Assembly: GCA_900113425.1 (NCBI GenBank)
Contig: FOZF01000001.1
Location: 1,404,358 to 1,468,357 of the forward strand
DNA from: Stenotrophomonas maltophilia
GTDB lineage: Bacteria; Pseudomonadota; Gammaproteobacteria; Xanthomonadales; Xanthomonadaceae
Direction: 5' to 3'
DNA length: 64,000 nt
A program made the translations under genes and the position numbers. Positions 1 to 64,000 of the stretch are shown in pieces; the stretch's first letter is position 1; each line of letters begins with the position of its first letter. The notes under the pieces were generated by a model. The model saw nothing but the letters and a program-made list of their open reading frames with translations. It did not search any database and had not been told where the DNA came from.

Positions 1-144
1 CCGTGCTCGGCCGGCGACATGTGCCCGCCCTACCCCAGCGGCGGCCCGGCCCGCTACGTGCTGGAACTCAACGCCGGCCAGGCCGAGAAGCTCAAGCTGA
101 AGGACGGTACCGAACTGACCTTCGGCCCGGGCATCGAGAAGTAA
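1..144 (+). CDS. C-terminal fragment of an unidentified protein
   Basis: The window opens inside a reading frame that runs in frame 1 to a TAA at 142-144. The visible 47 residues hold a short Cys motif (CSAGDMC) and a Pro-Gly stretch, followed by a charged Lys-Glu-rich end finishing in PGIEK. I do not recognise the family. The two closely spaced cysteines would suit a disulfide or a metal site, but that is speculation. The start lies outside the window. Confidence 0.6.
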   Translation, partial: PCSAGDMCPPYPSGGPARYVLELNAGQAEKLKLKDGTELTFGPGIEK

Positions 145-179
145 GCCCACCCGGCCCGGCAGCCGGCCAGCACCCGGTC

Positions 180-219
180 GGGGTCAGATCCCTTTCGCAC
201 GCGGACGGGATCTGGCCCC
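180..219. repeat. GGGGTC-type palindromic repeat, copy 1
   Basis: Two 13-bp arms, GGGGTCAGATCCC and GGGATCTGGCCCC, face each other across about 14 bp with one mismatch. They lie in the 126-bp gap between the fragment gene and the SirB1-like gene. The same GGGGTC(A/G)GATCC theme recurs at 42226-42265, so this is a dispersed palindrome family, distinct in sequence from the GTAG/SMAG repeats. There is no T-run, so it is not an obvious intrinsic terminator. Confidence 0.6.
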
Positions 220-270
220 TGGATTTTTCACGCCACACCGCTTGAATCCGTCTGCGATTGCCGCCAGTCT

Positions 271-1122
271 GTGAGCATGCCGGACCGGATCACACTCCCC
301 GACTGGGATGCACTGGCCGACCTCGAAGACGAGGCGCTGCCGTTGTTGCCGACCGCGCTGCTGATCGCGCGCGATGAATACCCGGATCTGCAGCCGTCCA
401 CCTACGACGCGCTGATCCAGAGCCATGTCGACCACCTTCGCGCCGAAGTGGACAGCATCGAGCGCAGTCCGCTGAAAATGGCCGCGATCAATCGCCACCT
501 GTTCGACGAGCTGGGCTACAGCGGCGACCACGACGAGTATTACGATCCACGCAACAGTTATCTCAACCAGGTATTCGAACGCAGGCTCGGCAATCCGATC
601 TCGCTGGCGCTGGTACAGATGGAGGTCGCGCGGCGGCTTGGCATTCCGCTGGACGGCGTGTCCTTCCCCGGCCACTTCCTGGTGCGCCTGCCGGTGGATG
701 ACGGTGTCCTGGTGATGGACCCGTTCAACGGCGGCCGGCCGCTGGATGTGGACGAACTGCGCGAGCGCGCAAAGTCACATCTGGGCGGGCAGATGCCCGA
801 CGACCAGGTGCTGGCGCAGATTCTCGATCCGGCACCCTCCCGCGCGATCCTGATGCGGATGCTGCGCAACCTGCACGGCGTGTATGCCGAGGCCGGTGAA
901 TGGGACCGTGCCGCGCGCAGTGCCGACCGCCTGCTGAAGCTGGCGCCGGAGCAGGACGACGCCCTGCGCGACCGGGGCCTGGCCTACCTGCAGCTGGAGT
1001 ACCTGACGGGAGCCCGGCACGATCTGGGGCAGTACCTCAAGCGCAATCCCGAGGCCAGCGACGCGCAGTGGCTGCGCGAGAAGCTGATCGATCTGGGCGG
1101 GCCGATGCCACGGCTGCATTGA
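271..1122 (+). CDS. SirB1-family protein (transglutaminase-like fold plus TPR)
   Basis: A 283-residue protein of the SirB1 family. The conserved stretch around residues 95-138, with SYLNQVFERRLGNPISLALV followed by a GVSFPGHFLVR block, is the family hallmark. The C-terminal third (about 190-283) looks like tetratricopeptide repeats, with a run reading LRDRGLAYLQLEYLTGARHD. SirB1 proteins have a transglutaminase-like fold and their biochemical role is not settled, so no reaction is assigned. The first start is GTG at 271, with an ATG two codons later at 277. Neither has a good Shine-Dalgarno sequence. The gene stands alone, convergent with rubredoxin. Confidence 0.85.
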   Translation: MSMPDRITLPDWDALADLEDEALPLLPTALLIARDEYPDLQPSTYDALIQSHVDHLRAEVDSIERSPLKMAAINRHLFDELGYSGDHDEYYDPRNSYLNQVFERRLGNPISLALVQMEVARRLGIPLDGVSFPGHFLVRLPVDDGVLVMDPFNGGRPLDVDELRERAKSHLGGQMPDDQVLAQILDPAPSRAILMRMLRNLHGVYAEAGEWDRAARSADRLLKLAPEQDDALRDRGLAYLQLEYLTGARHDLGQYLKRNPEASDAQWLREKLIDLGGPMPRLH

Positions 1123-1161
1123 GGCGGTCGGTGCGCGTAGCTGCGGCCCGCCCCACGTCCG

Positions 1162-1353
1162 TCAATCGACCTCGACCATCTCGAAATCGGCCTTGGTGAC
1201 GCCGCAGTCCGGGCAGGTCCAGGTGTCCGGAATGTCTTCCCAGCGCGTGCCCGGCGCAATGCCCTCTTCCGGCAGGCCGTCGGCCTCGTGGTAAAGGAAG
1301 CCGCAGACCACGCACATCCAGGTACGCAGGGTGGTGGGGGTGGCGTCGCTCAT
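1162..1353 (-). CDS. rubredoxin
   Basis: A 63-residue one-electron carrier protein. It has the two CxxC knuckles of rubredoxin: [10 protein letters not shown] near the N-terminus and [14 protein letters not shown] near the C-terminus, which together bind one iron through four cysteines. The size and the spacing between knuckles fit a single-domain rubredoxin. The reading frame extends upstream to 1404, but the ATG at 1353 ([12 protein letters not shown]) gives the normal family length. It is divergent from thiE, leaving 67 bp for both promoters. Its physiological partner cannot be told from the context. Confidence 0.93.
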
Positions 1354-1420
1354 CGGATAATCGGGGTTGAATTCACGGGCCGCCATTGTCCCATCGCGGT
1401 CCACTCACCGGTAGCCATCG

Positions 1421-2047
1421 ATGACCTCTGCTTCCCCGGCGCCCCATGGCGTCTACCTCATCACCCCGGATGAGCCCGACACCGCACGCCTGCTGGCCCG
1501 CACCGCGCCGTTGCTGGCCGCCGGCGCCACCTGGCTGCAGTACCGCAACAAGACTGCCAGCGACGCGCTGCGGCTGGAACAGGCCACCGCACTGCAGGCG
1601 CTGTGCGCGGAGCACGGCGTGCCGCTGATCGTCAATGATGACCCGGCACTGGCCCGCGCCGTAGGCGCAGCCGGCGTGCATCTGGGCGGTACCGACGGCG
1701 ACATCGCCAGCGCGCGCGCCCTGCTCGGTGCCGACGCCATCATCGGCGCCTCCTGCTACGACCAGCTGGCCAACGCCGAGGCCGCCGCAGCCGCTGGCGC
1801 CAGCTATGTGGCCTTCGGCGCCTTCTTTCCGACCACCACCAAGATCACCACCAGCCGTGCCCACATCGATCTGCTGCGGCAGAGCGCCGCACTGGGCGTA
1901 CCGCGGGTGGCGATCGGCGGCCTGACGCCGGACAATGTCGGTCCCCTCATCGAGGCCGGCGCCGACCTGGTGGCCGTGGTCAGCGGCATCTACGCCGCAG
2001 CGGACCCGGTCGCCACCCAGCGCGCCTACCTCGCCCAGTTCCGGTAA
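1421..2047 (+). CDS. thiE: thiamine-phosphate synthase
   Basis: Couples 4-amino-2-methyl-5-hydroxymethylpyrimidine diphosphate with the thiazole phosphate to give thiamine monophosphate. The 208 residues follow the ThiE TIM-barrel order: WLQYRNK near residue 40, the IVNDD strand, VHLGGTDGD, the GAFFPTTTK substrate-binding loop near 130 and IGGLTPDN near 165. It lies 15 bp upstream of hemL on the same strand, so the two are probably cotranscribed. The other thiamine gene in the window, thiC, is far away at 38-40 kb and carries its own riboswitch. I saw no riboswitch before thiE. Confidence 0.95.
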
Positions 2048-2062
2048 CACCCAGGAAACCCG

Positions 2063-3352
2063 ATGAACCACGACCAGTCCCACGCCCTGTTCTCCCGTGC
2101 CCAGCACTTGCTGCCGGGCGGCGTCAATTCGCCGGTCCGCGCGTTCAAGTCGGTCGGCGGCGAGCCCTTCTTCGTCGAGCGCGCCGATGGCGCCTACCTG
2201 TACGACGTGGACGGCAACCGCTACATCGACTATGTCGGTTCCTGGGGTCCGATGATCGTCGGCCACAATCATCCGGCGGTACGCCAGGCAGTGAAGAAGG
2301 CCGTCGAACAGGGACTCTCGTTCGGCGCGCCGTGCGCCGCCGAAGTGACGATGGCCGAGACCATCACCCGCCTAGTGCCGTCCTGCGAGATGGTGCGGAT
2401 GGTCAACTCCGGCACCGAAGCGACCCTGTCGGCGATCCGCCTGGCGCGCGGTGCCACCGGTCGCAACCGCATCGTCAAGTTCGAAGGGTGTTACCACGGC
2501 CATGGCGACTCGTTCCTGGTGAAGGCCGGCAGCGGCATGCTGACCCTCGGTGTGCCCACCTCGCCGGGCGTTCCGGCAGGCCTGAGCGAACTCACCCTGA
2601 CCCTGCCCTACAACGACTTCGAGGCCGCCACCGCGCTGTTCGAGGCACAGGGCAGCGAGATCGCCGGCCTGATCATCGAACCGGTGGTTGGCAACGCCAA
2701 CTGCATCCCGCCGCGCGACGGGTACCTGCAGCACCTGCGCGAGCTGTGCACGCAACACGGCGCACTGCTGATCTTCGATGAAGTGATGACCGGCTTCCGC
2801 GTGGCGCTCGGCGGCGCGCAGGCGCATTACGGGATCACGCCTGACCTGACCACCTTCGGCAAGATCATCGGCGGCGGCATGCCGGTGGGCGCCTATGGCG
2901 GTCGCCGCGACCTGATGCAGCAGATCGCCCCCGCCGGCCCGATCTACCAGGCCGGCACGCTCAGCGGCAATCCGGTGGCGATGGCGGCCGGCCTGGCAAT
3001 GCTGGAACTGGTCCAGCAGCCCGGCTTCCACGCCGACCTGGCCGAGCGCACCGCACGCCTGTGCGAGGGACTGGAAGCTGCGGCCGCAGACGCCGGAGTG
3101 GCCGTGACCACGACCCGGGTCGGCGCGATGTTCGGGCTGTTCTTCACCAGCGAGAAGGTGGAGACCTATGCGCAGGCCACCGCCTGTGACATTCCGGCGT
3201 TCAACCGCTTCTTCCACGCAATGCTGGACCAGGGTGTGTTCCTGGCACCGTCGGCGTACGAGGCCGGCTTCCTGTCCAGTGCGCACGATGATGCGGTGAT
3301 CGAAGCGACGCTGGCCGCTGCACGCGTGGCGTTCAAGGCCGCCAAGGGCTGA
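2063..3352 (+). CDS. hemL: glutamate-1-semialdehyde 2,1-aminomutase
   Basis: Converts glutamate-1-semialdehyde to 5-aminolevulinate, the last step of the C5 route to tetrapyrroles, using pyridoxal or pyridoxamine phosphate. The 429-residue chain has the class III aminotransferase pattern: the N-terminal [13 protein letters not shown] segment that marks GSA aminomutases, [20 protein letters not shown], the [10 protein letters not shown] stretch, [10 protein letters not shown], and the PLP lysine in [18 protein letters not shown] (around residue 270). The length matches the family. It starts 15 bp after thiE and ends before a cluster of palindromic repeats that separates it from the convergent azurin gene. 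Confidence 0.97.
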
Positions 3353-3364
3353 GCCCTGCTCATG

Positions 3365-3503
3365 GCGGGTGCCAACCTTGGTTGGCACTGCCTTGCACCG
3401 TATCCACGCATGGCGTGGAGCTACTGCACCCTGTAGAGCCGAGCCATGCCCGGCTCATCGTACGCAGCGCGGAAAAGAGCAGTCGAGCATGGCTCGACGC
3501 TAC
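3365..3503. repeat. cluster of GTAG/SMAG-type palindromes between hemL and azurin
   Basis: The gap between two convergent genes is almost entirely hairpins. GGTGCCAACC facing GGTTGGCAC lies near 3368-3388. A GTAG-headed unit reads on the minus strand at 3402-3424, another on the plus strand begins GTAGAGCCGAGCC at 3433, and a third on the minus strand (GTAGCGTCGAGCC) covers 3483-3503. The GTAG head followed by a short GC-rich stem is the pattern of the S. maltophilia SMAG REP family. The hairpins may end transcription from both sides. Confidence 0.75.
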
Positions 3504-3511
3504 AAACGGCA

Positions 3512-3961
3512 TCAACCAAAGACGAACGTGCCCTTCATCATCGCGAAGTGGCCGGGGAACGAGCAGAAGAAGGTGTAGTCACCGCCCTTCTGCAGGCCCT
3601 GGGTAGAGAAGCGCACGCGCGTGGTCTCGCCGCCGCCGATCACCTTGGTGTGCGCCAACACGCGCTTGTCGGCCTTCGGCAGGTAGCTGTTGGCCAGGGT
3701 CATGCGCATGCCCGCCATCGCCACCGGCTGGTAATCGGCACTGCGGGTCAGCACCCAGTTGTGGCCCATGGCAGTGGCAGCCAGCTTGCCGGTGTGGCGC
3801 AGGGTCAGGTCCACGGCGGTGCAGTCGGCGGCGACCTTGATCTCGCGACTGCTGAAGCTCATCTGGTCGGTGCTGTCGATGCTCACCGCACACACCCGCG
3901 CCATCGCCGACGGCGCCAGCATCAGCGCGCCCAGTCCCACTGCCACCTTCCAAGCCTTCAT
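3512..3961 (-). CDS. azu: azurin, periplasmic blue copper protein
   Basis: A small electron carrier with a type 1 copper site, working in the periplasm. The first 21 residues (MKAWKVAVGLGALMLAPSAMA) are a signal peptide with an AMA cleavage site. The mature part shows the ligand set: His in TAMGHNWVL, then Cys, His and Met in FFCSFPGHFAMMKGTF near the end. A Cys pair early in the mature chain (RVCAV and ADCTAV) matches the azurin disulfide. The ATG at 3961 has AGGAGA upstream, and the same frame continues further upstream without a better start. The total of 149 residues is typical. Confidence 0.94.
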   Translation of the reverse strand: MKAWKVAVGLGALMLAPSAMARVCAVSIDSTDQMSFSSREIKVAADCTAVDLTLRHTGKLAATAMGHNWVLTRSADYQPVAMAGMRMTLANSYLPKADKRVLAHTKVIGGGETTRVRFSTQGLQKGGDYTFFCSFPGHFAMMKGTFVFG

Positions 3962-4084
3962 CGTTGCATCTCCTGCGGATTCAAGCGCCATTCTAGGCAG
4001 CCCCCTGTGGCCGCGTCTGCGACCGTCTGTCGCATGCCCACTCCAGGGTTTCCCGCACACTTGCCGCAATGGCATGCTCGGCCG

Positions 4085-4687
4085 ATGCGGATCGACCTGT
4101 TGCTGCTGGATGTAGATGGCGTGCTGGTGCATTACCAGCGCGCGCAGCGCGTGCTGCATCTGGCGCAGGCGCTGGGGGTTCCGACGCAGGCCGTGCAGGC
4201 CGCGTTGTACGACAGCGGGCTGGAAGCCGCGCATGACAATGGCGCGCTGGGCAGCCCGGCCTATCTGGCGCGATTGGGAGAGCTGCTGCACAGGACCGTC
4301 GACGTGGACACCTGGACGGCAGCGCGGCAAGCCGCGAGCCATCCGCAGCGCGCAGTCCTGCAACGGCTGCAGGCCCTGCAGCTGCCGATGGCGGTGCTGA
4401 CCAACAATGGCGCGCTGATGAAGCAGGCGTTGCCTTCCCTGCTGCCGGAACTGTTCCCTGCCCTACAGGGTCGCGTGTTCTGCAGCGCCGATTTCGGCCT
4501 GCGCAAACCGGCGCCGGAGGTGTTCCTGCGCACGCTGGAGATGCTCGATGCAGCGCCCGCGCACACGCTGTTCGTCGATGACCTGTTCGCCAACGTGCGC
4601 GGCGCACGCGCCGCCGGCCTGCACGCGGAAACCGTGCACGATGGCCGTGGGCTGGGCAAGGTGTTGAAGCGCTACGCATTGAGGTAG
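4085..4687 (+). CDS. HAD-family hydrolase
   Basis: A 200-residue haloacid-dehalogenase-like phosphatase. Motif I is LLLLDVDGVL at residues 4-13 with the nucleophilic Asp, motif II is the VLTNNG stretch, motif III is the Lys in DFGLRKPAPEVF, and motif IV is TLFVDDLFANVRGARAAG. This arrangement suits a small-molecule phosphatase with a helical cap, but the substrate is unknown. An in-frame ATG at 4035 would add 17 residues; 4085 is preferred because the protein then begins at the first strand of the fold. The stop codon TAG is the last three bases of a SMAG repeat head (GTAG, 4684-4687). Confidence 0.88.
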   Translation: MRIDLLLLDVDGVLVHYQRAQRVLHLAQALGVPTQAVQAALYDSGLEAAHDNGALGSPAYLARLGELLHRTVDVDTWTAARQAASHPQRAVLQRLQALQLPMAVLTNNGALMKQALPSLLPELFPALQGRVFCSADFGLRKPAPEVFLRTLEMLDAAPAHTLFVDDLFANVRGARAAGLHAETVHDGRGLGKVLKRYALR

Positions 4688-5288
4688 CGCCGGGCCATGC
4701 CCGGCGTCTCCCGATCCTGATCCGTGGCAATCGCCGGGCATGGCCCGGCGCTACCGTATCGGTGAATCAGCGCGCGGCGATGAACGCTGCAACGGCGGCA
4801 CGCGGGCGCTTCTGAGGCCAACGGAAGCGCTACGCATTGAGGTAGCGCCGGACCATGCCCGGCGTCCCCTGATCCTGATCCGTGGCAATCGCCGGGCATG
4901 GCCCGGCGCTACCGTATCGGTGGAGCAGCGCGCGGCGATGAACGCTGCAACGGCGGCAGGCAGGCGCTTTTGAGGCCAACGGAAGCGCTACGCGGTGAGG
5001 TAGCGCCGGGCCATGCCCGGCTTCTCCTGATCCGTGGCGATCGCCGGGCATGGCCCGGCGCTACCGTATCGGTGAATCAGCGCGCCGCGATGAACGCTGC
5101 AACGGCGGCAGGCAGGCGCTTTTGAGGCCAACGGAAGCGCTACGCGGTGAGGTAGCGCCGGGCCATGCCCGGCGTCTCCTGATCCCGATCCGCGGCGCTC
5201 GCCGGGCATGGCCCGGCGCTACCGTATCGGTGAATCAGCGCGCCGCGACGAACGCAGCGATCGCCGCACGCAGGCGCTTGAGGCCCTC
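4669..5288. repeat. four-fold tandem amplification of the HAD-argD intergenic region
   Basis: The 3' end of the HAD gene, a pair of facing GTAG/SMAG palindromes and the 3' end of argD form one unit repeated in tandem. Units begin with GCGCTACGC at 4669, 4827, 4985 and 5137, giving periods of 158, 158 and 152 bp; the shorter unit lacks 6 bp in the spacer between the two palindromes. Each unit ends in a degenerate copy of the argD tail (TCAGCGCGC..., then AGGCGCTT...GAGGCC). Only the last one belongs to the real argD. Frames across the array are by-products of the repeats, not genes. Confidence 0.9.
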
Positions 5289-6461
5289 GGCCACTTCCTC
5301 GTCGGTAATGTTCAGCGACGGCACGAAGCGCAGCACGTCCGGACCGGCCTGCAGGGTCAGCAGGCCGTGTTCGGCCGCGTGATCGAGGATGGCACCGGCC
5401 TGCCCGGCGAAGTCCTTGGCCAGGACCGCGCCCAGCATCAGTCCGCGCCCCCGCACGCCACTGAACACACCGAATTCCTCGCTGATGCGGGCGAAACCAT
5501 CGCGCAGCGCCTTCGACTGGCGGCTGACGTTGGCGGCGATCTCCGGCGAGGCCAGCTTGCGCAGCGCTACGCGGGCGACGGCAGCAGCCAGCGGATTGCC
5601 ACCGAAGGTGGTGCCGTGCGCACCGAACTGCATGGTCTCGGCGACCTTCGGGCCGGCCAGCATCGCGCCGATGGGGAAGCCGCCTCCCAGCGCCTTGGCC
5701 AGGGTGACCATGTCCGGCACCACGTCATCCTGCCAGTGCGCGAACAGCGTGCCGGTACGGCCCATGCCCGCCTGGATCTCATCCAGCACCAGCAGCGCGC
5801 CGTGCTGGTCGCACAGCTCGCGCACGCGCTTGAGGAAACCGGACTTGGCCGGCATCACGCCGCCCTCGCCCTGCACCGGCTCCAGCATCACCGCCGCCAC
5901 GTCGCCCGCGGCCATCGCCGTTTCCAGCTGCACTTCGTCGTTGAAGTCGATGTAGCGGAAGCCACCGGGCAGCGGCTCATAGCCTTCCTGGTACTTCGGC
6001 TGGGCGGTGGCGGTCACCGCGCCCAGGGTGCGGCCGTGGAAGCTGCCACGGAACGTGATGATCACCCGCTTGTCAGCCGGCCGCCCCTGGCTGGAGGCCC
6101 ACTTGCGCACCATCTTGATCGCCACTTCATTGGCTTCGGCGCCGGAATTGCACAGGAACACGCGCTCGGCGAAGCGGCTGGCCTTCACCAGCTCTTCTGC
6201 CAGGTGCAGCGGCGGTGCGCTGTAGAACACATTGCTGGTGTGCCAGAGCTTGCCGGCCTGCTCGACCAGTGCCGCCACCAGATCCGGGTCGTTGTGGCCC
6301 AGGCCGCACACGGCGATACCGGCCGCCAGATCGATGAACTCACGGCCCTGGCTGTCCCACACGCGGGCGCCCTGGCCACGCTCCAGCACCACCTGGCGAG
6401 GCTTGTAGACCGGCAGGTAGTAGTGCGAAAGGGAGATCAGCGGGTCGGTCGCGGCGGTCAT
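5235..6461 (-). CDS. argD: acetylornithine/succinyldiaminopimelate aminotransferase family
   Basis: A PLP-dependent class III aminotransferase of 408 residues, most like ArgD, which interconverts N-acetylglutamate semialdehyde and N-acetylornithine in arginine synthesis and often also serves lysine synthesis. Visible motifs are the LCNSGAEANEVAIKMVRKW block, TFRGSFHGRTLGAVTAT, LEPVQGEGG, LLVLDEIQAGMGRTG, and the PLP lysine in TLAKALGGGFPIGAM. No other arg genes are nearby, so the physiological role rests on sequence. The gene is divergent from the channel gene with a 63-bp gap. Its 3' end forms the right edge of the tandem array at 4669-5288. Confidence 0.9.
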   Translation of the reverse strand: MTAATDPLISLSHYYLPVYKPRQVVLERGQGARVWDSQGREFIDLAAGIAVCGLGHNDPDLVAALVEQAGKLWHTSNVFYSAPPLHLAEELVKASRFAERVFLCNSGAEANEVAIKMVRKWASSQGRPADKRVIITFRGSFHGRTLGAVTATAQPKYQEGYEPLPGGFRYIDFNDEVQLETAMAAGDVAAVMLEPVQGEGGVMPAKSGFLKRVRELCDQHGALLVLDEIQAGMGRTGTLFAHWQDDVVPDMVTLAKALGGGFPIGAMLAGPKVAETMQFGAHGTTFGGNPLAAAVARVALRKLASPEIAANVSRQSKALRDGFARISEEFGVFSGVRGRGLMLGAVLAKDFAGQAGAILDHAAEHGLLTLQAGPDVLRFVPSLNITDEEVAEGLKRLRAAIAAFVAAR

Positions 6462-6524
6462 GGCAGTCGGCAGGATTCAGGAATGCCCATTCTCGCGCCG
6501 GAACCCCTGCGGCACAATGCGCCC

Positions 6525-7397
6525 ATGCGACCGTTCTCCGCCCCCCAGCTGAACCCCGCCGCCGAAACCGGCTGGCGCCGCCAGTGGTTCGACATCATCT
6601 ACCGGCACGATACCCGGCCCTCGCGCAATTTCGACCTGTTGCTGGTGGTGACCATCATCGCCAGCATCCTGGTGGTGATGATCGACAGCGTGCAGCACCT
6701 GCACGCCGAGTGGTCCACCAGCCTGTACGTGCTCGAATGGGGCTTCACCCTCATCTTCACCGCCGAGTACCTGCTGCGGCTGGCGGTGGTCAAGCGCCCG
6801 CTGCGCTATGCCGTGAGCGTGTGGGGCATCATCGACCTGCTGTCGATCCTGCCCGCGTACCTGTCGATGTTCATCCCCGGCGCGCAGAGCCTGCTGGTGG
6901 TGCGTGCACTGCGCATCCTGCGCGTGTTCCGCATCCTCAAGCTGACCCGCTACATCGAGGAAAGCGGCGTGCTGATGCAGTCGCTGTGGCGCAGCCGGCG
7001 GAAGATCCTGGTGTTCCTGTTCACGGTGATCACCATCACCATCATCGCCGGCGCGCTGATGTACGTGATCGAAGGACCGGAAAACGGCTTCAGCAACATT
7101 CCTGCCAGCATGTACTGGGCGGTGGTGACCATGGCCACGGTCGGCTTCGGCGACATCGTGCCGCAGACAGTGCTCGGCCGCTTCGTCACGTCCGTGCTGA
7201 TCCTGATCGGCTACAGCATCATTGCCGTGCCCACCGGCATCTACACCGCCGAACTGGCCAGCACCATGCGCGAGGCCGAGCTGGCGGCGCGCCGCGATGC
7301 CCGGGGCTGCCCGCACTGCGGGCTGGAAGGCCACGAACCGGATGCACGGCACTGCCGGGCCTGCGGCAACGCGCTGCCGGAGACATTCAACCGCTGA
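6525..7397 (+). CDS. voltage-gated-type potassium channel with C-terminal zinc ribbon
   Basis: A 290-residue inner-membrane ion channel. It has several hydrophobic segments (first near residues 38-56), an S4-like helix with regularly spaced arginines (RALRILRVFRILKLTRYI), and the pore motif TMATVGFGDIVP, which carries the potassium selectivity filter. After the last helix comes a cytoplasmic tail with CPHC at about 262-265 and CRAC near 278-281, a four-cysteine zinc ribbon. The ATG at 6525 follows a CACAAT box by six bases, so the mRNA may be leaderless. It is divergent from argD. Confidence 0.88.
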   Translation: MRPFSAPQLNPAAETGWRRQWFDIIYRHDTRPSRNFDLLLVVTIIASILVVMIDSVQHLHAEWSTSLYVLEWGFTLIFTAEYLLRLAVVKRPLRYAVSVWGIIDLLSILPAYLSMFIPGAQSLLVVRALRILRVFRILKLTRYIEESGVLMQSLWRSRRKILVFLFTVITITIIAGALMYVIEGPENGFSNIPASMYWAVVTMATVGFGDIVPQTVLGRFVTSVLILIGYSIIAVPTGIYTAELASTMREAELAARRDARGCPHCGLEGHEPDARHCRACGNALPETFNR

Positions 7398-7502
7398 CCC
7401 GTACCTGCGCGGGGCGGTGAGCGGCCTGCCACCGTCCCCGCCTCAGCGCATCTGATTGCTGGCACTGACCAGCGCGTCGGCACACTGGACTGTCACCCGG
7501 AT

Positions 7503-8483
7503 CTACTGCCGGTTGCTCTGGAACACCAGCGCGTTGTAGACATGCAGCAGTCGCCCGGCCGAACCCCGCGGAGCCATCGAGGGCGAATCCAGCATGCGCC
7601 GCTCGAAGTCGTTGTACGGGGTCTTGCTGCTGACCCGCTGCAGGCGCTCCTTGCCTTCGCGACGGAAGTTCTCGGCCTCGCGCTCGAAGCTGTTCCAGTC
7701 CAGCTTGCCCGGTTCCTGATCGGCCACCTTGGCATGTGCTTCGTCGGAAATGCGATTGAAGGCCTGCAGCCGCTCACCGGCCTGCGCCGGATCGAAATCG
7801 TCGTCGCCCATCAGGTCCATGATCGCTTTCGCTTCCAGCATCATCGCCAGCCGGTAGTACTCGCGGGTGCGGCCCTCGGCCTGTTCCAGCGCCTTGAGCT
7901 GCTCGCGCTGGGCAGCATCGTTCTGGCGCTCCAGTTCAACGTTGAACGTTTCGCTGGCGCCCGCGAAGGCCTTGAACGCAGCCATCAGCGGCGCGTGCAG
8001 CTGCTTGCCCTTGGCGAACTGGTCGTCCTCGTAATCCTGGCGCTCGTAGTAGTCGTGTGCCTCATGGCTGACCGGCACCAGCGCCTTCAGCGCCTGCAGG
8101 TAGCGGCCAGCCGCCGCATCGAGTTCCGGCAGCGCGGGCTGGGCCGCGATGGCCTCGGTGATCGGTGCGTCGCACTGCTTCATGTCGTAGTCGTCGATCT
8201 CGCTCGGTCCGTACACACGGGTCTCGCGTCCGCTCGGACCGGCCTCCAGATCCTTGATCCATCCCGTGTAGGAGCGGGCGCTGCCATGCACCTCGGAATC
8301 GACCGCGTTGAAGCAGCCGATATAGGCATTGAGCTTGGCGGTCAGCTGCTGCTGGGCATCCTGCGTCGGCGCGGCATCAGTCTTGTCGGACGTGCCGGGC
8401 GAGGTGGACGGCTTGCCACCACAGGCGACCAGGGTAAGCGACAACGACGCAGCGAGCAGCGCTGCAGTGGCACGACGGAGCAT
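7503..8483 (-). CDS. YiiG-like lipoprotein (DUF3829)
   Basis: A 326-residue predicted outer-envelope lipoprotein. The N-terminus MLRRATAALLAASLSLTLVAC ends in a lipobox with Cys21, followed by a Gly/Ser/Thr-rich linker. The rest is a largely helical domain that fits the DUF3829/YiiG family, including a YIGCFNAVDSEVHGSARSY stretch near residue 55 and a final YNALVFQSN. The function of this family is not known. The gene is convergent with the channel gene. After its TAG stop the same frame stays open for 19 codons and ends in SASNQMR, which resembles the true C-terminus (see findings). Confidence 0.75.
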   Translation of the reverse strand: MLRRATAALLAASLSLTLVACGGKPSTSPGTSDKTDAAPTQDAQQQLTAKLNAYIGCFNAVDSEVHGSARSYTGWIKDLEAGPSGRETRVYGPSEIDDYDMKQCDAPITEAIAAQPALPELDAAAGRYLQALKALVPVSHEAHDYYERQDYEDDQFAKGKQLHAPLMAAFKAFAGASETFNVELERQNDAAQREQLKALEQAEGRTREYYRLAMMLEAKAIMDLMGDDDFDPAQAGERLQAFNRISDEAHAKVADQEPGKLDWNSFEREAENFRREGKERLQRVSSKTPYNDFERRMLDSPSMAPRGSAGRLLHVYNALVFQSNRQ

Positions 8484-8559
8484 CTACGCACATCCTTGTT
8501 GAAAACGATTACAGCCGCGAATTCTATCGCAGTTGGCCGCTCATGACACTCGCGCCGGA

Positions 8560-9378
8560 TCAGTCGAGGAACAGATCCGGGAGCAGCGGCCGCGACGGAT
8601 CCACCGCATAGCCGGACAGATTGGTGATACCGGCCTGTGCCAGCACCTCGTCATCGATCAGGAACTGGCCGTGGAATCCCGCGGCTTCGCGTACCAGCAC
8701 TGCATGCGCGGCATCGGCCATGATCTGCGGCGTGCGGCATCCCGCTGCGTCAACGCCGGGGATCATGTTGATGGCGTCGGTGGCGATCACCGTGCGCGGC
8801 CACAGCGCATTGACCGCCACGCCCTGCGGCCCGAACTCGGCGGCAAGACCGAGGGTGACGAAGCTCATCCCCATCTTCGCCAGCGTGTAGCCGGTATGCA
8901 CACCCCACCACTTCGGCTCCAGGCTCGGCGGCGGCGCCAGGGTGAGGATGTGTGGATTCGGCGCCTGCAGCAGGTACGGCAGGCAGGCCTGCGCGCACAG
9001 GAAACTGCCACGCGCATTGACCTGCTGCATCAGGTCGAAGCGCTTCATCGGTGTCTCCAGCGTGCCGCGCAGCCAGATCGCGCTGGCATTGTTGATCAGG
9101 ATGTCGATGCCGCCGAAGGTATCGACCGTAGCGGCGACGGCCGCCTTTACCTGCTCTTCCTCGCGGATGTCGCATTTCAATGCCAGGCCCTGGCCACCGG
9201 CCGCATTCACCGCGTCGGCGGCGCTGTGGATGGTGCCCGGCAGCTTCGGGTTCGGCACCGACGACTTGGCCGCGATGGCCACGTTGGCACCATCGCGCGC
9301 GGCACGCAGCGCGATCGCCAGGCCGATGCCACGCGAGGCACCGGTGATGAAAAGGGTCTTGCCCTGCAGACTGCCCAC
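8560..9378 (-). CDS. short-chain dehydrogenase/reductase (HSDL2-like)
   Basis: A 272-residue NAD(P)-dependent oxidoreductase of the SDR family. The cofactor-binding glycine motif TGASRGIG is at residues 12-19, NNAS near 97, and the catalytic pair lies in YTLAKMGMSF near 165. The PAPPPSLEPKWWGVHTGYTLAK-type region and a long insertion after the first Rossmann strand resemble hydroxysteroid-dehydrogenase-like 2 proteins more than fatty-acid ketoreductases. The substrate cannot be deduced. It follows no obvious operon partner: the upstream neighbour on the plus strand is divergent. Confidence 0.85.
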   Translation of the reverse strand: MGSLQGKTLFITGASRGIGLAIALRAARDGANVAIAAKSSVPNPKLPGTIHSAADAVNAAGGQGLALKCDIREEEQVKAAVAATVDTFGGIDILINNASAIWLRGTLETPMKRFDLMQQVNARGSFLCAQACLPYLLQAPNPHILTLAPPPSLEPKWWGVHTGYTLAKMGMSFVTLGLAAEFGPQGVAVNALWPRTVIATDAINMIPGVDAAGCRTPQIMADAAHAVLVREAAGFHGQFLIDDEVLAQAGITNLSGYAVDPSRPLLPDLFLD

Positions 9379-9486
9379 GTCCCAGACTCCAGCGTATGCA
9401 ATGAGCGGCTAGTATGCCGCGCCGACGCGGAGTTCACCCGTTCTTGACGATACTCGGGCCTCCAGTCAACGCACGAGGTCCACGCC

Positions 9487-10170
9487 ATGCGCCGTTCCCG
9501 TCTGCTGCTGCCTGCCCTCGCACTCGCCGTAATGACCGCCTGCCAGGGCAGCTCGCCCGAGCCCGGCAAGGAACCCGTCGCCACGGACACCCCCAGCGCG
9601 GAGAAGGCAGCAACCGATGGACGGATGCGCTGGAGCGAGGCGGTGGTCTGGGACGGCGACCTCAACGCCTGCCGCCAGGGAGGCGATGCGGCGACACGCG
9701 ATTGCCTGCGCGATGCGATGCGCAACGGCGGCGCCAGCTCGGATGCGATCACGGCCGCCGAGCAGCTTTCCACCGGCGGCGAACTGGCCTATGTCAGCGC
9801 GTGGCATGAGCATGACGGACTGGGCGTGGCCACGGTTGAATATCCCTTCCGTGCCAATACCAACGAAGGTACACGCCTGGTGGACGCAGGCGGCAGGCGC
9901 ATCGATGTCGATGCGGTGCAGCTGGACGATGCGCTGCGCGCCGATCCGACCGTGCAGGCAGTGCTGAAGGCCAATCCGCAGGCGACGCCGTTCGCACCGG
10001 CGCAGGCCGCGGGCACCGCGCCGCTGGAAGGCGGCGGCATCCGCCTGCTGTACCGCACACCGCTGCGCGACTGCCATGCCTGCCCGGATGTGGGGCAGCT
10101 GCAGATCGGTTATGACTTCGATGCCAAGCGGAACTTCATTGGCCAGCAGCTGGTGCCGGCAACGCACTAG
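9487..10170 (+). CDS. uncharacterised lipoprotein
   Basis: A 227-residue exported protein with no family I can name. Residues 1-19 form a lipoprotein signal ending in VMTAC, followed by a disordered Ser/Pro/Glu stretch to about residue 45. The body contains a WDGDLNACRQGGDAATRDC segment and, near the C-terminus, an RDCHACPDVGQLQIGYDF stretch with a CxxC pair; four cysteines in all could form two disulfides. The start at 9487 gives a complete signal peptide. It is divergent from the SDR gene and ends 8 bp before a SMAG palindrome. Confidence 0.75.
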   Translation: MRRSRLLLPALALAVMTACQGSSPEPGKEPVATDTPSAEKAATDGRMRWSEAVVWDGDLNACRQGGDAATRDCLRDAMRNGGASSDAITAAEQLSTGGELAYVSAWHEHDGLGVATVEYPFRANTNEGTRLVDAGGRRIDVDAVQLDDALRADPTVQAVLKANPQATPFAPAQAAGTAPLEGGGIRLLYRTPLRDCHACPDVGQLQIGYDFDAKRNFIGQQLVPATH

Positions 10171-10177
10171 CGCTCCG

Positions 10178-10208
10178 GTAGCGCCGGGTGCCGCCGGGCC
10201 CGGCCTAC
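10178..10208. repeat. GTAG/SMAG palindrome
   Basis: A palindrome with GTAG at its left end and CTAC at its right, enclosing GC-rich arms GCGCCGGG and GCCGGGCC. It separates two convergent genes. The CTA at 10205-10207 is the stop codon of the minus-strand DUF2867 gene, so the repeat supplies the end of that reading frame. Confidence 0.7.
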
Positions 10209-10711
10209 CCGTACGCGCGCACCTGCCTGCGCAGCAGATGCGGCACGATCAGCCGGTGCATCGGGGCCACCGGCAGCATGTACAGGCGCCCGAATGCATT
10301 GTGCGTATGCACCACCGTCGCCACTTCCAGCGTGTCGCCCTGCCACTGCAGCGCCAGCTGCACGTGCAGGTGCCTGTCGTCATCCTCCAGCACGATGGCA
10401 TCATCGTGCAGCGACTGCAGGGTGAAAATGCCGAGCCGCTGCCCGGGACACGGATGCTGCGCAGCCTGCACCGCACGCAGCGAACCCAGATCCTTCATCC
10501 CGAGCAGGCGCATGCCCTGGTTGCGCAGCGCCATCAGCCCGTCAAACCACGCGGGGACCGTCGCTGCCATGTCGCGATAGGCCTGCAGCGCACTGCGCCC
10601 CTGTCGATGGGTCGCAACGCGGCAGGCGTGCACGAAACCCGCACCCGCCAGCTGCCGATGGAGGACGCTGGCCGCGCTCGGCAGCGTGGTCACTACATGC
10701 CACGGCCTCAC
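10205..10711 (-). CDS. DUF2867-family protein
   Basis: A 168-residue protein resembling DUF2867, a family of unknown biochemical role. The sequence has GIFTLQSLHDDAIVLEDDD and DDRHLHVQLALQWQGDTLEVATVVHTHNAFG-like features, typical of a compact beta-rich domain. The chosen start is GTG at 10711, which overlaps the TGA of the upstream kinase-like gene as GTGA and has AAGGA upstream; this implies translational coupling. The frame stays open upstream inside the kinase gene, but those starts are not credible. Its stop lies within the palindrome at 10178-10208. Confidence 0.72.
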   Translation of the reverse strand: MRPWHVVTTLPSAASVLHRQLAGAGFVHACRVATHRQGRSALQAYRDMAATVPAWFDGLMALRNQGMRLLGMKDLGSLRAVQAAQHPCPGQRLGIFTLQSLHDDAIVLEDDDRHLHVQLALQWQGDTLEVATVVHTHNAFGRLYMLPVAPMHRLIVPHLLRRQVRAYG

Positions 10712-11370
10712 GGCTTCGGCCCCTGTCCTTCGTTGTCTTCCCAGTGCAGGATGCGCCGTGTGACGAAGCGGTAGACCGGCTTGCCGGTGGCGAACCACAG
10801 CTCGCGTACCCACGACGTGCGCTTGAGCACGCGCTTCTCCACCGGCGTCAATGACTCGCGGCAATACATGCGCTTGTGCTTGAGCAGATGGCGCAGATCC
10901 TCGCGGGCCAGCAGGCGCATCCAGCGCGAGCGCGGATTGCCGATCACCGCCAGCTGGAAATCGATCAGCGCCGGACGACCATCGTCGGTGACCAGCCAGT
11001 TGGCCTCCTTGGCCAGGTCGTTGTGGGCGACGCCGCGCCGGTGCAGCTGCTGCAGCAGGCGCCGCGCGGCGCGGAACCAGGCGAGGTCGCCGCGCGGCGG
11101 GCGCTGGTACATGGCATCGCCGGCCATGAAACTGCGATCCAGGTGACGGCCATCCCAATCGATCAGCCGCGGGACATCGGCCATGCCGTGGATATGGCGC
11201 AGCGCGCGCGCTTCGCGCCGGGCCAGCCACCACGCCGGCAGGCGCAGCCACAGCGGCGTCGCCCCCAGATCGCGGCGCACGAACGGCCCGTCGGAACCCT
11301 CCATACGAAGGATGCGGCCGAAGCTGTCGGCCTTCAATGCATGCGGTGGGACGTCTGTCGAATGCGGCAT
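10708..11370 (-). CDS. protein-kinase-like/phosphotransferase-fold protein
   Basis: A 220-residue protein with a minimal kinase fold. The catalytic-loop-like motif HRRGVAHNDLAKEANWL, near residues 112-128, has the HxD...N pattern, and DFQLAVIG further on can serve as the metal-binding DFG equivalent. These features place it among RIO/Kdo-kinase-like sugar or lipid kinases rather than classical Ser/Thr kinases, and the substrate is unknown. The C-terminal part is rich in Arg and Lys, suggesting membrane or nucleic-acid contact. It is translationally coupled to DUF2867. A TAGAAT box ends six bases before its ATG. Confidence 0.72.
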   Translation of the reverse strand: MPHSTDVPPHALKADSFGRILRMEGSDGPFVRRDLGATPLWLRLPAWWLARREARALRHIHGMADVPRLIDWDGRHLDRSFMAGDAMYQRPPRGDLAWFRAARRLLQQLHRRGVAHNDLAKEANWLVTDDGRPALIDFQLAVIGNPRSRWMRLLAREDLRHLLKHKRMYCRESLTPVEKRVLKRTSWVRELWFATGKPVYRFVTRRILHWEDNEGQGPKP

Positions 11371-11376
11371 GGCGCC

Positions 11377-11382
11377 ATTCTA
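11377..11382 (-). promoter_or_regulatory. candidate -10 box (TAGAAT), leaderless configuration
   Basis: On the minus strand TAGAAT is followed by six bases (GGCGCC) and then the ATG of the kinase-like gene at 11370. Transcription starting about seven bases after the hexamer would begin at or next to the start codon. There is no Shine-Dalgarno sequence. The divergent gene on the other side has the same arrangement. Confidence 0.45.
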
Positions 11383-11443
11383 GGCGATGCCGACGGTGGC
11401 AAACGGTCGGCAAGCGGCTGGGAACCAGTCACCTTCACGCCTT

Positions 11444-11449
11444 TATAAT
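11444..11449 (+). promoter_or_regulatory. candidate -10 box (TATAAT), leaderless configuration
   Basis: A perfect TATAAT ends six bases before the ATG at 11456 of the DedA-PAP2 gene, in otherwise GC-rich DNA. No convincing -35 box lies 17 bases upstream and no Shine-Dalgarno sequence fits between. The simplest reading is a leaderless transcript starting at the A of the ATG. Confidence 0.5.
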
Positions 11450-11455
11450 CAGGCA

Positions 11456-13453
11456 ATGGACTCTTCATGGATCGACGCCACGCTCGCGTGGATTGCCGCT
11501 CATCCCGTGCTGGCGGGCGCGGTCATTTTTCTGATCGCGTTCTGCGATGCGGTCATCATTCTCGGCGCCATCGTGCCCGCGCTGCCCCTGCTGTTCGCCG
11601 TGGGCGTGTTCATCGGCCTGGGCCAGATCTCCGGGCCGTATGCGGTCGCTGCGGCAGCGCTGGGTGCGTTCGCGGGCGACGGCATCAGCTACTGGATCGG
11701 CCGCCGCTGGGGCGATCGCCTGCGCGGCGTGTGGCCGTTCAGCCGCTACCCGCAACTGCTGGACCGTGGCGAGAACCTGTTCCGCCGCAATGCCTTCAAG
11801 AGCATTCTGGTGGCCCGCTACGTCGGCGCGATCCGGCCGTTCGTGCCCGCCATCGCCGGCATGATGAACATGCCCGCCAGCCGCTACATGCAGGCCAGCG
11901 GCATCGCCAGCATTTCCTGGGCCGTGCTGTTCCTGGCGCCCGGCTGGATCCTGGGCGAAGCCTATGACGCGGTCGCGGCCGTGGCCGGTCGCCTGGTGGT
12001 GGTGGTCGGCCTGCTCGCGGTGATCCTCAGCCTGGTCTGGGCAATCGTGCTGTACGGCTACCGCTGGTCCGCCGCGCGCATGGATCATTGGCTGTCGCGC
12101 CTGCTCGACTGGTCCAACCGCCATCCGACCCTGGGCCGTTACACGGTCGGCGTGCTCGACCCGAAGCGCCGCGAGTCGGTGCCGTTGGCGATGCTGGCAC
12201 TGATGCTGCTGCTGCTCGGCTGGGGCTGGTTCGCACTGCTCACCCTGGTGGTCGCGCACGGTGAACCGCTTGCGGTCGATCTGCTGGTGCACCAGGCCAT
12301 GCTGGCGCTGCGCAACCCGCTGGCCGACTACCCGATGGCAGCGTTGGCCTCGCTCGGCGCATGGCCGGTACTGCTGCCGGCCACTGCCGCGGCGATGGGA
12401 TACCTGATCTGGCGCCGCCGCTGGATGGCTGCGGCGCACTGGCTGGCCGCGCTCGCCTTCGGCCTGGCCCTGACCCTGCTGCTGGGCGCGACCGTGGATG
12501 TGGTCCGCCCGGTCGACGCCAGCAGCGGCTTCGGCTTCCCGTCGGTCTCGGTGACCATGGCCACCATCACCTTCGGCTTCTTCGCGGTCCTGATCGCGCG
12601 CGAGATGCCCGGCCGCACCCGCGTCTGGCCGTACCTGGTATCGGGCATCGTGGTCAGCCTGATCGGCTTCTCGCGTCTGTATCTGGGCGCACACTGGCTG
12701 AGCGACGTGATCGGCGGCATGCTGTTCGGCACGTTCTGGCTGCTGGTGCTGGGCATCGCTTACCGGCGCCGGTTCAACCGGTCGTTCTGGGTCAAACCGG
12801 TCGCCTGGCTGTTCTACGGCGTCTTCGCCGTGGCCGCGATGTGGTATGCGCCGCGCAACATCGCGGTGAAGCTGGAACGTTTCGAGCCCTCCCTGCCCGC
12901 CGCACAGGCGATGGATCTGCAGGCGTGGTGGCAGCACGACTGGTCCGCGCTGCCGGCGCGCCGCAACGAGTTCGACGATGACCAGCGCTGGCCGCTCGAT
13001 GTGCAGGTCGCCGGTCCCCTGGCCCCGTTGCAGGCACAGCTGGAGGCGCGCGGCTGGACGCTGCAGAAGCAGGCCGGCTGGCAGGAAGCATTGCTGATGC
13101 TGGACAAGGATACCGGTGCGGAGCAGCTGCCGGTGTTGCCGGCAACACTGGACACGCGCGTGGAAGCATTGCTGATGGTGCGCCAAGGCGCGCGTCCGGA
13201 CGAGCGCTACGTGCTGCGCCTGTGGCCGGCCGCCGTGCAGCTGCAGCCGGGCGACACGCCACTGTGGCTGGGCAGCGCACAGACCCTGCGCTACGAGCGC
13301 CACTTCCAGTGGATCGGCATGTGGCACCCGCTGCGCGGCGTGGATCCGGCGTTGAACGCGGTGAAGGATGCCGTGCAGGACCTGCCGCAACGCGAGGATG
13401 TGCACAGTGAAACCGGGTTGCCGGTACTGAGGTTGAAGACCATCACGCCGTGA
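11456..13453 (+). CDS. DedA - PAP2 phosphatase-like - LssY C-terminal fusion protein
   Basis: A 665-residue inner-membrane protein joining three modules. Residues 1-200 are a DedA/SNARE-associated domain, with GDGISYWIGRRWGDRL and the VARYVGAIRPFVPAIAGM signature of this lipid-scramblase-like family. Residues 270-430 are a PAP2-type membrane domain with SRLYLGAHWLSD, which fits the SRx5Hx3D motif. However, the usual PSGH motif reads PSVS and the KX6RP lysine is missing, so phosphatase activity is doubtful. The last 200 residues resemble the LssY C-terminal domain. A role in undecaprenyl-phosphate or phospholipid handling is plausible. The ATG at 11456 is preferred over an upstream one because of the -10 box. 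Confidence 0.85.
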   Translation: MDSSWIDATLAWIAAHPVLAGAVIFLIAFCDAVIILGAIVPALPLLFAVGVFIGLGQISGPYAVAAAALGAFAGDGISYWIGRRWGDRLRGVWPFSRYPQLLDRGENLFRRNAFKSILVARYVGAIRPFVPAIAGMMNMPASRYMQASGIASISWAVLFLAPGWILGEAYDAVAAVAGRLVVVVGLLAVILSLVWAIVLYGYRWSAARMDHWLSRLLDWSNRHPTLGRYTVGVLDPKRRESVPLAMLALMLLLLGWGWFALLTLVVAHGEPLAVDLLVHQAMLALRNPLADYPMAALASLGAWPVLLPATAAAMGYLIWRRRWMAAAHWLAALAFGLALTLLLGATVDVVRPVDASSGFGFPSVSVTMATITFGFFAVLIAREMPGRTRVWPYLVSGIVVSLIGFSRLYLGAHWLSDVIGGMLFGTFWLLVLGIAYRRRFNRSFWVKPVAWLFYGVFAVAAMWYAPRNIAVKLERFEPSLPAAQAMDLQAWWQHDWSALPARRNEFDDDQRWPLDVQVAGPLAPLQAQLEARGWTLQKQAGWQEALLMLDKDTGAEQLPVLPATLDTRVEALLMVRQGARPDERYVLRLWPAAVQLQPGDTPLWLGSAQTLRYERHFQWIGMWHPLRGVDPALNAVKDAVQDLPQREDVHSETGLPVLRLKTITP

Positions 13454-13459
13454 GGAGCC

Positions 13460-13598
13460 GCCGGGCAGGGCCCGGCGCTACCGCGCGGTTCCCGGGGCCG
13501 CCGGGCATGGCCCGGCGCTACCGCGCGGGTTCCCGATGCCGCCGAGCATGGCGCGCGCTACCACGCGGCATTCCGGTAGCGCCGGGCCATGCCAGGCG
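13460..13598. repeat. run of four GTAG/SMAG palindromes
   Basis: Between the DedA fusion and the LON-domain gene lie three minus-oriented units ending in CTAC at 13478, 13518 and 13558 and one plus-oriented unit beginning GTAG at 13576. All have arms of the type GCCGGGC(A/C)TGGCCCGGC. The third unit has mutated arms (GAGCATGGCGCGCGC), so copies differ in age. This sits between convergent genes. Confidence 0.75.
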
Positions 13599-13631
13599 GT
13601 GCCAGATCCACGCGCTGCGCGGGATGATTCT

Positions 13632-14210
13632 TTACGGCATCCAGCCCAGCAGCTGCTGCAGCCGCTGGTGCGGATCATCCAGCTGCAGCAGTTGCAGGCG
13701 CTGCTGTTCGCTCAGCGGCAGCAGCTCGGCCAGCCGCCAGCCGACCCAGCTTGCCTGGTCCAGCAACGCTGGGTTGGCCGGAGCGTAGGCTTCGCCGGCC
13801 TGCTCGATGATGTGACCCAGCACGGTGGCCAGCAGCGCATGCTGTGGACGCAGCTCGTCATCCGGGTCTTCTTCGCACCAGCGCACATCGGCCACCACCA
13901 GGCCGTTGTCGCGTACCCGGGTGCGCTCGACATGGAAGCGGCGGGTGCCGCGCAGGCGCAGCTGCAGCACGCCGTCGGCGCCGACATCGAAGTCCTCGAT
14001 GCGTACCTGCACGCCGTAGGCGGCCGGCGTTGCCGGCGCACCGACCTCCTGGCCATCGAGGATCAGGCAGACGCCGAATCCTTCAGCACTGCGGCCGCTG
14101 TCGCGGATCAGGTCCAGATAGCGGCGCTCGAACACGCGCAGGCCGATCGCCGCACCAGGCAGCAGGGTGCTGTGCAGCGGGAACAGGGGCAGTGACGCGT
14201 CCGTGCTCAT
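13632..14210 (-). CDS. LON N-terminal substrate-binding domain protein
   Basis: A 192-residue stand-alone LON substrate-binding (LAN) domain, without the AAA or protease parts. It opens with LPLFPLHSTLLPGAAIGLRVFERRYLDLI, the typical first half of the domain, and continues with an alternating beta pattern and a helical C-terminus ending in QQLLGWMP. Such proteins are common in this family of bacteria and their role is not established; a substrate-recognition or chaperone-like role is inference. The start overlaps the mpl stop as ATGA (14207-14210), so the two are translated together. Confidence 0.85.
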   Translation of the reverse strand: MSTDASLPLFPLHSTLLPGAAIGLRVFERRYLDLIRDSGRSAEGFGVCLILDGQEVGAPATPAAYGVQVRIEDFDVGADGVLQLRLRGTRRFHVERTRVRDNGLVVADVRWCEEDPDDELRPQHALLATVLGHIIEQAGEAYAPANPALLDQASWVGWRLAELLPLSEQQRLQLLQLDDPHQRLQQLLGWMP

Positions 14211-15571
14211 CGCGCCTGCAGTGCTGCGAGGAAACGGCGCGGCGCGCCATCGAAGCCACCATTGGACATGAACACCACGTGGTCACCGCGGTGCACGCGC
14301 TCCTGCAGCTGTGCCAGCAAGGCGTCGGTATCGGGTACCGCGTGCGCGTGGCCGCGCACCGCTGCGATCACCGACGCCGCGTCCCAGGCCAGCTCGGGAC
14401 GATGCAGGAACACCACCTCGTCGGCCAGCGCCAGCGAGGGCGCAAGCGCTTGTGCATGTGCGCCCAGCCGCATCGAATTGCTGCGCGGTTCCATCGCCAC
14501 CACGATGCGTGCATCGCCCACCTTGGCGCGCAGGCCCTCGAGGGTGGTGGCGATCGCGGTGGGATGGTGCGCGAAGTCGTCGTAGACGGTGATGCCGTCG
14601 TGGCTGCCGATCACTTCCATGCGCCGCTTGACGCTGCGGAAGCGCGCCAGCGCCGGAATCACCTCGGCCGGTGCCACGCCCACCGCATGTGCAGCGGCCA
14701 GCGCTGCCAGGCCATTGAGCACGTTGTGCCGCCCCAGCAGCGACCATTGCACGTCGCCCAGCGCTTGCCCGCGATGGTGCACGCGGAAGGCGCTGCCATC
14801 GGCGGCCAGCAGTTCGGCATGCCATTCCAGCGCCGGATCGAATCCGAAACGCTCGACCGGCGTCCAGCAGCCCATTGCCAGCACTTCGGCCAGGTGCACG
14901 TCCTCGCCGTTGACGATCAGGCGGCCGCGCGCAGGCACGGTACGCACCAGGTGGTGGAACTGACGCTGGATCGCGGCCACGTCCGGGAAGATGTCGGCGT
15001 GGTCGTATTCGAGATTGTTGAGGATGGCGACCAGCGGCCGGTAGTGGACGAACTTGCTGCGCTTGTCGAAGAAGGCGGTGTCGTACTCATCGGCTTCCAC
15101 CACGAACTCACGCCCTTGGCCGAGGCGGGCGGAAACGCCGAAATCCTCGGCCACACCACCGATCAGGAAACCCGGTGCGCGACCGGCATTCTCCAGCAGC
15201 CAGGTGAGGATGGTCGTGGTGGTGGTCTTGCCGTGAGTGCCGGCCACAGCCAGCGTGTCGCGGCCCGGCAGCACCTGCTCGGACAGCCACTGGGCGCCGG
15301 AGCTGTAGCGCTGGCCGGCGTCGAGCACGGCCTCCACGGCCGGGTTGCCACGCGAGAGCGCGTTGCCGATCACCACCTGGTCGGTTCCAGCCGGCACGCT
15401 GTCAGCCCGGTAGCCCTGGTCCAGGGTGATGCCCAGCTGCTCCAGCTGGGTCGACATCGGCGGATAGATGGCCTGGTCGCTGCCGCTGACCGTATGGCCC
15501 AGTTCCCGCGCCAGGGCGGCCACGCCACCCATGAAGGTGCCGGCGATTGCAAGGATATGTACGCTGCTCAT
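14207..15571 (-). CDS. mpl: UDP-N-acetylmuramate--tripeptide ligase, cell-wall recycling
   Basis: Joins the recycled tripeptide L-Ala-gamma-D-Glu-meso-DAP to UDP-MurNAc, so that peptidoglycan fragments re-enter synthesis. The 454-residue chain has the Mur ligase order: the N-terminal HILAIAGTFMGGVAALARELG, which marks Mpl, the ATP loop AGTHGKTTTT near residue 106, NNLEYDHADIF in the central domain, and VYDDFAHHPTAI before the C-terminal domain. The ATG at 15571 gives this start; the 66 extra upstream codons in the same frame do not look coding. It is followed by the overlapping LON-domain gene. Confidence 0.94.
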   Translation of the reverse strand: MSSVHILAIAGTFMGGVAALARELGHTVSGSDQAIYPPMSTQLEQLGITLDQGYRADSVPAGTDQVVIGNALSRGNPAVEAVLDAGQRYSSGAQWLSEQVLPGRDTLAVAGTHGKTTTTTILTWLLENAGRAPGFLIGGVAEDFGVSARLGQGREFVVEADEYDTAFFDKRSKFVHYRPLVAILNNLEYDHADIFPDVAAIQRQFHHLVRTVPARGRLIVNGEDVHLAEVLAMGCWTPVERFGFDPALEWHAELLAADGSAFRVHHRGQALGDVQWSLLGRHNVLNGLAALAAAHAVGVAPAEVIPALARFRSVKRRMEVIGSHDGITVYDDFAHHPTAIATTLEGLRAKVGDARIVVAMEPRSNSMRLGAHAQALAPSLALADEVVFLHRPELAWDAASVIAAVRGHAHAVPDTDALLAQLQERVHRGDHVVFMSNGGFDGAPRRFLAALQAR

Positions 15572-15824
15572 GAGCGAGGATTGTGACCGATCACGGCTGT
15601 ATAGGGCCAATGTCCGTAATGGGGTCAGACAAGTCCTACACCCGATGTGAGAAAACTCCAGCCACCTGTCAGGGAATTCCCGATAGCGATGTTCTGTGAA
15701 CCCGGACACAATTCGGATTGCCAGCCGCAGTACCCGAACCGGTCCTACTCCCCAAGAGGCCATCCCCAAGGGAGCTCATGCTGCGGGGCCCTGAGCAAGC
15801 CCTCCGCTGGCACCTATGAAAACG
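15572..15824. other. gene-free stretch between mpl and adk
   Basis: Part of a 320-bp gap. The mpl promoter should lie at its left end; on the minus strand CACAAT sits eight bases before the mpl ATG. At 15624 a half-copy of the GGGGTCAGA palindrome occurs without its partner arm. The remainder, up to the adk terminator at 15825, has no convincing reading frame, hairpin or conserved site on either strand. Confidence 0.5.
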
Positions 15825-15858
15825 ACACAGGCCTGGTCCGCAAGGACCAGGCCTGTGT
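15825..15858 (-). terminator. intrinsic terminator of adk
   Basis: A perfect 15-bp stem (ACACAGGCCTGGTCC facing its complement) closes a four-base loop. On the minus strand it is followed by CG and then TTTT. It lies 33 bp beyond the adk stop codon and is the natural end of that transcript. Confidence 0.85.
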
Positions 15859-15891
15859 TCTGCATGCCGGCCGCAGCCGGCCGCGCGTGGT

Positions 15892-16455
15892 TCAGGCCTT
15901 GATCGCGGCCAGGATGCGGGCTTCGATCTCGTCGAGCTCGCCGACGCCATCGACGCGGGCCAGGGTGCCCCGGCCTGCATAGAAATCCACCACCGGCGCG
16001 GTCTGGTCGTTGTAGACCTGCAGGCGCTGGCGCACCGATTCGGGGTTGTCGTCGGCGCGGCCCTGCTCCTTGGCGCGGCCGGCGATGCGTTCGACCAGCA
16101 GTTCGGTGGCCACATCCAGCTGCACCACCGCATCCAGCGGCTGACCGATCTTGGCCAGCAGGCCGTCCAGCGCGTTGGCCTGCGCCACGTTGCGCGGGTA
16201 GCCATCCAGGATGAAACCCTTGGCGACATCCGCCTGGGCCAGTCGCGACTCAAGCATGCCCAGCAGGATCTCGTCCGACACCAGGTTGCCGGCATCCATC
16301 ACGGCTTTCGCCTGCTTGCCCAGCTCCGAGCCCGCAGCGATCTCAGCACGCAGCATGTCGCCGGTCGAGATATGGGCGATGCCCAGCTTGTCCTTCAGGC
16401 GCGTCGCCTGTGTCCCCTTGCCCGAACCGGGCGGTCCCAACAGAACCAATCGCAT
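15892..16455 (-). CDS. adk: adenylate kinase
   Basis: Interconverts ATP plus AMP with two ADP. The 187-residue chain carries the P-loop GPPGSGKGTQA at residues 8-18, the AMP-binding STGDMLR, the FILDGYPRN signature, and the short LID with the arginines in RIAGRAKEQGRADD and ESVRQRL. The short lid, lacking the zinc or long insertion, matches xanthomonad enzymes. The ATG at 16455 (MRLVLLG) begins directly at the first strand; the upstream extension to 16521 is not supported. A strong terminator follows, and the gene is divergent from pfp. Confidence 0.96.
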   Translation of the reverse strand: MRLVLLGPPGSGKGTQATRLKDKLGIAHISTGDMLRAEIAAGSELGKQAKAVMDAGNLVSDEILLGMLESRLAQADVAKGFILDGYPRNVAQANALDGLLAKIGQPLDAVVQLDVATELLVERIAGRAKEQGRADDNPESVRQRLQVYNDQTAPVVDFYAGRGTLARVDGVGELDEIEARILAAIKA

Positions 16456-16590
16456 TGACCTGACTCCAACGTGTTGAAAACAAAGAAGGTTCGCGTCCCG
16501 GACGGTCCGGTATCGCTGCACCGCAATAGCGCCACTTTACCGCATCCGGGTAATGTCCCTGCAATGTCCCTCCCCCGAGCAGGTAGAAGC

Positions 16591-17847
16591 ATGCGCAACG
16601 GTACCCTCCTCTATGCCCAGTCCGGTGGTGTCACGGCGGTCATCAATGCCACCGCTGCGGCGGTGATCGAACAGGCCCGGGCCAAGGGCATCAAGGTCCT
16701 GGCGGCCCGCAACGGCATCCTTGGCGCCCTGCGCGAAGAGCTGATCGATACCAGCAGGGAGAGTGCGGCGGCAATCCGCGCCCTCGCCCATACACCGGGC
16801 GGTGCTTTCGGTTCGTGCCGCTTCAAGCTGAAGTCGCTCGATGCCGACCGTGCGCGCTACGAACGTCTGCTGCAGGTCCTGCGCGCGCACGACGTGCGCT
16901 GGTTCCTCTACAACGGCGGCAACGATTCGGCCGATACCGCACTGAAGGTCTCGCAGCTGGCCAAGGCCTCCGGCTACGACCTGACCTGCATCGGCGTGCC
17001 GAAGACCATCGACAACGACCTGGCCGTTACCGATACCTGCCCCGGCTTCGGCTCCGCCGCCAAGTACACCGCCGTGTCGGTGCGCGAGGCGGCGCTGGAT
17101 GTCGCCGCGATGGCCGAGACCTCCACCCGCGTCTTCATCTACGAAGCGATGGGCCGCCATGCCGGGTGGCTGGCCGCTGCCGCGGGCCTGGCCGGCAATG
17201 GCGACGACGAGGCCCCGCACATCATCCTGCTGCCCGAACGTGCCTATGACGAGTCGGCCTTCCTGGCCAAGGTCAAGGCGGTGGTCGAACGCGTCGGTTA
17301 CTGCGTGGTCGTGGCCTCCGAGGGCATCGCCACAGCGGATGGCCGCTTCGTCGCCGATGCCGGCGGCAGCAAGGATTCATTCGGTCATTCGCAGCTGGGC
17401 GGCGTCGCCGCGCACCTCGCCGGCCGGGTCAAGGACCAGTTGGGGCTGAAGGTGCACTGGGCCCTGCCCGATTACCTGCAGCGCTCGGCCCGCCACATCG
17501 CCAGCCGCACCGACTGGGACCAGGCGCAGGCCGTGGGCAAGGCTGCGGTGCAGCTGGCATTGAAGGGCCGGAACGGGGTGATGCCGGTGATCGTGCGCAG
17601 CAGTGACGCACCGTACCGCTGGAAGATCGAGTCCGCACCGCTGTCGAAGATCGCCAACCACGAGAAGAAGATGCCGGCCGGCTTCATCCGGCGCGACGGC
17701 TTCGGCATCACTGCCCGGGCGCGCGCCTATCTGTCACCGCTGATCAAGGGCGAAGCGCCGCTGCCGTACGGCGCCGATGGCCTGCCGAAGTATGTGACGC
17801 TGAAGAATGTGGCAGTGAAGAAGACGCTGCCCGCCTTCGAGGTCTGA
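16591..17847 (+). CDS. pfp: pyrophosphate-dependent 6-phosphofructokinase
   Basis: Phosphorylates fructose 6-phosphate, here probably with pyrophosphate in place of ATP, which makes the step reversible. The evidence is in two motifs of the 418-residue chain: YNGGNDSADT, where an Asp replaces the Gly of the ATP-type GGDGS motif, and GVPKTIDNDL, whose Lys is typical of PPi-type enzymes. The substrate motif EAMGRHAGWLAAA is intact. The first motif reads GGND where PPi enzymes usually have GGDD, a small oddity. ATG 16591 is used; another ATG at 16564 would add nine residues. It precedes DUF488 by 8 bp. Confidence 0.92.
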   Translation: MRNGTLLYAQSGGVTAVINATAAAVIEQARAKGIKVLAARNGILGALREELIDTSRESAAAIRALAHTPGGAFGSCRFKLKSLDADRARYERLLQVLRAHDVRWFLYNGGNDSADTALKVSQLAKASGYDLTCIGVPKTIDNDLAVTDTCPGFGSAAKYTAVSVREAALDVAAMAETSTRVFIYEAMGRHAGWLAAAAGLAGNGDDEAPHIILLPERAYDESAFLAKVKAVVERVGYCVVVASEGIATADGRFVADAGGSKDSFGHSQLGGVAAHLAGRVKDQLGLKVHWALPDYLQRSARHIASRTDWDQAQAVGKAAVQLALKGRNGVMPVIVRSSDAPYRWKIESAPLSKIANHEKKMPAGFIRRDGFGITARARAYLSPLIKGEAPLPYGADGLPKYVTLKNVAVKKTLPAFEV

Positions 17848-17855
17848 CGGCGATC

Positions 17856-18245
17856 ATGGCCCTGCGGATCGTCCGCCTCGGTTCTCCGCGCGTTCCGGGC
17901 GAAGGCCTGCGCATCGGCACCGTACGCCGCCCGCCACGCGGCGTGCCGCGCAGCGAGTTCGCCCGCCAGGACTGGTACGACGTCTGGTTCCCGACGTTGT
18001 CGCCCAGTGCGGAACGAGTGAAACAGGCTCGCGGGGCGACCACCGCGGCCGACTGGAATGCCTTCTTCCGCAGCTACCGGGCCGAGATGAAGGCGCCCGA
18101 CGCAGCCCACGCGCTGGATCTGCTGGCCGCGCTGTCGCAGCACACCGACATCAGCGTGGGCTGCTACTGCGAGGATGAGGCGCACTGCCATCGTTCGGCA
18201 CTGCGTGACCTGCTGGTGGCGCGCGGTGCGAAGCTGGCCGACTGA
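17856..18245 (+). CDS. DUF488-family protein
   Basis: A 129-residue protein of the DUF488 family. It has the family features of an early basic segment (RIGTVRRPPRGVPRSEFA) and the ending VGCYCEDEAHCHRSALRDLL, with three Cys/His residues that could bind a metal or act catalytically. The function is unknown. It begins 8 bp after pfp and is very likely cotranscribed with it, though this does not show a metabolic link. Confidence 0.85.
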   Translation: MALRIVRLGSPRVPGEGLRIGTVRRPPRGVPRSEFARQDWYDVWFPTLSPSAERVKQARGATTAADWNAFFRSYRAEMKAPDAAHALDLLAALSQHTDISVGCYCEDEAHCHRSALRDLLVARGAKLAD

Positions 18246-18252
18246 TGGCAGG

Positions 18253-18308
18253 GGTGCCAGCCGGTGGCCGGCACTACCAGGCTCTCCACCGGGCATGGCC
18301 GGCGCTAC
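18253..18308. repeat. two GTAG/SMAG palindromes
   Basis: Two minus-oriented units, ending in CTAC at 18274-18277 and 18305-18308, with arms GTGCCAGCC / GGCCGGCAC and CCGGGCATGGCCGGCG. They lie between the convergent DUF488 and secreted-protein genes. Confidence 0.65.
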
Positions 18309-18363
18309 CGATGCGCGCCGAAGTACATCCACGCCATGCATGGCTTCGCCCCGCCGGACGGCG

Positions 18364-18867
18364 TCAGTTGCAGGCCTTGCCTTCCATCTGCAGCTGCGCG
18401 GCGAACATCGTCACCTGCGGGATCCTGCCGGCGGCGGCCTGCTTCTTTGCTTCTTCCAGGTAGATACGCGACTGCCCCTGACCGTCCAGCGCCTGGCGGT
18501 TGTCGACCGGCAGACGCCACACCCGCACCACCGCCTGCTGTGCCGGGCACGTCGCGCTCGGCACGCGGATCACGTCATTGAGCTTCCAGCCCTTGTCGAC
18601 AGCGGGCTGCGCTTTGGCGAAGTCGACAAAGCGAGCGCGCGGCTGGCACTGCTCGCTGGTACGGACCACGGCGAATCGATACGGCTCGGCAGCCTGGCCG
18701 GTGAAGGCGCCCTCCAGCCGCGCACAGGCCTCGGGGATCTGCCGTAGCGTGTGTACCGCTGCCACCGCCTGCGGCGCACCCACCGCGCGTTGCAGCTCCG
18801 GGGTCTCGGCGGCAAATGCAGGCATTGCCGGCACAAGGGCGGCAAGCATCAACAGGGACAGACGCAT
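18364..18867 (-). CDS. secreted protein of unknown function
   Basis: A 167-residue protein with a clear signal peptide (MRLSLLMLAALVPAMPAFAAE, cleaved after AFA). The mature chain is about 147 residues and has four cysteines (EACARLEG, SEQCQP, ATCPAQQ and the penultimate Cys of the C-terminus), probably two disulfides in the periplasm. I recognise no family. It is divergent from hppA across a 281-bp gap that must hold both promoters. Confidence 0.7.
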   Translation of the reverse strand: MRLSLLMLAALVPAMPAFAAETPELQRAVGAPQAVAAVHTLRQIPEACARLEGAFTGQAAEPYRFAVVRTSEQCQPRARFVDFAKAQPAVDKGWKLNDVIRVPSATCPAQQAVVRVWRLPVDNRQALDGQGQSRIYLEEAKKQAAAGRIPQVTMFAAQLQMEGKACN

Positions 18868-19148
18868 GGGAGGGTCTCCTTCAGGACTGAGCGCAGGCTT
18901 GCAGAGGAAGGCTTAACAGGGTGCAAAGGCGCGTCGCTGGAGGGCAAGCGCTGCGCCTGCCACGCACGGCGCTACCATCCGGGCGCATGTGCACGCATAC
19001 TGCGGCCACCAGGGAATGCTGAACACCGCCATACGTCGGACGACCGCCACGGTCGGCACGGGTTGGTTCCAGGCTGCAGCCCGTCGTCCCCCTCGTGGTG
19101 AAGTTCATCGCCACTGGATGCTCATCATCCATTCTGCGGAGGGGTCTA

Positions 19149-21176
<2,028 letters not shown>

Positions 21177-21183
21177 CGGATCG

Positions 21184-21212
21184 GTGGAGCCGGGCGTGGG
21201 CCCGGTTCCACC
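21184..21212. repeat. hairpin between hppA and DUF454 gene
   Basis: GTGGAGCCGGGC faces GCCCGGTTCCAC across GTG, with one mismatch. There is no T-run, so it is a palindromic repeat or factor-dependent terminator between two convergent genes rather than a classical intrinsic terminator. Confidence 0.55.
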
Positions 21213-21225
21213 CTCTCACGCGGAC

Positions 21226-21657
21226 TCAGCGATTCCAGCGACGCCCGCAGCGGCGCGGATCGCCGACATCGCCACGTTCGACACTCTGGGGCGGCTCCAA
21301 CCGTGGCGCCGGCCGGCTGAGCACATAGCCGGCGCTGACCGCGAAGAACAGGCCCACGCCCAACAGCAGGCGCCAGGAAGGGTGTGCGCCCCAGCAGAAC
21401 AAGGCGAACCCCACCGCCATGCCGGCGCTGGCCAATGCCTTGCCCCGGCGCGACACGGCGCCCTGTTCCCGCCACAGTCGCAGCGGCGGGCCGTAGCGCG
21501 GATGTGCCAGCAGCCGTTGCTCGAACCGTGGCGAACTGCGCGCGAAGCAGCCCAGCGCCAGGATCAGGAAGATGGTGGTGGGCATTACCGGCAGCAACGC
21601 GCCGATCACCCCCAGCCCGACCATCACCCAGCCCAGCGCGAACCACAGCCAGCGCAT
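21226..21657 (-). CDS. YbaN-like inner-membrane protein (DUF454)
   Basis: A 143-residue small membrane protein of the YbaN/DUF454 family. The segment [27 protein letters not shown], ending in the PxxPTT motif, is the family hallmark, followed by a second helix pair around residues 85-115. The function is unknown. ATG 21657 starts right at the first helix as in relatives; ATG 21717 would add 20 residues and overlap the upstream gene by 29 bp. It lies 31 bp downstream of the heme oxygenase gene on the same strand. Confidence 0.78.
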
Positions 21658-21688
21658 CAGCGCATCGCCCGCAGGCAGAGCCCGGGCA

Positions 21689-22276
21689 TCAGCCGAACTC
21701 GATTTCGACGTGGCCATGCACGCTGCGGAACGCGGCATCGGCGGCATCGATCACCTGCTGTTCCTGCGCGGCGCTCAGGGGCACCAAATCCAACGCGGCG
21801 GTGAATTCCCGCCAGTGGCGGGCCGCGCCGTCCGGGTGCGCAGCCAGGTGGCGCGCACCGAACCCTTGGTCCAGGCCAAGCCGCGCGGCCATCTTGTACA
21901 GCACCGTGCCCCCCAGGTTCGAGCCTTCGGCCACGTACAGCCACCCCAGCGCCATCGGCAACGGCAGGTCACTCGCCAGCGGCGCGATGTCCTCGCCGGG
22001 GAGATCCTGTCCCAGGTCGTGCAGATCAGCCGCCACCTGCTGCAGACGCCGACGCGCGGCAAGCCCCGGCAGCAATGCGTCCAGCGCCGGGCTGGCGTAC
22101 AGCCCGTCGATGCTGCGGTGGAAACGGTACTGCACGCGCAGGAAGCGGGCGAAGCTGCTGTGATCGGCAAAGATGTCACCGGCCATGATGCGCTTGTCCA
22201 GTGCGCCGTGGCTGTCGCGCGTGGCGGCCTTGAGGCGCAGGCTGCGGCTGTCTTCAGGAGCGATGTGTGCGTTCAC
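21689..22276 (-). CDS. heme oxygenase
   Basis: A 195-residue bacterial heme oxygenase, expected to open heme to biliverdin with release of iron and CO. The N-terminal helix [20 protein letters not shown] carries the proximal histidine, and the distal glycine-rich helix is represented by [20 protein letters not shown] near residue 120. The start is a GTG at 22276 ([10 protein letters not shown]), which gives the usual length; no ATG occurs at that position. The DUF454 gene follows, and a FecI-FecR-TonB receptor set lies just upstream on the same strand, which makes heme iron use plausible. Confidence 0.87.
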
Positions 22277-22379
22277 GGGAGGTACCTGGGAGAGACGTCC
22301 TGCTGTAGACGTGCGGCGCAGGGCTTTCCCCAAGCCCGCTTGCGTCGATAATGCCCCTCCCCTTTCCCGCCAGGAGCCG

Positions 22380-22640
22380 ATGATGATCACCACCGAACCG
22401 CGCATGACCAACCTGTTCCTGCAGCTGGGCCTGGATGCCAGCGCCGAGGGCATCGCCCGCTTCATCCGCGACCACCAGCTGGCTACCGGCGTGGCAGTGG
22501 CCGACGCGCCCTACTGGAACGATGGCCAGCGGCAGTTCCTGGCCGAATCGCTGCAGGCCGATGCGGCCTGGAGCACGGTGGTCGATGAACTGAACGAGTC
22601 GCTGCACGAAGATGCGGTGAAGGCAGCGACCGGGCTGTAA
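22380..22640 (+). CDS. DUF2789-family protein
   Basis: An 86-residue cytoplasmic protein of the DUF2789 family, of unknown function. The body reads TNLFLQLGLDASAEGIARFI near the start and ends in a Glu/Asp-rich helix. ATG 22380 has AGGAG five bases upstream, which fixes the start; an internal ATG at 22404 is the only rival. It stands alone between two minus-strand genes and is divergent from heme oxygenase. A GATAAT box about 30 bases upstream could be its -10. Confidence 0.8.
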   Translation: MMITTEPRMTNLFLQLGLDASAEGIARFIRDHQLATGVAVADAPYWNDGQRQFLAESLQADAAWSTVVDELNESLHEDAVKAATGL

Positions 22641-22710
22641 GCCCCGGTCGCGCCAAGACGGTGCAGTGGCCGGTCCGCACCGGCCGCTGCAGGACGCCCA
22701 GAGGTCGCGC

Positions 22711-25626
22711 TCAGTACCTCCAGGTGAATGCAAGGCGCGCGGTACGGCCCGGGGCAGGCATCACGCCCAGGGCGAGCGGATCGAGATAGTAACGATCGGT
22801 CACGTTGTCCACATTCGCCTCCACCGACAGCTGGTCGCTGAAGCGCCAGCTGGCGAACAGATCCACCAGGGTGGTGGGCCGGTACAGCTGCTGGATCGCC
22901 GACAGGCCGACATTCCAGTCCTTGTCCAGCTTGCTGATCGGGCCGGCGTTGTGGATCACCCGGGTGCCGAAGGTCAGGCGCTCGTCGAACAGGCGCGATC
23001 CAGCCGTCAGGTTCACCATGTAGCGCGGCGGGTTCTGCGTATTGGTGTAGGAACCCTCGAAGCCACCGTCCACGCAGTTCGGCGTACTGGCCAGTTCATC
23101 GTTGTTGCGCTGTGCACCGTACGCCCGCCGCTCGGCGGCGATATCCGGGGCGCAGGTCTTGGCCTTGAAGTAGTAATGCGCGGACAGGTCGGCAAATACC
23201 TTGCCGCTGTCATAGCTGGACTGGAACTCCATGCCTGAGACCTTGAACTGGTCGACGTTGCGGATCAGGCCGGCCGACAGCGTGCGGTAGTCGCGCGTGA
23301 TCAGGTCATCGATGCGCGTATCGAAGTACGCCAGCTTCAGCGCGAGGCGATCACCGGCGGTGAACAGGTCATGGCGGAGGGTGCTGGCACCGATTTCCCA
23401 ACTGCGCGCGCGCTCCGGCTTCAGCTCGCCCACCGGCTTGGCGGCGGTGAACAGGCCCAGCGTGGTCTCGAACAGGCTGGGCAGCTTGGTACCTTCGGCA
23501 TACTTCACGTAGACCATCGTGTCCTCGCTGAAGCGATAGGCCACGCTGGCTGTGGGCGAGAACGCACTGTCACGGCGGCGGATCGGCTGCGACCAGGTCC
23601 AGCTGACGGGCACCTGCAGGTCCTGCGGCGCATCGGCGTCATAGAAATTCCAGCCGCTGATGTCGGCCACCGTGCCCTTCTTGTACGGCGAAGCCAGCAA
23701 CGAGGCCTGGGTGAATTCGCCGTTGGCGTCGGGATACCAGTTCAGCAGCGCGATGCGCCTGGCGCGCCACGAGGGCAGTTCCGGATTGCCGTCAAGCAGC
23801 TCGGTGTAGCGGTACTGGCCCTGCGTCTCGTAGGCGTCGGGCGTGGCCAGGCGGTTGCGGTCGTGCACGTCCATCCGGTTCCAGCGTCCGCCGGCCTGGA
23901 TTTCCCAGTGCTCGTCCGGGGCCCACTTCAACGAGGCGACGGCACTGTACTCCCTGCGCTCGGCATTGCGCAGGAAACGGTTGTTGACCAGGTCATCCTG
24001 CTTGATCGGCGCAGCGCTGCCCGGTGCGATGTCTTCGTCGCTGTAGGACAGGCCGTAGTCGAGCGTGAACACACCTGCACGGGTGTCGAAGATCGAGGTG
24101 TTGCTGGCATCCAGGCCGAAGCGCTTCTGTCGCAGCGGATTGCGGTAGGCATCCTTGTAGCCCGGATCGCCACTGAAGCTCGGCGCGTCGTACCACTCGG
24201 TACGGCGGTCGAAGTACCACGGCGTGATGCCGGTCAGGCTGTTGTACATCACGCTGTCGGCATCGGTGTACCAGGCGTTGACGCGCAGATCGATCCGCTC
24301 GCTGTCTGGATCGAAGCGATAGCGCAGGCTGTAGCTGTCCATGTCGACATGGCCCGGGTCCCATTGTGGAATGCGATCCCGTTCGACGCGGATGATCTGC
24401 GAGGCCATGATCTCGCCGGCGCGGCCTTCATAGCGGCGATAGCCGGCTTCGAGCGTCTGCGCATCGTCGATGCGCCAGGTGCCCTTGAGCAGGGCCGACG
24501 TCGAGCGCGAGGAGGTGTTGAACACTTCGGTTCGCGGCGGATTCAACGGCGCCAGCGTGCGCCGGGTCTGCGGAAAGTCATCGTATCCGTGCCTGCCGGA
24601 AAAGTAGTTGCCGTTGTCACGGTGGGCGTACGCCGCGACCAGATCGAAGCGGTCCCACTGCCCAGCGGCGGCAACGTTGAAGAACTGGCTTCCGGTGGCG
24701 CTGCGGTCCGTCCGGGGTACGGCGCTGTATGCCGGCACGCTGTTGGCGCTGGCGTTGGCCAACCCACCGCGCACACGGACGCCGAAGTCGCGGCCCTCGC
24801 GCAGGATGTCACCCACGTTCAACGTCTCCATCTCCACCACACCGCCAATGCCGCCGGACGCATTGGCCTGCAGGCTGGGGCCCTTGGTGATCGTCAGGCG
24901 GGAGATCAGGTCCGGATCAAGATAGCTGCGCTGTGACTGGCCGGCGTAGCCACGGTAGGTGTCCATGCTGGACTGCCCGCCGTCGATGATGACCGGCACC
25001 CGGCTCTGGCCCTGGATGCCGCGGATGTTCACGTCGAAACCATTGCCCACGCGCGGATCACCTGCGGTGACCCCGGCCACGCCCTTGACGATGTCGCCGT
25101 TGGATGTGCCACGGAAGCGCTCCAGCGCTGTGCGATCCAGCGTGGTGGTCGAGCCGACGCTACGGTAGGCGTCGAGCAGGCGCGCCTCGTCGCTGCCAAC
25201 GCCTCCAGCGATGCGATCGCCGGCGACACGCAGCGGGCCGGTGATGGTCGGCGATCCCCCGTGCAGGGCGCCGGTCGCTGCCAGTGTCACTGCACCGTCG
25301 CCGATCCGGCGCACGCCCACGCCACTGCCCTGCAGCAGCCGCGTCAGCGCCTCGTCCGCGGTGAGCGGGCCATTGACCGCCTGCGACGTGATGCCGCTGG
25401 CCAACGCAGCCGGATAGACCACCTGCACGCCGGACTGCCGCATGTAGCTGCGCAACGCGCTGTCGAGCGGCTGCGCGGGAATGTCGAAGCGCTGCGTGGC
25501 TGCCTGCGGGTTGGTAGTGTTCTGGGCCAGCACGGGCGGTGCAGCGCCGGCGATACCGGCGGCGAGCAGTGCGACGCACAGTCGGGACGGGCGCGGAGTG
25601 CGGCCCGGACGTGGGGAATCGAACAT
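22711..25626 (-). CDS. TonB-dependent transducer receptor with STN domain
   Basis: A 971-residue outer-membrane receptor for energy-dependent uptake that also signals inward. Residues 1-35 are a signal peptide (ending VLAQ). Residues 44-98 are the STN signalling domain (FDIPAQPLDSALRSYMRQSG). The plug lies around 145-255, with VNIRGIQGQSRVPVIIDGGQ and ITKGPS, and the 22-strand barrel ends in aromatic ARLAFTWRY. It is encoded last in a fecI-fecR-receptor set, so it is probably both controlled by and signalling through them. The ligand may be heme, given the nearby heme oxygenase and this receptor type, but the sequence alone does not prove it. Confidence 0.9.
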   Translation of the reverse strand: MFDSPRPGRTPRPSRLCVALLAAGIAGAAPPVLAQNTTNPQAATQRFDIPAQPLDSALRSYMRQSGVQVVYPAALASGITSQAVNGPLTADEALTRLLQGSGVGVRRIGDGAVTLAATGALHGGSPTITGPLRVAGDRIAGGVGSDEARLLDAYRSVGSTTTLDRTALERFRGTSNGDIVKGVAGVTAGDPRVGNGFDVNIRGIQGQSRVPVIIDGGQSSMDTYRGYAGQSQRSYLDPDLISRLTITKGPSLQANASGGIGGVVEMETLNVGDILREGRDFGVRVRGGLANASANSVPAYSAVPRTDRSATGSQFFNVAAAGQWDRFDLVAAYAHRDNGNYFSGRHGYDDFPQTRRTLAPLNPPRTEVFNTSSRSTSALLKGTWRIDDAQTLEAGYRRYEGRAGEIMASQIIRVERDRIPQWDPGHVDMDSYSLRYRFDPDSERIDLRVNAWYTDADSVMYNSLTGITPWYFDRRTEWYDAPSFSGDPGYKDAYRNPLRQKRFGLDASNTSIFDTRAGVFTLDYGLSYSDEDIAPGSAAPIKQDDLVNNRFLRNAERREYSAVASLKWAPDEHWEIQAGGRWNRMDVHDRNRLATPDAYETQGQYRYTELLDGNPELPSWRARRIALLNWYPDANGEFTQASLLASPYKKGTVADISGWNFYDADAPQDLQVPVSWTWSQPIRRRDSAFSPTASVAYRFSEDTMVYVKYAEGTKLPSLFETTLGLFTAAKPVGELKPERARSWEIGASTLRHDLFTAGDRLALKLAYFDTRIDDLITRDYRTLSAGLIRNVDQFKVSGMEFQSSYDSGKVFADLSAHYYFKAKTCAPDIAAERRAYGAQRNNDELASTPNCVDGGFEGSYTNTQNPPRYMVNLTAGSRLFDERLTFGTRVIHNAGPISKLDKDWNVGLSAIQQLYRPTTLVDLFASWRFSDQLSVEANVDNVTDRYYLDPLALGVMPAPGRTARLAFTWRY

Positions 25627-25794
25627 GGAGAAACCTGTCAGGAAAGCGGAGCCGCAGGCGCGGCGTCATCCACGGCACGCGCGGACACGGCGACGTACGT
25701 GGCGGCTGCGGGTACGTTCTTGGAGTAAGACGAACGGCAGAGCCACAGCCCCAAGGCCATCACTGCAGATCACGTCTCCACGCGTGACGCGGCG

Positions 25795-26730
25795 TCATCT
25801 GTGAACGATGACCACACCCATCGGCAGGCGGGTGATCCTCAGCCCCGTCGTCTCCGCGAGTGCATCCAGGGCCTGTTCGGGGCGATCGATACGCAGCGCG
25901 GCACTCACGGCCGGCAAGGTCGAGAGGTCGCCCTGCACGAAGGTCGGACCGGCCCGATAGCGGCCGAGCAGATGCACCGCATCGGCGACACCGGCCTGCT
26001 CAAGCAGCAGTTCGCCCTGGCGCCAGGCACCCACGCTGTCGGCAGCAACATCGCTCAGGCGCACGACGCCGGACGCGGAACCGTACTGCGCACGCTGCCC
26101 CGCCTGCAGATAGGTCCAACCACGGTCGGCCGGGGCGGCCAGACGCACCCTGCCCTGCCCGACCTGGGTTTCCACCGCCCCGTCGACCCGCGACACGGAA
26201 AATGCCGTGGAGATGTCTTCAACCACGCCATTGCCTGCGGCCACGCTGAAGCGCCGCTGCGGATCGGCAACCACCTCGAACCAGGCGCGGCCACGCAGCA
26301 GGTCGACGCGCCGTGCACCCGCATCGAAGTGCACGGCGATCGCACTGTCCGCGTCGAGCACCGCACGGCTGCCGTCGGGCAACTGCACATGCTGGATGCT
26401 CTGGCGGCTGCGGTGGTCCGCCTGCAGGCGCAGGGACGCTTCGGGCCAGACCATCAGCACCGCCAGGACGGCGGCGGCGGCCGTCACCCAGCGCAGCCGC
26501 TGACGCCGGCGCCGCGCCACAGACGCGACAGCCGGCCGGGGGCCGAGGCTGCGCCACAGTGTGCGCTGCTGCTCGAACGCATGGCGATGGCCCGGTTGCG
26601 CCAGCCACTCTTCGAATTCGCACATGCCAGCATCGGTGATGTCGCCCGATGCCAGCCATGCGATCCAGCGTCGGGCCTGTTCGGCCACGGCGTCTTCGCA
26701 GGCGGCGGGAGAAGTGTTCGGCGGGCTCAT
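25795..26730 (-). CDS. fecR: FecR-family anti-sigma / signal relay protein
   Basis: A 311-residue inner-membrane regulator. The cytoplasmic N-terminus (AEQARRWIAWLASGD, the DUF4880 region) binds the sigma factor, one membrane helix lies around residue 80 (WVTAAAAVLAVLMVWP), and the periplasmic part has the FecR motif LPDGSRAVLDADSAIAVHF. It receives the signal from the STN domain of the receptor and adjusts the activity of the upstream sigma factor. ATG 26730 is chosen by analogy; an upstream ATG at 26799 adds 23 residues without family resemblance. Confidence 0.88.
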   Translation of the reverse strand: MSPPNTSPAACEDAVAEQARRWIAWLASGDITDAGMCEFEEWLAQPGHRHAFEQQRTLWRSLGPRPAVASVARRRRQRLRWVTAAAAVLAVLMVWPEASLRLQADHRSRQSIQHVQLPDGSRAVLDADSAIAVHFDAGARRVDLLRGRAWFEVVADPQRRFSVAAGNGVVEDISTAFSVSRVDGAVETQVGQGRVRLAAPADRGWTYLQAGQRAQYGSASGVVRLSDVAADSVGAWRQGELLLEQAGVADAVHLLGRYRAGPTFVQGDLSTLPAVSAALRIDRPEQALDALAETTGLRITRLPMGVVIVHR

Positions 26731-26835
26731 CGGCTGGCGGACGGGTGCATTCAGGCGCGTGTAGAGGGAACTGGACCGCAGATGCAGTCCAGACATCAAG
26801 ACGTTTGAACCAGGCCCATCCCCAACCGCGTCCGC

Positions 26836-27336
26836 TCAGCGGCCACTGCGGGCCCAGGCCAGCCGCTGCAATGCGGCGCGGACGTGGTTCTCCACGGTGG
26901 TGACCGATACGCCAAGGCGACGCGCGATCTCGGCCTGGGTCAGGCCCTGCAGCCGATTGAGCCGGAAGATGGTGCGGGTCGGCTCCGGCAGGTGGCTGGC
27001 CGCATCGAGGACACGCTGCAGCTCATCCTGCGCCATCACCTGCTCTTCGGTGGACGTGGCCTCGTCCGGTCCCCACAGGTAGTGATCGGCCAACAGACGG
27101 TTGCGGCGCGTCGACTCGCGTCCATGATCGGTCGCCAGGTTGGCTGCCAGGCGGTACAGATAGGCCCTGGGATTGTCGATCAACGGGGCGTTGCCCACCC
27201 CGCGGGCCTTGAACCAGACAGCCTGGATCACGTCCTCCGCACCCGGGTCGCCCCCCAGGATGCGCTGCACCCGGCGCAGCAGCGCCGGCCGCTCTCGGAT
27301 CAGCAGTTCGGTGAGGGTGGCGGCATTGGATGGCAT
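26836..27336 (-). CDS. fecI: ECF sigma factor, FecI type
   Basis: A 166-residue extracytoplasmic-function sigma factor. Region 2 covers GDPGAEDVIQAVWFKARG and NPRAYLYRLAANLATDHGRE; region 4 is LPEPTRTIFRLNRLQGLTQAEIARRLGVSVTTVENHVRAAL, with a helix-turn-helix. It should direct transcription of the TonB receptor gene after release by FecR. The order on the minus strand is sigma, anti-sigma, receptor. A long inverted repeat at 27383-27407 lies 47-71 bp upstream of its start and may control it. Confidence 0.93.
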   Translation of the reverse strand: MPSNAATLTELLIRERPALLRRVQRILGGDPGAEDVIQAVWFKARGVGNAPLIDNPRAYLYRLAANLATDHGRESTRRNRLLADHYLWGPDEATSTEEQVMAQDELQRVLDAASHLPEPTRTIFRLNRLQGLTQAEIARRLGVSVTTVENHVRAALQRLAWARSGR

Positions 27337-27382
27337 GCGCGGAGCCGGTACGACGGGAGGGCGCCGCGCATGCTACACCGTC

Positions 27383-27407
27383 AATGCGAATCAGTCACGT
27401 TCGCATT
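27383..27407 (-). promoter_or_regulatory. inverted repeat upstream of fecI (possible Fur-type or other operator)
   Basis: AATGCGAA and TTCGCATT form a perfect 8-bp inverted repeat separated by nine bases, in an AT-richer island 47 bp before fecI. Half-sites of this kind resemble Fur half-sites (AATGAGAA / TTCTCATT), but the normal Fur spacing is three, not nine. Iron control is therefore possible but unproven, and another dimeric regulator would fit as well. Confidence 0.4.
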
Positions 27408-27415
27408 TGAGAGGA

Positions 27416-27892
27416 TCACAGGCAACCGATCAGCCCCTCGTGAATCGAAATGCGGCTGCCCGGCGGCGTCACATGGATCGCACGGTCGGGCGCGGCCTGC
27501 TCCAGCGCACGCAGGAAGTCCTCAAGCCGTGTTCCCGCCGCCACGGGCAGTGGACAGGCGAAACTGCGCAGATCGACATCGATCCGTCCATCATCGGCCA
27601 CCGTGGCGGCACTGCCGGCGAAGGTCCAGATGCAGCTCTGGATGGCACCGCTCGCCGCATGCACCGAACAGCGCAACCGCATCGGCAGCAGATTGCTGTA
27701 TTCCCCTTCGCAGAAGGTGTCACCGCAGACGTTGTCAAAGCTATGCCGCAGCGCCCGTTCGACCGCCAGGAAGCGTTGCCACCCGGCCGCCTGGTGAGGG
27801 AACAGGCGTGCATCCACATAGGCCGGCGCAGCGTGTGCGGCGCCTGCCAGTCCCATCAGGCCCGCAAGAACGATCATTTTCAGCGCGCGCAT
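27416..27892 (-). CDS. secreted DTFCEGEYSN-motif protein, paralog B
   Basis: A 158-residue exported protein with signal peptide MRALKMIVLAGLMGLAGAAHA. The mature chain contains FDNVCGDTFCEGEYSN, then RLRCSVHAASGAIQSCIWTF, and two further cysteines near the end. The same pattern occurs in the gene immediately upstream (27892-28392), so the two are tandem paralogs. No known family is recognised; the conserved Cys pattern implies disulfides in the periplasm. The start overlaps the upstream stop as TGATG, giving tight coupling. It lies 79 bp upstream of fecI on the same strand. Confidence 0.72.
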   Translation of the reverse strand: MRALKMIVLAGLMGLAGAAHAAPAYVDARLFPHQAAGWQRFLAVERALRHSFDNVCGDTFCEGEYSNLLPMRLRCSVHAASGAIQSCIWTFAGSAATVADDGRIDVDLRSFACPLPVAAGTRLEDFLRALEQAAPDRAIHVTPPGSRISIHEGLIGCL

Positions 27893-28392
27893 CAGGCGGC
27901 CCTCCCGGCATTGCCCGGCTGCCCCAGGCAGGTCGGCAGTGTGTCGAAGACCGTCACATCGGTGCCGGGGAAGGGCTCGAACGCGCCCTCCTCCTGCTCC
28001 AGCGTCGCGTGGAACACCTCTACCGGGACCCCCTCACCGAGGGTGACGGGACAGATCCAGCGCGCATTGTCCACCTGTACTTCGCCGCGGACCGGTTCGA
28101 CCTGCAGCTCGCTGGCCACGATGCCCCAGGCGCAGTGGCGTACGGTGCCGGCGTCGGCCTGCACGGCACAGCGGAACGTCAGTACCCGGTAGTTGCTGTA
28201 CTCACCTTCGCAGAAGGTGTCGGCGCAGATGCCGTCGAACTCGCGCACCAGCAACGCCTGCAACCGGTGGAAGCGGTCCCAGTTGGCCTGGGGCGAGGGG
28301 TAGTCGGCAAGATCGACATGGGTGGCCTGCGCCAGCGCCGGCAGGGTTGCGAACAACAGGAACGTACCGCAGCAGCGGGTTGTCCAGGACAT
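27892..28392 (-). CDS. secreted DTFCEGEYSN-motif protein, paralog A
   Basis: A 166-residue exported protein, with signal peptide MSWTTRCCGTFLLFATLPALAQA. Its mature part has FDGICADTFCEGEYSN, FRCAVQADAGTVRHCAWG and ARWICPV, closely matching the next gene in cysteine spacing and in the DTFCEGEYSN block, but diverged elsewhere. The pair therefore arose by tandem duplication. I cannot assign a function. It is divergent from ppa (186-bp gap) and first in a possible transcript that runs through the second paralog toward fecI. Confidence 0.72.
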   Translation of the reverse strand: MSWTTRCCGTFLLFATLPALAQATHVDLADYPSPQANWDRFHRLQALLVREFDGICADTFCEGEYSNYRVLTFRCAVQADAGTVRHCAWGIVASELQVEPVRGEVQVDNARWICPVTLGEGVPVEVFHATLEQEEGAFEPFPGTDVTVFDTLPTCLGQPGNAGRAA

Positions 28393-28533
28393 GGCGGATA
28401 TCTCCAGGGAACGAGCCAGCAGCCTGCGCCGGCCAGCCTTCCGGGCCCATCGGGCAAGGCGGGTGCCGCAGGTCGTCCGCCTGCGCAGCGGCCTGTAGGG
28501 GTCACCCCACCTGCACAGCGGCCGGCAAAGGCA

Positions 28534-28539
28534 TAAAAT
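28534..28539 (+). promoter_or_regulatory. candidate -10 box of ppa (TAAAAT)
   Basis: CATAAAAT stands out in GC-rich DNA 40 bp before the ppa start. No clear -35 consensus lies 17 bp further upstream. A leader of about 33 bases would carry the CTGGAG ribosome-binding site seen before the ATG. Confidence 0.45.
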
Positions 28540-28578
28540 GGAGGGCTATCCGCCTACATCCCCACCTGGAGCACGACC

Positions 28579-29118
28579 ATGGGTCTGGAACTCGTCTCGC
28601 CCGGCAAGAACCCGCCGGAAGAAATCAACGTCATCATCGAGATCCCGAAGGACTCGGAGCCGGTGAAGTACGAAGTGGACAAGGAAACCGGCGCGATCTT
28701 CGTCGACCGCATCCTGTCGACCCCGATGCGCTACCCGTGCAACTACGGCTACGTGCCCAGCACCCTGTGTGGCGATGGCGATCCGGCCGACGTGCTGGTG
28801 GTGCTGCCGCTGCCGCTGGTGCCGGGCTCGGTGGTGCGTTGCCGCCCGGTCGGCGTGCTGAAGATGAGCGATGAGGCCGGCAGCGACGAGAAGATCCTGG
28901 CCGTGCCGGTCGCCAAGATCTTCAGCGGCTATGCCCACGTGGAGGACATCGAGCAGGTTTCCAGCCACTGGCTGGAGCGCATCGGCCACTTCTTCGAGCA
29001 CTACAAGGACCTGGAAAAGGGCAAGTGGGTCAAGCTCGACGGCTGGGGCGGCGCGGCGGAAGCCAAGCAGATCCTGGTCGAAGCGCACGCGCGCTACCTG
29101 GAAGGCAGCAAGGCCTGA
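28579..29118 (+). CDS. ppa: inorganic pyrophosphatase, soluble family I
   Basis: Hydrolyses pyrophosphate to two phosphates in the cytoplasm, pulling biosynthetic reactions forward. The 179-residue sequence has MRYPCNYGYVPST and the metal-binding signature GDGDPADVLVV near residue 66, followed by KIFSGYAHVEDIEQV and the closing HYKDLEKGKWVKLDGW segment. CTGGAG precedes the ATG. With hppA and pfp it is the third pyrophosphate-using enzyme within 13 kb, although they are separate transcription units. Confidence 0.97.
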   Translation: MGLELVSPGKNPPEEINVIIEIPKDSEPVKYEVDKETGAIFVDRILSTPMRYPCNYGYVPSTLCGDGDPADVLVVLPLPLVPGSVVRCRPVGVLKMSDEAGSDEKILAVPVAKIFSGYAHVEDIEQVSSHWLERIGHFFEHYKDLEKGKWVKLDGWGGAAEAKQILVEAHARYLEGSKA

Positions 29119-29125
29119 TCCTGAA

Positions 29126-29162
29126 CCGCATCGCTCCGGTGTGTCCTGCCGGAGCGATGCGG
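29126..29162 (+). terminator. hairpin after ppa
   Basis: A perfect 14-bp stem (CCGCATCGCTCCGG) with a nine-base loop begins eight bases after the ppa stop. Only GTCACGTTT follows, so termination is likely but the T-run is poor. Confidence 0.6.
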
Positions 29163-29269
29163 GTCACGTTTCAACACCACGGCACAGCACTCCGGGTGCC
29201 GTATTAGGTAAATTGCGTCACTTCACACGTCGTCGACATCCAGCGTCGAGACAGCCAGGGGATTGTGTC

Positions 29270-30391
29270 GTGCGTATTCTGCTTGTTGGAGATGCAGCCA
29301 GCCTGCCGGCCGAGCTGACCGAATTCATTGCCGATCTTGGGGAAGACTGGCAGCCGCTGACCGCCGCCGACGGCCACACCGCGATGACGGCAGTGGCGAC
29401 GCAGGGCGTGGACGCGGTGATCGTCTGCCCGCAGCTGCCGGACCTCAATGCCACCACCTTGCTGGGGCAGATCCGGACACTGCGCCCGGAAACCATCCGT
29501 ATCGCCCTGGTCGATGCCCAGCACGGCAACCGGCCACCGCCGGCGCGCCTGATCGGCGTTGCCCACCGCTTCCTGCCGCTGCCACTGGCGCCGGAGGTGC
29601 TGCTGGAGGCCCTGACCAGCCTGGAAGAGCTGCGCGAGGTGCTGGACAGCCCGCGCCTGCGTGATGCCATCGGCCGCATCGAGAAGCTGCCTTCGCCGCC
29701 GCACCTGTACCTGAGCCTGACCCAGGCCCTGGAACACGATGACGATACCGACAGCGCCGACGTGGCCAAACTGGTCGCCGCCGATCCTGCCATCGCCGCG
29801 AAGGTCCTGCAGCTGTCCAACTCGGCCTTCTTCAGCCAGGGCCGCACCATCGCCGATCTGCGCACGGCGGTCACCCGGCTGGGCCTGTCCACCCTGCGCG
29901 ACCTGGTCCTGGCGAGCGAGGTGTTCTCGGCACCGACGCTGTCTGCGGCCGAACGCAACTCGCTGCAGCAGCGCGCCCTGCTCGCCTCGCGCCTGGCCGC
30001 CCGCCTGCTGCCCGATTCCAGTGCGGAACTGGGTGCCACCGCGGCGCTGCTGGCTGACATCGGCCTGCTGCTGCCGGGCGTCCGCAACGAGCGCAGCGAG
30101 CCTGCGCTGGCCGGCGACCTCCGTCCCGGGCACGCCGAAGCCGGCGCCTATCTGCTGGGGCTGTGGGGCCTGCCGATGCCGATCATCGAAGCGGTGGCAT
30201 TCCACCTGCAGCCGCAACGCGCCACGACCCGCAGTTTCTGGGTGACCGGCGCAGTGCACGTGGCGCTGGCGCTGGTCAACGGCGATCCCGTCGACGAGGA
30301 CTACCTGCAGCGCGCAGGCGTGCTCAATCGATTGCCGCAGTGGCGTGAGCATGCCAATGCACTGATGGGGCTGACACCCACTGACGCCTGA
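29270..30391 (+). CDS. HDOD-domain protein with degenerate receiver domain
   Basis: A 373-residue signalling protein. Residues 1-120 have a response-regulator receiver fold (RILLVGDAASLPAELTEFI, then GVDAVIVCPQLPDLNA), but the phosphorylatable Asp is replaced by Cys at the end of the third strand, so normal phosphorylation is unlikely. Residues 140-330 form an HDOD domain (VAADPAIAAKVLQLSNSAFF, TAVTRLGLSTLRDLVLA), a helical module without HD metal ligands used as a protein-interaction platform. Its partners are unknown. The start is a GTG at 29270 with AGGGG upstream. A strong terminator follows at 30426. Confidence 0.82.
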   Translation: MRILLVGDAASLPAELTEFIADLGEDWQPLTAADGHTAMTAVATQGVDAVIVCPQLPDLNATTLLGQIRTLRPETIRIALVDAQHGNRPPPARLIGVAHRFLPLPLAPEVLLEALTSLEELREVLDSPRLRDAIGRIEKLPSPPHLYLSLTQALEHDDDTDSADVAKLVAADPAIAAKVLQLSNSAFFSQGRTIADLRTAVTRLGLSTLRDLVLASEVFSAPTLSAAERNSLQQRALLASRLAARLLPDSSAELGATAALLADIGLLLPGVRNERSEPALAGDLRPGHAEAGAYLLGLWGLPMPIIEAVAFHLQPQRATTRSFWVTGAVHVALALVNGDPVDEDYLQRAGVLNRLPQWREHANALMGLTPTDA

Positions 30392-30425
30392 GCAGCACGC
30401 AGGCGACTGCCGTCACCTCGCATGA

Positions 30426-30453
30426 GGGCGCGTCCAACGGACGCGCCCTTTTT
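30426..30453 (+). terminator. intrinsic terminator of the HDOD gene
   Basis: GGGCGCGTCC and GGACGCGCCC pair perfectly around an AAC loop, followed directly by TTTTT. It lies 35 bp after the stop codon. Confidence 0.9.
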
Positions 30454-30459
30454 CCTCTC

Positions 30460-30669
30460 TCAGCGCTGCGGACAGGCGTCCAGCACGCACAGACGCCATT
30501 GGCGCTCGCACAGGGCCGGGGCGTTGCCCTTGGCCAGGCACTCCAGCCGGAGTTCCTCGCAGTACACACCGCCGCCGCAGACGATGATGTTCTGTGCGGA
30601 CAGCGAGCCCACCAGCGTTGCATAGATCAGGACGGCGGCCGATACCTGGCGGAAAAGCGTGCGCTTCAT
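30460..30669 (-). CDS. small exported Cys-rich protein (69 aa)
   Basis: A 69-residue protein with a signal peptide, MKRTLFRQVSAAVLIYATLVGSLSAQ. The mature peptide of about 43 residues has six cysteines (VCGGGVYC, LECLAK, ALCERQWRLC and DACPQR), consistent with a disulfide-rich periplasmic or secreted peptide. No family is recognised. GGGAG lies six bases upstream of the ATG at 30669, which settles that start. The gene stands alone between two intrinsic terminators and ends only 7 bp from the HDOD terminator. Confidence 0.68.
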   Translation of the reverse strand: MKRTLFRQVSAAVLIYATLVGSLSAQNIIVCGGGVYCEELRLECLAKGNAPALCERQWRLCVLDACPQR

Positions 30670-30780
30670 ATCCATCTCCCAGTGTCCGGTATTGGACACA
30701 CCTACTGTGCTGAATGCGACAAGAGCAGACAGTGACCGCACTCACTTTCCCGACCTGATCAGAATTCCCTTACAGAAATG

Positions 30781-30806
30781 AAAAGGGCGGACCTTGCGGT
30801 CCGCCC
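30781..30806 (-). terminator. intrinsic terminator of the 30836-33715 receptor gene
   Basis: On the minus strand GGGCGGACC pairs with GGTCCGCCC across GCAA, followed by TTTT. It begins 30 bp past the receptor stop codon. Confidence 0.85.
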
Positions 30807-30835
30807 TCCTCGTTCTGCTATCGCACTTCGATGGA

Positions 30836-33715
30836 TCAGAAGCGCTGGGTGTACTTCATGTACAGGAAGCGACCCACGTCGAAGCCGCCGTAGTAGGCGA
30901 AGCTCGAGTTCGGCTGGGTGAACATGATCGGACCCTTGTGGTCGAACACGTTGTTGGCGCCCAGCGCGATGGTGGCATCCCACGGCGCCTTCCAGCTGAC
31001 CTGCAGGTCGTGGAAGGTGTTGGAGCCGGTCTTGCGCAGCGGCGACTTCTCACCGTTCTGGTAGCGGTCGGCGTCGTCGCACGGACGGTTGGCCACGCAG
31101 GCTTCGTTCATGCCCGAGTAGTAACGCGCGGTGTACGCCACGCCGAAGTCACCCTTCGACCAGGTCAGGCCCAGGTTCGAACGCACGCGGAACAGGCCCG
31201 GCTCACCGACACGGCCGATGGTGATGTTGTCACCGTCAGCGTTCTGGCCCTGCTCGTCGTACTTGGCCAGGTAGCTCGTCTGCCAGTCGATCGCGAACTG
31301 GCCGATGGCCAGCTCCGGCAGGCGGTACTTGATGCCCAGGTCGTAGCCCTGGGTTTCCATCTGGCCGAGGTTGGCCAGGCCGTAGGTCATGCCGTTGATG
31401 TGGCCATCGCCTGCACGGGTGTGCGCGGCGCAACGCGAAGCATCGCCCAGCACGTAGCAGTCACGCAGGATGCGGTCGACGCTGTCAGCGATGATCATGT
31501 CGCTGATTTCGTACTTGTACCAATCCAGCGAGATGTCCAGGCCCTGCACCCAGCGCGGGCTCCAGACCAGGCCGACGGTGGTGCTCTTGGAGGTTTCCGG
31601 GGTCAGGTTCGGGTTGGCACCCGAGATGAACTGGTCCGGAGTCGCACACGGGGTCGAGGTGCACGGAATCAGGCCCTGGCCCAGCTGGGTGTAACCGACC
31701 GGGACGCCCGCCGCCGAGCAGGCTGCGTTGCCGTTGACCGAACCCGGCGCGGTGATGCCGCACGGATCGGTGTACGACTCGAAGCTGCTGCTCAGGCCAC
31801 CGTACAGGTTGTCGATGGTCGGAGCACGGAAGCCCTCAGCCCAGGTACCGCGAACCAGCAGCTCGTCCAGCGGACGCCAGGTGAAGCCGAACTTCGAGTT
31901 CAGGGTGTCGCCGAAGTTGCTGTAATCCGAGTAACGGGTCGCAGCATTCAGGGTCAGTTCCTTGGCAAACGGCATGTCCGCCAGGACCGGCACGTTCAGT
32001 TCCAGGTAGACCTCGTCCAGCGAGTACTCACCCTGGGTGGTCTGCGCGCCCAGGCCGGTCGACTGGCCCGACTGTGCGAAGGCGTCCGGCGAGAAGCGGC
32101 CTTCTTCCTTGCGGTGCTCGACGCCCACGGCGAAGCCCAGGTCACCGGCCGGCAGGGTCACGATCGAACCCGACAGGTTGGCGGTGAAGCTGGTGGTCTT
32201 GGTCAGACCGGTATCGATGTAGTACGGGAACAGGAAGTCCTGGGTGGCCTGGTCGGCCAGCGAACCGGCACCGGCAACGCCGAACGGCAGCAGCGGGTTC
32301 CACGGACGGCAGCCGCTGGTGGCGAGCGGATCGGACATGCTGGTGCCGCAGCGGGCGACGCCATCAGCACCGATGAACGAAGCGCCCAGCGCCTGTTCCG
32401 ATGCGATCAGGCTCATGTCGCCGTGACCACGCTTGGTGGTTTCGTTGCGGTTCCACAGCGCGCCGACGTCCCAGTCGAAGGTCTTGCCGGCGAAGTCGAA
32501 GAAGCCGCTGATGCTCGGGGCGAAGCGCAGGGTCTTGACCTGGCTTTCGGTGGTGCGCGGCACTTCCCACAGACGGCGACGGAAGGTCAGGTCTTCACCG
32601 GTCGGGTTGAACGCGCTGTCGGCCGACAGCGGGGTGCCGAAGGACGCCGACTGGTACGGATAGCCCGCGATCTGCTGGGTGGTGTTGCGCTCGTTGTAGA
32701 GCACGTCAGCGTTGAACGAGATCGCGTCGGTGAAGTCGTAGTTGCCGTTGACGTACAGCGACTTACGCTCGATACCGGTCTGCACCATCATCTGCTCGTT
32801 GGCATTGACGGCGTCAGCAGAGGTTTCCAGACGGTAGTCGGCGCGGTTGGCCGGGTTGCCGCCATCACGCAGGGTGTACCAGCGCTGGTCGCTCGGGCCG
32901 ACATAGCCCGGCTCGCCCTGCTTCAGGTTCGGGGTGACGCACGGGTCGCAGAAACCACCCTTCTGGTTGATCGGGCTGGCGCCCGAACCCGGGTAGTTCG
33001 GGCCGGCGTTGCCGTCACGGCTGAACCAACGGTCCTTCGCCCACACCGGATCCTGCTTGGAGTACTCGGCGGACATGGTGACACCGCCGCGCTCGCCCAT
33101 GCTGCCGAGGGTGAACGAATAGGTTTCGGTGTCGCCGTCGCCCTTGCCGTACTGGCCGACATAGACGCTGGCTTCAGCGCCGTCGAAGCGCTTGCGGGTG
33201 ATCACGTTGACCACGGCCGCGATGGCGTCCGAACCGTAGATGGCCGAGGCGCCGTCCTTCAGGATCTCGATGCGCTCGATGGCGGCCATCGGGATCTGGC
33301 TCAGATCCTGGTAGCCGGCGGTGGTCGCGCCCAGGCGCTTGCCGTTCATCAGCACCAGGGTGCGCTGCGCGCCCAGGTTGCGGATGTCGACGTAGTAGCC
33401 ACCGACGTTTTCGCCCGAAGCCAGCGACTCCGAACGGGAGATGGCCGGGGAGCCGGCCGAGGTCAGGTTCTGCAGGACGTCGGCAACCGAGGTGTAGCCC
33501 TGCTTTTCCAGGTTCTCACGGCTGAGGGTGACGATCGGCTGCTGGGTTTCAACGGCAGCGCCGCGGATGCGCGAGCCGGTGACCGAAATGCGGTCCAGGT
33601 CGGTGGTGCCCTTTGCTTCCGGTGCTTCCTGTGCGGAAGCGAAGGCGGGCGCCAGCGCCAGCGCAATGCCAGCCGGCAGCAGGCCGAACCGCACTGCGGG
33701 GTTACGAACGTTCAT
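30836..33715 (-). CDS. TonB-dependent receptor
   Basis: A 959-residue outer-membrane receptor without an STN domain. It has a signal peptide (PAFASAQ cleavage region), then DLDRISVTGSRIRGAAVETQQPIVTLSREN. The plug domain contains RNLGAQRTLVLMNGKRLG and IPMAAIERIEILKDGASAIYGSDAIAAVVNVITRK, and the barrel ends in FLYMKYTQRF. This subgroup is common in xanthomonads, where members are suspected of taking up peptides, carbohydrates or siderophores; nothing here fixes the substrate. GGAGAG precedes the ATG at 33715. Two regulators lie directly upstream on the same strand. Confidence 0.9.
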   Translation of the reverse strand: MNVRNPAVRFGLLPAGIALALAPAFASAQEAPEAKGTTDLDRISVTGSRIRGAAVETQQPIVTLSRENLEKQGYTSVADVLQNLTSAGSPAISRSESLASGENVGGYYVDIRNLGAQRTLVLMNGKRLGATTAGYQDLSQIPMAAIERIEILKDGASAIYGSDAIAAVVNVITRKRFDGAEASVYVGQYGKGDGDTETYSFTLGSMGERGGVTMSAEYSKQDPVWAKDRWFSRDGNAGPNYPGSGASPINQKGGFCDPCVTPNLKQGEPGYVGPSDQRWYTLRDGGNPANRADYRLETSADAVNANEQMMVQTGIERKSLYVNGNYDFTDAISFNADVLYNERNTTQQIAGYPYQSASFGTPLSADSAFNPTGEDLTFRRRLWEVPRTTESQVKTLRFAPSISGFFDFAGKTFDWDVGALWNRNETTKRGHGDMSLIASEQALGASFIGADGVARCGTSMSDPLATSGCRPWNPLLPFGVAGAGSLADQATQDFLFPYYIDTGLTKTTSFTANLSGSIVTLPAGDLGFAVGVEHRKEEGRFSPDAFAQSGQSTGLGAQTTQGEYSLDEVYLELNVPVLADMPFAKELTLNAATRYSDYSNFGDTLNSKFGFTWRPLDELLVRGTWAEGFRAPTIDNLYGGLSSSFESYTDPCGITAPGSVNGNAACSAAGVPVGYTQLGQGLIPCTSTPCATPDQFISGANPNLTPETSKSTTVGLVWSPRWVQGLDISLDWYKYEISDMIIADSVDRILRDCYVLGDASRCAAHTRAGDGHINGMTYGLANLGQMETQGYDLGIKYRLPELAIGQFAIDWQTSYLAKYDEQGQNADGDNITIGRVGEPGLFRVRSNLGLTWSKGDFGVAYTARYYSGMNEACVANRPCDDADRYQNGEKSPLRKTGSNTFHDLQVSWKAPWDATIALGANNVFDHKGPIMFTQPNSSFAYYGGFDVGRFLYMKYTQRF

Positions 33716-33764
33716 CAATCTCTCCAAGGTACGTGTTAGCAGCGTGTTAAAACACCCCAGCACG

Positions 33765-34664
33765 TTACGATTGCGTTGCAGCGCTGTATTTGCGCGAACC
33801 AACCAGAGACTTTGCGGATTGTGGCGGGAGCAAGCCGCCGTTTTCCCTGAAGCGCGAAGCGGACTGCCCGTAGCGGGCGCGGAACGCCCGGGCGAAGCTG
33901 CAGCAGTTGTCGAAACCGCTGGCCGCAGCGACCTCTCCCACCATCATGTCGGTGTCGCGCAGCAGATCGGCGGCGCGCTCCAGGCGCAGTCGTGCCGAAA
34001 GCGACTGCGGGCTTTCTTCATACAGGCTCTGGAACGTCTTGGAGAGATACCAGCTGGAGAAGTTGGTCAGTTCGGCCAGTTCGCCGATGCGTACGACGCG
34101 GTGGCTGTTGCCTTCCAGATAGAGGCGGGCGCGCTGCATGCGACCGAACACCTGGCGCTTGCGGCTGCGCGAACGGCCGGGGCATCGCTGCACGTTGTCG
34201 GCCAGCCCTCGCTGCAGGCCAGCCAGATGCAGCAGCAGCGGACGCAGGTGCTGCGCCGGGTGGCCACTGGCCAGGGCATCACGCCACAGGCGCAGCGCGA
34301 TGCGGGCGTCACTGCGGCCCATCCGGCCGCGGCCCGCGTACAGGCCGCAGTCGGCCATCTCCGCCAGCACACGCAGCGCTTCCACGTTCAGGTTCAGGCC
34401 GATGCACAGCCCGTTGCGGCCTGCCTGCACCAGCGGGCGCGATTCCTTCTCGAACGCGATCCATTCACCGAGACGCAGGCGGAAACGCCCCTCCTTGGCC
34501 TCCACCCAGGAGCTGCCACGCACCTGCATCCACACGGTGAAGCTGCTGCCCGCGGTCTGCAGGCTGCCGAGCCGGGCCACGCCCAGGCAGGTCGGCACAA
34601 CGTCATCGAGTGCCTTGTCCAGAGAGACGGATTGGCCACGATCGGCCAGTGAGAGTTGACGCAT
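33765..34664 (-). CDS. AraC-family transcriptional regulator
   Basis: A 299-residue DNA-binding regulator. The C-terminal 110 residues contain both helix-turn-helix motifs of the AraC family: VVRIGELAELTNFSSWYLSKTFQSLYEESP and MMVGEVAAASGFDNCCSFARAFRARYGQSASRFR. The N-terminal 190 residues form an effector-binding domain that I do not recognise. The gene is 49 bp upstream of the TonB receptor gene, so control of that receptor is the simplest guess. A conserved Cys pair in the second HTH (DNCCSF) is unusual enough to note. Confidence 0.88.
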   Translation of the reverse strand: MRQLSLADRGQSVSLDKALDDVVPTCLGVARLGSLQTAGSSFTVWMQVRGSSWVEAKEGRFRLRLGEWIAFEKESRPLVQAGRNGLCIGLNLNVEALRVLAEMADCGLYAGRGRMGRSDARIALRLWRDALASGHPAQHLRPLLLHLAGLQRGLADNVQRCPGRSRSRKRQVFGRMQRARLYLEGNSHRVVRIGELAELTNFSSWYLSKTFQSLYEESPQSLSARLRLERAADLLRDTDMMVGEVAAASGFDNCCSFARAFRARYGQSASRFRENGGLLPPQSAKSLVGSRKYSAATQS

Positions 34665-34778
34665 GGTGCACCACGGATTTGCCAGATACAGGCCTCCGTT
34701 TTGCCCAATCAGGCGGCACCGCGTCAGGAAAGACCGACGAGATCGCCACGAATTCGCGGCGAGATCCCGACGAAAAAA

Positions 34779-37091
34779 TTACGAAGGTCCATTTCCCTTG
34801 AACATCAACATCTTGGAGAAGGCCGGGAACAGCGCGGGCGTTTTTTCGGGCAGCCGCATCACGCCGATGTCGGCGCCATCACTGACCGCCAGAGCGATAA
34901 ACAGGGCCGTCCCGTCTGCACTGGCGCTGAGTCCGTTGCTCGCGCTCAAGCGCTGCGCGTCCAGACAGCGCCCGCCATCCTCCTGCCCGGCGGCGATGCG
35001 GACGAGGATGGTGCTGCAGCGGGTGGAACTGCCGAGATAGCCGATGCTGTCGTGGCCGGCGACCGTCCACGAGCGGTAGCGCCAGCGGCTGGGTTTGTCC
35101 TCGCTGATCTGCTGCACGCTGTCCGGCGACAGCACCGCATCCGCCGACCACAACCCCTCCGCCGCCAGGCGGGTGAACAGCACCCGACGGCCTGCGCGGT
35201 CGAAGCGGACCTGGGAGACGCCGTCGATGCTCGCCAGCCGCCGCCAGGGTTGGGTGCTGCGATCGAACAGACTGAGCCGCGTACGCTGGTCGGCATCACG
35301 TTCGACCACCAGCAGCTGCTCGGGCGTGGCGCCATACAGCGCCTGCAGCGGCTGTTCTGCGGGCACGGGCAGCGGTTGCAGACGCTCGTCGCGGGGCGCG
35401 ATCTCGTAGACCACCGCGCGACCGTGTGCATCGCGGCCTACCACCAGCAGCTGCCGGCTGTCGGCCGACCAATCGGGGGCCTGCCGTGCTTCCGGGCGCA
35501 AGCCCTCGATCGGCCGCAGCGAATCGGGGCGTTGCATGTCCGCCCACCACAGGGCGAAGCTGCCCGAGCGGTCAGAGGTGAATACCAGCTGGCGACCATC
35601 CGGTGCGGCCATCGGTTGACCGTCGCGGCCGCTGGACGCAAACAGGCGCTCCGGTTCACCGCCCTGCATCGGCACCTTGAACACGCCGAACTGTGCTCGG
35701 CGATGGACGAAGGCCAGCATGTCGCCATGCCGCGATACCGCCGGCCACTGCGCGTCGTCCAGTCCGGCATCACGCAGCGTGCGCCGCTCGATGTCGAGAT
35801 AATAGAGCCGCGCCTCGCTGTCGACCCGGCGGCCGAACACGATGGTGCGGCCGTCGCCGAGCCAGGCCCATCCGCGCAGCTCGGCAGACTCGCTGGTCAG
35901 CTGCTCGGGCGTGCCACCCGCGGCAGGAACCCGCCACAGGTCGCCCATCTGCGGGTTGCGCACGAACACCAGCCATTTGCCGTCCGGCGAATAGCGCGGG
36001 GCGTAATCGAAATCGTCCTGATCGACTGCGTACTGCAAAGGCTGCCACTGTCCGCTGGCCAGATCGAGTACACGGATGCCGCGGTGGGCATAGCGGCCCA
36101 CCATGCTGCCGAATACCAGGCCGCGCCCGTCGGGTGTCCAGTCAAAGCTGAGCAGCTCCGTGCCATCGCAGCGCGTGGCCTGGCGCAACGCGCCGCCGGT
36201 CGCGCTGGCGATCAGCACCTGGCAACCACCATCGGCCGCGAAGCGGGCAAAGGCGATGTCGCGTCCATCCGGCGACCAGCTCGGGAAACGGTCGACCGCA
36301 CCCGCAGGCGGAACAAGCAGCTGCCGCGCCGGCGCGTTGCCGGACGTCTGTACCTTGATCGCACCGCCGCCAAGGCCATCATCGCTGGCGCCTTCGTAGG
36401 CCACCTGCGAACCATCCGGCGACAGCGTGGGATAGGTCTCGAAGCCTGCGGTGGCGGTGATCAACCGATAGGGCCGCTGCGGGCTGCCGATCACCCGCGT
36501 GCCGTTCTCCACCGCCGCCTCCACCGGAGAGCTGGCCGGCGCACGGCGCAGCAGCAGGACCGTCATCACCAGCAGTGCAGCCAGCATCAGCAGGCCCAGT
36601 ACCAGCAGCAACCGACGTCGCAGGTAGCGCCAGCGACGGCGTCGCATGTCCTCCGGGGCCGTCGCCTGCATTTCCCTGGCCGCGACGGAATCGCCCGCCG
36701 CGCCGTCGGCCTCGACCGTCAGTTCCGCTTCGAGCTCGGGCATGGCCTGCACCGGTACGCGCAGGCGGTAGCCGGTCTTGGCGATCGTCTCGATATACGC
36801 CTGGCCATTGTCGTCGTCGTTGGCGAAGGCTTTGCGCAGCTGGGTGACCGCCTGCGTCAGCACATCGTTGGTGGGCAGCGTATCGGGCCACACCTCGGCG
36901 AACAGTTCTTCGCGGGTAACCACGCGCCCGGGTTGCCGCAGCAGCACACGCAGCACGCCCAGCGCCTTCGGCGTCAGCCGGCGCGGGCGACGCGCGCCGG
37001 CAACTTCGACCTCTCGCGAGGACAAAGTGACGACACATTCGCCAATCCGGATCCGATCAGATTCGGTGGGCTGGATTTCGCTGCGGTTCAT
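34779..37091 (-). CDS. CadC-like membrane regulator with C-terminal beta-propeller
   Basis: A 770-residue one-component regulator. Residues 14-115 are an OmpR-type winged helix (RRLTPKALGVLRVLLRQPGRVVTREELFAEVWPD, then YIETIAKTGYRLRVPV). One membrane helix lies near 158-180. The periplasmic remainder consists of repeated PD40/TolB-like blades (PTLSPDGSQVAYEG, FPSWSPDGRDIAFARF, YSPDGKWLVFVRN, MAAPDGRQLVFTSDRSGSF). This layout puts the sensor outside and the DNA-binding domain inside, as in CadC. It is followed on the same strand by the AraC gene (114-bp gap) and the TonB receptor gene. Confidence 0.88.
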   Translation of the reverse strand: MNRSEIQPTESDRIRIGECVVTLSSREVEVAGARRPRRLTPKALGVLRVLLRQPGRVVTREELFAEVWPDTLPTNDVLTQAVTQLRKAFANDDDNGQAYIETIAKTGYRLRVPVQAMPELEAELTVEADGAAGDSVAAREMQATAPEDMRRRRWRYLRRRLLLVLGLLMLAALLVMTVLLLRRAPASSPVEAAVENGTRVIGSPQRPYRLITATAGFETYPTLSPDGSQVAYEGASDDGLGGGAIKVQTSGNAPARQLLVPPAGAVDRFPSWSPDGRDIAFARFAADGGCQVLIASATGGALRQATRCDGTELLSFDWTPDGRGLVFGSMVGRYAHRGIRVLDLASGQWQPLQYAVDQDDFDYAPRYSPDGKWLVFVRNPQMGDLWRVPAAGGTPEQLTSESAELRGWAWLGDGRTIVFGRRVDSEARLYYLDIERRTLRDAGLDDAQWPAVSRHGDMLAFVHRRAQFGVFKVPMQGGEPERLFASSGRDGQPMAAPDGRQLVFTSDRSGSFALWWADMQRPDSLRPIEGLRPEARQAPDWSADSRQLLVVGRDAHGRAVVYEIAPRDERLQPLPVPAEQPLQALYGATPEQLLVVERDADQRTRLSLFDRSTQPWRRLASIDGVSQVRFDRAGRRVLFTRLAAEGLWSADAVLSPDSVQQISEDKPSRWRYRSWTVAGHDSIGYLGSSTRCSTILVRIAAGQEDGGRCLDAQRLSASNGLSASADGTALFIALAVSDGADIGVMRLPEKTPALFPAFSKMLMFKGNGPS

Positions 37092-37308
37092 TTTTTGCTA
37101 AACAGTAGAGACAGGTTCCGGGCAGTGTTCGCCTTCGATACCGTCCCCGACCGGGAACAGCGAAAAGCCAGACTCCGCACAAAGCATCGGCGCATACCGC
37201 AAAAACAATGGAGCGCGCGAATACTAGCCTATGCCGGTTACCTCGCCTATCGCGTGGTCGACATCAGGCTCTCTCTCGCCGACGCATTCACATAACTTCG
37301 CAACATCA

Positions 37309-37335
37309 TTCGCGCCCTTTCGGGCGCGAAATTTT
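37309..37335 (+). terminator. intrinsic terminator with no upstream plus-strand gene
   Basis: TTCGCGCCC pairs with GGGCGCGAA around TTTC and is followed on the plus strand by ATTTTT. On the plus strand the nearest annotated upstream gene is the HDOD gene, more than 6 kb away and already terminated. The hairpin could serve the minus-strand channel gene, which stops at 37352, but the T-run faces the other way. It may end a small RNA (see findings). Confidence 0.65.
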
Positions 37336-37351
37336 TATCTGCCATTCATTT

Positions 37352-38023
37352 TCAGAAACGCCTCAGCATGGTCAATCCGACCAGCCGCGAAACCACCAAA
37401 GCCACGTACATCACGCCTGAGAACTGCTCCAGCATGACCAGTGCGCGTGCCTGCGGATGCAGCGGCACGACGTCGCTCAGGCCGACCCCGGACAGCAAGC
37501 TGAAGCTCAGATAAAGCAGCTCCATCCAGCTGCGCTGGGGCCCCTCGCTGCTGCCCTGGAAACTGCCCGGATACCACTGCTGGCACACTGCGAATGCGAA
37601 TGCGAATGCCCACGCCAGCAAGGTGAAGGTGGCGCCGGCCGCGAACAGTTCGTCGCGGGTGACCTTGTGGTCCTGCAGCATGTAGGCGATCAGGGCCCCG
37701 GCCGTATAGAAGTAGAGCAGGCTCTCCAGCAGCTGCGCGGTCGTCACCAGCGCGGCGCGGTCCAGCAGCGCGCCGGCGATGGAGAACACCACTGCCGGAA
37801 TCGCCAGCAGCAGCGCCAGCCATGTACCCAACGGACTGCGCTGGACGACCCACAACGCCAGGCCCAGCACCGCCATTCCGAACATGCCCAACGCGGCGCG
37901 GCCGCCGGCCGTGTCGTCCAGCGCCGGATACAGCAGCACGGCCAGCAGCTGCGCCCCCAGCAGCCAGGCAGACGGGTGGCGGCGGGCGATGGCCAGCCAG
38001 CGGGTGGTCACGGCAACAGGCAT
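37352..38023 (-). CDS. ion-channel-like membrane protein with altered filter
   Basis: A 223-residue inner-membrane protein with about six hydrophobic segments and a single pore-loop region near residue 177, reading SLLSGVGLSDVVPLHP. Its position between the last two helices and the Asp before VVP match the P-loop of potassium channels (TVGYGD), but the filter reads GVGLSD, so selectivity is uncertain. It follows thiC on the same strand after 97 bp. The terminator hairpin at 37309-37335 lies just beyond its stop. No operon partner suggests a specific role. Confidence 0.75.
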   Translation of the reverse strand: MPVAVTTRWLAIARRHPSAWLLGAQLLAVLLYPALDDTAGGRAALGMFGMAVLGLALWVVQRSPLGTWLALLLAIPAVVFSIAGALLDRAALVTTAQLLESLLYFYTAGALIAYMLQDHKVTRDELFAAGATFTLLAWAFAFAFAVCQQWYPGSFQGSSEGPQRSWMELLYLSFSLLSGVGLSDVVPLHPQARALVMLEQFSGVMYVALVVSRLVGLTMLRRF

Positions 38024-38090
38024 GGCGTCCCTTCCCCGGAAAGATGGGCGGAGGATAACGGGATGCGCGTGAGGCGCGCGATGCAGCGCC

Positions 38091-38107
38091 GCCGGGGCAT
38101 GCCCGGC
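38091..38107. repeat. SMAG-like palindrome before the channel gene
   Basis: GCCGGGGCATGCCCGGC forms a short GC-rich palindrome between thiC and the channel gene. It lacks the GTAG head and may be an eroded unit. Confidence 0.5.
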
Positions 38108-38120
38108 GACGCCGGTCCGG

Positions 38121-40140
<2,020 letters not shown>

Positions 40141-40393
40141 TTCTTGCCGGCATTAGACCATAGAAGCCCTGCAACAGGGCCAACCCGCAGGGCGGCTGCG
40201 CGTCACGCAACGCTGATGAATTAACGCAACCATGACATCGCGTTCAGTAACGTGCACGCGCATCGTGTCGCTGCGACCGATGACGCATCGCCGCCACCGC
40301 GGCCCCTGCCCGGCTCGCGCTCGAGTGCCGCCGGCCCCCTCGCTGCAAGCATTTGCTCGCTCCCTCAATCCCTTTGATCGGAGAAGCTCCTTC

Positions 40394-41971
40394 ATGGTGT
40401 TTCGTGTTTCCATCGCACTGGTTCTGTTGCTGGTGCTGCTTGCCGGCGTAGCACCCGGTCCCTTCAACGCCGTGGTGCAGAGCATCCTCGGCGAACTCAT
40501 CCGCGGCATCGGCTGGCTGTACCTGCTGGTGGTGTTCCTGGCGCTGGTGTTCCTGATGTACCTGGCGTTCGGCCGCTTCGGCAACCTCCGCATCGGTGGC
40601 GAAGACGCCGAACCCGAATTCTCGCGGGCCAGCTGGATGTCGATGCTGTTCGCCGCCGGCATGGGTATCGGTCTGGTGTTCTGGGGATCGGCCGAACCGA
40701 TCTCCCATTTCAGCAAGCCGCCGGAAGGACTGGCACCGGAAAGCATGGACGCCGCACGTGCAGCGATGCGCTATGCGTTCTTCCACTGGGGCCTGCACCC
40801 GTGGGCGATCTACGCACTGATCGGCCTGGCGATGGCGTGGTTCCAGTTCAACCGCAATGGCCGCGGTCTGGTCAGCGACATGCTGCAGCCGATCATCGGT
40901 CATCATCATCGGGGCTGGATCGGACGGGTCGTCAACATTGCCGCGGTGGTGGCAACGGCGATCGGCGTGGCCACCACGCTGGGCTTCGGCACCATCCAGA
41001 TCGCGGCCGGCATGCAACGCGTGTTCGGCGTGCATGCCGGTGTGCCGCTGCAGCTGACCATCATCGCCGTCGCCTTCGTGCTGTACATGGCCTCCACCCT
41101 CAGCGGCGTGGAGCGCGGCGTGAAATGGCTGTCGAACTTCAACCTGGCATTGGCCGCCCTGCTGCTGGCACTGGTCCTGGTGCTCGGGCCGACCGGCGCG
41201 ATCTTCAATACCTTCACCACGACGCTGGGATCCTACCTGAACCAGCTGGTGACGATGAGCCTGCGCATGTCACCGTTCTCCTCCAGCACGTGGGTCGCCG
41301 ACTGGACGATCTTCTACTGGGCCTGGTGGATTTCGTGGGCACCGTTCGTGGGTTCGTTCATCGCGCGCATCTCGCGTGGCCGCAGCGTGCGCGAGTTCGT
41401 GGTGGGCGTGGTACTGGCGCCGACGCTGCTGGGCTTCTTCTGGTTCTCGGTGTTTGGTGGCACCGCGATCTGGTCGCAGATCTTCGGCCATGCAGACCTG
41501 GTGCAGGCACTGGGCAACGGCTACGAGACCGTACTGTTCACCCTGTTCGACAGCATGCCACTTCCATTGCTGCTGTCATGCATCGCGCTGGTTCTGCTGA
41601 TGATCTTCTTCGTGACCTCGGCTGACTCGGCGGTGCTGGTGCTGGCCAGCATGTCCACCGACGAGGCAGGCGACCCGCCCGCCAAGCGCAAGCTGGCCTG
41701 GGGTGTGGGCATCGCGCTGATCGCGGGTGCGTTGCTGCTGGCCGGCGGCCTCGACGCACTGCAGGGCATGATCACGATCTCGGCACTGCCATTCGCGCTG
41801 CTGATGGTGCTGGTGATGGTCTCGCTGTACCGGGTACTGGATCAGGAGTACACGCGTGAACGTCGGCAGGCCCAGCGCCAGCGGCACATGATCGACGCGT
41901 GGATCGCGCGCGAAATGGCGGCACAGGAAGAAACCCGGGCCGAATCAGCGCGCGCGCAGGATTCGGATTGA
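40394..41971 (+). CDS. BCCT-family betaine/choline/carnitine transporter
   Basis: A 525-residue inner-membrane transporter of the betaine-choline-carnitine type, with about 12 helices. The signature is clear: FFHWGLHPWAIYALIGLAM near residue 125 and DWTIFYWAWWISWAPFVGSFIARISRG near residue 305, the aromatic box that binds quaternary ammonium groups. ATG 40394 is chosen because GGAGA precedes it and the family starts there; 54 upstream codons are open but low-complexity. A charged C-terminal tail rich in Arg/Glu/Gln could be an osmosensing tail. The choice among betaine, choline and carnitine is open. Confidence 0.92.
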   Translation: MVFRVSIALVLLLVLLAGVAPGPFNAVVQSILGELIRGIGWLYLLVVFLALVFLMYLAFGRFGNLRIGGEDAEPEFSRASWMSMLFAAGMGIGLVFWGSAEPISHFSKPPEGLAPESMDAARAAMRYAFFHWGLHPWAIYALIGLAMAWFQFNRNGRGLVSDMLQPIIGHHHRGWIGRVVNIAAVVATAIGVATTLGFGTIQIAAGMQRVFGVHAGVPLQLTIIAVAFVLYMASTLSGVERGVKWLSNFNLALAALLLALVLVLGPTGAIFNTFTTTLGSYLNQLVTMSLRMSPFSSSTWVADWTIFYWAWWISWAPFVGSFIARISRGRSVREFVVGVVLAPTLLGFFWFSVFGGTAIWSQIFGHADLVQALGNGYETVLFTLFDSMPLPLLLSCIALVLLMIFFVTSADSAVLVLASMSTDEAGDPPAKRKLAWGVGIALIAGALLLAGGLDALQGMITISALPFALLMVLVMVSLYRVLDQEYTRERRQAQRQRHMIDAWIAREMAAQEETRAESARAQDSD

Positions 41972-42053
41972 GGGTGTTCGGCAGCCTGCGGCTGCACCGC
42001 TTTTTTCCCAGGCAAGAGCAACGGCAAAAGCGCGTCTGGCTTTCCGCTTGCTT

Positions 42054-42155
42054 GCCGGGGAGGAGCAGATAGCGGGACACGCCGCAAGTACGTCCCTGTA
42101 GGCTCGGCCACGGCATCCATGCCGTGGACGGTCCCGCCATCTGCTCCTCCCCGGC
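42054..42155 (-). repeat. core-and-arms inverted-repeat element, copy A
   Basis: Two 25-bp arms, GCCGGGGAGGAGCAGAT... and its complement, match at 24 of 25 positions; the odd pair becomes G-U if transcribed on the minus strand. They enclose a 52-bp core that, on the minus strand, contains CATGGATG inside a 9-bp hairpin and then GGACGTACTTGC. Copy B at 42346-42451 has the same core in the opposite orientation but completely different arms. The rest of the 535-bp gap between the BCCT gene and the GGT gene holds copy B, a palindrome and no gene. Confidence 0.8.
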
Positions 42156-42225
42156 TCCGACAGTTTCCTGGTGACGGTTGGTCCATCCACGGCGTGCGTA
42201 GATGAGGTGTATCGGAAAACACGAA

Positions 42226-42265
42226 GGGGTCGGATCCGTTTCCTCTGGAAAGCGGATCCGACCCC
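42226..42265. repeat. GGGGTC-type palindromic repeat, copy 2
   Basis: GGGGTCGGATCCG and CGGATCCGACCCC are perfect 13-bp inverted arms separated by 14 bases. It belongs to the same family as 180-219 and lies between the two core-and-arms elements. Confidence 0.7.
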
Positions 42266-42345
42266 AACCCACAGCGCGCGGCTGTCGCTTCTGCTTTTGA
42301 ACTTCTTCTTTCTCTTCCTGCGGTGGCGGCCACGGAAACTGTCCG

Positions 42346-42451
42346 TGGCCGGGCGGGTGGGTTGGCTGGGGGCGTGAGCCGCATGGATGCGGCGACCGAG
42401 CTTACATGGACGTACTTGCAGCGGCCCCCAGCCAACCCACCCGCCCGGCCA
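42346..42451 (+). repeat. core-and-arms inverted-repeat element, copy B
   Basis: Two 28-bp perfect inverted arms (42346-42373 and 42424-42451, beginning TGGCCGGGCGGGTGGGTTGG) enclose a 50-bp core with GCCGCAT/ATGCGGC as inner hairpin, followed by CGAGCTTACATGGACGTACTTGC. The core matches copy A over the CATGGATG and GGACGTACTTGC blocks, while the outer arms share no sequence with copy A. The stop of the GGT gene is 56 bp to the right. Confidence 0.82.
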
Positions 42452-42506
42452 AACCCGGCATTACGGAAACCACCGCAGAGGGGGCTCAGCCCGGTGGCCG
42501 GGAAAC

Positions 42507-44225
42507 TCAGTACCCCGCTGCCTGCCCATCCTTTCGACTCTCCGACGCGCCGTAGTACACCCCCGTGTCCGGATCCCGCATGATCGCCTGATACCCGCCG
42601 TACGGACCGTCGGCGAACACGATGCGATGCCCCTTGCGCATCAGCGCACGCACCGTTTCGTACGGGAAACCCGTCTCCAGGTTCACCTCACCCCCATCGG
42701 TCATCGCCGTGGCCTGCCCGGTCGGCTCCGTGGAACCTTCATGCTGGATGCGCGGAGCATCTCCGGCCTCCTGCAGATTCATGCCGAAGTCCACCAGGTT
42801 CATCACGATCTGCGCGTGGCCCTGCGGCTGCATCGCCCCGCCCATCACGCCGAAACTGGCATAGGGCTTTCCATCCTTGGTGATGAACGCCGGAATGATG
42901 GTCTGGAACGGGCGCTTGCCCGGTGCATAGCCGTTCGGATGGTTCTTCTGCAGCACGAACATCTCGCCGCGGTCCTGCAGGATGAAACCGAGCCCCGGCG
43001 GCGCCATGCCGCTGCCCATCCCGCGGTAGTTGGACTGGATCAGCGACACCATCATGCCGTCAGCATCGGCCACGGTCATGTAGATCGTATCGCCCTCCTC
43101 CAGCTGCTTCGGCGTGCCCGGCTGCACTTCCTTCAACGCCTTGTCCATCGAGATCAGCGCACGCCGCTGCGCGGCATACTCCTTGGAAATCAGCTTCTGG
43201 ACCGGTGCGGGCTGGAAGGCCATGTCGGCGTAGAAGCGCGCACGATCGGCGAAGGCCAGCTTCTTGGCCTCCACGAACAGATGCACGTGCTCGGGCGAGC
43301 CGAATGGAATCTTCGAGAAGTCATAGCCTTCAAGTACGTTGAGAATCTGCAGCGCGGCGATGCCCTGGCTGTTCGGCGGCAACTCCCATACGTCGTAACC
43401 GCGATAGTTGCTGCTGACCGGCTCGACCCACTCGCCGTGGTGGTCGGCCATGTCCTGGTAGCTCAGGTAGCCACCATTGGCCTTGAAGTAATCGCCGATG
43501 GTGTGGGCGATCTCGCCCTTGTAAAAGGCATCCCGACCGCCGTCGGCCACCTTCTGCAACGTATCGGCCAGGTTCGGGTTCTTCCACATCTCGCCCTTGC
43601 GCGGGGCATGCCCGTTGATCGTGAACTGTTCCTTGAAGCCGGGATACTGCGACAGCCGTGCCACGGAGCGATCCCAGTAATAGGCGATCACCTCGGCCAC
43701 CGGGTGGCCCTCGCGCGCGTAGCGGATGGCGGGCGCAAGATTGTCGGCCATGGGCTTGCGGCCAAAGCGGCCATGCAGGGCGAACCAGCCATCGACGGCA
43801 CCCGGCACGGAGACCGGCAAGGGTCCGGTCGCCGGGATCTCCTTCAGGCCGCGGCGCTGGAACTCGGCCAGGGTCAGCGACTTCGGCGAGCGGCCGGACC
43901 CGTTGTAGCCGTATAGTTTCTGTGTCTTCGGGTCCCAGACGATGGCGAACAGATCGCCACCGATGCCATTGCCGGTCGGCTCCATCAGGCCCAGCGCAGC
44001 ATTGGCGGCGATGGCGGCATCGACCGCCGAGCCGCCGGACTTCATCACGTCCAGTGCGATCTGGGTGGCCAGTGGCTGCGACGTGGCCGCCATGGCGTGA
44101 GGAGCGATGACTTCCGAGCGGGTGGCGAAGGTGTGGCCGGTGATGCGGTCGGCAGCGAGGGAAAGCGCGGGCATGGCCGCCAGGACGGCGGCAGCCAGCA
44201 GGGAACGGGCAAGGCGTCGGGACAC
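42507..44225 (-). CDS. ggt: gamma-glutamyltransferase-family protein
   Basis: A 572-residue periplasmic Ntn-hydrolase that cleaves itself into two subunits. A signal peptide (ending ALSLAAD) is followed by [18 protein letters not shown]-type sequence and, at the autoprocessing point, [19 protein letters not shown], with the catalytic Thr in GDT. E. coli GGT has TTHYS at this place, so this belongs to the GDT(I/V)Y branch, whose members are not all glutathione-specific. [18 protein letters not shown] is also typical. The start is GTG 44225 or GTG 44255; the former gives a cleaner signal peptide and an upstream GGAAC. Confidence 0.88.
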
Positions 44226-44495
44226 AGTCAGGTTCCGATGGAAGGGTGGTGGCACCGATCATCGCCGCTGCGGCCTTCACGTGGTATCGGGCAGAGGTCA
44301 TGGGCGAGGTGGCCGCGGCGACCGGTGCTGGCACCGGGTCAGGCCCGGTGGGCAGAACCCCCAGAATCCGCGCAAAAACCTCGCTGAAAGGAGTGAATTC
44401 GGGTTCACCAAAACACTTTCAGTGGCAACCATCCTTGCGCCGCAAGCGATTCCGCTGGATGCCGCGGAAAGTGCCTGGAGTCACCCCGACAAGGG

Positions 44496-44524
44496 TTGAC
44501 ATCGTCAAAACAGCTGTGTTTCTC
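44496..44524 (+). promoter_or_regulatory. candidate promoter of the ilv-leu operon
   Basis: A perfect TTGACA at 44496-44501 is followed, 17 bases later, by TTTCTC, a weak -10. It lies just upstream of the leader peptide. The rest of the gap back to the GGT gene (44226-44495) contains a 7-bp CTGAAAG/CTTTCAG inverted repeat near 44381-44422 and nothing else recognisable. Confidence 0.45.
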
Positions 44525-44532
44525 TCGATCAC

Positions 44533-44661
44533 ATGCTGCAACACAACACACCACCGCGAACCCACATCGAAGCCGCCGACATCGGCGCCGCGCCGCTGCG
44601 TTCGATTCTTGTGCTCGTACTTATTACCCAACCAACAGGTGCGGGACGAGCCAGCGTGTAA
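44533..44661 (+). CDS. ilvL: ilv operon attenuator leader peptide (42 aa)
   Basis: A 42-codon frame starting [18 protein letters not shown] and ending [20 protein letters not shown]. The run ATT CTT GTG CTC GTA CTT ATT (44604-44624) codes Ile-Leu-Val-Leu-Val-Leu-Ile, exactly the three end products of the operon, followed by Thr. Ribosomes stalled here for lack of charged tRNA would leave the downstream antiterminator free to form. It is the counterpart of ilvL of enteric bacteria. No strong ribosome-binding site is visible; a shorter peptide from an internal start would still carry the control codons. Confidence 0.88.
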
Positions 44662-44721
44662 GCAGATAGAACACACCGGAACTCGATCAAAAACCCGCAC
44701 CCGCCCAGGTGCGGGTTTTTT
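44638..44721 (+). terminator. attenuator 1: antiterminator and intrinsic terminator
   Basis: The terminator stem is CCCGCACC (44694-44701) with GGTGCGGG (44708-44715), flanked by AAAA and followed by TTTTTT. The octamer GGTGCGGG occurs a second time at 44638-44645, inside the leader frame 14 bases after the Ile-Leu-Val run, and can pair with the same left arm. This is the 2:3 versus 3:4 alternative of classical transcription attenuation. Confidence 0.9.
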
Positions 44722-44753
44722 CATTTCAAGACCTGGTTTCAGACGCAACCACC

Positions 44754-44855
44754 ATGACCACCGCCTTCTGCAAAACCCGGACCTGCTGCACCACGATGCC
44801 TCGTGGCGGCCGTTCCTGTGCGATGCGCGGCCCCTCCTCCACCGCTTTCCCCTGA
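44754..44855 (+). CDS. possible second leader peptide (33 aa), Thr/Cys/Arg-rich
   Basis: Between the first and second terminators lies an open frame of 33 codons starting [19 protein letters not shown] and ending STAFP. It has seven Thr, five Cys and no Ile, Leu or Val. It stops with TGA two bases before the second terminator stem. No Shine-Dalgarno sequence is visible, so translation is uncertain. Its position is that of a leader peptide. Confidence 0.4.
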
Positions 44856-44856
44856 C

Positions 44857-44895
44857 CGGCCGGTACGTCGCTTCGACGACCGGCCGTTCTTTTTT
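44857..44895 (+). terminator. attenuator-like module 2 before ilvC
   Basis: CGGCCGGTACGTCG pairs with CGACGACCGGCCG (13 pairs, one bulged A, loop CTT) and is followed by TTC and six T. The 9-mer CGGCCGTTC of the right arm occurs also at 44807-44815, inside the preceding small frame, and can compete for the left arm just as in module 1. The hairpin ends 25 bp before the ilvC start. Confidence 0.75.
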
Positions 44896-44920
44896 CTTCC
44901 CACCGCAAGGAACCTCCCCC

Positions 44921-45895
44921 ATGAGCACCAACGACCTGCCCCAGACCAAGATCGCCGTCATCGGCTACGGCAGCCAGGGCCGCGCCCACGCACTGAACCT
45001 GCGCGAATCCGGTTTCGATGTGGTGGTAGGCCTGCGGCCGGGCGGCCCGACCGAAGCCAAGGCCCAGGCCGATGGCTTCACCGTCGTGGCTCCCGCCGAT
45101 GCGGTGAAGGATGCCGACCTGGTCGCCGTGCTGACTCCGGACATGGTGCAGAAGAAGCTCTACAACGACGTGCTGGCGCCCAACATGAAGCAGGGCGCGT
45201 GCCTGCTGTTCGCCCACGGCCTCAATGTCCACTACGGCATGATCGAGCCACGCGCCGACCTGGACGTGGTGCTGGTCGCACCGAAGGGCCCCGGCGCGCT
45301 GGTGCGTCGCGAGTACGAGATCGGCCGTGGCGTTCCGTGCATCTGGGCGGTCTACCAGGACACCAGCGGCCAGGCCGCGCAGCATGCGCAGGCTTATGCG
45401 ACCGGCCTCGGTGGCGCCCGCGCCAATCTGATCCAGACCACCTTCAAGGAAGAAACCGAGACCGACCTGTTCGGTGAGCAGGCGGTGCTGTGCGGTGGCG
45501 CCTCGGCGCTGGTGCAGGCCGGTTTCGAGACCCTGGTGGAAGCCGGCTACCAGCCCGAGATCGCCTATTACGAAGTGCTGCACGAACTGAAGCTGATCGT
45601 GGACCTGTTCTACGAAGGCGGCATCTCGCGCATGCTGGAATTCATCTCCGAAACCGCGCAGTACGGCGACTACGTCAGCGGCCCGCGGGTGATCGATGCC
45701 GGCACCAAGGAGCGCATGAAGGAAGTACTGAAGGACATCCAGGACGGCACCTTCACCAAGAACTGGGTAGCCGAGTACGAAGCGGGCCTGCCGAACTACA
45801 ACCGGTTCAAGCAGGCCGATCTGGAGCATCCGATCGAGAAGGTAGGCAAGGAACTGCGCGCCAAGATGGTCTGGTTGCAAGGACAGGCCGCGTAA
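44921..45895 (+). CDS. ilvC: ketol-acid reductoisomerase
   Basis: Isomerises and reduces acetolactate or acetohydroxybutyrate with NADPH, the second common step to valine, leucine and isoleucine. The 324-residue chain is the short class I form. Visible are the cofactor-binding [21 protein letters not shown] at residues 11-31, the [20 protein letters not shown] loop, and the metal ligands in [14 protein letters not shown] and [20 protein letters not shown] 44921 follows AAGGAA by nine bases. It is the first gene of the ilv-leu operon, after two attenuators. Confidence 0.96.
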
Positions 45896-45932
45896 CCACG
45901 CGGCCCTCTCCCACCCGCTTGCAAGGTCCCCC

Positions 45933-47669
45933 ATGAACTCTTCCACACACCGCAGCACGCCGCTCAACGGGGCGCGCTGGCTGACCCAGGCACTGGAGGC
46001 TGAAGGCGTCCGCACGCTGTTCGGCTATCCCGGCGGCACCATCATGCCGTTCTACGACGCGCTGGTGGATTCGTCGTTGAAGCACATCCTGGTGCGGCAC
46101 GAGCAGGGCGCGGCGCTGGCCGCCAACGGTTTCGCCCGCGCCAGCGGCCAGGTGGGCGTCTGCGTGGCCACCTCCGGCCCTGGCGCATCGAACCTGGTCA
46201 CCGGTATCGCCGATGCGATGCTGGACTCGGTGCCGATGGTCTGCATCACCGGCCAGGTCGGTACGCCCCTGCTGGGCACCGACGCCTTCCAGGAGCTGGA
46301 TGTGTTCGGCCTGACCATGCCGATCGTCAAGCACAGCTGGCTGGTACGCAGCGTCGATGACCTGCCCCGCGTGGTCGCCGATGCCTTCCGCATTGCCCGC
46401 GAAGGACGTCCCGGTCCGGTGCTGATCGACCTGCCCAAGGACGTGCAGGTGGCCGATGCCAGTCATCTGCCGGTGCATGTGCCGAGCAGCGTCGAACCGC
46501 CACCGGCAGCCACCGACGACGCCATCGCCGCCGCCATCGCAGCGCTGGCGGCGGCGGAGAAGCCGGTGGTGTATGCCGGCGGCGGCATCGCACTGGGCGA
46601 TGCGGTGCAGGACCTGCGCGATTTCGTCGAGGCCAGTGGCATTCCCACGGTGATGACCCTGCGTGGACTGGGCGCTCTGCCGGCACACCATCCGCAGTCG
46701 CTGGGCATGCTGGGCATGCACGGCACCCGCGCTGCCAACATGGCGGTGCAGGAAAGCGACCTGCTGCTGGTGCTGGGCGCACGGTTCGATGATCGCGCCA
46801 CCGGCAAGCTGGCGGAGTTCGCTCCGTTCGCGCGCGTGGTCCATATCGATGCCGATGCGTACGAGATCTCCAAGCTGCGCAGCGCCGACGTCGCCGTGCC
46901 CGGCAATGTCGGCCACGCCATCCGTGCCCTGCATGCGGCCTTCCCCTCCCCCAGGGCCCATCAGGACGCATGGCGCAGCCGCTGTGCGCAGCATCGCGAC
47001 CGCTTCGCCGCCCGCTACGACGCGCCAGGGCAGCACATCTACGCACCCGCGCTGCTGAAGCGCCTGAGCGAACTGGCACCCGCCGACGCGGTGATTGCCT
47101 GCGACGTCGGCCAGCACCAGATGTGGGTAGCCCAGCACTGCCGTTTCAATCATCCGCGCAACCACCTGACCAGCGGCGCGCTGGGCACCATGGGCTTCGG
47201 CCTGCCGGCGGCGATGGGCGCGCAGTTTGCCTGCCCGGAGCGCACCGTGGTGCTGGTGTCCGGCGATGGCAGCTTCATGATGAACGTGCAGGAGCTGGCG
47301 ACCATCGCCCGGTGCCGCCTGCCGGTGAAGATCGTGCTGCTGGACAACAGCTCGCTGGGCATGGTTCGGCAGTGGCAGGAGCTGTTCTTCGCCGAGCGCT
47401 ACAGCGAGATCGATCTGTCCGACAACCCGGATTTCGTCGCCCTGGCCCAGGTGTTCGGCATCGCCGCCAGCCGCATCGATTCGCGCGACGACGTCGAAGG
47501 CGGCCTGGCCGCGCTGCTGGCCGAGCCGGGCCCGGCGCTGCTGCACGTGGCCATCGACGCCCGCGCCAACGTGTGGCCGCTGGTGCCGCCCAACACCGCC
47601 AACAGCACCATGCTGGAAAGCAATCCAGCCCATGCCCGCCAGGAGATTCCCAATGCAATACCGGCTTGA
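45933..47669 (+). CDS. ilvG: acetolactate synthase, catalytic subunit
   Basis: Condenses two pyruvates, or pyruvate with 2-oxobutyrate, using thiamine diphosphate and FAD. The 578-residue chain has FGYPGGTIMPFYDAL at the start, the catalytic-Glu region HEQGAALAANGFARASG, the FAD-domain LGARFDDRATG, and the ThDP motif SGDGSFMMNVQELATIARCRLPVKIVLLDN. Gene order next to an ilvM-like subunit, as in enteric ilvGM, supports ilvG rather than ilvB or ilvI. Its end overlaps the next gene by 17 bp. Confidence 0.95.
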   Translation: MNSSTHRSTPLNGARWLTQALEAEGVRTLFGYPGGTIMPFYDALVDSSLKHILVRHEQGAALAANGFARASGQVGVCVATSGPGASNLVTGIADAMLDSVPMVCITGQVGTPLLGTDAFQELDVFGLTMPIVKHSWLVRSVDDLPRVVADAFRIAREGRPGPVLIDLPKDVQVADASHLPVHVPSSVEPPPAATDDAIAAAIAALAAAEKPVVYAGGGIALGDAVQDLRDFVEASGIPTVMTLRGLGALPAHHPQSLGMLGMHGTRAANMAVQESDLLLVLGARFDDRATGKLAEFAPFARVVHIDADAYEISKLRSADVAVPGNVGHAIRALHAAFPSPRAHQDAWRSRCAQHRDRFAARYDAPGQHIYAPALLKRLSELAPADAVIACDVGQHQMWVAQHCRFNHPRNHLTSGALGTMGFGLPAAMGAQFACPERTVVLVSGDGSFMMNVQELATIARCRLPVKIVLLDNSSLGMVRQWQELFFAERYSEIDLSDNPDFVALAQVFGIAASRIDSRDDVEGGLAALLAEPGPALLHVAIDARANVWPLVPPNTANSTMLESNPAHARQEIPNAIPA

Positions 47670-47916
47670 CCTGGTGCTGCAGCCGGCCGAAGGCGCACTG
47701 CTGCGCGTGATCGGCATGGCCGAACGCCGTGGCTTCGCGCCGCGTTCGATCAGCGGTGCTCCGGACGCCGCCGATGACGGACGCTGGCACCTGCAGCTGG
47801 TCGTGGACGGCCAGCGGCCGGCGGAAACGCTGTGCCGGCAGATCGAAAAGATCTACGACTGCGTATCGGTGGAGCTGACGCCGGTAGACAGCAGCATCGA
47901 AGGAGTATCGCAATGA
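47653..47916 (+). CDS. ilvM: acetolactate synthase small subunit-like ACT protein
   Basis: An 87-residue ACT-domain protein, expected to be the regulatory or stabilising subunit of IlvG. It reads MQYRLDLVLQPAEGALLRVIGMAERRGFAPRSI, the usual first half of an ACT fold, and ends KIYDCVSVELTPVDSS. It has the short IlvM size rather than the long IlvH/IlvN size. Its ATG lies inside the end of ilvG, with AGGAG upstream, so the two subunits are translated together. Confidence 0.88.
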   Translation: MQYRLDLVLQPAEGALLRVIGMAERRGFAPRSISGAPDAADDGRWHLQLVVDGQRPAETLCRQIEKIYDCVSVELTPVDSSIEGVSQ

Positions 47917-48012
47917 ACACCCGTACCGTTGTGACCACGGTGCCGGTACGGAGGCGTCTTCTTCGCCGCCCGTACCCGCATGCGGTGGTCGCGCACACCG
48001 CGCCGGTGGCCC

Positions 48013-48026
<14 letters not shown>
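47913..48026 (+). CDS. 37-aa small ORF between ilvM and ilvA
   Basis: The frame starts with the ATG that overlaps the ilvM stop (ATGA), preceded by AGGAG at seven bases, the best ribosome-binding site of this part of the operon. It codes for MNTRTVVTTVPVRRRLLRR followed by a His/Ala/Val-rich end, and its stop lies inside the start region of ilvA (14-bp overlap). The product is basic and has no known relatives that I can name. It may be a real small protein or serve only to carry ribosomes to ilvA, whose own ribosome-binding site is weak. Confidence 0.6.
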
Positions 48027-50687
<2,661 letters not shown>

Positions 50688-50697
50688 GAAACCTGAC

Positions 50698-51474
50698 ATG
50701 AGTGCCTTCGACACGACCACGGCCGCTACGGCAGGCCAGCAGTGGAACGCCCAGGACTATGCGATCGATGCCGGCTTCGTGCCGCTGCTCGGCGGCGCGG
50801 TGTCGCGCCTGCTCGACCCGCGCGCCGGTGAGTACATCCTGGATCTGGGCTGTGGCGATGGAGTGCTCAGCAGTGAACTGGCGTTGAGCGGTGCGCGCGT
50901 CCACGGCGTGGACGCGTCGCCGGAACTGGTGATCGCCGCCCGCGCGCGCGGCGTCGATGCGCAGGTGATGGACGGCCATGCCCTGTCCTTCGACGGCGCG
51001 TTCGACGCGGTGTTCAGCAACGCCGCGCTGCATTGGATGCGCCACCCCGACGCCGTACTGGAAGGCGTGCGCCGTGCACTGCGTCCCGGCGGCCGCTTCG
51101 TGGCCGAGTTCGGTGGCCATGGCAATGTGGCGACCATCATCGCCGCGGTGCAGGCCGCACGTGCCGCACACGGCCATGGCGCCAGCGGTTTCCAGTGGTA
51201 TTTCCCGACCGCCGATGCCTATGCCGACCGCCTGCGCCAGCACGGCTTCCAGGTGCAACTGATCGAATGCCTGCCGCGACCCACCGCACTGCCGACCGGC
51301 GTGGCAGGATGGCTGCGGGTGTTCGCTGCACCGCTGCTGGACGACCTGCCGGTCGAGGCCCGTGCCACCGTACGCGAGGGCGCCGCTGCCCTGCTGGCCG
51401 ACCTGCCCCGCAACGCGGCGGGCCAGCCGCTGGCCGACTACGTGCGGCTGCGCGTACTCGCACGCCGCCGTTGA
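50698..51474 (+). CDS. SAM-dependent methyltransferase (trans-aconitate/isopropylmalate type?)
   Basis: A 258-residue class I methyltransferase. The SAM motif ILDLGCGDGVLSSELA is at residues 48-63, then VHGVDASPELVIAARARG, and FDAVFSNAALHWMRHPDAVL near residue 105. The pattern with NAALHW resembles trans-aconitate methyltransferase (Tam). It is placed between leuA and leuC in the operon, 10 bp after leuA. In yeast the related Tmt1 methylates 3-isopropylmalate, an intermediate of this very pathway, so a role on isopropylmalate or an off-pathway product is a reasonable guess. The activity is not proven by sequence. Confidence 0.82.
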   Translation: MSAFDTTTAATAGQQWNAQDYAIDAGFVPLLGGAVSRLLDPRAGEYILDLGCGDGVLSSELALSGARVHGVDASPELVIAARARGVDAQVMDGHALSFDGAFDAVFSNAALHWMRHPDAVLEGVRRALRPGGRFVAEFGGHGNVATIIAAVQAARAAHGHGASGFQWYFPTADAYADRLRQHGFQVQLIECLPRPTALPTGVAGWLRVFAAPLLDDLPVEARATVREGAAALLADLPRNAAGQPLADYVRLRVLARRR

Positions 51475-51534
51475 CTTGACCCTTTCCCGCTATTTCCCGA
51501 TGTTCGTTCAATCGTACTTCCGCCAGGCAACCGC

Positions 51535-52953
51535 ATGACCTCCGCACCCCGCACCCTGTACGACAAACTGTGGGACGCCCATGTCGTCGTCCCCGAATCC
51601 GACAGCGCCCCCGCAGTGCTGTACATCGACCTGCACCTGATCCACGAGGTGACCTCGCCGCAGGCGTTCACCGAGCTGCGCGAACGCGGTCTCCGCCCAC
51701 GCCGGCCGGACCGCACCAAGGCGACGATGGATCATTCCACACCCACCCTGCCGGCCACCGCCGACGGCCGTCTGCCATACGCCAGCGCCGCCTCCGAGGC
51801 GCAGGTCGCCACCCTTGCGCGCAACTGCAGCGAGCACGGCATCGAACTGTTCGACATGAGCTCGGACAACCGGGGCATCGTCCATGTCATCGCGCCCGAG
51901 CAGGGCTTCACCCAGCCCGGCATGACCATCGTCTGCGGCGACAGCCATACCTCCACCCATGGTGCGTTCGGCTCGCTGGCCTTCGGCATCGGCACCAGCG
52001 AAGTAGGTCATGTGCTGGCAACACAGTGCCTGCTGCAGCGGAAGGCGAAGACGCTGGCGATCACGGTCGACGGGCCGCTGGCGCCGGGCGTCGGCGCGAA
52101 GGACGTGGTCCTGCACATCATCGGTGTGATCGGCGTCAACGGCGGCACCGGCCATGTGATCGAGTTCCGTGGCAGCACCATCGAAGCGATGGACATGGAG
52201 CAGCGCATGACCCTGTGCAACATGTCCATCGAGGCCGGCGCGCGCGCAGGCATGGTGGCACCGGACCAGGTCACCTTCGACTTCGTCGCCAACACGCCGC
52301 GCGGCCCCAAGGGTGCCGATTTCGATGCGGCCGTGGCCCGTTGGCAGGAACTGCGCAGCGATGAAGGCGCGCGCTTCGACAGCGAAGTCCACATCGATGC
52401 AGCCGACATCCGTCCGACCCTGACCTGGGGAACGCATCCCGGTACCGCCATCGGGGTCGATGTGCCGATTCCTGCGGCCAACGACGCCGCCGCGCAGAAG
52501 GGCCTGGACTACATGCACTTCCAGGCCGGCCAAGCACTGGCCGGCACGCCGGTCGACGTCGTGTTCATCGGCTCGTGCACCAACGGCCGCCTCAGCGACA
52601 TGCGCGAAGTGGCACAGGTACTGCGCGGCCGCCGCGTCGCCGAGCGCGTGCGCATGCTGGTGGTACCGGGCTCGGAAATCGTCAAGCGCCAGGCCGAAGC
52701 GGAGGGCATCGATGAGATCGTGCGTGCAGCCGGTGCCGAATGGCGCGAGCCGGGCTGTTCGATGTGCATCGCCATGAATGGTGATCTGGTCGCCCCCGGC
52801 CAGCTGGCGGTGAGTACCAGCAACCGCAATTTCGAGGGCCGCCAGGGCCCGGGCTCGCGCACACTGCTGGCCTCGCCGATGAGCGCCGCCTGGGCGGCGG
52901 TGAAGGGCCACGTGGCCGATACCCGCGAACTGTTCGCGCAGGAGGTGGCGTAA
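51535..52953 (+). CDS. leuC: isopropylmalate dehydratase, large subunit
   Basis: With LeuD it moves the hydroxyl group of 2-isopropylmalate to give 3-isopropylmalate. The 472-residue chain has the aconitase-family iron-sulfur ligands: Cys in [12 protein letters not shown] near residue 347 and the two in [13 protein letters not shown] near 407-410. [27 protein letters not shown] is also diagnostic. It begins 60 bp after the methyltransferase gene and ends overlapping leuD (TAATG). Confidence 0.96.
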
Positions 52954-53531
52954 TGGCCGGTTTCCGTACCTTGACCTCGTCCAGCGTCGTGCTGCGCCAG
53001 ACCAACATCGACACCGACCAGATCATCCCGGCCCGGTTCCTGTCCACCACCGAGCGTGCCGGCCTGGGCCGCAACGCGTTCAATGACTGGCGCTGGCAGT
53101 CCGACGGTTCGCCGGTGGCCGATTTCGCCTTCAACCAGCCGCACAACGCCGGCCGCAGCATCCTGCTGGCGGGCCGCAACTTCGGCTGTGGTTCTTCGCG
53201 CGAGCACGCGCCGTGGGCGCTGACCGACCTGGGCCTGCGCGCCATCGTCAGCAGCGAGATCGCCGACATCTTCCGTGGCAACTCACTGAAGAACGGCCTG
53301 CTGCCGATCGTCCTGGACGAAGCCGACGTTCAGGCGCTGATGCAGCGCCCCGACGACGAACTGACCATCGACGTGGCGGCACGCGAGCTGCGTACGCCGG
53401 ATGGCCGGGTCTACTCCTTCCCGCTGGATGGCTTCTCGCAGACCTGTCTGCTGGAAGGCGTCGATCAACTGGGTTATCTGCTGGGCCGCGTCCCTGACAT
53501 CGAACGTTACGAGAGTGAGCATGCACGCTGA
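52953..53531 (+). CDS. leuD: isopropylmalate dehydratase, small subunit
   Basis: The 192-residue partner of LeuC. It has the swivel-domain signature [13 protein letters not shown] at residues 18-30, [17 protein letters not shown] near 77, and [20 protein letters not shown]. The length is that of the LeuD/LeuC heterodimeric type. The start overlaps the leuC stop by one base, and the end overlaps leuB by 11 bp. Confidence 0.96.
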
Positions 53532-54582
53532 GATCGTTGTACTCCCCGGTGATGGCATCGGCCCGGAAGTGGCCGCCGCTGCGGTTGCGGTCCTGAAAGC
53601 CATCGGCGAACGCTTCAACCACACCTTCACTTTCAGCGAGCACGATATCGGTGGCATTGCCATCGATCGCCATGGCGAGCCCCTGCCCGCCGCTACCCTC
53701 GCCGCATGCCAGGCCGCGAATGCCGTGCTGCTGGGCGCAGTCGGTGGACCGAAGTGGTCCGACCCGAACGCCAAGGTGCGCCCCGAGCAGGGCCTGCTGG
53801 CGATCCGCAAGGCGCTGGGCCTGTATGCCAACCTGCGGCCGGTGCGTACCCATGATGCCGCCCTGGGTGCATCGCCGATCAAGGCCGAACTGCTCAAGGG
53901 CGTGGACTTCGTGGTGGTACGCGAACTGACCGGTGGCATCTACTTCGGCGACAAGACCCGCGATGCCGACAGTGCCAGCGACCTCTGCCGCTACACCGTG
54001 GCCGAAATCGAGCGCGTGCTGCGCAGCGCGTTCCGCCTGGCGCAGCAGCGCCGAGGCAAGGTGACCTCGGTGGACAAGGCCAACGTGCTGGAGACGTCCC
54101 GCCTGTGGCGCGACGTCGCCGCCCGCATCGGCCGCGAGGAGTTCCCGGACGTCGCGCTGGAACACCAGCTGGTCGATTCGATGGCGATGCACCTGCTGGC
54201 CAAGCCACGCGAATACGACGTGATCGTGACCGAAAACATGTTCGGCGACATCCTCACCGACGAGGCCTCGATGCTGGCCGGTTCGCTGGGCCTGCTGCCG
54301 TCGGCATCGCTGGGAGAACCCGGTGCGGTCGGCATCTACGAACCGATCCACGGTTCGGCACCGGACATCGCCGGAAAGGGCATCGCCAACCCCTACGCGA
54401 CGATCCTCAGCGCGGCCATGCTGCTGCGCCACTCGCTGGGCCTGGACGCTGAAGCGGCGGCGGTGGAAGCGGCCGTGCACGCGGTGCTGGATGATGGCGT
54501 GTTCACCGCCGACCTGGCCGCCAGAGGACAGGCCGTGAGCACGGCGGCGGCGACCGACGCCGTGCTGGCGAAGCTGGGCTGA
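53521..54582 (+). CDS. leuB: 3-isopropylmalate dehydrogenase
   Basis: Oxidises and decarboxylates 3-isopropylmalate to 2-oxoisocaproate with NAD. The 353-residue chain has [12 protein letters not shown] at the start, [22 protein letters not shown] with the substrate residues, [15 protein letters not shown], and the NAD loop [20 protein letters not shown]. It is the last gene of the operon. A GTAG palindrome and a second hairpin follow, beyond which the SDR gene converges. Confidence 0.96.
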
Positions 54583-54599
54583 CCCGCCGGACGGCACCT

Positions 54600-54653
54600 G
54601 TAGCGTCGAGCCATGCCCGATGGCTGTTCCATGAGCCGGGCATGGCCCGGCGC
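54600..54653. repeat. two GTAG/SMAG-type hairpins after leuB
   Basis: GTAG at 54600 opens a unit with arms GTCGAGCCATGC / GATGGCTG of low quality, followed by a cleaner palindrome GCCGGGCATGGCCCGGC at 54636-54652. They lie between the convergent leuB and SDR genes and may help end both transcripts. Confidence 0.55.
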
Positions 54654-54694
54654 CACAGGTGCAGTGCAGTGGAGCCGCGCCCGGCGCGGCCCGG

Positions 54695-55468
54695 TTATTT
54701 GGTGGTGTAGCCACCGTTGACCAGCACCGTCTGCCCGGTCATCCACCAGCCGTCGGTGACCAGGAAACGGATCCACGGCACGATGTCGGCGATGTCGGTC
54801 AGACCGGTGCGGGTGAACGCGGACAGCGCCGCGGCGGTCTTGTGATACGCCTGCGCATCGGCACTCTCGGCCGGGTAGAAGAACGGCGTGTCCATCGGCC
54901 CGGGACCGATCGCGGTCACCGAGATGCCCCGTTCGCCGAACTCCTTCGATGCCGCGCGGGTGAAATGCTCCACCGGCGCCTTGGTGCCTGCGTAGCTGGA
55001 GTAGAACGGGGTGTAGGCGCCCAGCAGCGACGTCACCAGGGTGCAGATGCGGCCACCATCGTTGACGTGACGACCGGCCTCCTTGAGGAAGAAGAACGCC
55101 GCCTTGGCATTCACCGCGCTCATCTCGTCGTACTCCGCTTCGCTGATCTCCAGCAGCGGCTTCTTCAGGACCTTGCCGACGGTATTGATGGCGACATCGG
55201 GACGGCCGACTGCGGCGACAGCGTCGGCGAACAGGCGCTCCATGGCGACAGCGGAGGTCAGGTCACCCTGCAGGGCCACGGCCTTGCTGCCCGCGGCCTG
55301 GACCGCCGCGACAGTCGCTTCGGCGTCAGCCTGGCTGGCATCGCTGTTGTAATGGATGACGATGGCCCCGGCGCCGTGGGCGGCGAAATCGCGGGCGAGC
55401 AGGCCACCGAGGTTCTTGGCACCGCCTGCGATCAGCACGGTCTTGCCCTTGAGGGAGTGGTCGGTCAT
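54695..55468 (-). CDS. short-chain dehydrogenase/reductase
   Basis: A 257-residue SDR oxidoreductase. The cofactor motif is modified to AGGAKNLGGLLARDFA near residue 13, and the catalytic Ser-Tyr-Lys set appears as VTSLLGAYTPFYSSYAGTKAPVEHF near 140-160. The end, DGWWMTGQTVLVNGGYTTK, is typical of NAD(P)-dependent members. The substrate is unknown. ATG 55468 (MTDHSLKGK) is used; 16 upstream codons are open without resemblance. It is divergent from a LysR regulator, a common pairing that suggests control by it. Confidence 0.85.
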   Translation of the reverse strand: MTDHSLKGKTVLIAGGAKNLGGLLARDFAAHGAGAIVIHYNSDASQADAEATVAAVQAAGSKAVALQGDLTSAVAMERLFADAVAAVGRPDVAINTVGKVLKKPLLEISEAEYDEMSAVNAKAAFFFLKEAGRHVNDGGRICTLVTSLLGAYTPFYSSYAGTKAPVEHFTRAASKEFGERGISVTAIGPGPMDTPFFYPAESADAQAYHKTAAALSAFTRTGLTDIADIVPWIRFLVTDGWWMTGQTVLVNGGYTTK

Positions 55469-55585
55469 GGCTTCGGTCTCGGAGTGGGGCTGTCCGGGAT
55501 GGCAACCCTGCCCCAATGACGATATCGTGCGGAAAAAGCGGATAAAGCCCGCAACATTGACTTAACTTTCCAGATCGAGCGAACA

Positions 55586-56488
55586 ATGGATCGGATCGAC
55601 CGCTTCCGCATCTTCAGCCGGGTGGTGGAGTGCGCCAGCTTCACCCGCGCCGCCGACCAGCTCGGACTGCCCCGCTCCACCGTATCGGCGGCGATCGCCG
55701 AACTGGAGCAGCGGCTGGGTACGCGCCTGTTGCAACGCTCGACGCGACGCGTCTCCACCACCCACGATGGCGATGTGTTCCACGCCCGCTGCCTGCGCCT
55801 GATCGCCGAGGTCGAAGACGCCGAATCGCTGTTCCGCCAGGAGGACGCGCAGCCGGTCGGTCTGCTGAGGATCGACGTACCCAGCCGCATCGGCCGGCGC
55901 ATCGTGGCGCCGGCGCTGCCTGACTTCTTCGCCCGTTACCCGCAGGTGGAGGTGGATCTGGGCATGACCGACCGCGCAGTGAACCTGATCGAGGAAGGCT
56001 GCGATGCGGTGTTGAGGGTCGGCCAGCTGGGCGATTCCAGCCTGGTTTCGCGCACGCTGGGCACGCTGGACTTCGTCAACGTGGCCGCGCCGTCCTACCT
56101 GCGCGCGTACGGCGTCCCGCAGCAACCGGCGGACCTGCAGCAGCACCGGGCAGTGAACTACGCCTCGCCGACGACCGCGCGGGTGGAACCGTGGGAATGG
56201 CAGGACGGAACCCAGCTGCGCACGCTGCCCATGCAGGGCTGGGTGCGGGTGAACAGCGCCGAAGCCTCGATCGCCTGCTGCGTGGCCGGACTGGGGCTGC
56301 TGCAGATTCCACGCTATGACGTGCAGGACGAGCTGCAGTCCGGCGCACTGGTGGAGGTGATGCCACGGCACGTCGCGCAACCATTGCCGGTGACCCTGCT
56401 GCAACCGCATCGGCAGCATCGCGCGCAGCGCGTGCACGTATTCCTGGAATGGCTGGTGCCACTGCTGCGCACGCACCTGCATCTGTAG
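55586..56488 (+). CDS. LysR-family transcriptional regulator
   Basis: A 300-residue regulator. The N-terminal helix-turn-helix reads FRIFSRVVECASFTRAADQLGLPRSTVSAAIAELEQRLGTRLLQR, of the CrgA-like LysR subgroup. The effector-binding domain fills the rest (residues 90-290). It is divergent from the SDR gene across 117 bp, in which a LysR box is expected; TTGACTTAACTTT near 55556 is the AT-rich part. Its TAG stop is formed by the GTAG head of the palindrome at 56484-56512. Confidence 0.92.
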   Translation: MDRIDRFRIFSRVVECASFTRAADQLGLPRSTVSAAIAELEQRLGTRLLQRSTRRVSTTHDGDVFHARCLRLIAEVEDAESLFRQEDAQPVGLLRIDVPSRIGRRIVAPALPDFFARYPQVEVDLGMTDRAVNLIEEGCDAVLRVGQLGDSSLVSRTLGTLDFVNVAAPSYLRAYGVPQQPADLQQHRAVNYASPTTARVEPWEWQDGTQLRTLPMQGWVRVNSAEASIACCVAGLGLLQIPRYDVQDELQSGALVEVMPRHVAQPLPVTLLQPHRQHRAQRVHVFLEWLVPLLRTHLHL

Positions 56489-56512
56489 CGCCGGGCCACG
56501 CCCGGCGCTACA
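56484..56512. repeat. perfect GTAG/SMAG palindrome at the end of the LysR gene
   Basis: TGTAGCGCCGGGC and GCCCGGCGCTACA are perfect 13-bp arms around CAC. The TAG at 56486-56488 is the LysR stop codon. It lies between the convergent LysR and smeP genes. Confidence 0.8.
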
Positions 56513-56550
56513 GGAAATTCCGGGATCGGGTCGCCCGGGAACCCGGGGCA

Positions 56551-59500
56551 TTACGCCCCGGATTCATCCGGCTTCACCCGGAACCACGCCGCGTACAGCG
56601 CCGGCAGGAACACCAGGGTCAGCACGGTACCCACGATCAGCCCCCCCATGATCGAGATCGCCATCGAGCCATAGAACGCGCTGCGCGACAGCGGAATCAT
56701 CGCCAGCACCGCCGCCAGGGCGGTCAGCACGATCGGGCGGAAACGCCGTACCGTCGCGTCGATGATCGCATGCCAGCGATCATGCCCGGCGTCGATGTCC
56801 TGCTGGATCTGGTCGATCAGGATCACCGAGTTGCGCATGATCATGCCGGCCAGCGCGATCGTGCCCAGCAGCGCCACGAACCCGAACGGTGCACGGAACA
56901 GCAGCAGGAACAAGGTCGCGCCGATGATGCCCAGCGGTGCCGTCACCAGCACCATCGCGGCACGCGAGAAGCTGCGCAGCTGCAGCATCAGCAGCGTTGC
57001 GACCACGATCAGGAACAGCGGCATGCCGGCCTTGATCGAGTCCTGGCCACGTGCCGAATCCTCCACTGTTCCGCCGGTCTCCAGCAGGTATCCGCTCGGC
57101 AGTGCACTGCGGATGCCCTCCAGCGTCGGCAGGATCTGCTGCACCACGTCCAGCGCCTGGCTGCCGTCGCTGATATCGGCACGCACGGTCACGGTCGGCA
57201 GGCGGTTGCGGTGCCAGATGATGCCGTCCTCGAACACGTACTCCAGGCGCGCGACCTGCGAGAGCGTCACCGACGTGCCACTGGCGGTGGGAATGGCCAG
57301 GCTGCCCAGCATGCCCAGCTGCACGCGCTCGTTCTCCGGACCCCGCAGCAGCATCTCGATCAGGCGGTTGCCCTCGCGATAGGTGCTCACGCTCATGCCC
57401 GACAGCGAAGTGCCCAGCAGCTGGCTCACCTGCGCACTGCTCACGCCCAGCGCGCGCGCACGGTCCTGGTCCAGCACCAGCCGCACGACCTTGCTCGGCT
57501 CGCTCCAGTCCAGGTTCACGTTCATCACGTGCGGGTTCTCCCGCACCTTGTCCTGTACCTGGCGTGCGATCGCCTGCACCTGCTCGATGTGCTCGCCGGA
57601 GACCCGCAGCTGCACCGGGTAGCCCACCGGCGGACCGTTCTCCAGCCGGGTCACGCGCATCTGCACATCCGGGAACTGCGGGATCACGTCCTTCAGCAGC
57701 CAGTCGCGCGTGGCCTCGCGCGCCTTGGCGTCTTCGGTGAGGACCACGAACTGCGAGAAGTTGGTCGCCGGCAGCTGCTGGTCCAGCGGCAGGTAGAAGC
57801 GTGGCGAACCGGTACCCACGTACGCCACGTAGTTGGCGATGCCCTCACGGCCCTTCAGCAGCTTTTCCAGCTTGCTGGCCTGCGCCTGCGTGGCCTGCAG
57901 CGAGGCGCCTTCAGCCAGTTCGATATCCACCATCAGTTCCGGGCGGGTCGAATCCGGGAAGAACTGCTGCGGCACGAAGCGGAACATCAGCAGCGAGAAC
58001 ACGAACAGGGCCACCGTGGCTGCGATCACCCACCAGCGGTGGCGCAGGCACATGTCCAGGAAGCGGCGGAAACGCGTGTAGAACGGCCGCTGGTACGGGT
58101 CGTGGTCGTGCGCATGCTCCTTCGGTGCGACCCAGCGCAGCAGCGCCGGATGGCGATCGGCCCAGGCCAGGCGCTTCGCACGCCAGCGACCGGCCAGGCT
58201 GTCCGGCTTGGGCAGCTGCGGATTGAACAGATCCGGCAGCATCTTGTCACCCAGGTACGGAATGAACAGCACCGCGGCAATCCATGACACCACCAGTGCG
58301 ATGGTCACCACCTGGAACAGCGAACGGGTGTATTCGCCGGTGCTTGATGCCGCCGTAGCGATCGGCAGAAAGCCTGCCGCCGTGATCAGCGTACCGGTCA
58401 GCATCGGGAACGCCGTGGATTCCCAGGCGAAGCTGGCCGCGCGCAGGCGGTCGTAGCCCTGTTCCATCTTGGTGGCCATCATCTCCACCGCGATGATCGC
58501 ATCGTCCACCAGCAGGCCCAGCGCCAGCACCAGCGCGCCCAGCGAGATCTTGTGCAGGCCGATATCGAAGTAGTGCATGACGAAGAAGGTCATCGCCAGC
58601 ACCAGCGGAATGGTCACGCCCACCACCAGGCCCGTACGCAGGCCCAGCGAGAAGAAGCTCACCAGCAGCACGATCACCACCGCTTCGGTCAGCACCTGCA
58701 CGAACTCACCCACCGACTCTTCCACCGCATGCGGCTGGTCGGAGACCTTGCGCAGGTGCATGCCCGCCGGCAGCGTCTTCTGCAGGCGCTCGAATTCCGC
58801 ATCCAGCGTGGAGCCCAGCTTGAGGATGTCGCCACCGTCCTTCATCGCGACCGCGATGCCGATCGCATCCTCACCCATGAAGCGCATCTTCGGCGACGCC
58901 GGATCGGCGAAGCCGCGCTTGATCTCGGCGATATCGCCCAGGTGCACCGTGCGGTCGCCGGCCTGGATCGGGAAGCGACGGATGTCATCGATGCTCTGGA
59001 ACTGGCCGGTCACGCGCAGCTGCACGCGATCGGTCGGAGTCTCGAAGAAGCTGGTGGCGCTGATCGCGTTCTGGTCGGCCAGCGCCTGCTGCACCTGCTG
59101 CAGCGACACGCCCAGCGTGGCCAGCTTGGTGTTGGACAGCTCGATCCAGACCTTCTCGTCCTGCAGGCCCTGCAGCTCGATCTTGCCCACGTCCGGCACC
59201 CGCTGCAGTTCCAGCTGGATGCGATCGGCGTAGTCACGCATCACGGCGTAGTCGAAGCCCTGCCCGGTCAGCGCGTAGATGTTGCCGAAGGTGTCGCCGA
59301 ACTCATCGTTGAAGAACGGACCGACGATTTCGCGCGGCAGGTTCGGCTTGATGTCGCCCACGCGTTTGCGCACCTGGTACCAGAGGTCCGGAATCGCCTT
59401 GGAGCGCAGGCTGTCCTTGGCCGCGAAGATCACCTGCGACTCGCCCGGGCGCGAATACGAGCGGATGAACTCGTACTGCCCGGTGTTGAGCAGCGCCTTC

Positions 59501-59712
59501 TCGATCGGCTCGGTCACCTGGCGCGAGACCTGCTCGGCGGTCGCGCCCGGCCACATCGTGCGTACCACCATCACCTTGAAGGTGAATGGCGGATCCTCGG
59601 ACTGGCCCAGATGCTTGTACGACCAGGCGCCGATGAGGGCGAAGGCGAGCATGGCGAACAGCACCAGCGCGCGGTTGCCCAGCGCCCATTCGGAAAGATT
59701 GAAACGGCGCAC
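56551..59712 (-). CDS. smeP: RND efflux transporter SmeP
   Basis: A 1053-residue inner-membrane proton/drug antiporter of the RND family, with 12 helices and two large periplasmic loops. Visible features are the first helix (ALVLFAMLAFALIGAWSYKHLG), the pair of acidic residues in helix 4 (ALGLLVDDAIIAVEMMATKME) that carries protons, and the second-half repeat near residue 880 (PLFLIVVATLLMLQLRSF). With smeO upstream and a TetR, pcm and tolC beyond, it matches the SmeOP-TolCSm pump of S. maltophilia, which exports several antibiotics and detergents. It starts 4 bp after smeO. Confidence 0.93.
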   Translation of the reverse strand: MRRFNLSEWALGNRALVLFAMLAFALIGAWSYKHLGQSEDPPFTFKVMVVRTMWPGATAEQVSRQVTEPIEKALLNTGQYEFIRSYSRPGESQVIFAAKDSLRSKAIPDLWYQVRKRVGDIKPNLPREIVGPFFNDEFGDTFGNIYALTGQGFDYAVMRDYADRIQLELQRVPDVGKIELQGLQDEKVWIELSNTKLATLGVSLQQVQQALADQNAISATSFFETPTDRVQLRVTGQFQSIDDIRRFPIQAGDRTVHLGDIAEIKRGFADPASPKMRFMGEDAIGIAVAMKDGGDILKLGSTLDAEFERLQKTLPAGMHLRKVSDQPHAVEESVGEFVQVLTEAVVIVLLVSFFSLGLRTGLVVGVTIPLVLAMTFFVMHYFDIGLHKISLGALVLALGLLVDDAIIAVEMMATKMEQGYDRLRAASFAWESTAFPMLTGTLITAAGFLPIATAASSTGEYTRSLFQVVTIALVVSWIAAVLFIPYLGDKMLPDLFNPQLPKPDSLAGRWRAKRLAWADRHPALLRWVAPKEHAHDHDPYQRPFYTRFRRFLDMCLRHRWWVIAATVALFVFSLLMFRFVPQQFFPDSTRPELMVDIELAEGASLQATQAQASKLEKLLKGREGIANYVAYVGTGSPRFYLPLDQQLPATNFSQFVVLTEDAKAREATRDWLLKDVIPQFPDVQMRVTRLENGPPVGYPVQLRVSGEHIEQVQAIARQVQDKVRENPHVMNVNLDWSEPSKVVRLVLDQDRARALGVSSAQVSQLLGTSLSGMSVSTYREGNRLIEMLLRGPENERVQLGMLGSLAIPTASGTSVTLSQVARLEYVFEDGIIWHRNRLPTVTVRADISDGSQALDVVQQILPTLEGIRSALPSGYLLETGGTVEDSARGQDSIKAGMPLFLIVVATLLMLQLRSFSRAAMVLVTAPLGIIGATLFLLLFRAPFGFVALLGTIALAGMIMRNSVILIDQIQQDIDAGHDRWHAIIDATVRRFRPIVLTALAAVLAMIPLSRSAFYGSMAISIMGGLIVGTVLTLVFLPALYAAWFRVKPDESGA

Positions 59713-59716
59713 AGGC

Positions 59717-60847
59717 TTACTCCTTCGCCTTCGGTGCGGCAGCCGGCGCTGCGGGCTTCAGCACCGGGCGATTCTGTCGGTCCACCGCGACGACCCGCTG
59801 GCCGGATCGCAGCAGATGGCCTCCCGCTGCCACCACCCAGTCGTCGGCGTCAACGCCGGACAGCACCGGCACGGCGTCGATGCCATAGGCGCCGGTGCTG
59901 ACGGTGACCGATTTCAACCTGCTGCTGGCCGGGTCCACCACCCACACGCTGGTTGCGCCACCTGCACCGCGCTGGAGCGCGGCCATCGGCAGCTGCAGGG
60001 TGCCGTGCCGGCCGGCGCTGCTGAACACGCGCGCGCTCTGCCCCAGCTCGACATCGGCCAGTGCATCGGCGGGCAGGCTGACCCGGGTTGCGTAGGTCCG
60101 CGCCTGCGGATCGGCGGCGGCGGCGATCTCGCGGATCGTGCCGGGCAGGCGCTGGCCCGGGCGGTTCCACAGCTCCACCTGCACCGGCTGGCCTACCGCG
60201 TAGTCGCGGATGGTGGCTTCCGGCAGGTCGATCAGCACTTCGCGGCCACCGTCTGCGGCCAGGTTGAAGATGGTCTGGCCCGCGGCCACCACCTGCCCGG
60301 CTTCCGCCTCACGGCTGGCGATCACACCATCGGCCGGCGCACGCAGCTGGGCGTAGCCGGCCTGGTTGCGCAGCACGTCCAGGTTGGCCCGGGCCGCGTT
60401 GGCCTGGCCCTGCGCGGCCTTGAACGCGGCCGACTGCTGATCCAGCTGCGAGCGGCTGACCAGTTGCTGGTCGGCCAGCACCTGGTAGCGCTTGAGATCG
60501 TCGCGGGCGCGTACCAGATCGGCTTCGGCCGCGGCCAGCTGCGCCTGCGAGGCGCGCGCCTGCAGGGCGAAGTCGGCCACATCCAGCTCGGCCAGCACGT
60601 CGCCCTTCTTCACCCGCTGGCCGGCGTCCACATGGCGCTTGACCAGGTTGCCGCCGACGCGGAACGACAGCGGGCTCTCCTGGCGTGCCCGGACCGTACC
60701 CGGAAACGCCGCCGGCGCCTGCCCGACCTGCTCGCCGGGATGCACCACCAGCACCGGCACGGCCGCCGGTGGCGCCTGCTCCTGTCCCGAACAGGCTGCC
60801 AGCGCAGCCACCCACACGATACCGCCCATCCAGCGCACGATCTTCAT
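59717..60847 (-). CDS. smeO: RND periplasmic adaptor SmeO
   Basis: A 376-residue membrane-fusion lipoprotein linking SmeP to TolC. The signal MKIVRWMGGIVWVAALAAC ends in a lipobox with Cys19. Then come a beta-barrel/lipoyl half (FRVGGNLVKRHVDAGQRVKKGDVLAELD), a long coiled-coil hairpin of about 60 residues rich in Ala/Gln (QAAAEADLVRARDDLKRYQVL-like), and the returning lipoyl half LRAPADGVIASREAEAGQVV. It is the first gene of the smeO-smeP operon and divergent from smeRo, sharing a 114-bp control region with it. Confidence 0.93.
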   Translation of the reverse strand: MKIVRWMGGIVWVAALAACSGQEQAPPAAVPVLVVHPGEQVGQAPAAFPGTVRARQESPLSFRVGGNLVKRHVDAGQRVKKGDVLAELDVADFALQARASQAQLAAAEADLVRARDDLKRYQVLADQQLVSRSQLDQQSAAFKAAQGQANAARANLDVLRNQAGYAQLRAPADGVIASREAEAGQVVAAGQTIFNLAADGGREVLIDLPEATIRDYAVGQPVQVELWNRPGQRLPGTIREIAAAADPQARTYATRVSLPADALADVELGQSARVFSSAGRHGTLQLPMAALQRGAGGATSVWVVDPASSRLKSVTVSTGAYGIDAVPVLSGVDADDWVVAAGGHLLRSGQRVVAVDRQNRPVLKPAAPAAAPKAKE

Positions 60848-60918
60848 CGGTCAACGTCCTGACAACACTGAGTTCAGCAGGGGAGCCGCAACATCCGGCC
60901 CAATTTAGTAAACTGGCC

Positions 60919-60954
60919 GGTATAGTATAAATATCGAACCGCTTGGTCTAGTAT
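60919..60954. promoter_or_regulatory. smeO/smeRo control region with GGTNTAGTAT repeats
   Basis: In an AT-rich island of the divergent 114-bp gap, GGTATAGTAT (60919-60928) and GGTCTAGTAT (60945-60954) form a direct repeat with a 26-bp period. The second copy contains TAGTAT, which ends seven bases before the smeRo ATG and looks like its -10 box. SmeRo is known to repress both operons, so an operator here is expected, but a clear palindrome is not evident. Confidence 0.4.
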
Positions 60955-60961
60955 TACCGCA

Positions 60962-61639
60962 ATGAGTTCTTCCACTTCCCGCAAGCCGTCGGCCAAGCCT
61001 GCTGCCAAGGCCGCCGGACCCGGGCGTCCCAAGGATCTTGGCAAGCGCGCGGCGATCCTCGAGGCCGCCAAGACCCTGTTCATCGAACAGGGCTACACCG
61101 GTGTGAGCATGGACAGCATCGCTGCCCAGGCGGGGGTGTCGAAACTGACGGTGTACAGCCATTTCGGCGACAAGGAGACCCTGTTCTCCGAGGCCGTGCA
61201 GTCCAAATGCATCGAGATGCTGCCGGATGCGCTGTTCGTGGCCGACGCCGAAGGGCCACTGCGTGACCAGCTGATCGGGATCGGCCTGGCCTTCTTCAAG
61301 CTGATCACCTCCGACGCGGCGATCTCGATCCAACGGGTGATGATGTCCCCGGAGACCGACGAACGCCTGCGCGAGCTGTTCTGGCAGGCCGGGCCCGAGC
61401 GCACCTGCGAGGCGCTGGCCGACTTCCTGCGCTCGCGCAGCGAGCGGGGCGAGCTGCAGATTCCCGACCATCACTTGGCCGGGCAGCAGTTCCTGACCCT
61501 GGTCAAGGGTGAAGTGCACATGCATATGATGTGCGGCATGCCACTGTCATCGGTGGAGATCGATCCTGTCACCCACGTGGCGGCCAGCGTCGACTTCTTC
61601 CTGCGCGCCTATGCGCCCGGAGGAGCCGGAACCGGCTGA
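60962..61639 (+). CDS. smeRo: TetR-family repressor SmeRo
   Basis: A 225-residue regulator of the TetR family. After an Ala/Lys/Pro-rich N-terminal tail, the HTH lies at residues 28-75: LGKRAAILEAAKTLFIEQGYTGVSMDSIAAQAGVSKLTVYSHFGDKETLF. The C-terminal part binds ligands. Its place between pcm-tolC and smeOP fits the known repressor of both operons. There is no ribosome-binding site before ATG 60962 and a TAGTAT box stands directly upstream, so a leaderless message is likely. Confidence 0.92.
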   Translation: MSSSTSRKPSAKPAAKAAGPGRPKDLGKRAAILEAAKTLFIEQGYTGVSMDSIAAQAGVSKLTVYSHFGDKETLFSEAVQSKCIEMLPDALFVADAEGPLRDQLIGIGLAFFKLITSDAAISIQRVMMSPETDERLRELFWQAGPERTCEALADFLRSRSERGELQIPDHHLAGQQFLTLVKGEVHMHMMCGMPLSSVEIDPVTHVAASVDFFLRAYAPGGAGTG

Positions 61640-61779
61640 AACGGCAAAGCTGAACGAACCGGTGGTCGCGATGACTTCCGGCACTGCGACCCCGGCCCCC
61701 CGGCAGCGGATGCTCTGGGCGCGCCGCCGGCCTCCGGCACCGGTAAAATGGCCGGCCCACTGCGCTGGATTTGAACCTC

Positions 61780-62427
61780 ATGACGATTGATTACGCCCAC
61801 GCCCGCGAACTGATGGTGGAACAGCAGATCCGTCCCTGGGACGTGCTGGACATCAAGGTGCTCGACGTCCTGGCCCGCCTGCCGCGCGAGGCCTTTGTCG
61901 CCGACGCGCACCGGGCACTGGCCTACGCCGATGTTGAACTGCCGATCGGCAATGGCCAGAAGATGATGAAGCCGGTCATCGAGGGCCGTACCCTGCAGGC
62001 GCTGGACCTGCAACCGGGTGACGAAGTACTGGAGATCGGCACGGGCAGCGGCTTCCTGGCCGCCTGCATCGGCGCGCTGGCGCGCGACGTGCTGAGCCTG
62101 GAGATCGACCCGGAACTGGCGACCGCCGCGCGTGCGCGACTGGATGCCTCCGGCCTCGGTACCAACGTCCGGGTGGAAGTGGCTGACGCTCTGGCGTGGC
62201 AGACCGAACGTCGCTTTGACGTGATCTGTGTCACTGGCGCCGTCAACGTGGTGCCGTCACAGTTCGCCTCGTGGCTGCGTCCGGGTGGTCGCCTGTTCGT
62301 GATCCAGGGCCGTTCGCCGGCGATGGAAGCGCTTCTGATCAAGGCCGATGGCAGCACCGAATCCCTGTTCGAGACCGATATCGATTACCTGCGTGGTGCC
62401 GCCCCGGCACCCCAGTTCCACCTCTGA
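61780..62427 (+). CDS. pcm: protein-L-isoaspartate O-methyltransferase-like
   Basis: A 215-residue class I methyltransferase of the PCMT family, which repairs isoaspartyl residues in ageing proteins. The core is EVLEIGTGSGFLAACIGAL near residue 83 and the family pattern PREAFVADAHRALAYADVELPIGNGQKMMKP near residue 35. The usual PCMT C-terminal Thr/Ser-rich segment is shortened. It follows smeRo by 140 bp, with a TAAAAT box at 61744 that may give it its own promoter. It is cotranscribed with tolC in the known arrangement; a link to drug efflux is not obvious. Confidence 0.87.
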   Translation: MTIDYAHARELMVEQQIRPWDVLDIKVLDVLARLPREAFVADAHRALAYADVELPIGNGQKMMKPVIEGRTLQALDLQPGDEVLEIGTGSGFLAACIGALARDVLSLEIDPELATAARARLDASGLGTNVRVEVADALAWQTERRFDVICVTGAVNVVPSQFASWLRPGGRLFVIQGRSPAMEALLIKADGSTESLFETDIDYLRGAAPAPQFHL

Positions 62428-62443
62428 GTCCAAGGAAGCCGCA

Positions 62444-63802
62444 ATGATCCGCCGATCCCTCGCTGTTGCGCTGGCCACTGCCCTGCTGCCGTTGTCTGCC
62501 CATGCCGCTGACCTGTTGCAGGTCTACGAGATGGCGCGCAATGGCGATCCGCAGCTGTCGGCCGCCGAATCCACCCGGCTGTACGACAAGGAAGGCGCCG
62601 TGCAGGCGCGCGCTGCCCTGCTTCCGCAGATCAACGGCCAGGCCACGCTGAACCGCACGCGCAGCGAGGCCAACGCCGATGCCAATACCGGCACGGTCAG
62701 CAGCAAGCGCCGCAACTACACGATCGACGGTTCGCAGACCCTGTTCAACTGGACGCAGATCAACAACCTGCGCTCGCAGCGCGAACTGAGCAAGGCGGCT
62801 GACTTCACCCTGGATTCGGCCAACGACAGCCTGATCGTCCGCACCTCGGCGGCCTACTTCAACGTGCTGGTGGCGATCGAATCGCTGAATGCCGCACAGA
62901 CCAACGAAGCGGCCGCGAAGAAGCAGTTCGACTTCGCCGACAAGCGCCTGGAAGTGGGCCTGGCGCCGATCACCGACGTGCACGAAGCGCGCGCGCAGTA
63001 TGACCAGGCGCGCGCCAACACCATCGTCGCGCAGAACACCCTGGCCGATAACTACCAGGCGCTGACCGAACTTACCGGCCAGCCGGTGCTGAACCTCAAG
63101 GGGCTGCCGGCCGACTTCCGTCCCGAAGTGCCGGCCAACCGCGGCAACATCGATGAACTGGTGCAGCAGGCGACCAGCCAGAACCCGTCGCTGAAGGCGC
63201 AGGAGCTGAAGGTCAGCGCGGCCGAGGCCGGCGTGCAGGCCGCCCGTGGCGCCCACTACCCGACGCTGTCGCTGGGCGGCAGCTGGGGCAAGACCGCGAC
63301 CTGGGGCGACAGCACCGGTTCGGGTTCGCTGTCCCCGGATGCGCGCACCAACAGCATCGGCCTGACCCTCAGCGTGCCGATCTTCGCCGGCGGCGCCACC
63401 CAGTCCGGCGTGCGCCAGGCGCTGGCCCAGCGTGACATCGCCCAGGATGGCTACGAGCAGCAGAAGCGCGCGCTGGATCGCAACACCCGCAATGCCTACC
63501 AGACCCTGGTGCAGGGCATCAGCGAGGTGGAAGCACGCCGCCTGGCAGTCGTCTCGGCACAGAGCGCGTACGACGCCTCGCAGGTCGGCCTGGAAGTGGG
63601 TACCCGTACGGTGCTGGACGTGATCCAGAACCAGCGCATCCTGTTCTCGGCACAGCTGGACTATGCGCAGGCCCGCTACACCTTCCTGCAGAACCGCCTG
63701 CTGCTGAGCCAGTCGCTGGGCGCGCTGGACGTGGCCGAACTGCAGGACATCAATCGCCTGCTGACCCAGGACGCGGGCAATCCCGCCACCACCGCGCAGT
63801 AA
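62444..63802 (+). CDS. tolC: outer-membrane efflux channel TolC
   Basis: A 452-residue outer-membrane channel protein. It has a signal peptide (MIRRSLAVALATALLPLSAHAAD) and two repeated halves, each with long helices (for example SAAYFNVLVAIESLNAAQTNEAAAKKQFDFADKR near residue 145 and the second-half GISEVEARRLAVVSAQSAYDAS near 365). GQPVLNL ends the first half and LNRLLLSQSLG closes the last helix, with few aromatic residues at the periplasmic tip. It pairs with SmeOP and probably other RND pumps. Sixteen bases separate it from pcm, so cotranscription is likely. Confidence 0.94.
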   Translation: MIRRSLAVALATALLPLSAHAADLLQVYEMARNGDPQLSAAESTRLYDKEGAVQARAALLPQINGQATLNRTRSEANADANTGTVSSKRRNYTIDGSQTLFNWTQINNLRSQRELSKAADFTLDSANDSLIVRTSAAYFNVLVAIESLNAAQTNEAAAKKQFDFADKRLEVGLAPITDVHEARAQYDQARANTIVAQNTLADNYQALTELTGQPVLNLKGLPADFRPEVPANRGNIDELVQQATSQNPSLKAQELKVSAAEAGVQAARGAHYPTLSLGGSWGKTATWGDSTGSGSLSPDARTNSIGLTLSVPIFAGGATQSGVRQALAQRDIAQDGYEQQKRALDRNTRNAYQTLVQGISEVEARRLAVVSAQSAYDASQVGLEVGTRTVLDVIQNQRILFSAQLDYAQARYTFLQNRLLLSQSLGALDVAELQDINRLLTQDAGNPATTAQ

Positions 63803-63822
63803 GTCGTCACCCGCGTTGACGG

Positions 63823-63847
63823 AAAGCCACCCGACCGGGTGGCTTTT
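63823..63847 (+). terminator. intrinsic terminator after tolC
   Basis: GCCACCCG and CGGGTGGC pair around AC, flanked by AAA upstream and TTTT downstream. It begins 20 bp after the tolC stop and can also end the convergent gene. Confidence 0.88.
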
Positions 63848-63871
63848 CTGTTTGTGCAGCCGCGATGGGAT

Positions 63872-64000
63872 CTAGCGCAGGAGCGGCAGCAGGCACAACG
63901 CCGCTGCCGCCATGCCCAGCACGGCGTCGGCAGGCGAGCGCGTCACCTCGCTGCGCCGCTGGAGTCCTCCCAGGCACAACGCGGCCACCACCAGCAGTGC
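63872..64000 (-). CDS. C-terminal end of an unidentified membrane protein (cut by window)
   Basis: On the minus strand an open frame enters from the right edge and stops with TAG at 63872-63874. The 42 visible residues contain two hydrophobic stretches (LLVVAALCLGGL and VLGMAAAALCLLPLLR) separated by a charged loop, as in the end of a polytopic membrane protein. The family cannot be told from this much. Confidence 0.5.
   Translation of the reverse strand, partial: ALLVVAALCLGGLQRRSEVTRSPADAVLGMAAAALCLLPLLR

Follow-up and report, generated by a model that had tools for sequence, protein, structure and literature searches.

What kind of element occupies the gap between the betT and ggt genes of Stenotrophomonas maltophilia, and on what is selection acting there? 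The window, the whole 64,000-nucleotide stretch of DNA that was analyzed, contains an intergenic gap of 535 bp (41972–42506) between two convergent open reading frames, a BCCT-family transporter gene (betT, plus strand, ending at 41971) and a gamma-glutamyltransferase gene (ggt, minus strand, ending at 42507). A sequence-only reading had placed two copies of a structured element in opposite orientation in this gene-free stretch, and the ends and strands of the two open reading frames confirm that placement. The coordinates and arms also proved accurate. Copy A (42054–42155) folds on the minus strand and has 25-bp arms with one G·U-compatible mismatch, which is a G·U on the minus strand. Copy B (42346–42451) folds on the plus strand and has 28-bp perfect arms. 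In opposite orientation, A and B are 79% identical over their inner 56 nt. The window has two occurrences of the core, CATGGATG-N18-GGACGTACTTGC, and 100 shuffles gave none. Folding of the two copies (DNA parameters, both strands) gave z-scores of −7.8 to −8.7, and 0 of 200 shuffles equaled them. The earlier claim that the arms have nothing in common holds for A compared with B (40% identity over 25 nt versus 44% for shuffled arms from the same genome) but not for the family as a whole, where arms fall into sub-lineages. The spacer between the copies (42156–42345) contains a separate dispersed hairpin at 42226–42265 (GGGGTCGGATCCG... / ...CGGATCCGACCCC) that is also found alone at several sites in the genome as short matches to positions 226–268 of the query.

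Each copy of ∼105 nt fits a three-way junction in which long, variable arms (P1) enclose two small hairpins (P2 and P3). The folded strand runs from the P1 5′ arm through P2 with the loop CATGGAYG, a linker of a single A, and P3 with the loop CANGGAYG and a 5-nt bulge, YTYRC, to the P1 3′ arm. On the minus strand of copy A these features are the 5′ arm at 42131–42155, the P2 loop CATGGATG at 42114–42121, the P3 loop CAGGGACG at 42091–42098, the conserved bulge CTTGC at 42084–42088, and the 3′ arm at 42054–42078. On the plus strand of copy B they are the 5′ arm at 42346–42373, the P2 loop CATGGATG at 42382–42389, the P3 loop CATGGACG at 42405–42412, the same CTTGC bulge at 42415–42419, and the 3′ arm at 42424–42451. 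MAFFT inserted gaps into 34 long copies, and an ungapped alignment of 33 trimmed copies was used instead, leaving out L020 and also L021 and L022, which have another spacing. Pairing is retained in 96.3% of the 957 cells of this alignment, and both sides have changed in 22 of the 29 pairs (271 such cells). When the partner was shifted by 1–3 columns as a control, pairing fell to 34–44%. Unaided, RNAalifold returned 27 pairs in a structure nearly identical to the three-way junction. The two pairs below the P3 loop vary between TA/TA, CC/GG, TC/GA, and CA/TG under a constant loop; this survey covered 265 nonidentical double-loop sites whose arms reach 14 bp or more, the other 30 of the 295 sites being excluded for want of such arms, and a reversed-pattern control gave 2 sites, 0 with arms. 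P1 arms defined by Watson–Crick pairing have a median length of 26 bp in 150 core-selected copies, and 18 of the 150 have arms shorter than 12 bp. The feet of the copies, by inspection, differ from one another.

The wobble pairs identify the strand that folds, as a G·U on one strand is an A·C on the other. The CATGGAYG strand of the 150 core-selected copies has 135 G·U and 33 A·C pairs (p = 8e-16), with more G·U in 77 copies and more A·C in 11. The count of distinct wobbles in 265 copies is 174 G·U to 42 A·C (p = 3e-20). For both counts, each set of identical copies was reduced to one and copies close to locus ends were left out, and both p-values are too small because the copies are related by descent. 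The wobbles are predominantly G·U on one strand, and therefore the CATGGAYG strand is the folded strand of the element. Equal counts are expected from double-stranded DNA or from arm-to-arm repair. Thus, selection sees one strand, either as RNA or as single-stranded DNA.

The same locus in other genomes of the genus shows how the arms change in place. All 61 genus genomes match part of a 1.2-kb query around the betT–ggt gap, and the orthologous gap was surveyed in the best 30 of the 61. The covariance model matches on both strands in 17 of these 30 best-scoring loci (window included, one partial), and several of the rest of the 30 are cut by contig ends. The copy A locus has at least two very different arm sequences. 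Compensatory changes are found within each: 4 pairs (11 cells) among ten copy A orthologues with one arm sequence and 9 pairs (18 cells) among eight with another, some of the latter reflecting a shift of both arms by one base. With slid partners the counts were at most 2 pairs and 2 cells. G304, a genome of the same species, lacks 225 bp including copy A (window 41991–42215) and has 5 bases in their place (L205 junction near 1495–1501). These data bear out the earlier proposal that structure is conserved while sequence changes: pair counting shows that the arms covary rather than being simply inherited as sequence, also among orthologous copies of one locus.

The genome search suggested with that proposal found that the core recurs widely. 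The strict core is present 16 times in the 4.1-Mb S. maltophilia genome and 0 times in reverse, and all 16 copies have long complementary arms on both sides by inspection. A looser two-loop pattern finds 55 copies in this genome and 68, 104, 95, 46, 104, and 52 copies in six congeners, with 0 matches to the reversed-pattern control in every genome. A seventh congener, G164, has 0 copies of the two-loop pattern despite two csrA matches. Within the order, the pattern matches 19 of 101 genomes, some of these matches being single-copy with arms unchecked. At E ≤ 1e-4, the covariance model has matches in 39 of the 232 class genomes that are at least 90% complete; the class scan scores the best candidates only, so that the 193 genomes without a match are element-free only approximately. 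Across the phylum it matches 18 of 199 genomes (E ≤ 1e-5), and all 18 are the genome itself or belong to the same genus or the same class. The only matches in the window at E ≤ 0.01 are copy A (42065–42144, 94.8 bits, E 5.8e-20) and copy B (42359–42438, 93.1 bits, E 1.5e-19). The named collection holds at least 120 loci. Among the matches listed, 115 are gammaproteobacterial by title and include Stenotrophomonas, Xanthomonas, Marinobacter, Halopseudomonas, Rheinheimera, Idiomarina, Shewanella, Microbulbifer, Pectobacterium, and others; the remaining 5 of the 120 are four titled 'Proteobacteria bacterium' and one Nitratireductor bin. This last copy (L147) lies on a metagenome contig titled alphaproteobacterial and is perhaps mis-binned. 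Loci titled Stenotrophomonas maltophilia have arm and flank sequences in common with copies of the genome analyzed. We also noted that many copies in the genus have a conserved GGAAACTGTC, or a near variant, directly flanking the 5′ arm on its outer side.

Searches among mobile elements and known families did not place the element. The pattern matched three viral contigs and none of the three had a model match at E ≤ 1e-4, and a phage-borne element was rejected. A plasmid search with copy B as the query gave 0 matches and is weak because the arms vary. None of the 37 Rfam matches to this stretch of the window reached the gathering threshold, most being microRNA models that fit a long hairpin, and 12 loci gave 0 matches at gathering. 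A description of the element was not found among the open-licence papers that the searches listed. In a Stenotrophomonas paper (PMC4411124), a long core string is part of a PCR primer. Term searches found no such element in the searched text of PMC12306157 (RepRanger) or PMC3733652 (GTAG/CGTC), and the searched text of PMC5568370 does not mention Xanthomonas or Stenotrophomonas. The Alcanivorax RNAs CsrR1 and CsrR2, as described in part of PMC9788540, are different RNAs.

The two loops suggest a partner. Both read C-ANGGAY-G, an ANGGAN hexaloop closed by C-G, and each fits the consensus of a CsrA/RsmA site, with the first site in P2 and the second in P3. A passage of PMC7705225 gives the RsmA site as CANGGAYG, the CsrA SELEX consensus as RUACARGGAUGU, and the CLIP motif as AUGGAUG. 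The corresponding sections of PMC7652899 describe binding of RsmE to an ANGGAN hexaloop and the bridging by a single CsrA dimer of sites 10–63 nt apart, with an optimum above 18 nt. The GGA-to-GGA spacing in copies A and B is 20 nt, inside this published range. The structural part of the sequence-only reading is supported, but the CsrA/RsmA consensus in both loops had been overlooked. ANGGA hexaloops are found in P2 of 201 and P3 of 219 among 225 nonidentical matches to a covariance model that was trained on CATGGAYG copies and favours such loops. The 82 model matches outside the search pattern have an ANGGA hexaloop in 65 (P2) and 76 (P3) cases, with all four bases at N. The csrA gene is present in the genome, and its product reads intact and keeps L4 and R44, residues that we take to be functionally important. 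It was found in 38 of 39 element-bearing genomes, the exception being the draft G192, of which both relatives searched have csrA, and in 18 of 20 genomes without a model match (20 listed of 193). This co-occurrence is uninformative because csrA is near universal (56 of the 59 genomes searched).

Insertions alter the loops in some copies. In at least four congeners, an insert of ∼80 nt that contains several hairpins interrupts the P2 loop of copy B at the same point; it was identified in L208 by an alignment break and in L214, L215, and L216 by sequence. When folded, L214 presents loops AGGAC and AGGACA and L215 presents loops CGGAU and AGGACA, in each case together with the P3 site; the original P2 loop is gone and two GGA loops are gained. 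In L023 (G083, 327–454), a P3 insert swaps the site for loops UGGA and AGGA. These folded expanded copies thus have three GGA loops versus the usual two, at the cost of one original GGA loop each. The G083 loci include P3-insert copies, and the CATGGATGTAGGTAGG... string of the insert is repeated within the G083 genome. Inserts do not always add sites: in L206 (model match 1381–1534, minus), the P3 loop of copy A is interrupted by a palindromic insert that destroys the site and whose new hairpins have no GGA loops, contrary to the expectation that every insert brings in GGA loops. L201 has lost P3 in copy B.

Gene context was examined in 229 matches, of which 25 lie in ORFs (codon-based gene caller), 50 lie at locus ends, and 154 could be placed. 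Relative to the folded strand, 58 of the placed copies are antisense to both neighbours, 43 lie between convergent genes, 39 are sense to both, and 14 lie between divergent genes, compared to 113 tandem, 63 divergent, and 35 convergent among 211 gaps without a copy. Copies therefore shun gene starts in sense, yet they have no bias to sense. Sigma-70 promoters, the sole promoter type scored, lie upstream of 12 of 196 copies versus 11.9 in shuffles, and T ≥ 4 within 60 nt downstream is found in 46 of 196 versus 44 of 196 for A ≥ 4; there is no excess of either. A small RNA gene of its own with a promoter and an intrinsic terminator is not supported by these counts. Read-through from the neighbours would be the simplest source of RNA because a sense gene lies upstream of 82 of the 154 placed copies. 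Adjacent copies within 400 bp are arranged −+ in 54 of 60 cases, +− in 4, and ++ in 2, with a median gap of 151 bp. The divergent (−,+) pairs occur in convergent and tandem gene gaps alike, and the window pair has the same layout. Three other places in the genome match across A, spacer, and B over 365–433 bp with 67–70% identity, one of them covering 389 bp of the query at 70%.

These data identify a dispersed repeat family with a covarying fold, one folded strand, a loop consensus, and a paired layout. The explanation that we favour, as reasonably probable, is that the repeat encodes an RNA that binds CsrA/RsmA. The argument for binding is the combination of strand-specific folding with two CsrA/RsmA-consensus loops, and a structured RNA is also the option that best fits among the three that had been put forward, the others being a terminator-like device and a mobile palindrome. 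The CATGGAYG strand would be transcribed, and its ∼105 nt would fold as the three-way junction. The two short hairpins would each expose a C-G-closed ANGGAN hexaloop as a high-affinity CsrA/RsmA site, and the two sites, 20 nt apart, would be positioned for bridging by one CsrA dimer. The long arms may keep both sites close to each other and protect the RNA. Present by the dozen on intergenic or read-through transcripts, such sites would then probably bind and buffer CsrA/RsmA, or allow CsrA to act on the carrier RNA. The source of the RNA is the weakest link. The promoter and T-tract counts and the lack of a sense bias, with 58 copies antisense to both neighbours and 39 sense to both, count against this reading, as do the non-discriminating distribution of csrA, including a congener with two csrA matches and no element, and the insert-bearing and P3-less copies that lose an original site.

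The main competitor, which we regard as rather unlikely, is a REPIN-like mobile palindromic DNA repeat that is moved as folded single-stranded DNA by an enzyme recognizing the loops of one strand. Pairing would be kept since unpaired copies stop moving, and a host function would be none or incidental. High copy number, the strict −+ pairs in tandem gaps as well, the A–spacer–B stretches at three further places, the weak orientation bias to genes, and the absence of copy A from G304 all fit such a repeat, and a G·U bias is equally expected of folded single-stranded DNA. The fit of both loops to the CsrA/RsmA consensus, including its N and Y positions, would be needless for a DNA enzyme, however, and 0 of the 2 Y1-transposase loci of the genome have a copy within ∼1.5 kb per side. 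Retention of the pair at the gap in 17 of 30 genus loci with compensatory changes suggests upkeep in place. The earlier suggestion of a mobile palindrome that rebuilds its arms thus stands in part: copies and whole A–spacer–B stretches are dispersed, but orthologous arms change by compensation, although one locus nevertheless has two very different arm sequences. Like REP, REPIN, and BIME elements, the family consists of extragenic dispersed palindromes in inverted pairs. REPs measure 20–40 bp and mostly carry GTAG or CGTC tags according to the portion of PMC3733652 that treats them, whereas this element is ∼105 nt long, branched, conserved at the loops rather than the foot, and without a GTAG/CGTC foot tag. 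Copy number, pairing, and weak gene orientation argue for spread as a repeat, and this is compatible with CsrA binding, as in a repeat whose transcript binds CsrA.

Two further explanations fare worse. A bidirectional terminator or 3′-end stabilizer for convergent genes would account for the placement of copies, convergent in 43 of 154 versus 35 of 211 empty gaps and divergent in 14 of 154 versus 63 of 211, and the element resembles intrinsic terminators as a GC-rich hairpin between genes. It differs from them in being branched, with conserved loops and no T-tract excess downstream. The transporter gene is already followed by a terminator-like site at 41981–41995, ahead of copy A, and a terminator leaves the two conserved loops unexplained. 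These observations make such a role very unlikely and speak against the terminator-like device proposed earlier. Copying of one arm from the other by template switching or conversion, so that complementarity arises through mutation alone, is hardly plausible: quasi-palindrome repair is a known process and the arms are near-perfect over ∼26 bp, but G·T and A·C should then be equal instead of 174 versus 42, and constant loops, covarying P2 and P3 stems, and a constant bulge would be unexplained.

The CsrA-binding reading invites comparison with the small RNAs CsrB and RsmX/Y/Z, which titrate the protein and occur in one to few copies per genome. Like them, the element carries several ANGGA-loop hairpins on one RNA. 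Unlike them, it bears two sites in each ∼105-nt copy, is present tens of times per genome, and has long varying arms, no detected promoter or terminator of its own, and no Rfam match. The part of PMC7694677 concerned with Xanthomonas reports that no homologue of CsrB, CsrC, or RsmV–Z was found, and it describes RsmU (sRX061), a novel RNA that sequesters RsmA in Xanthomonas campestris and derives from the comEA 3′ UTR, outside RsmX/Y/Z. The element would likewise be an RsmA-binding RNA outside those families. It is not RsmU itself, as the only model matches around the short HHH_3 gene, taken here to be comEA, lie at a distance of more than 1 kb in three Xanthomonas genomes and one Stenotrophomonas genome.

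Even if CsrA plays no part, the lack of an Rfam 15 match for a structured family that reaches ∼100 copies per genome and occurs in many Gammaproteobacteria is a notable gap. We raise more tentatively the possibility that a distributed CsrA/RsmA decoy is maintained in Gammaproteobacteria, and in Xanthomonadaceae in particular, as dozens of intergenic two-site three-way-junction RNAs that have spread as a repeat and would jointly restrain CsrA. In Xanthomonas such a decoy would correspond to CsrB/RsmZ, and the repeat family would be one under selection for its role as a protein-binding RNA. The buffering of a global regulator would then rest with a dispersed repeat instead of one or two small RNA genes, copy number, which differs between strains, would act as a regulatory setting in its own right, and the question of the RsmA antagonist in Xanthomonadaceae would become directly testable.
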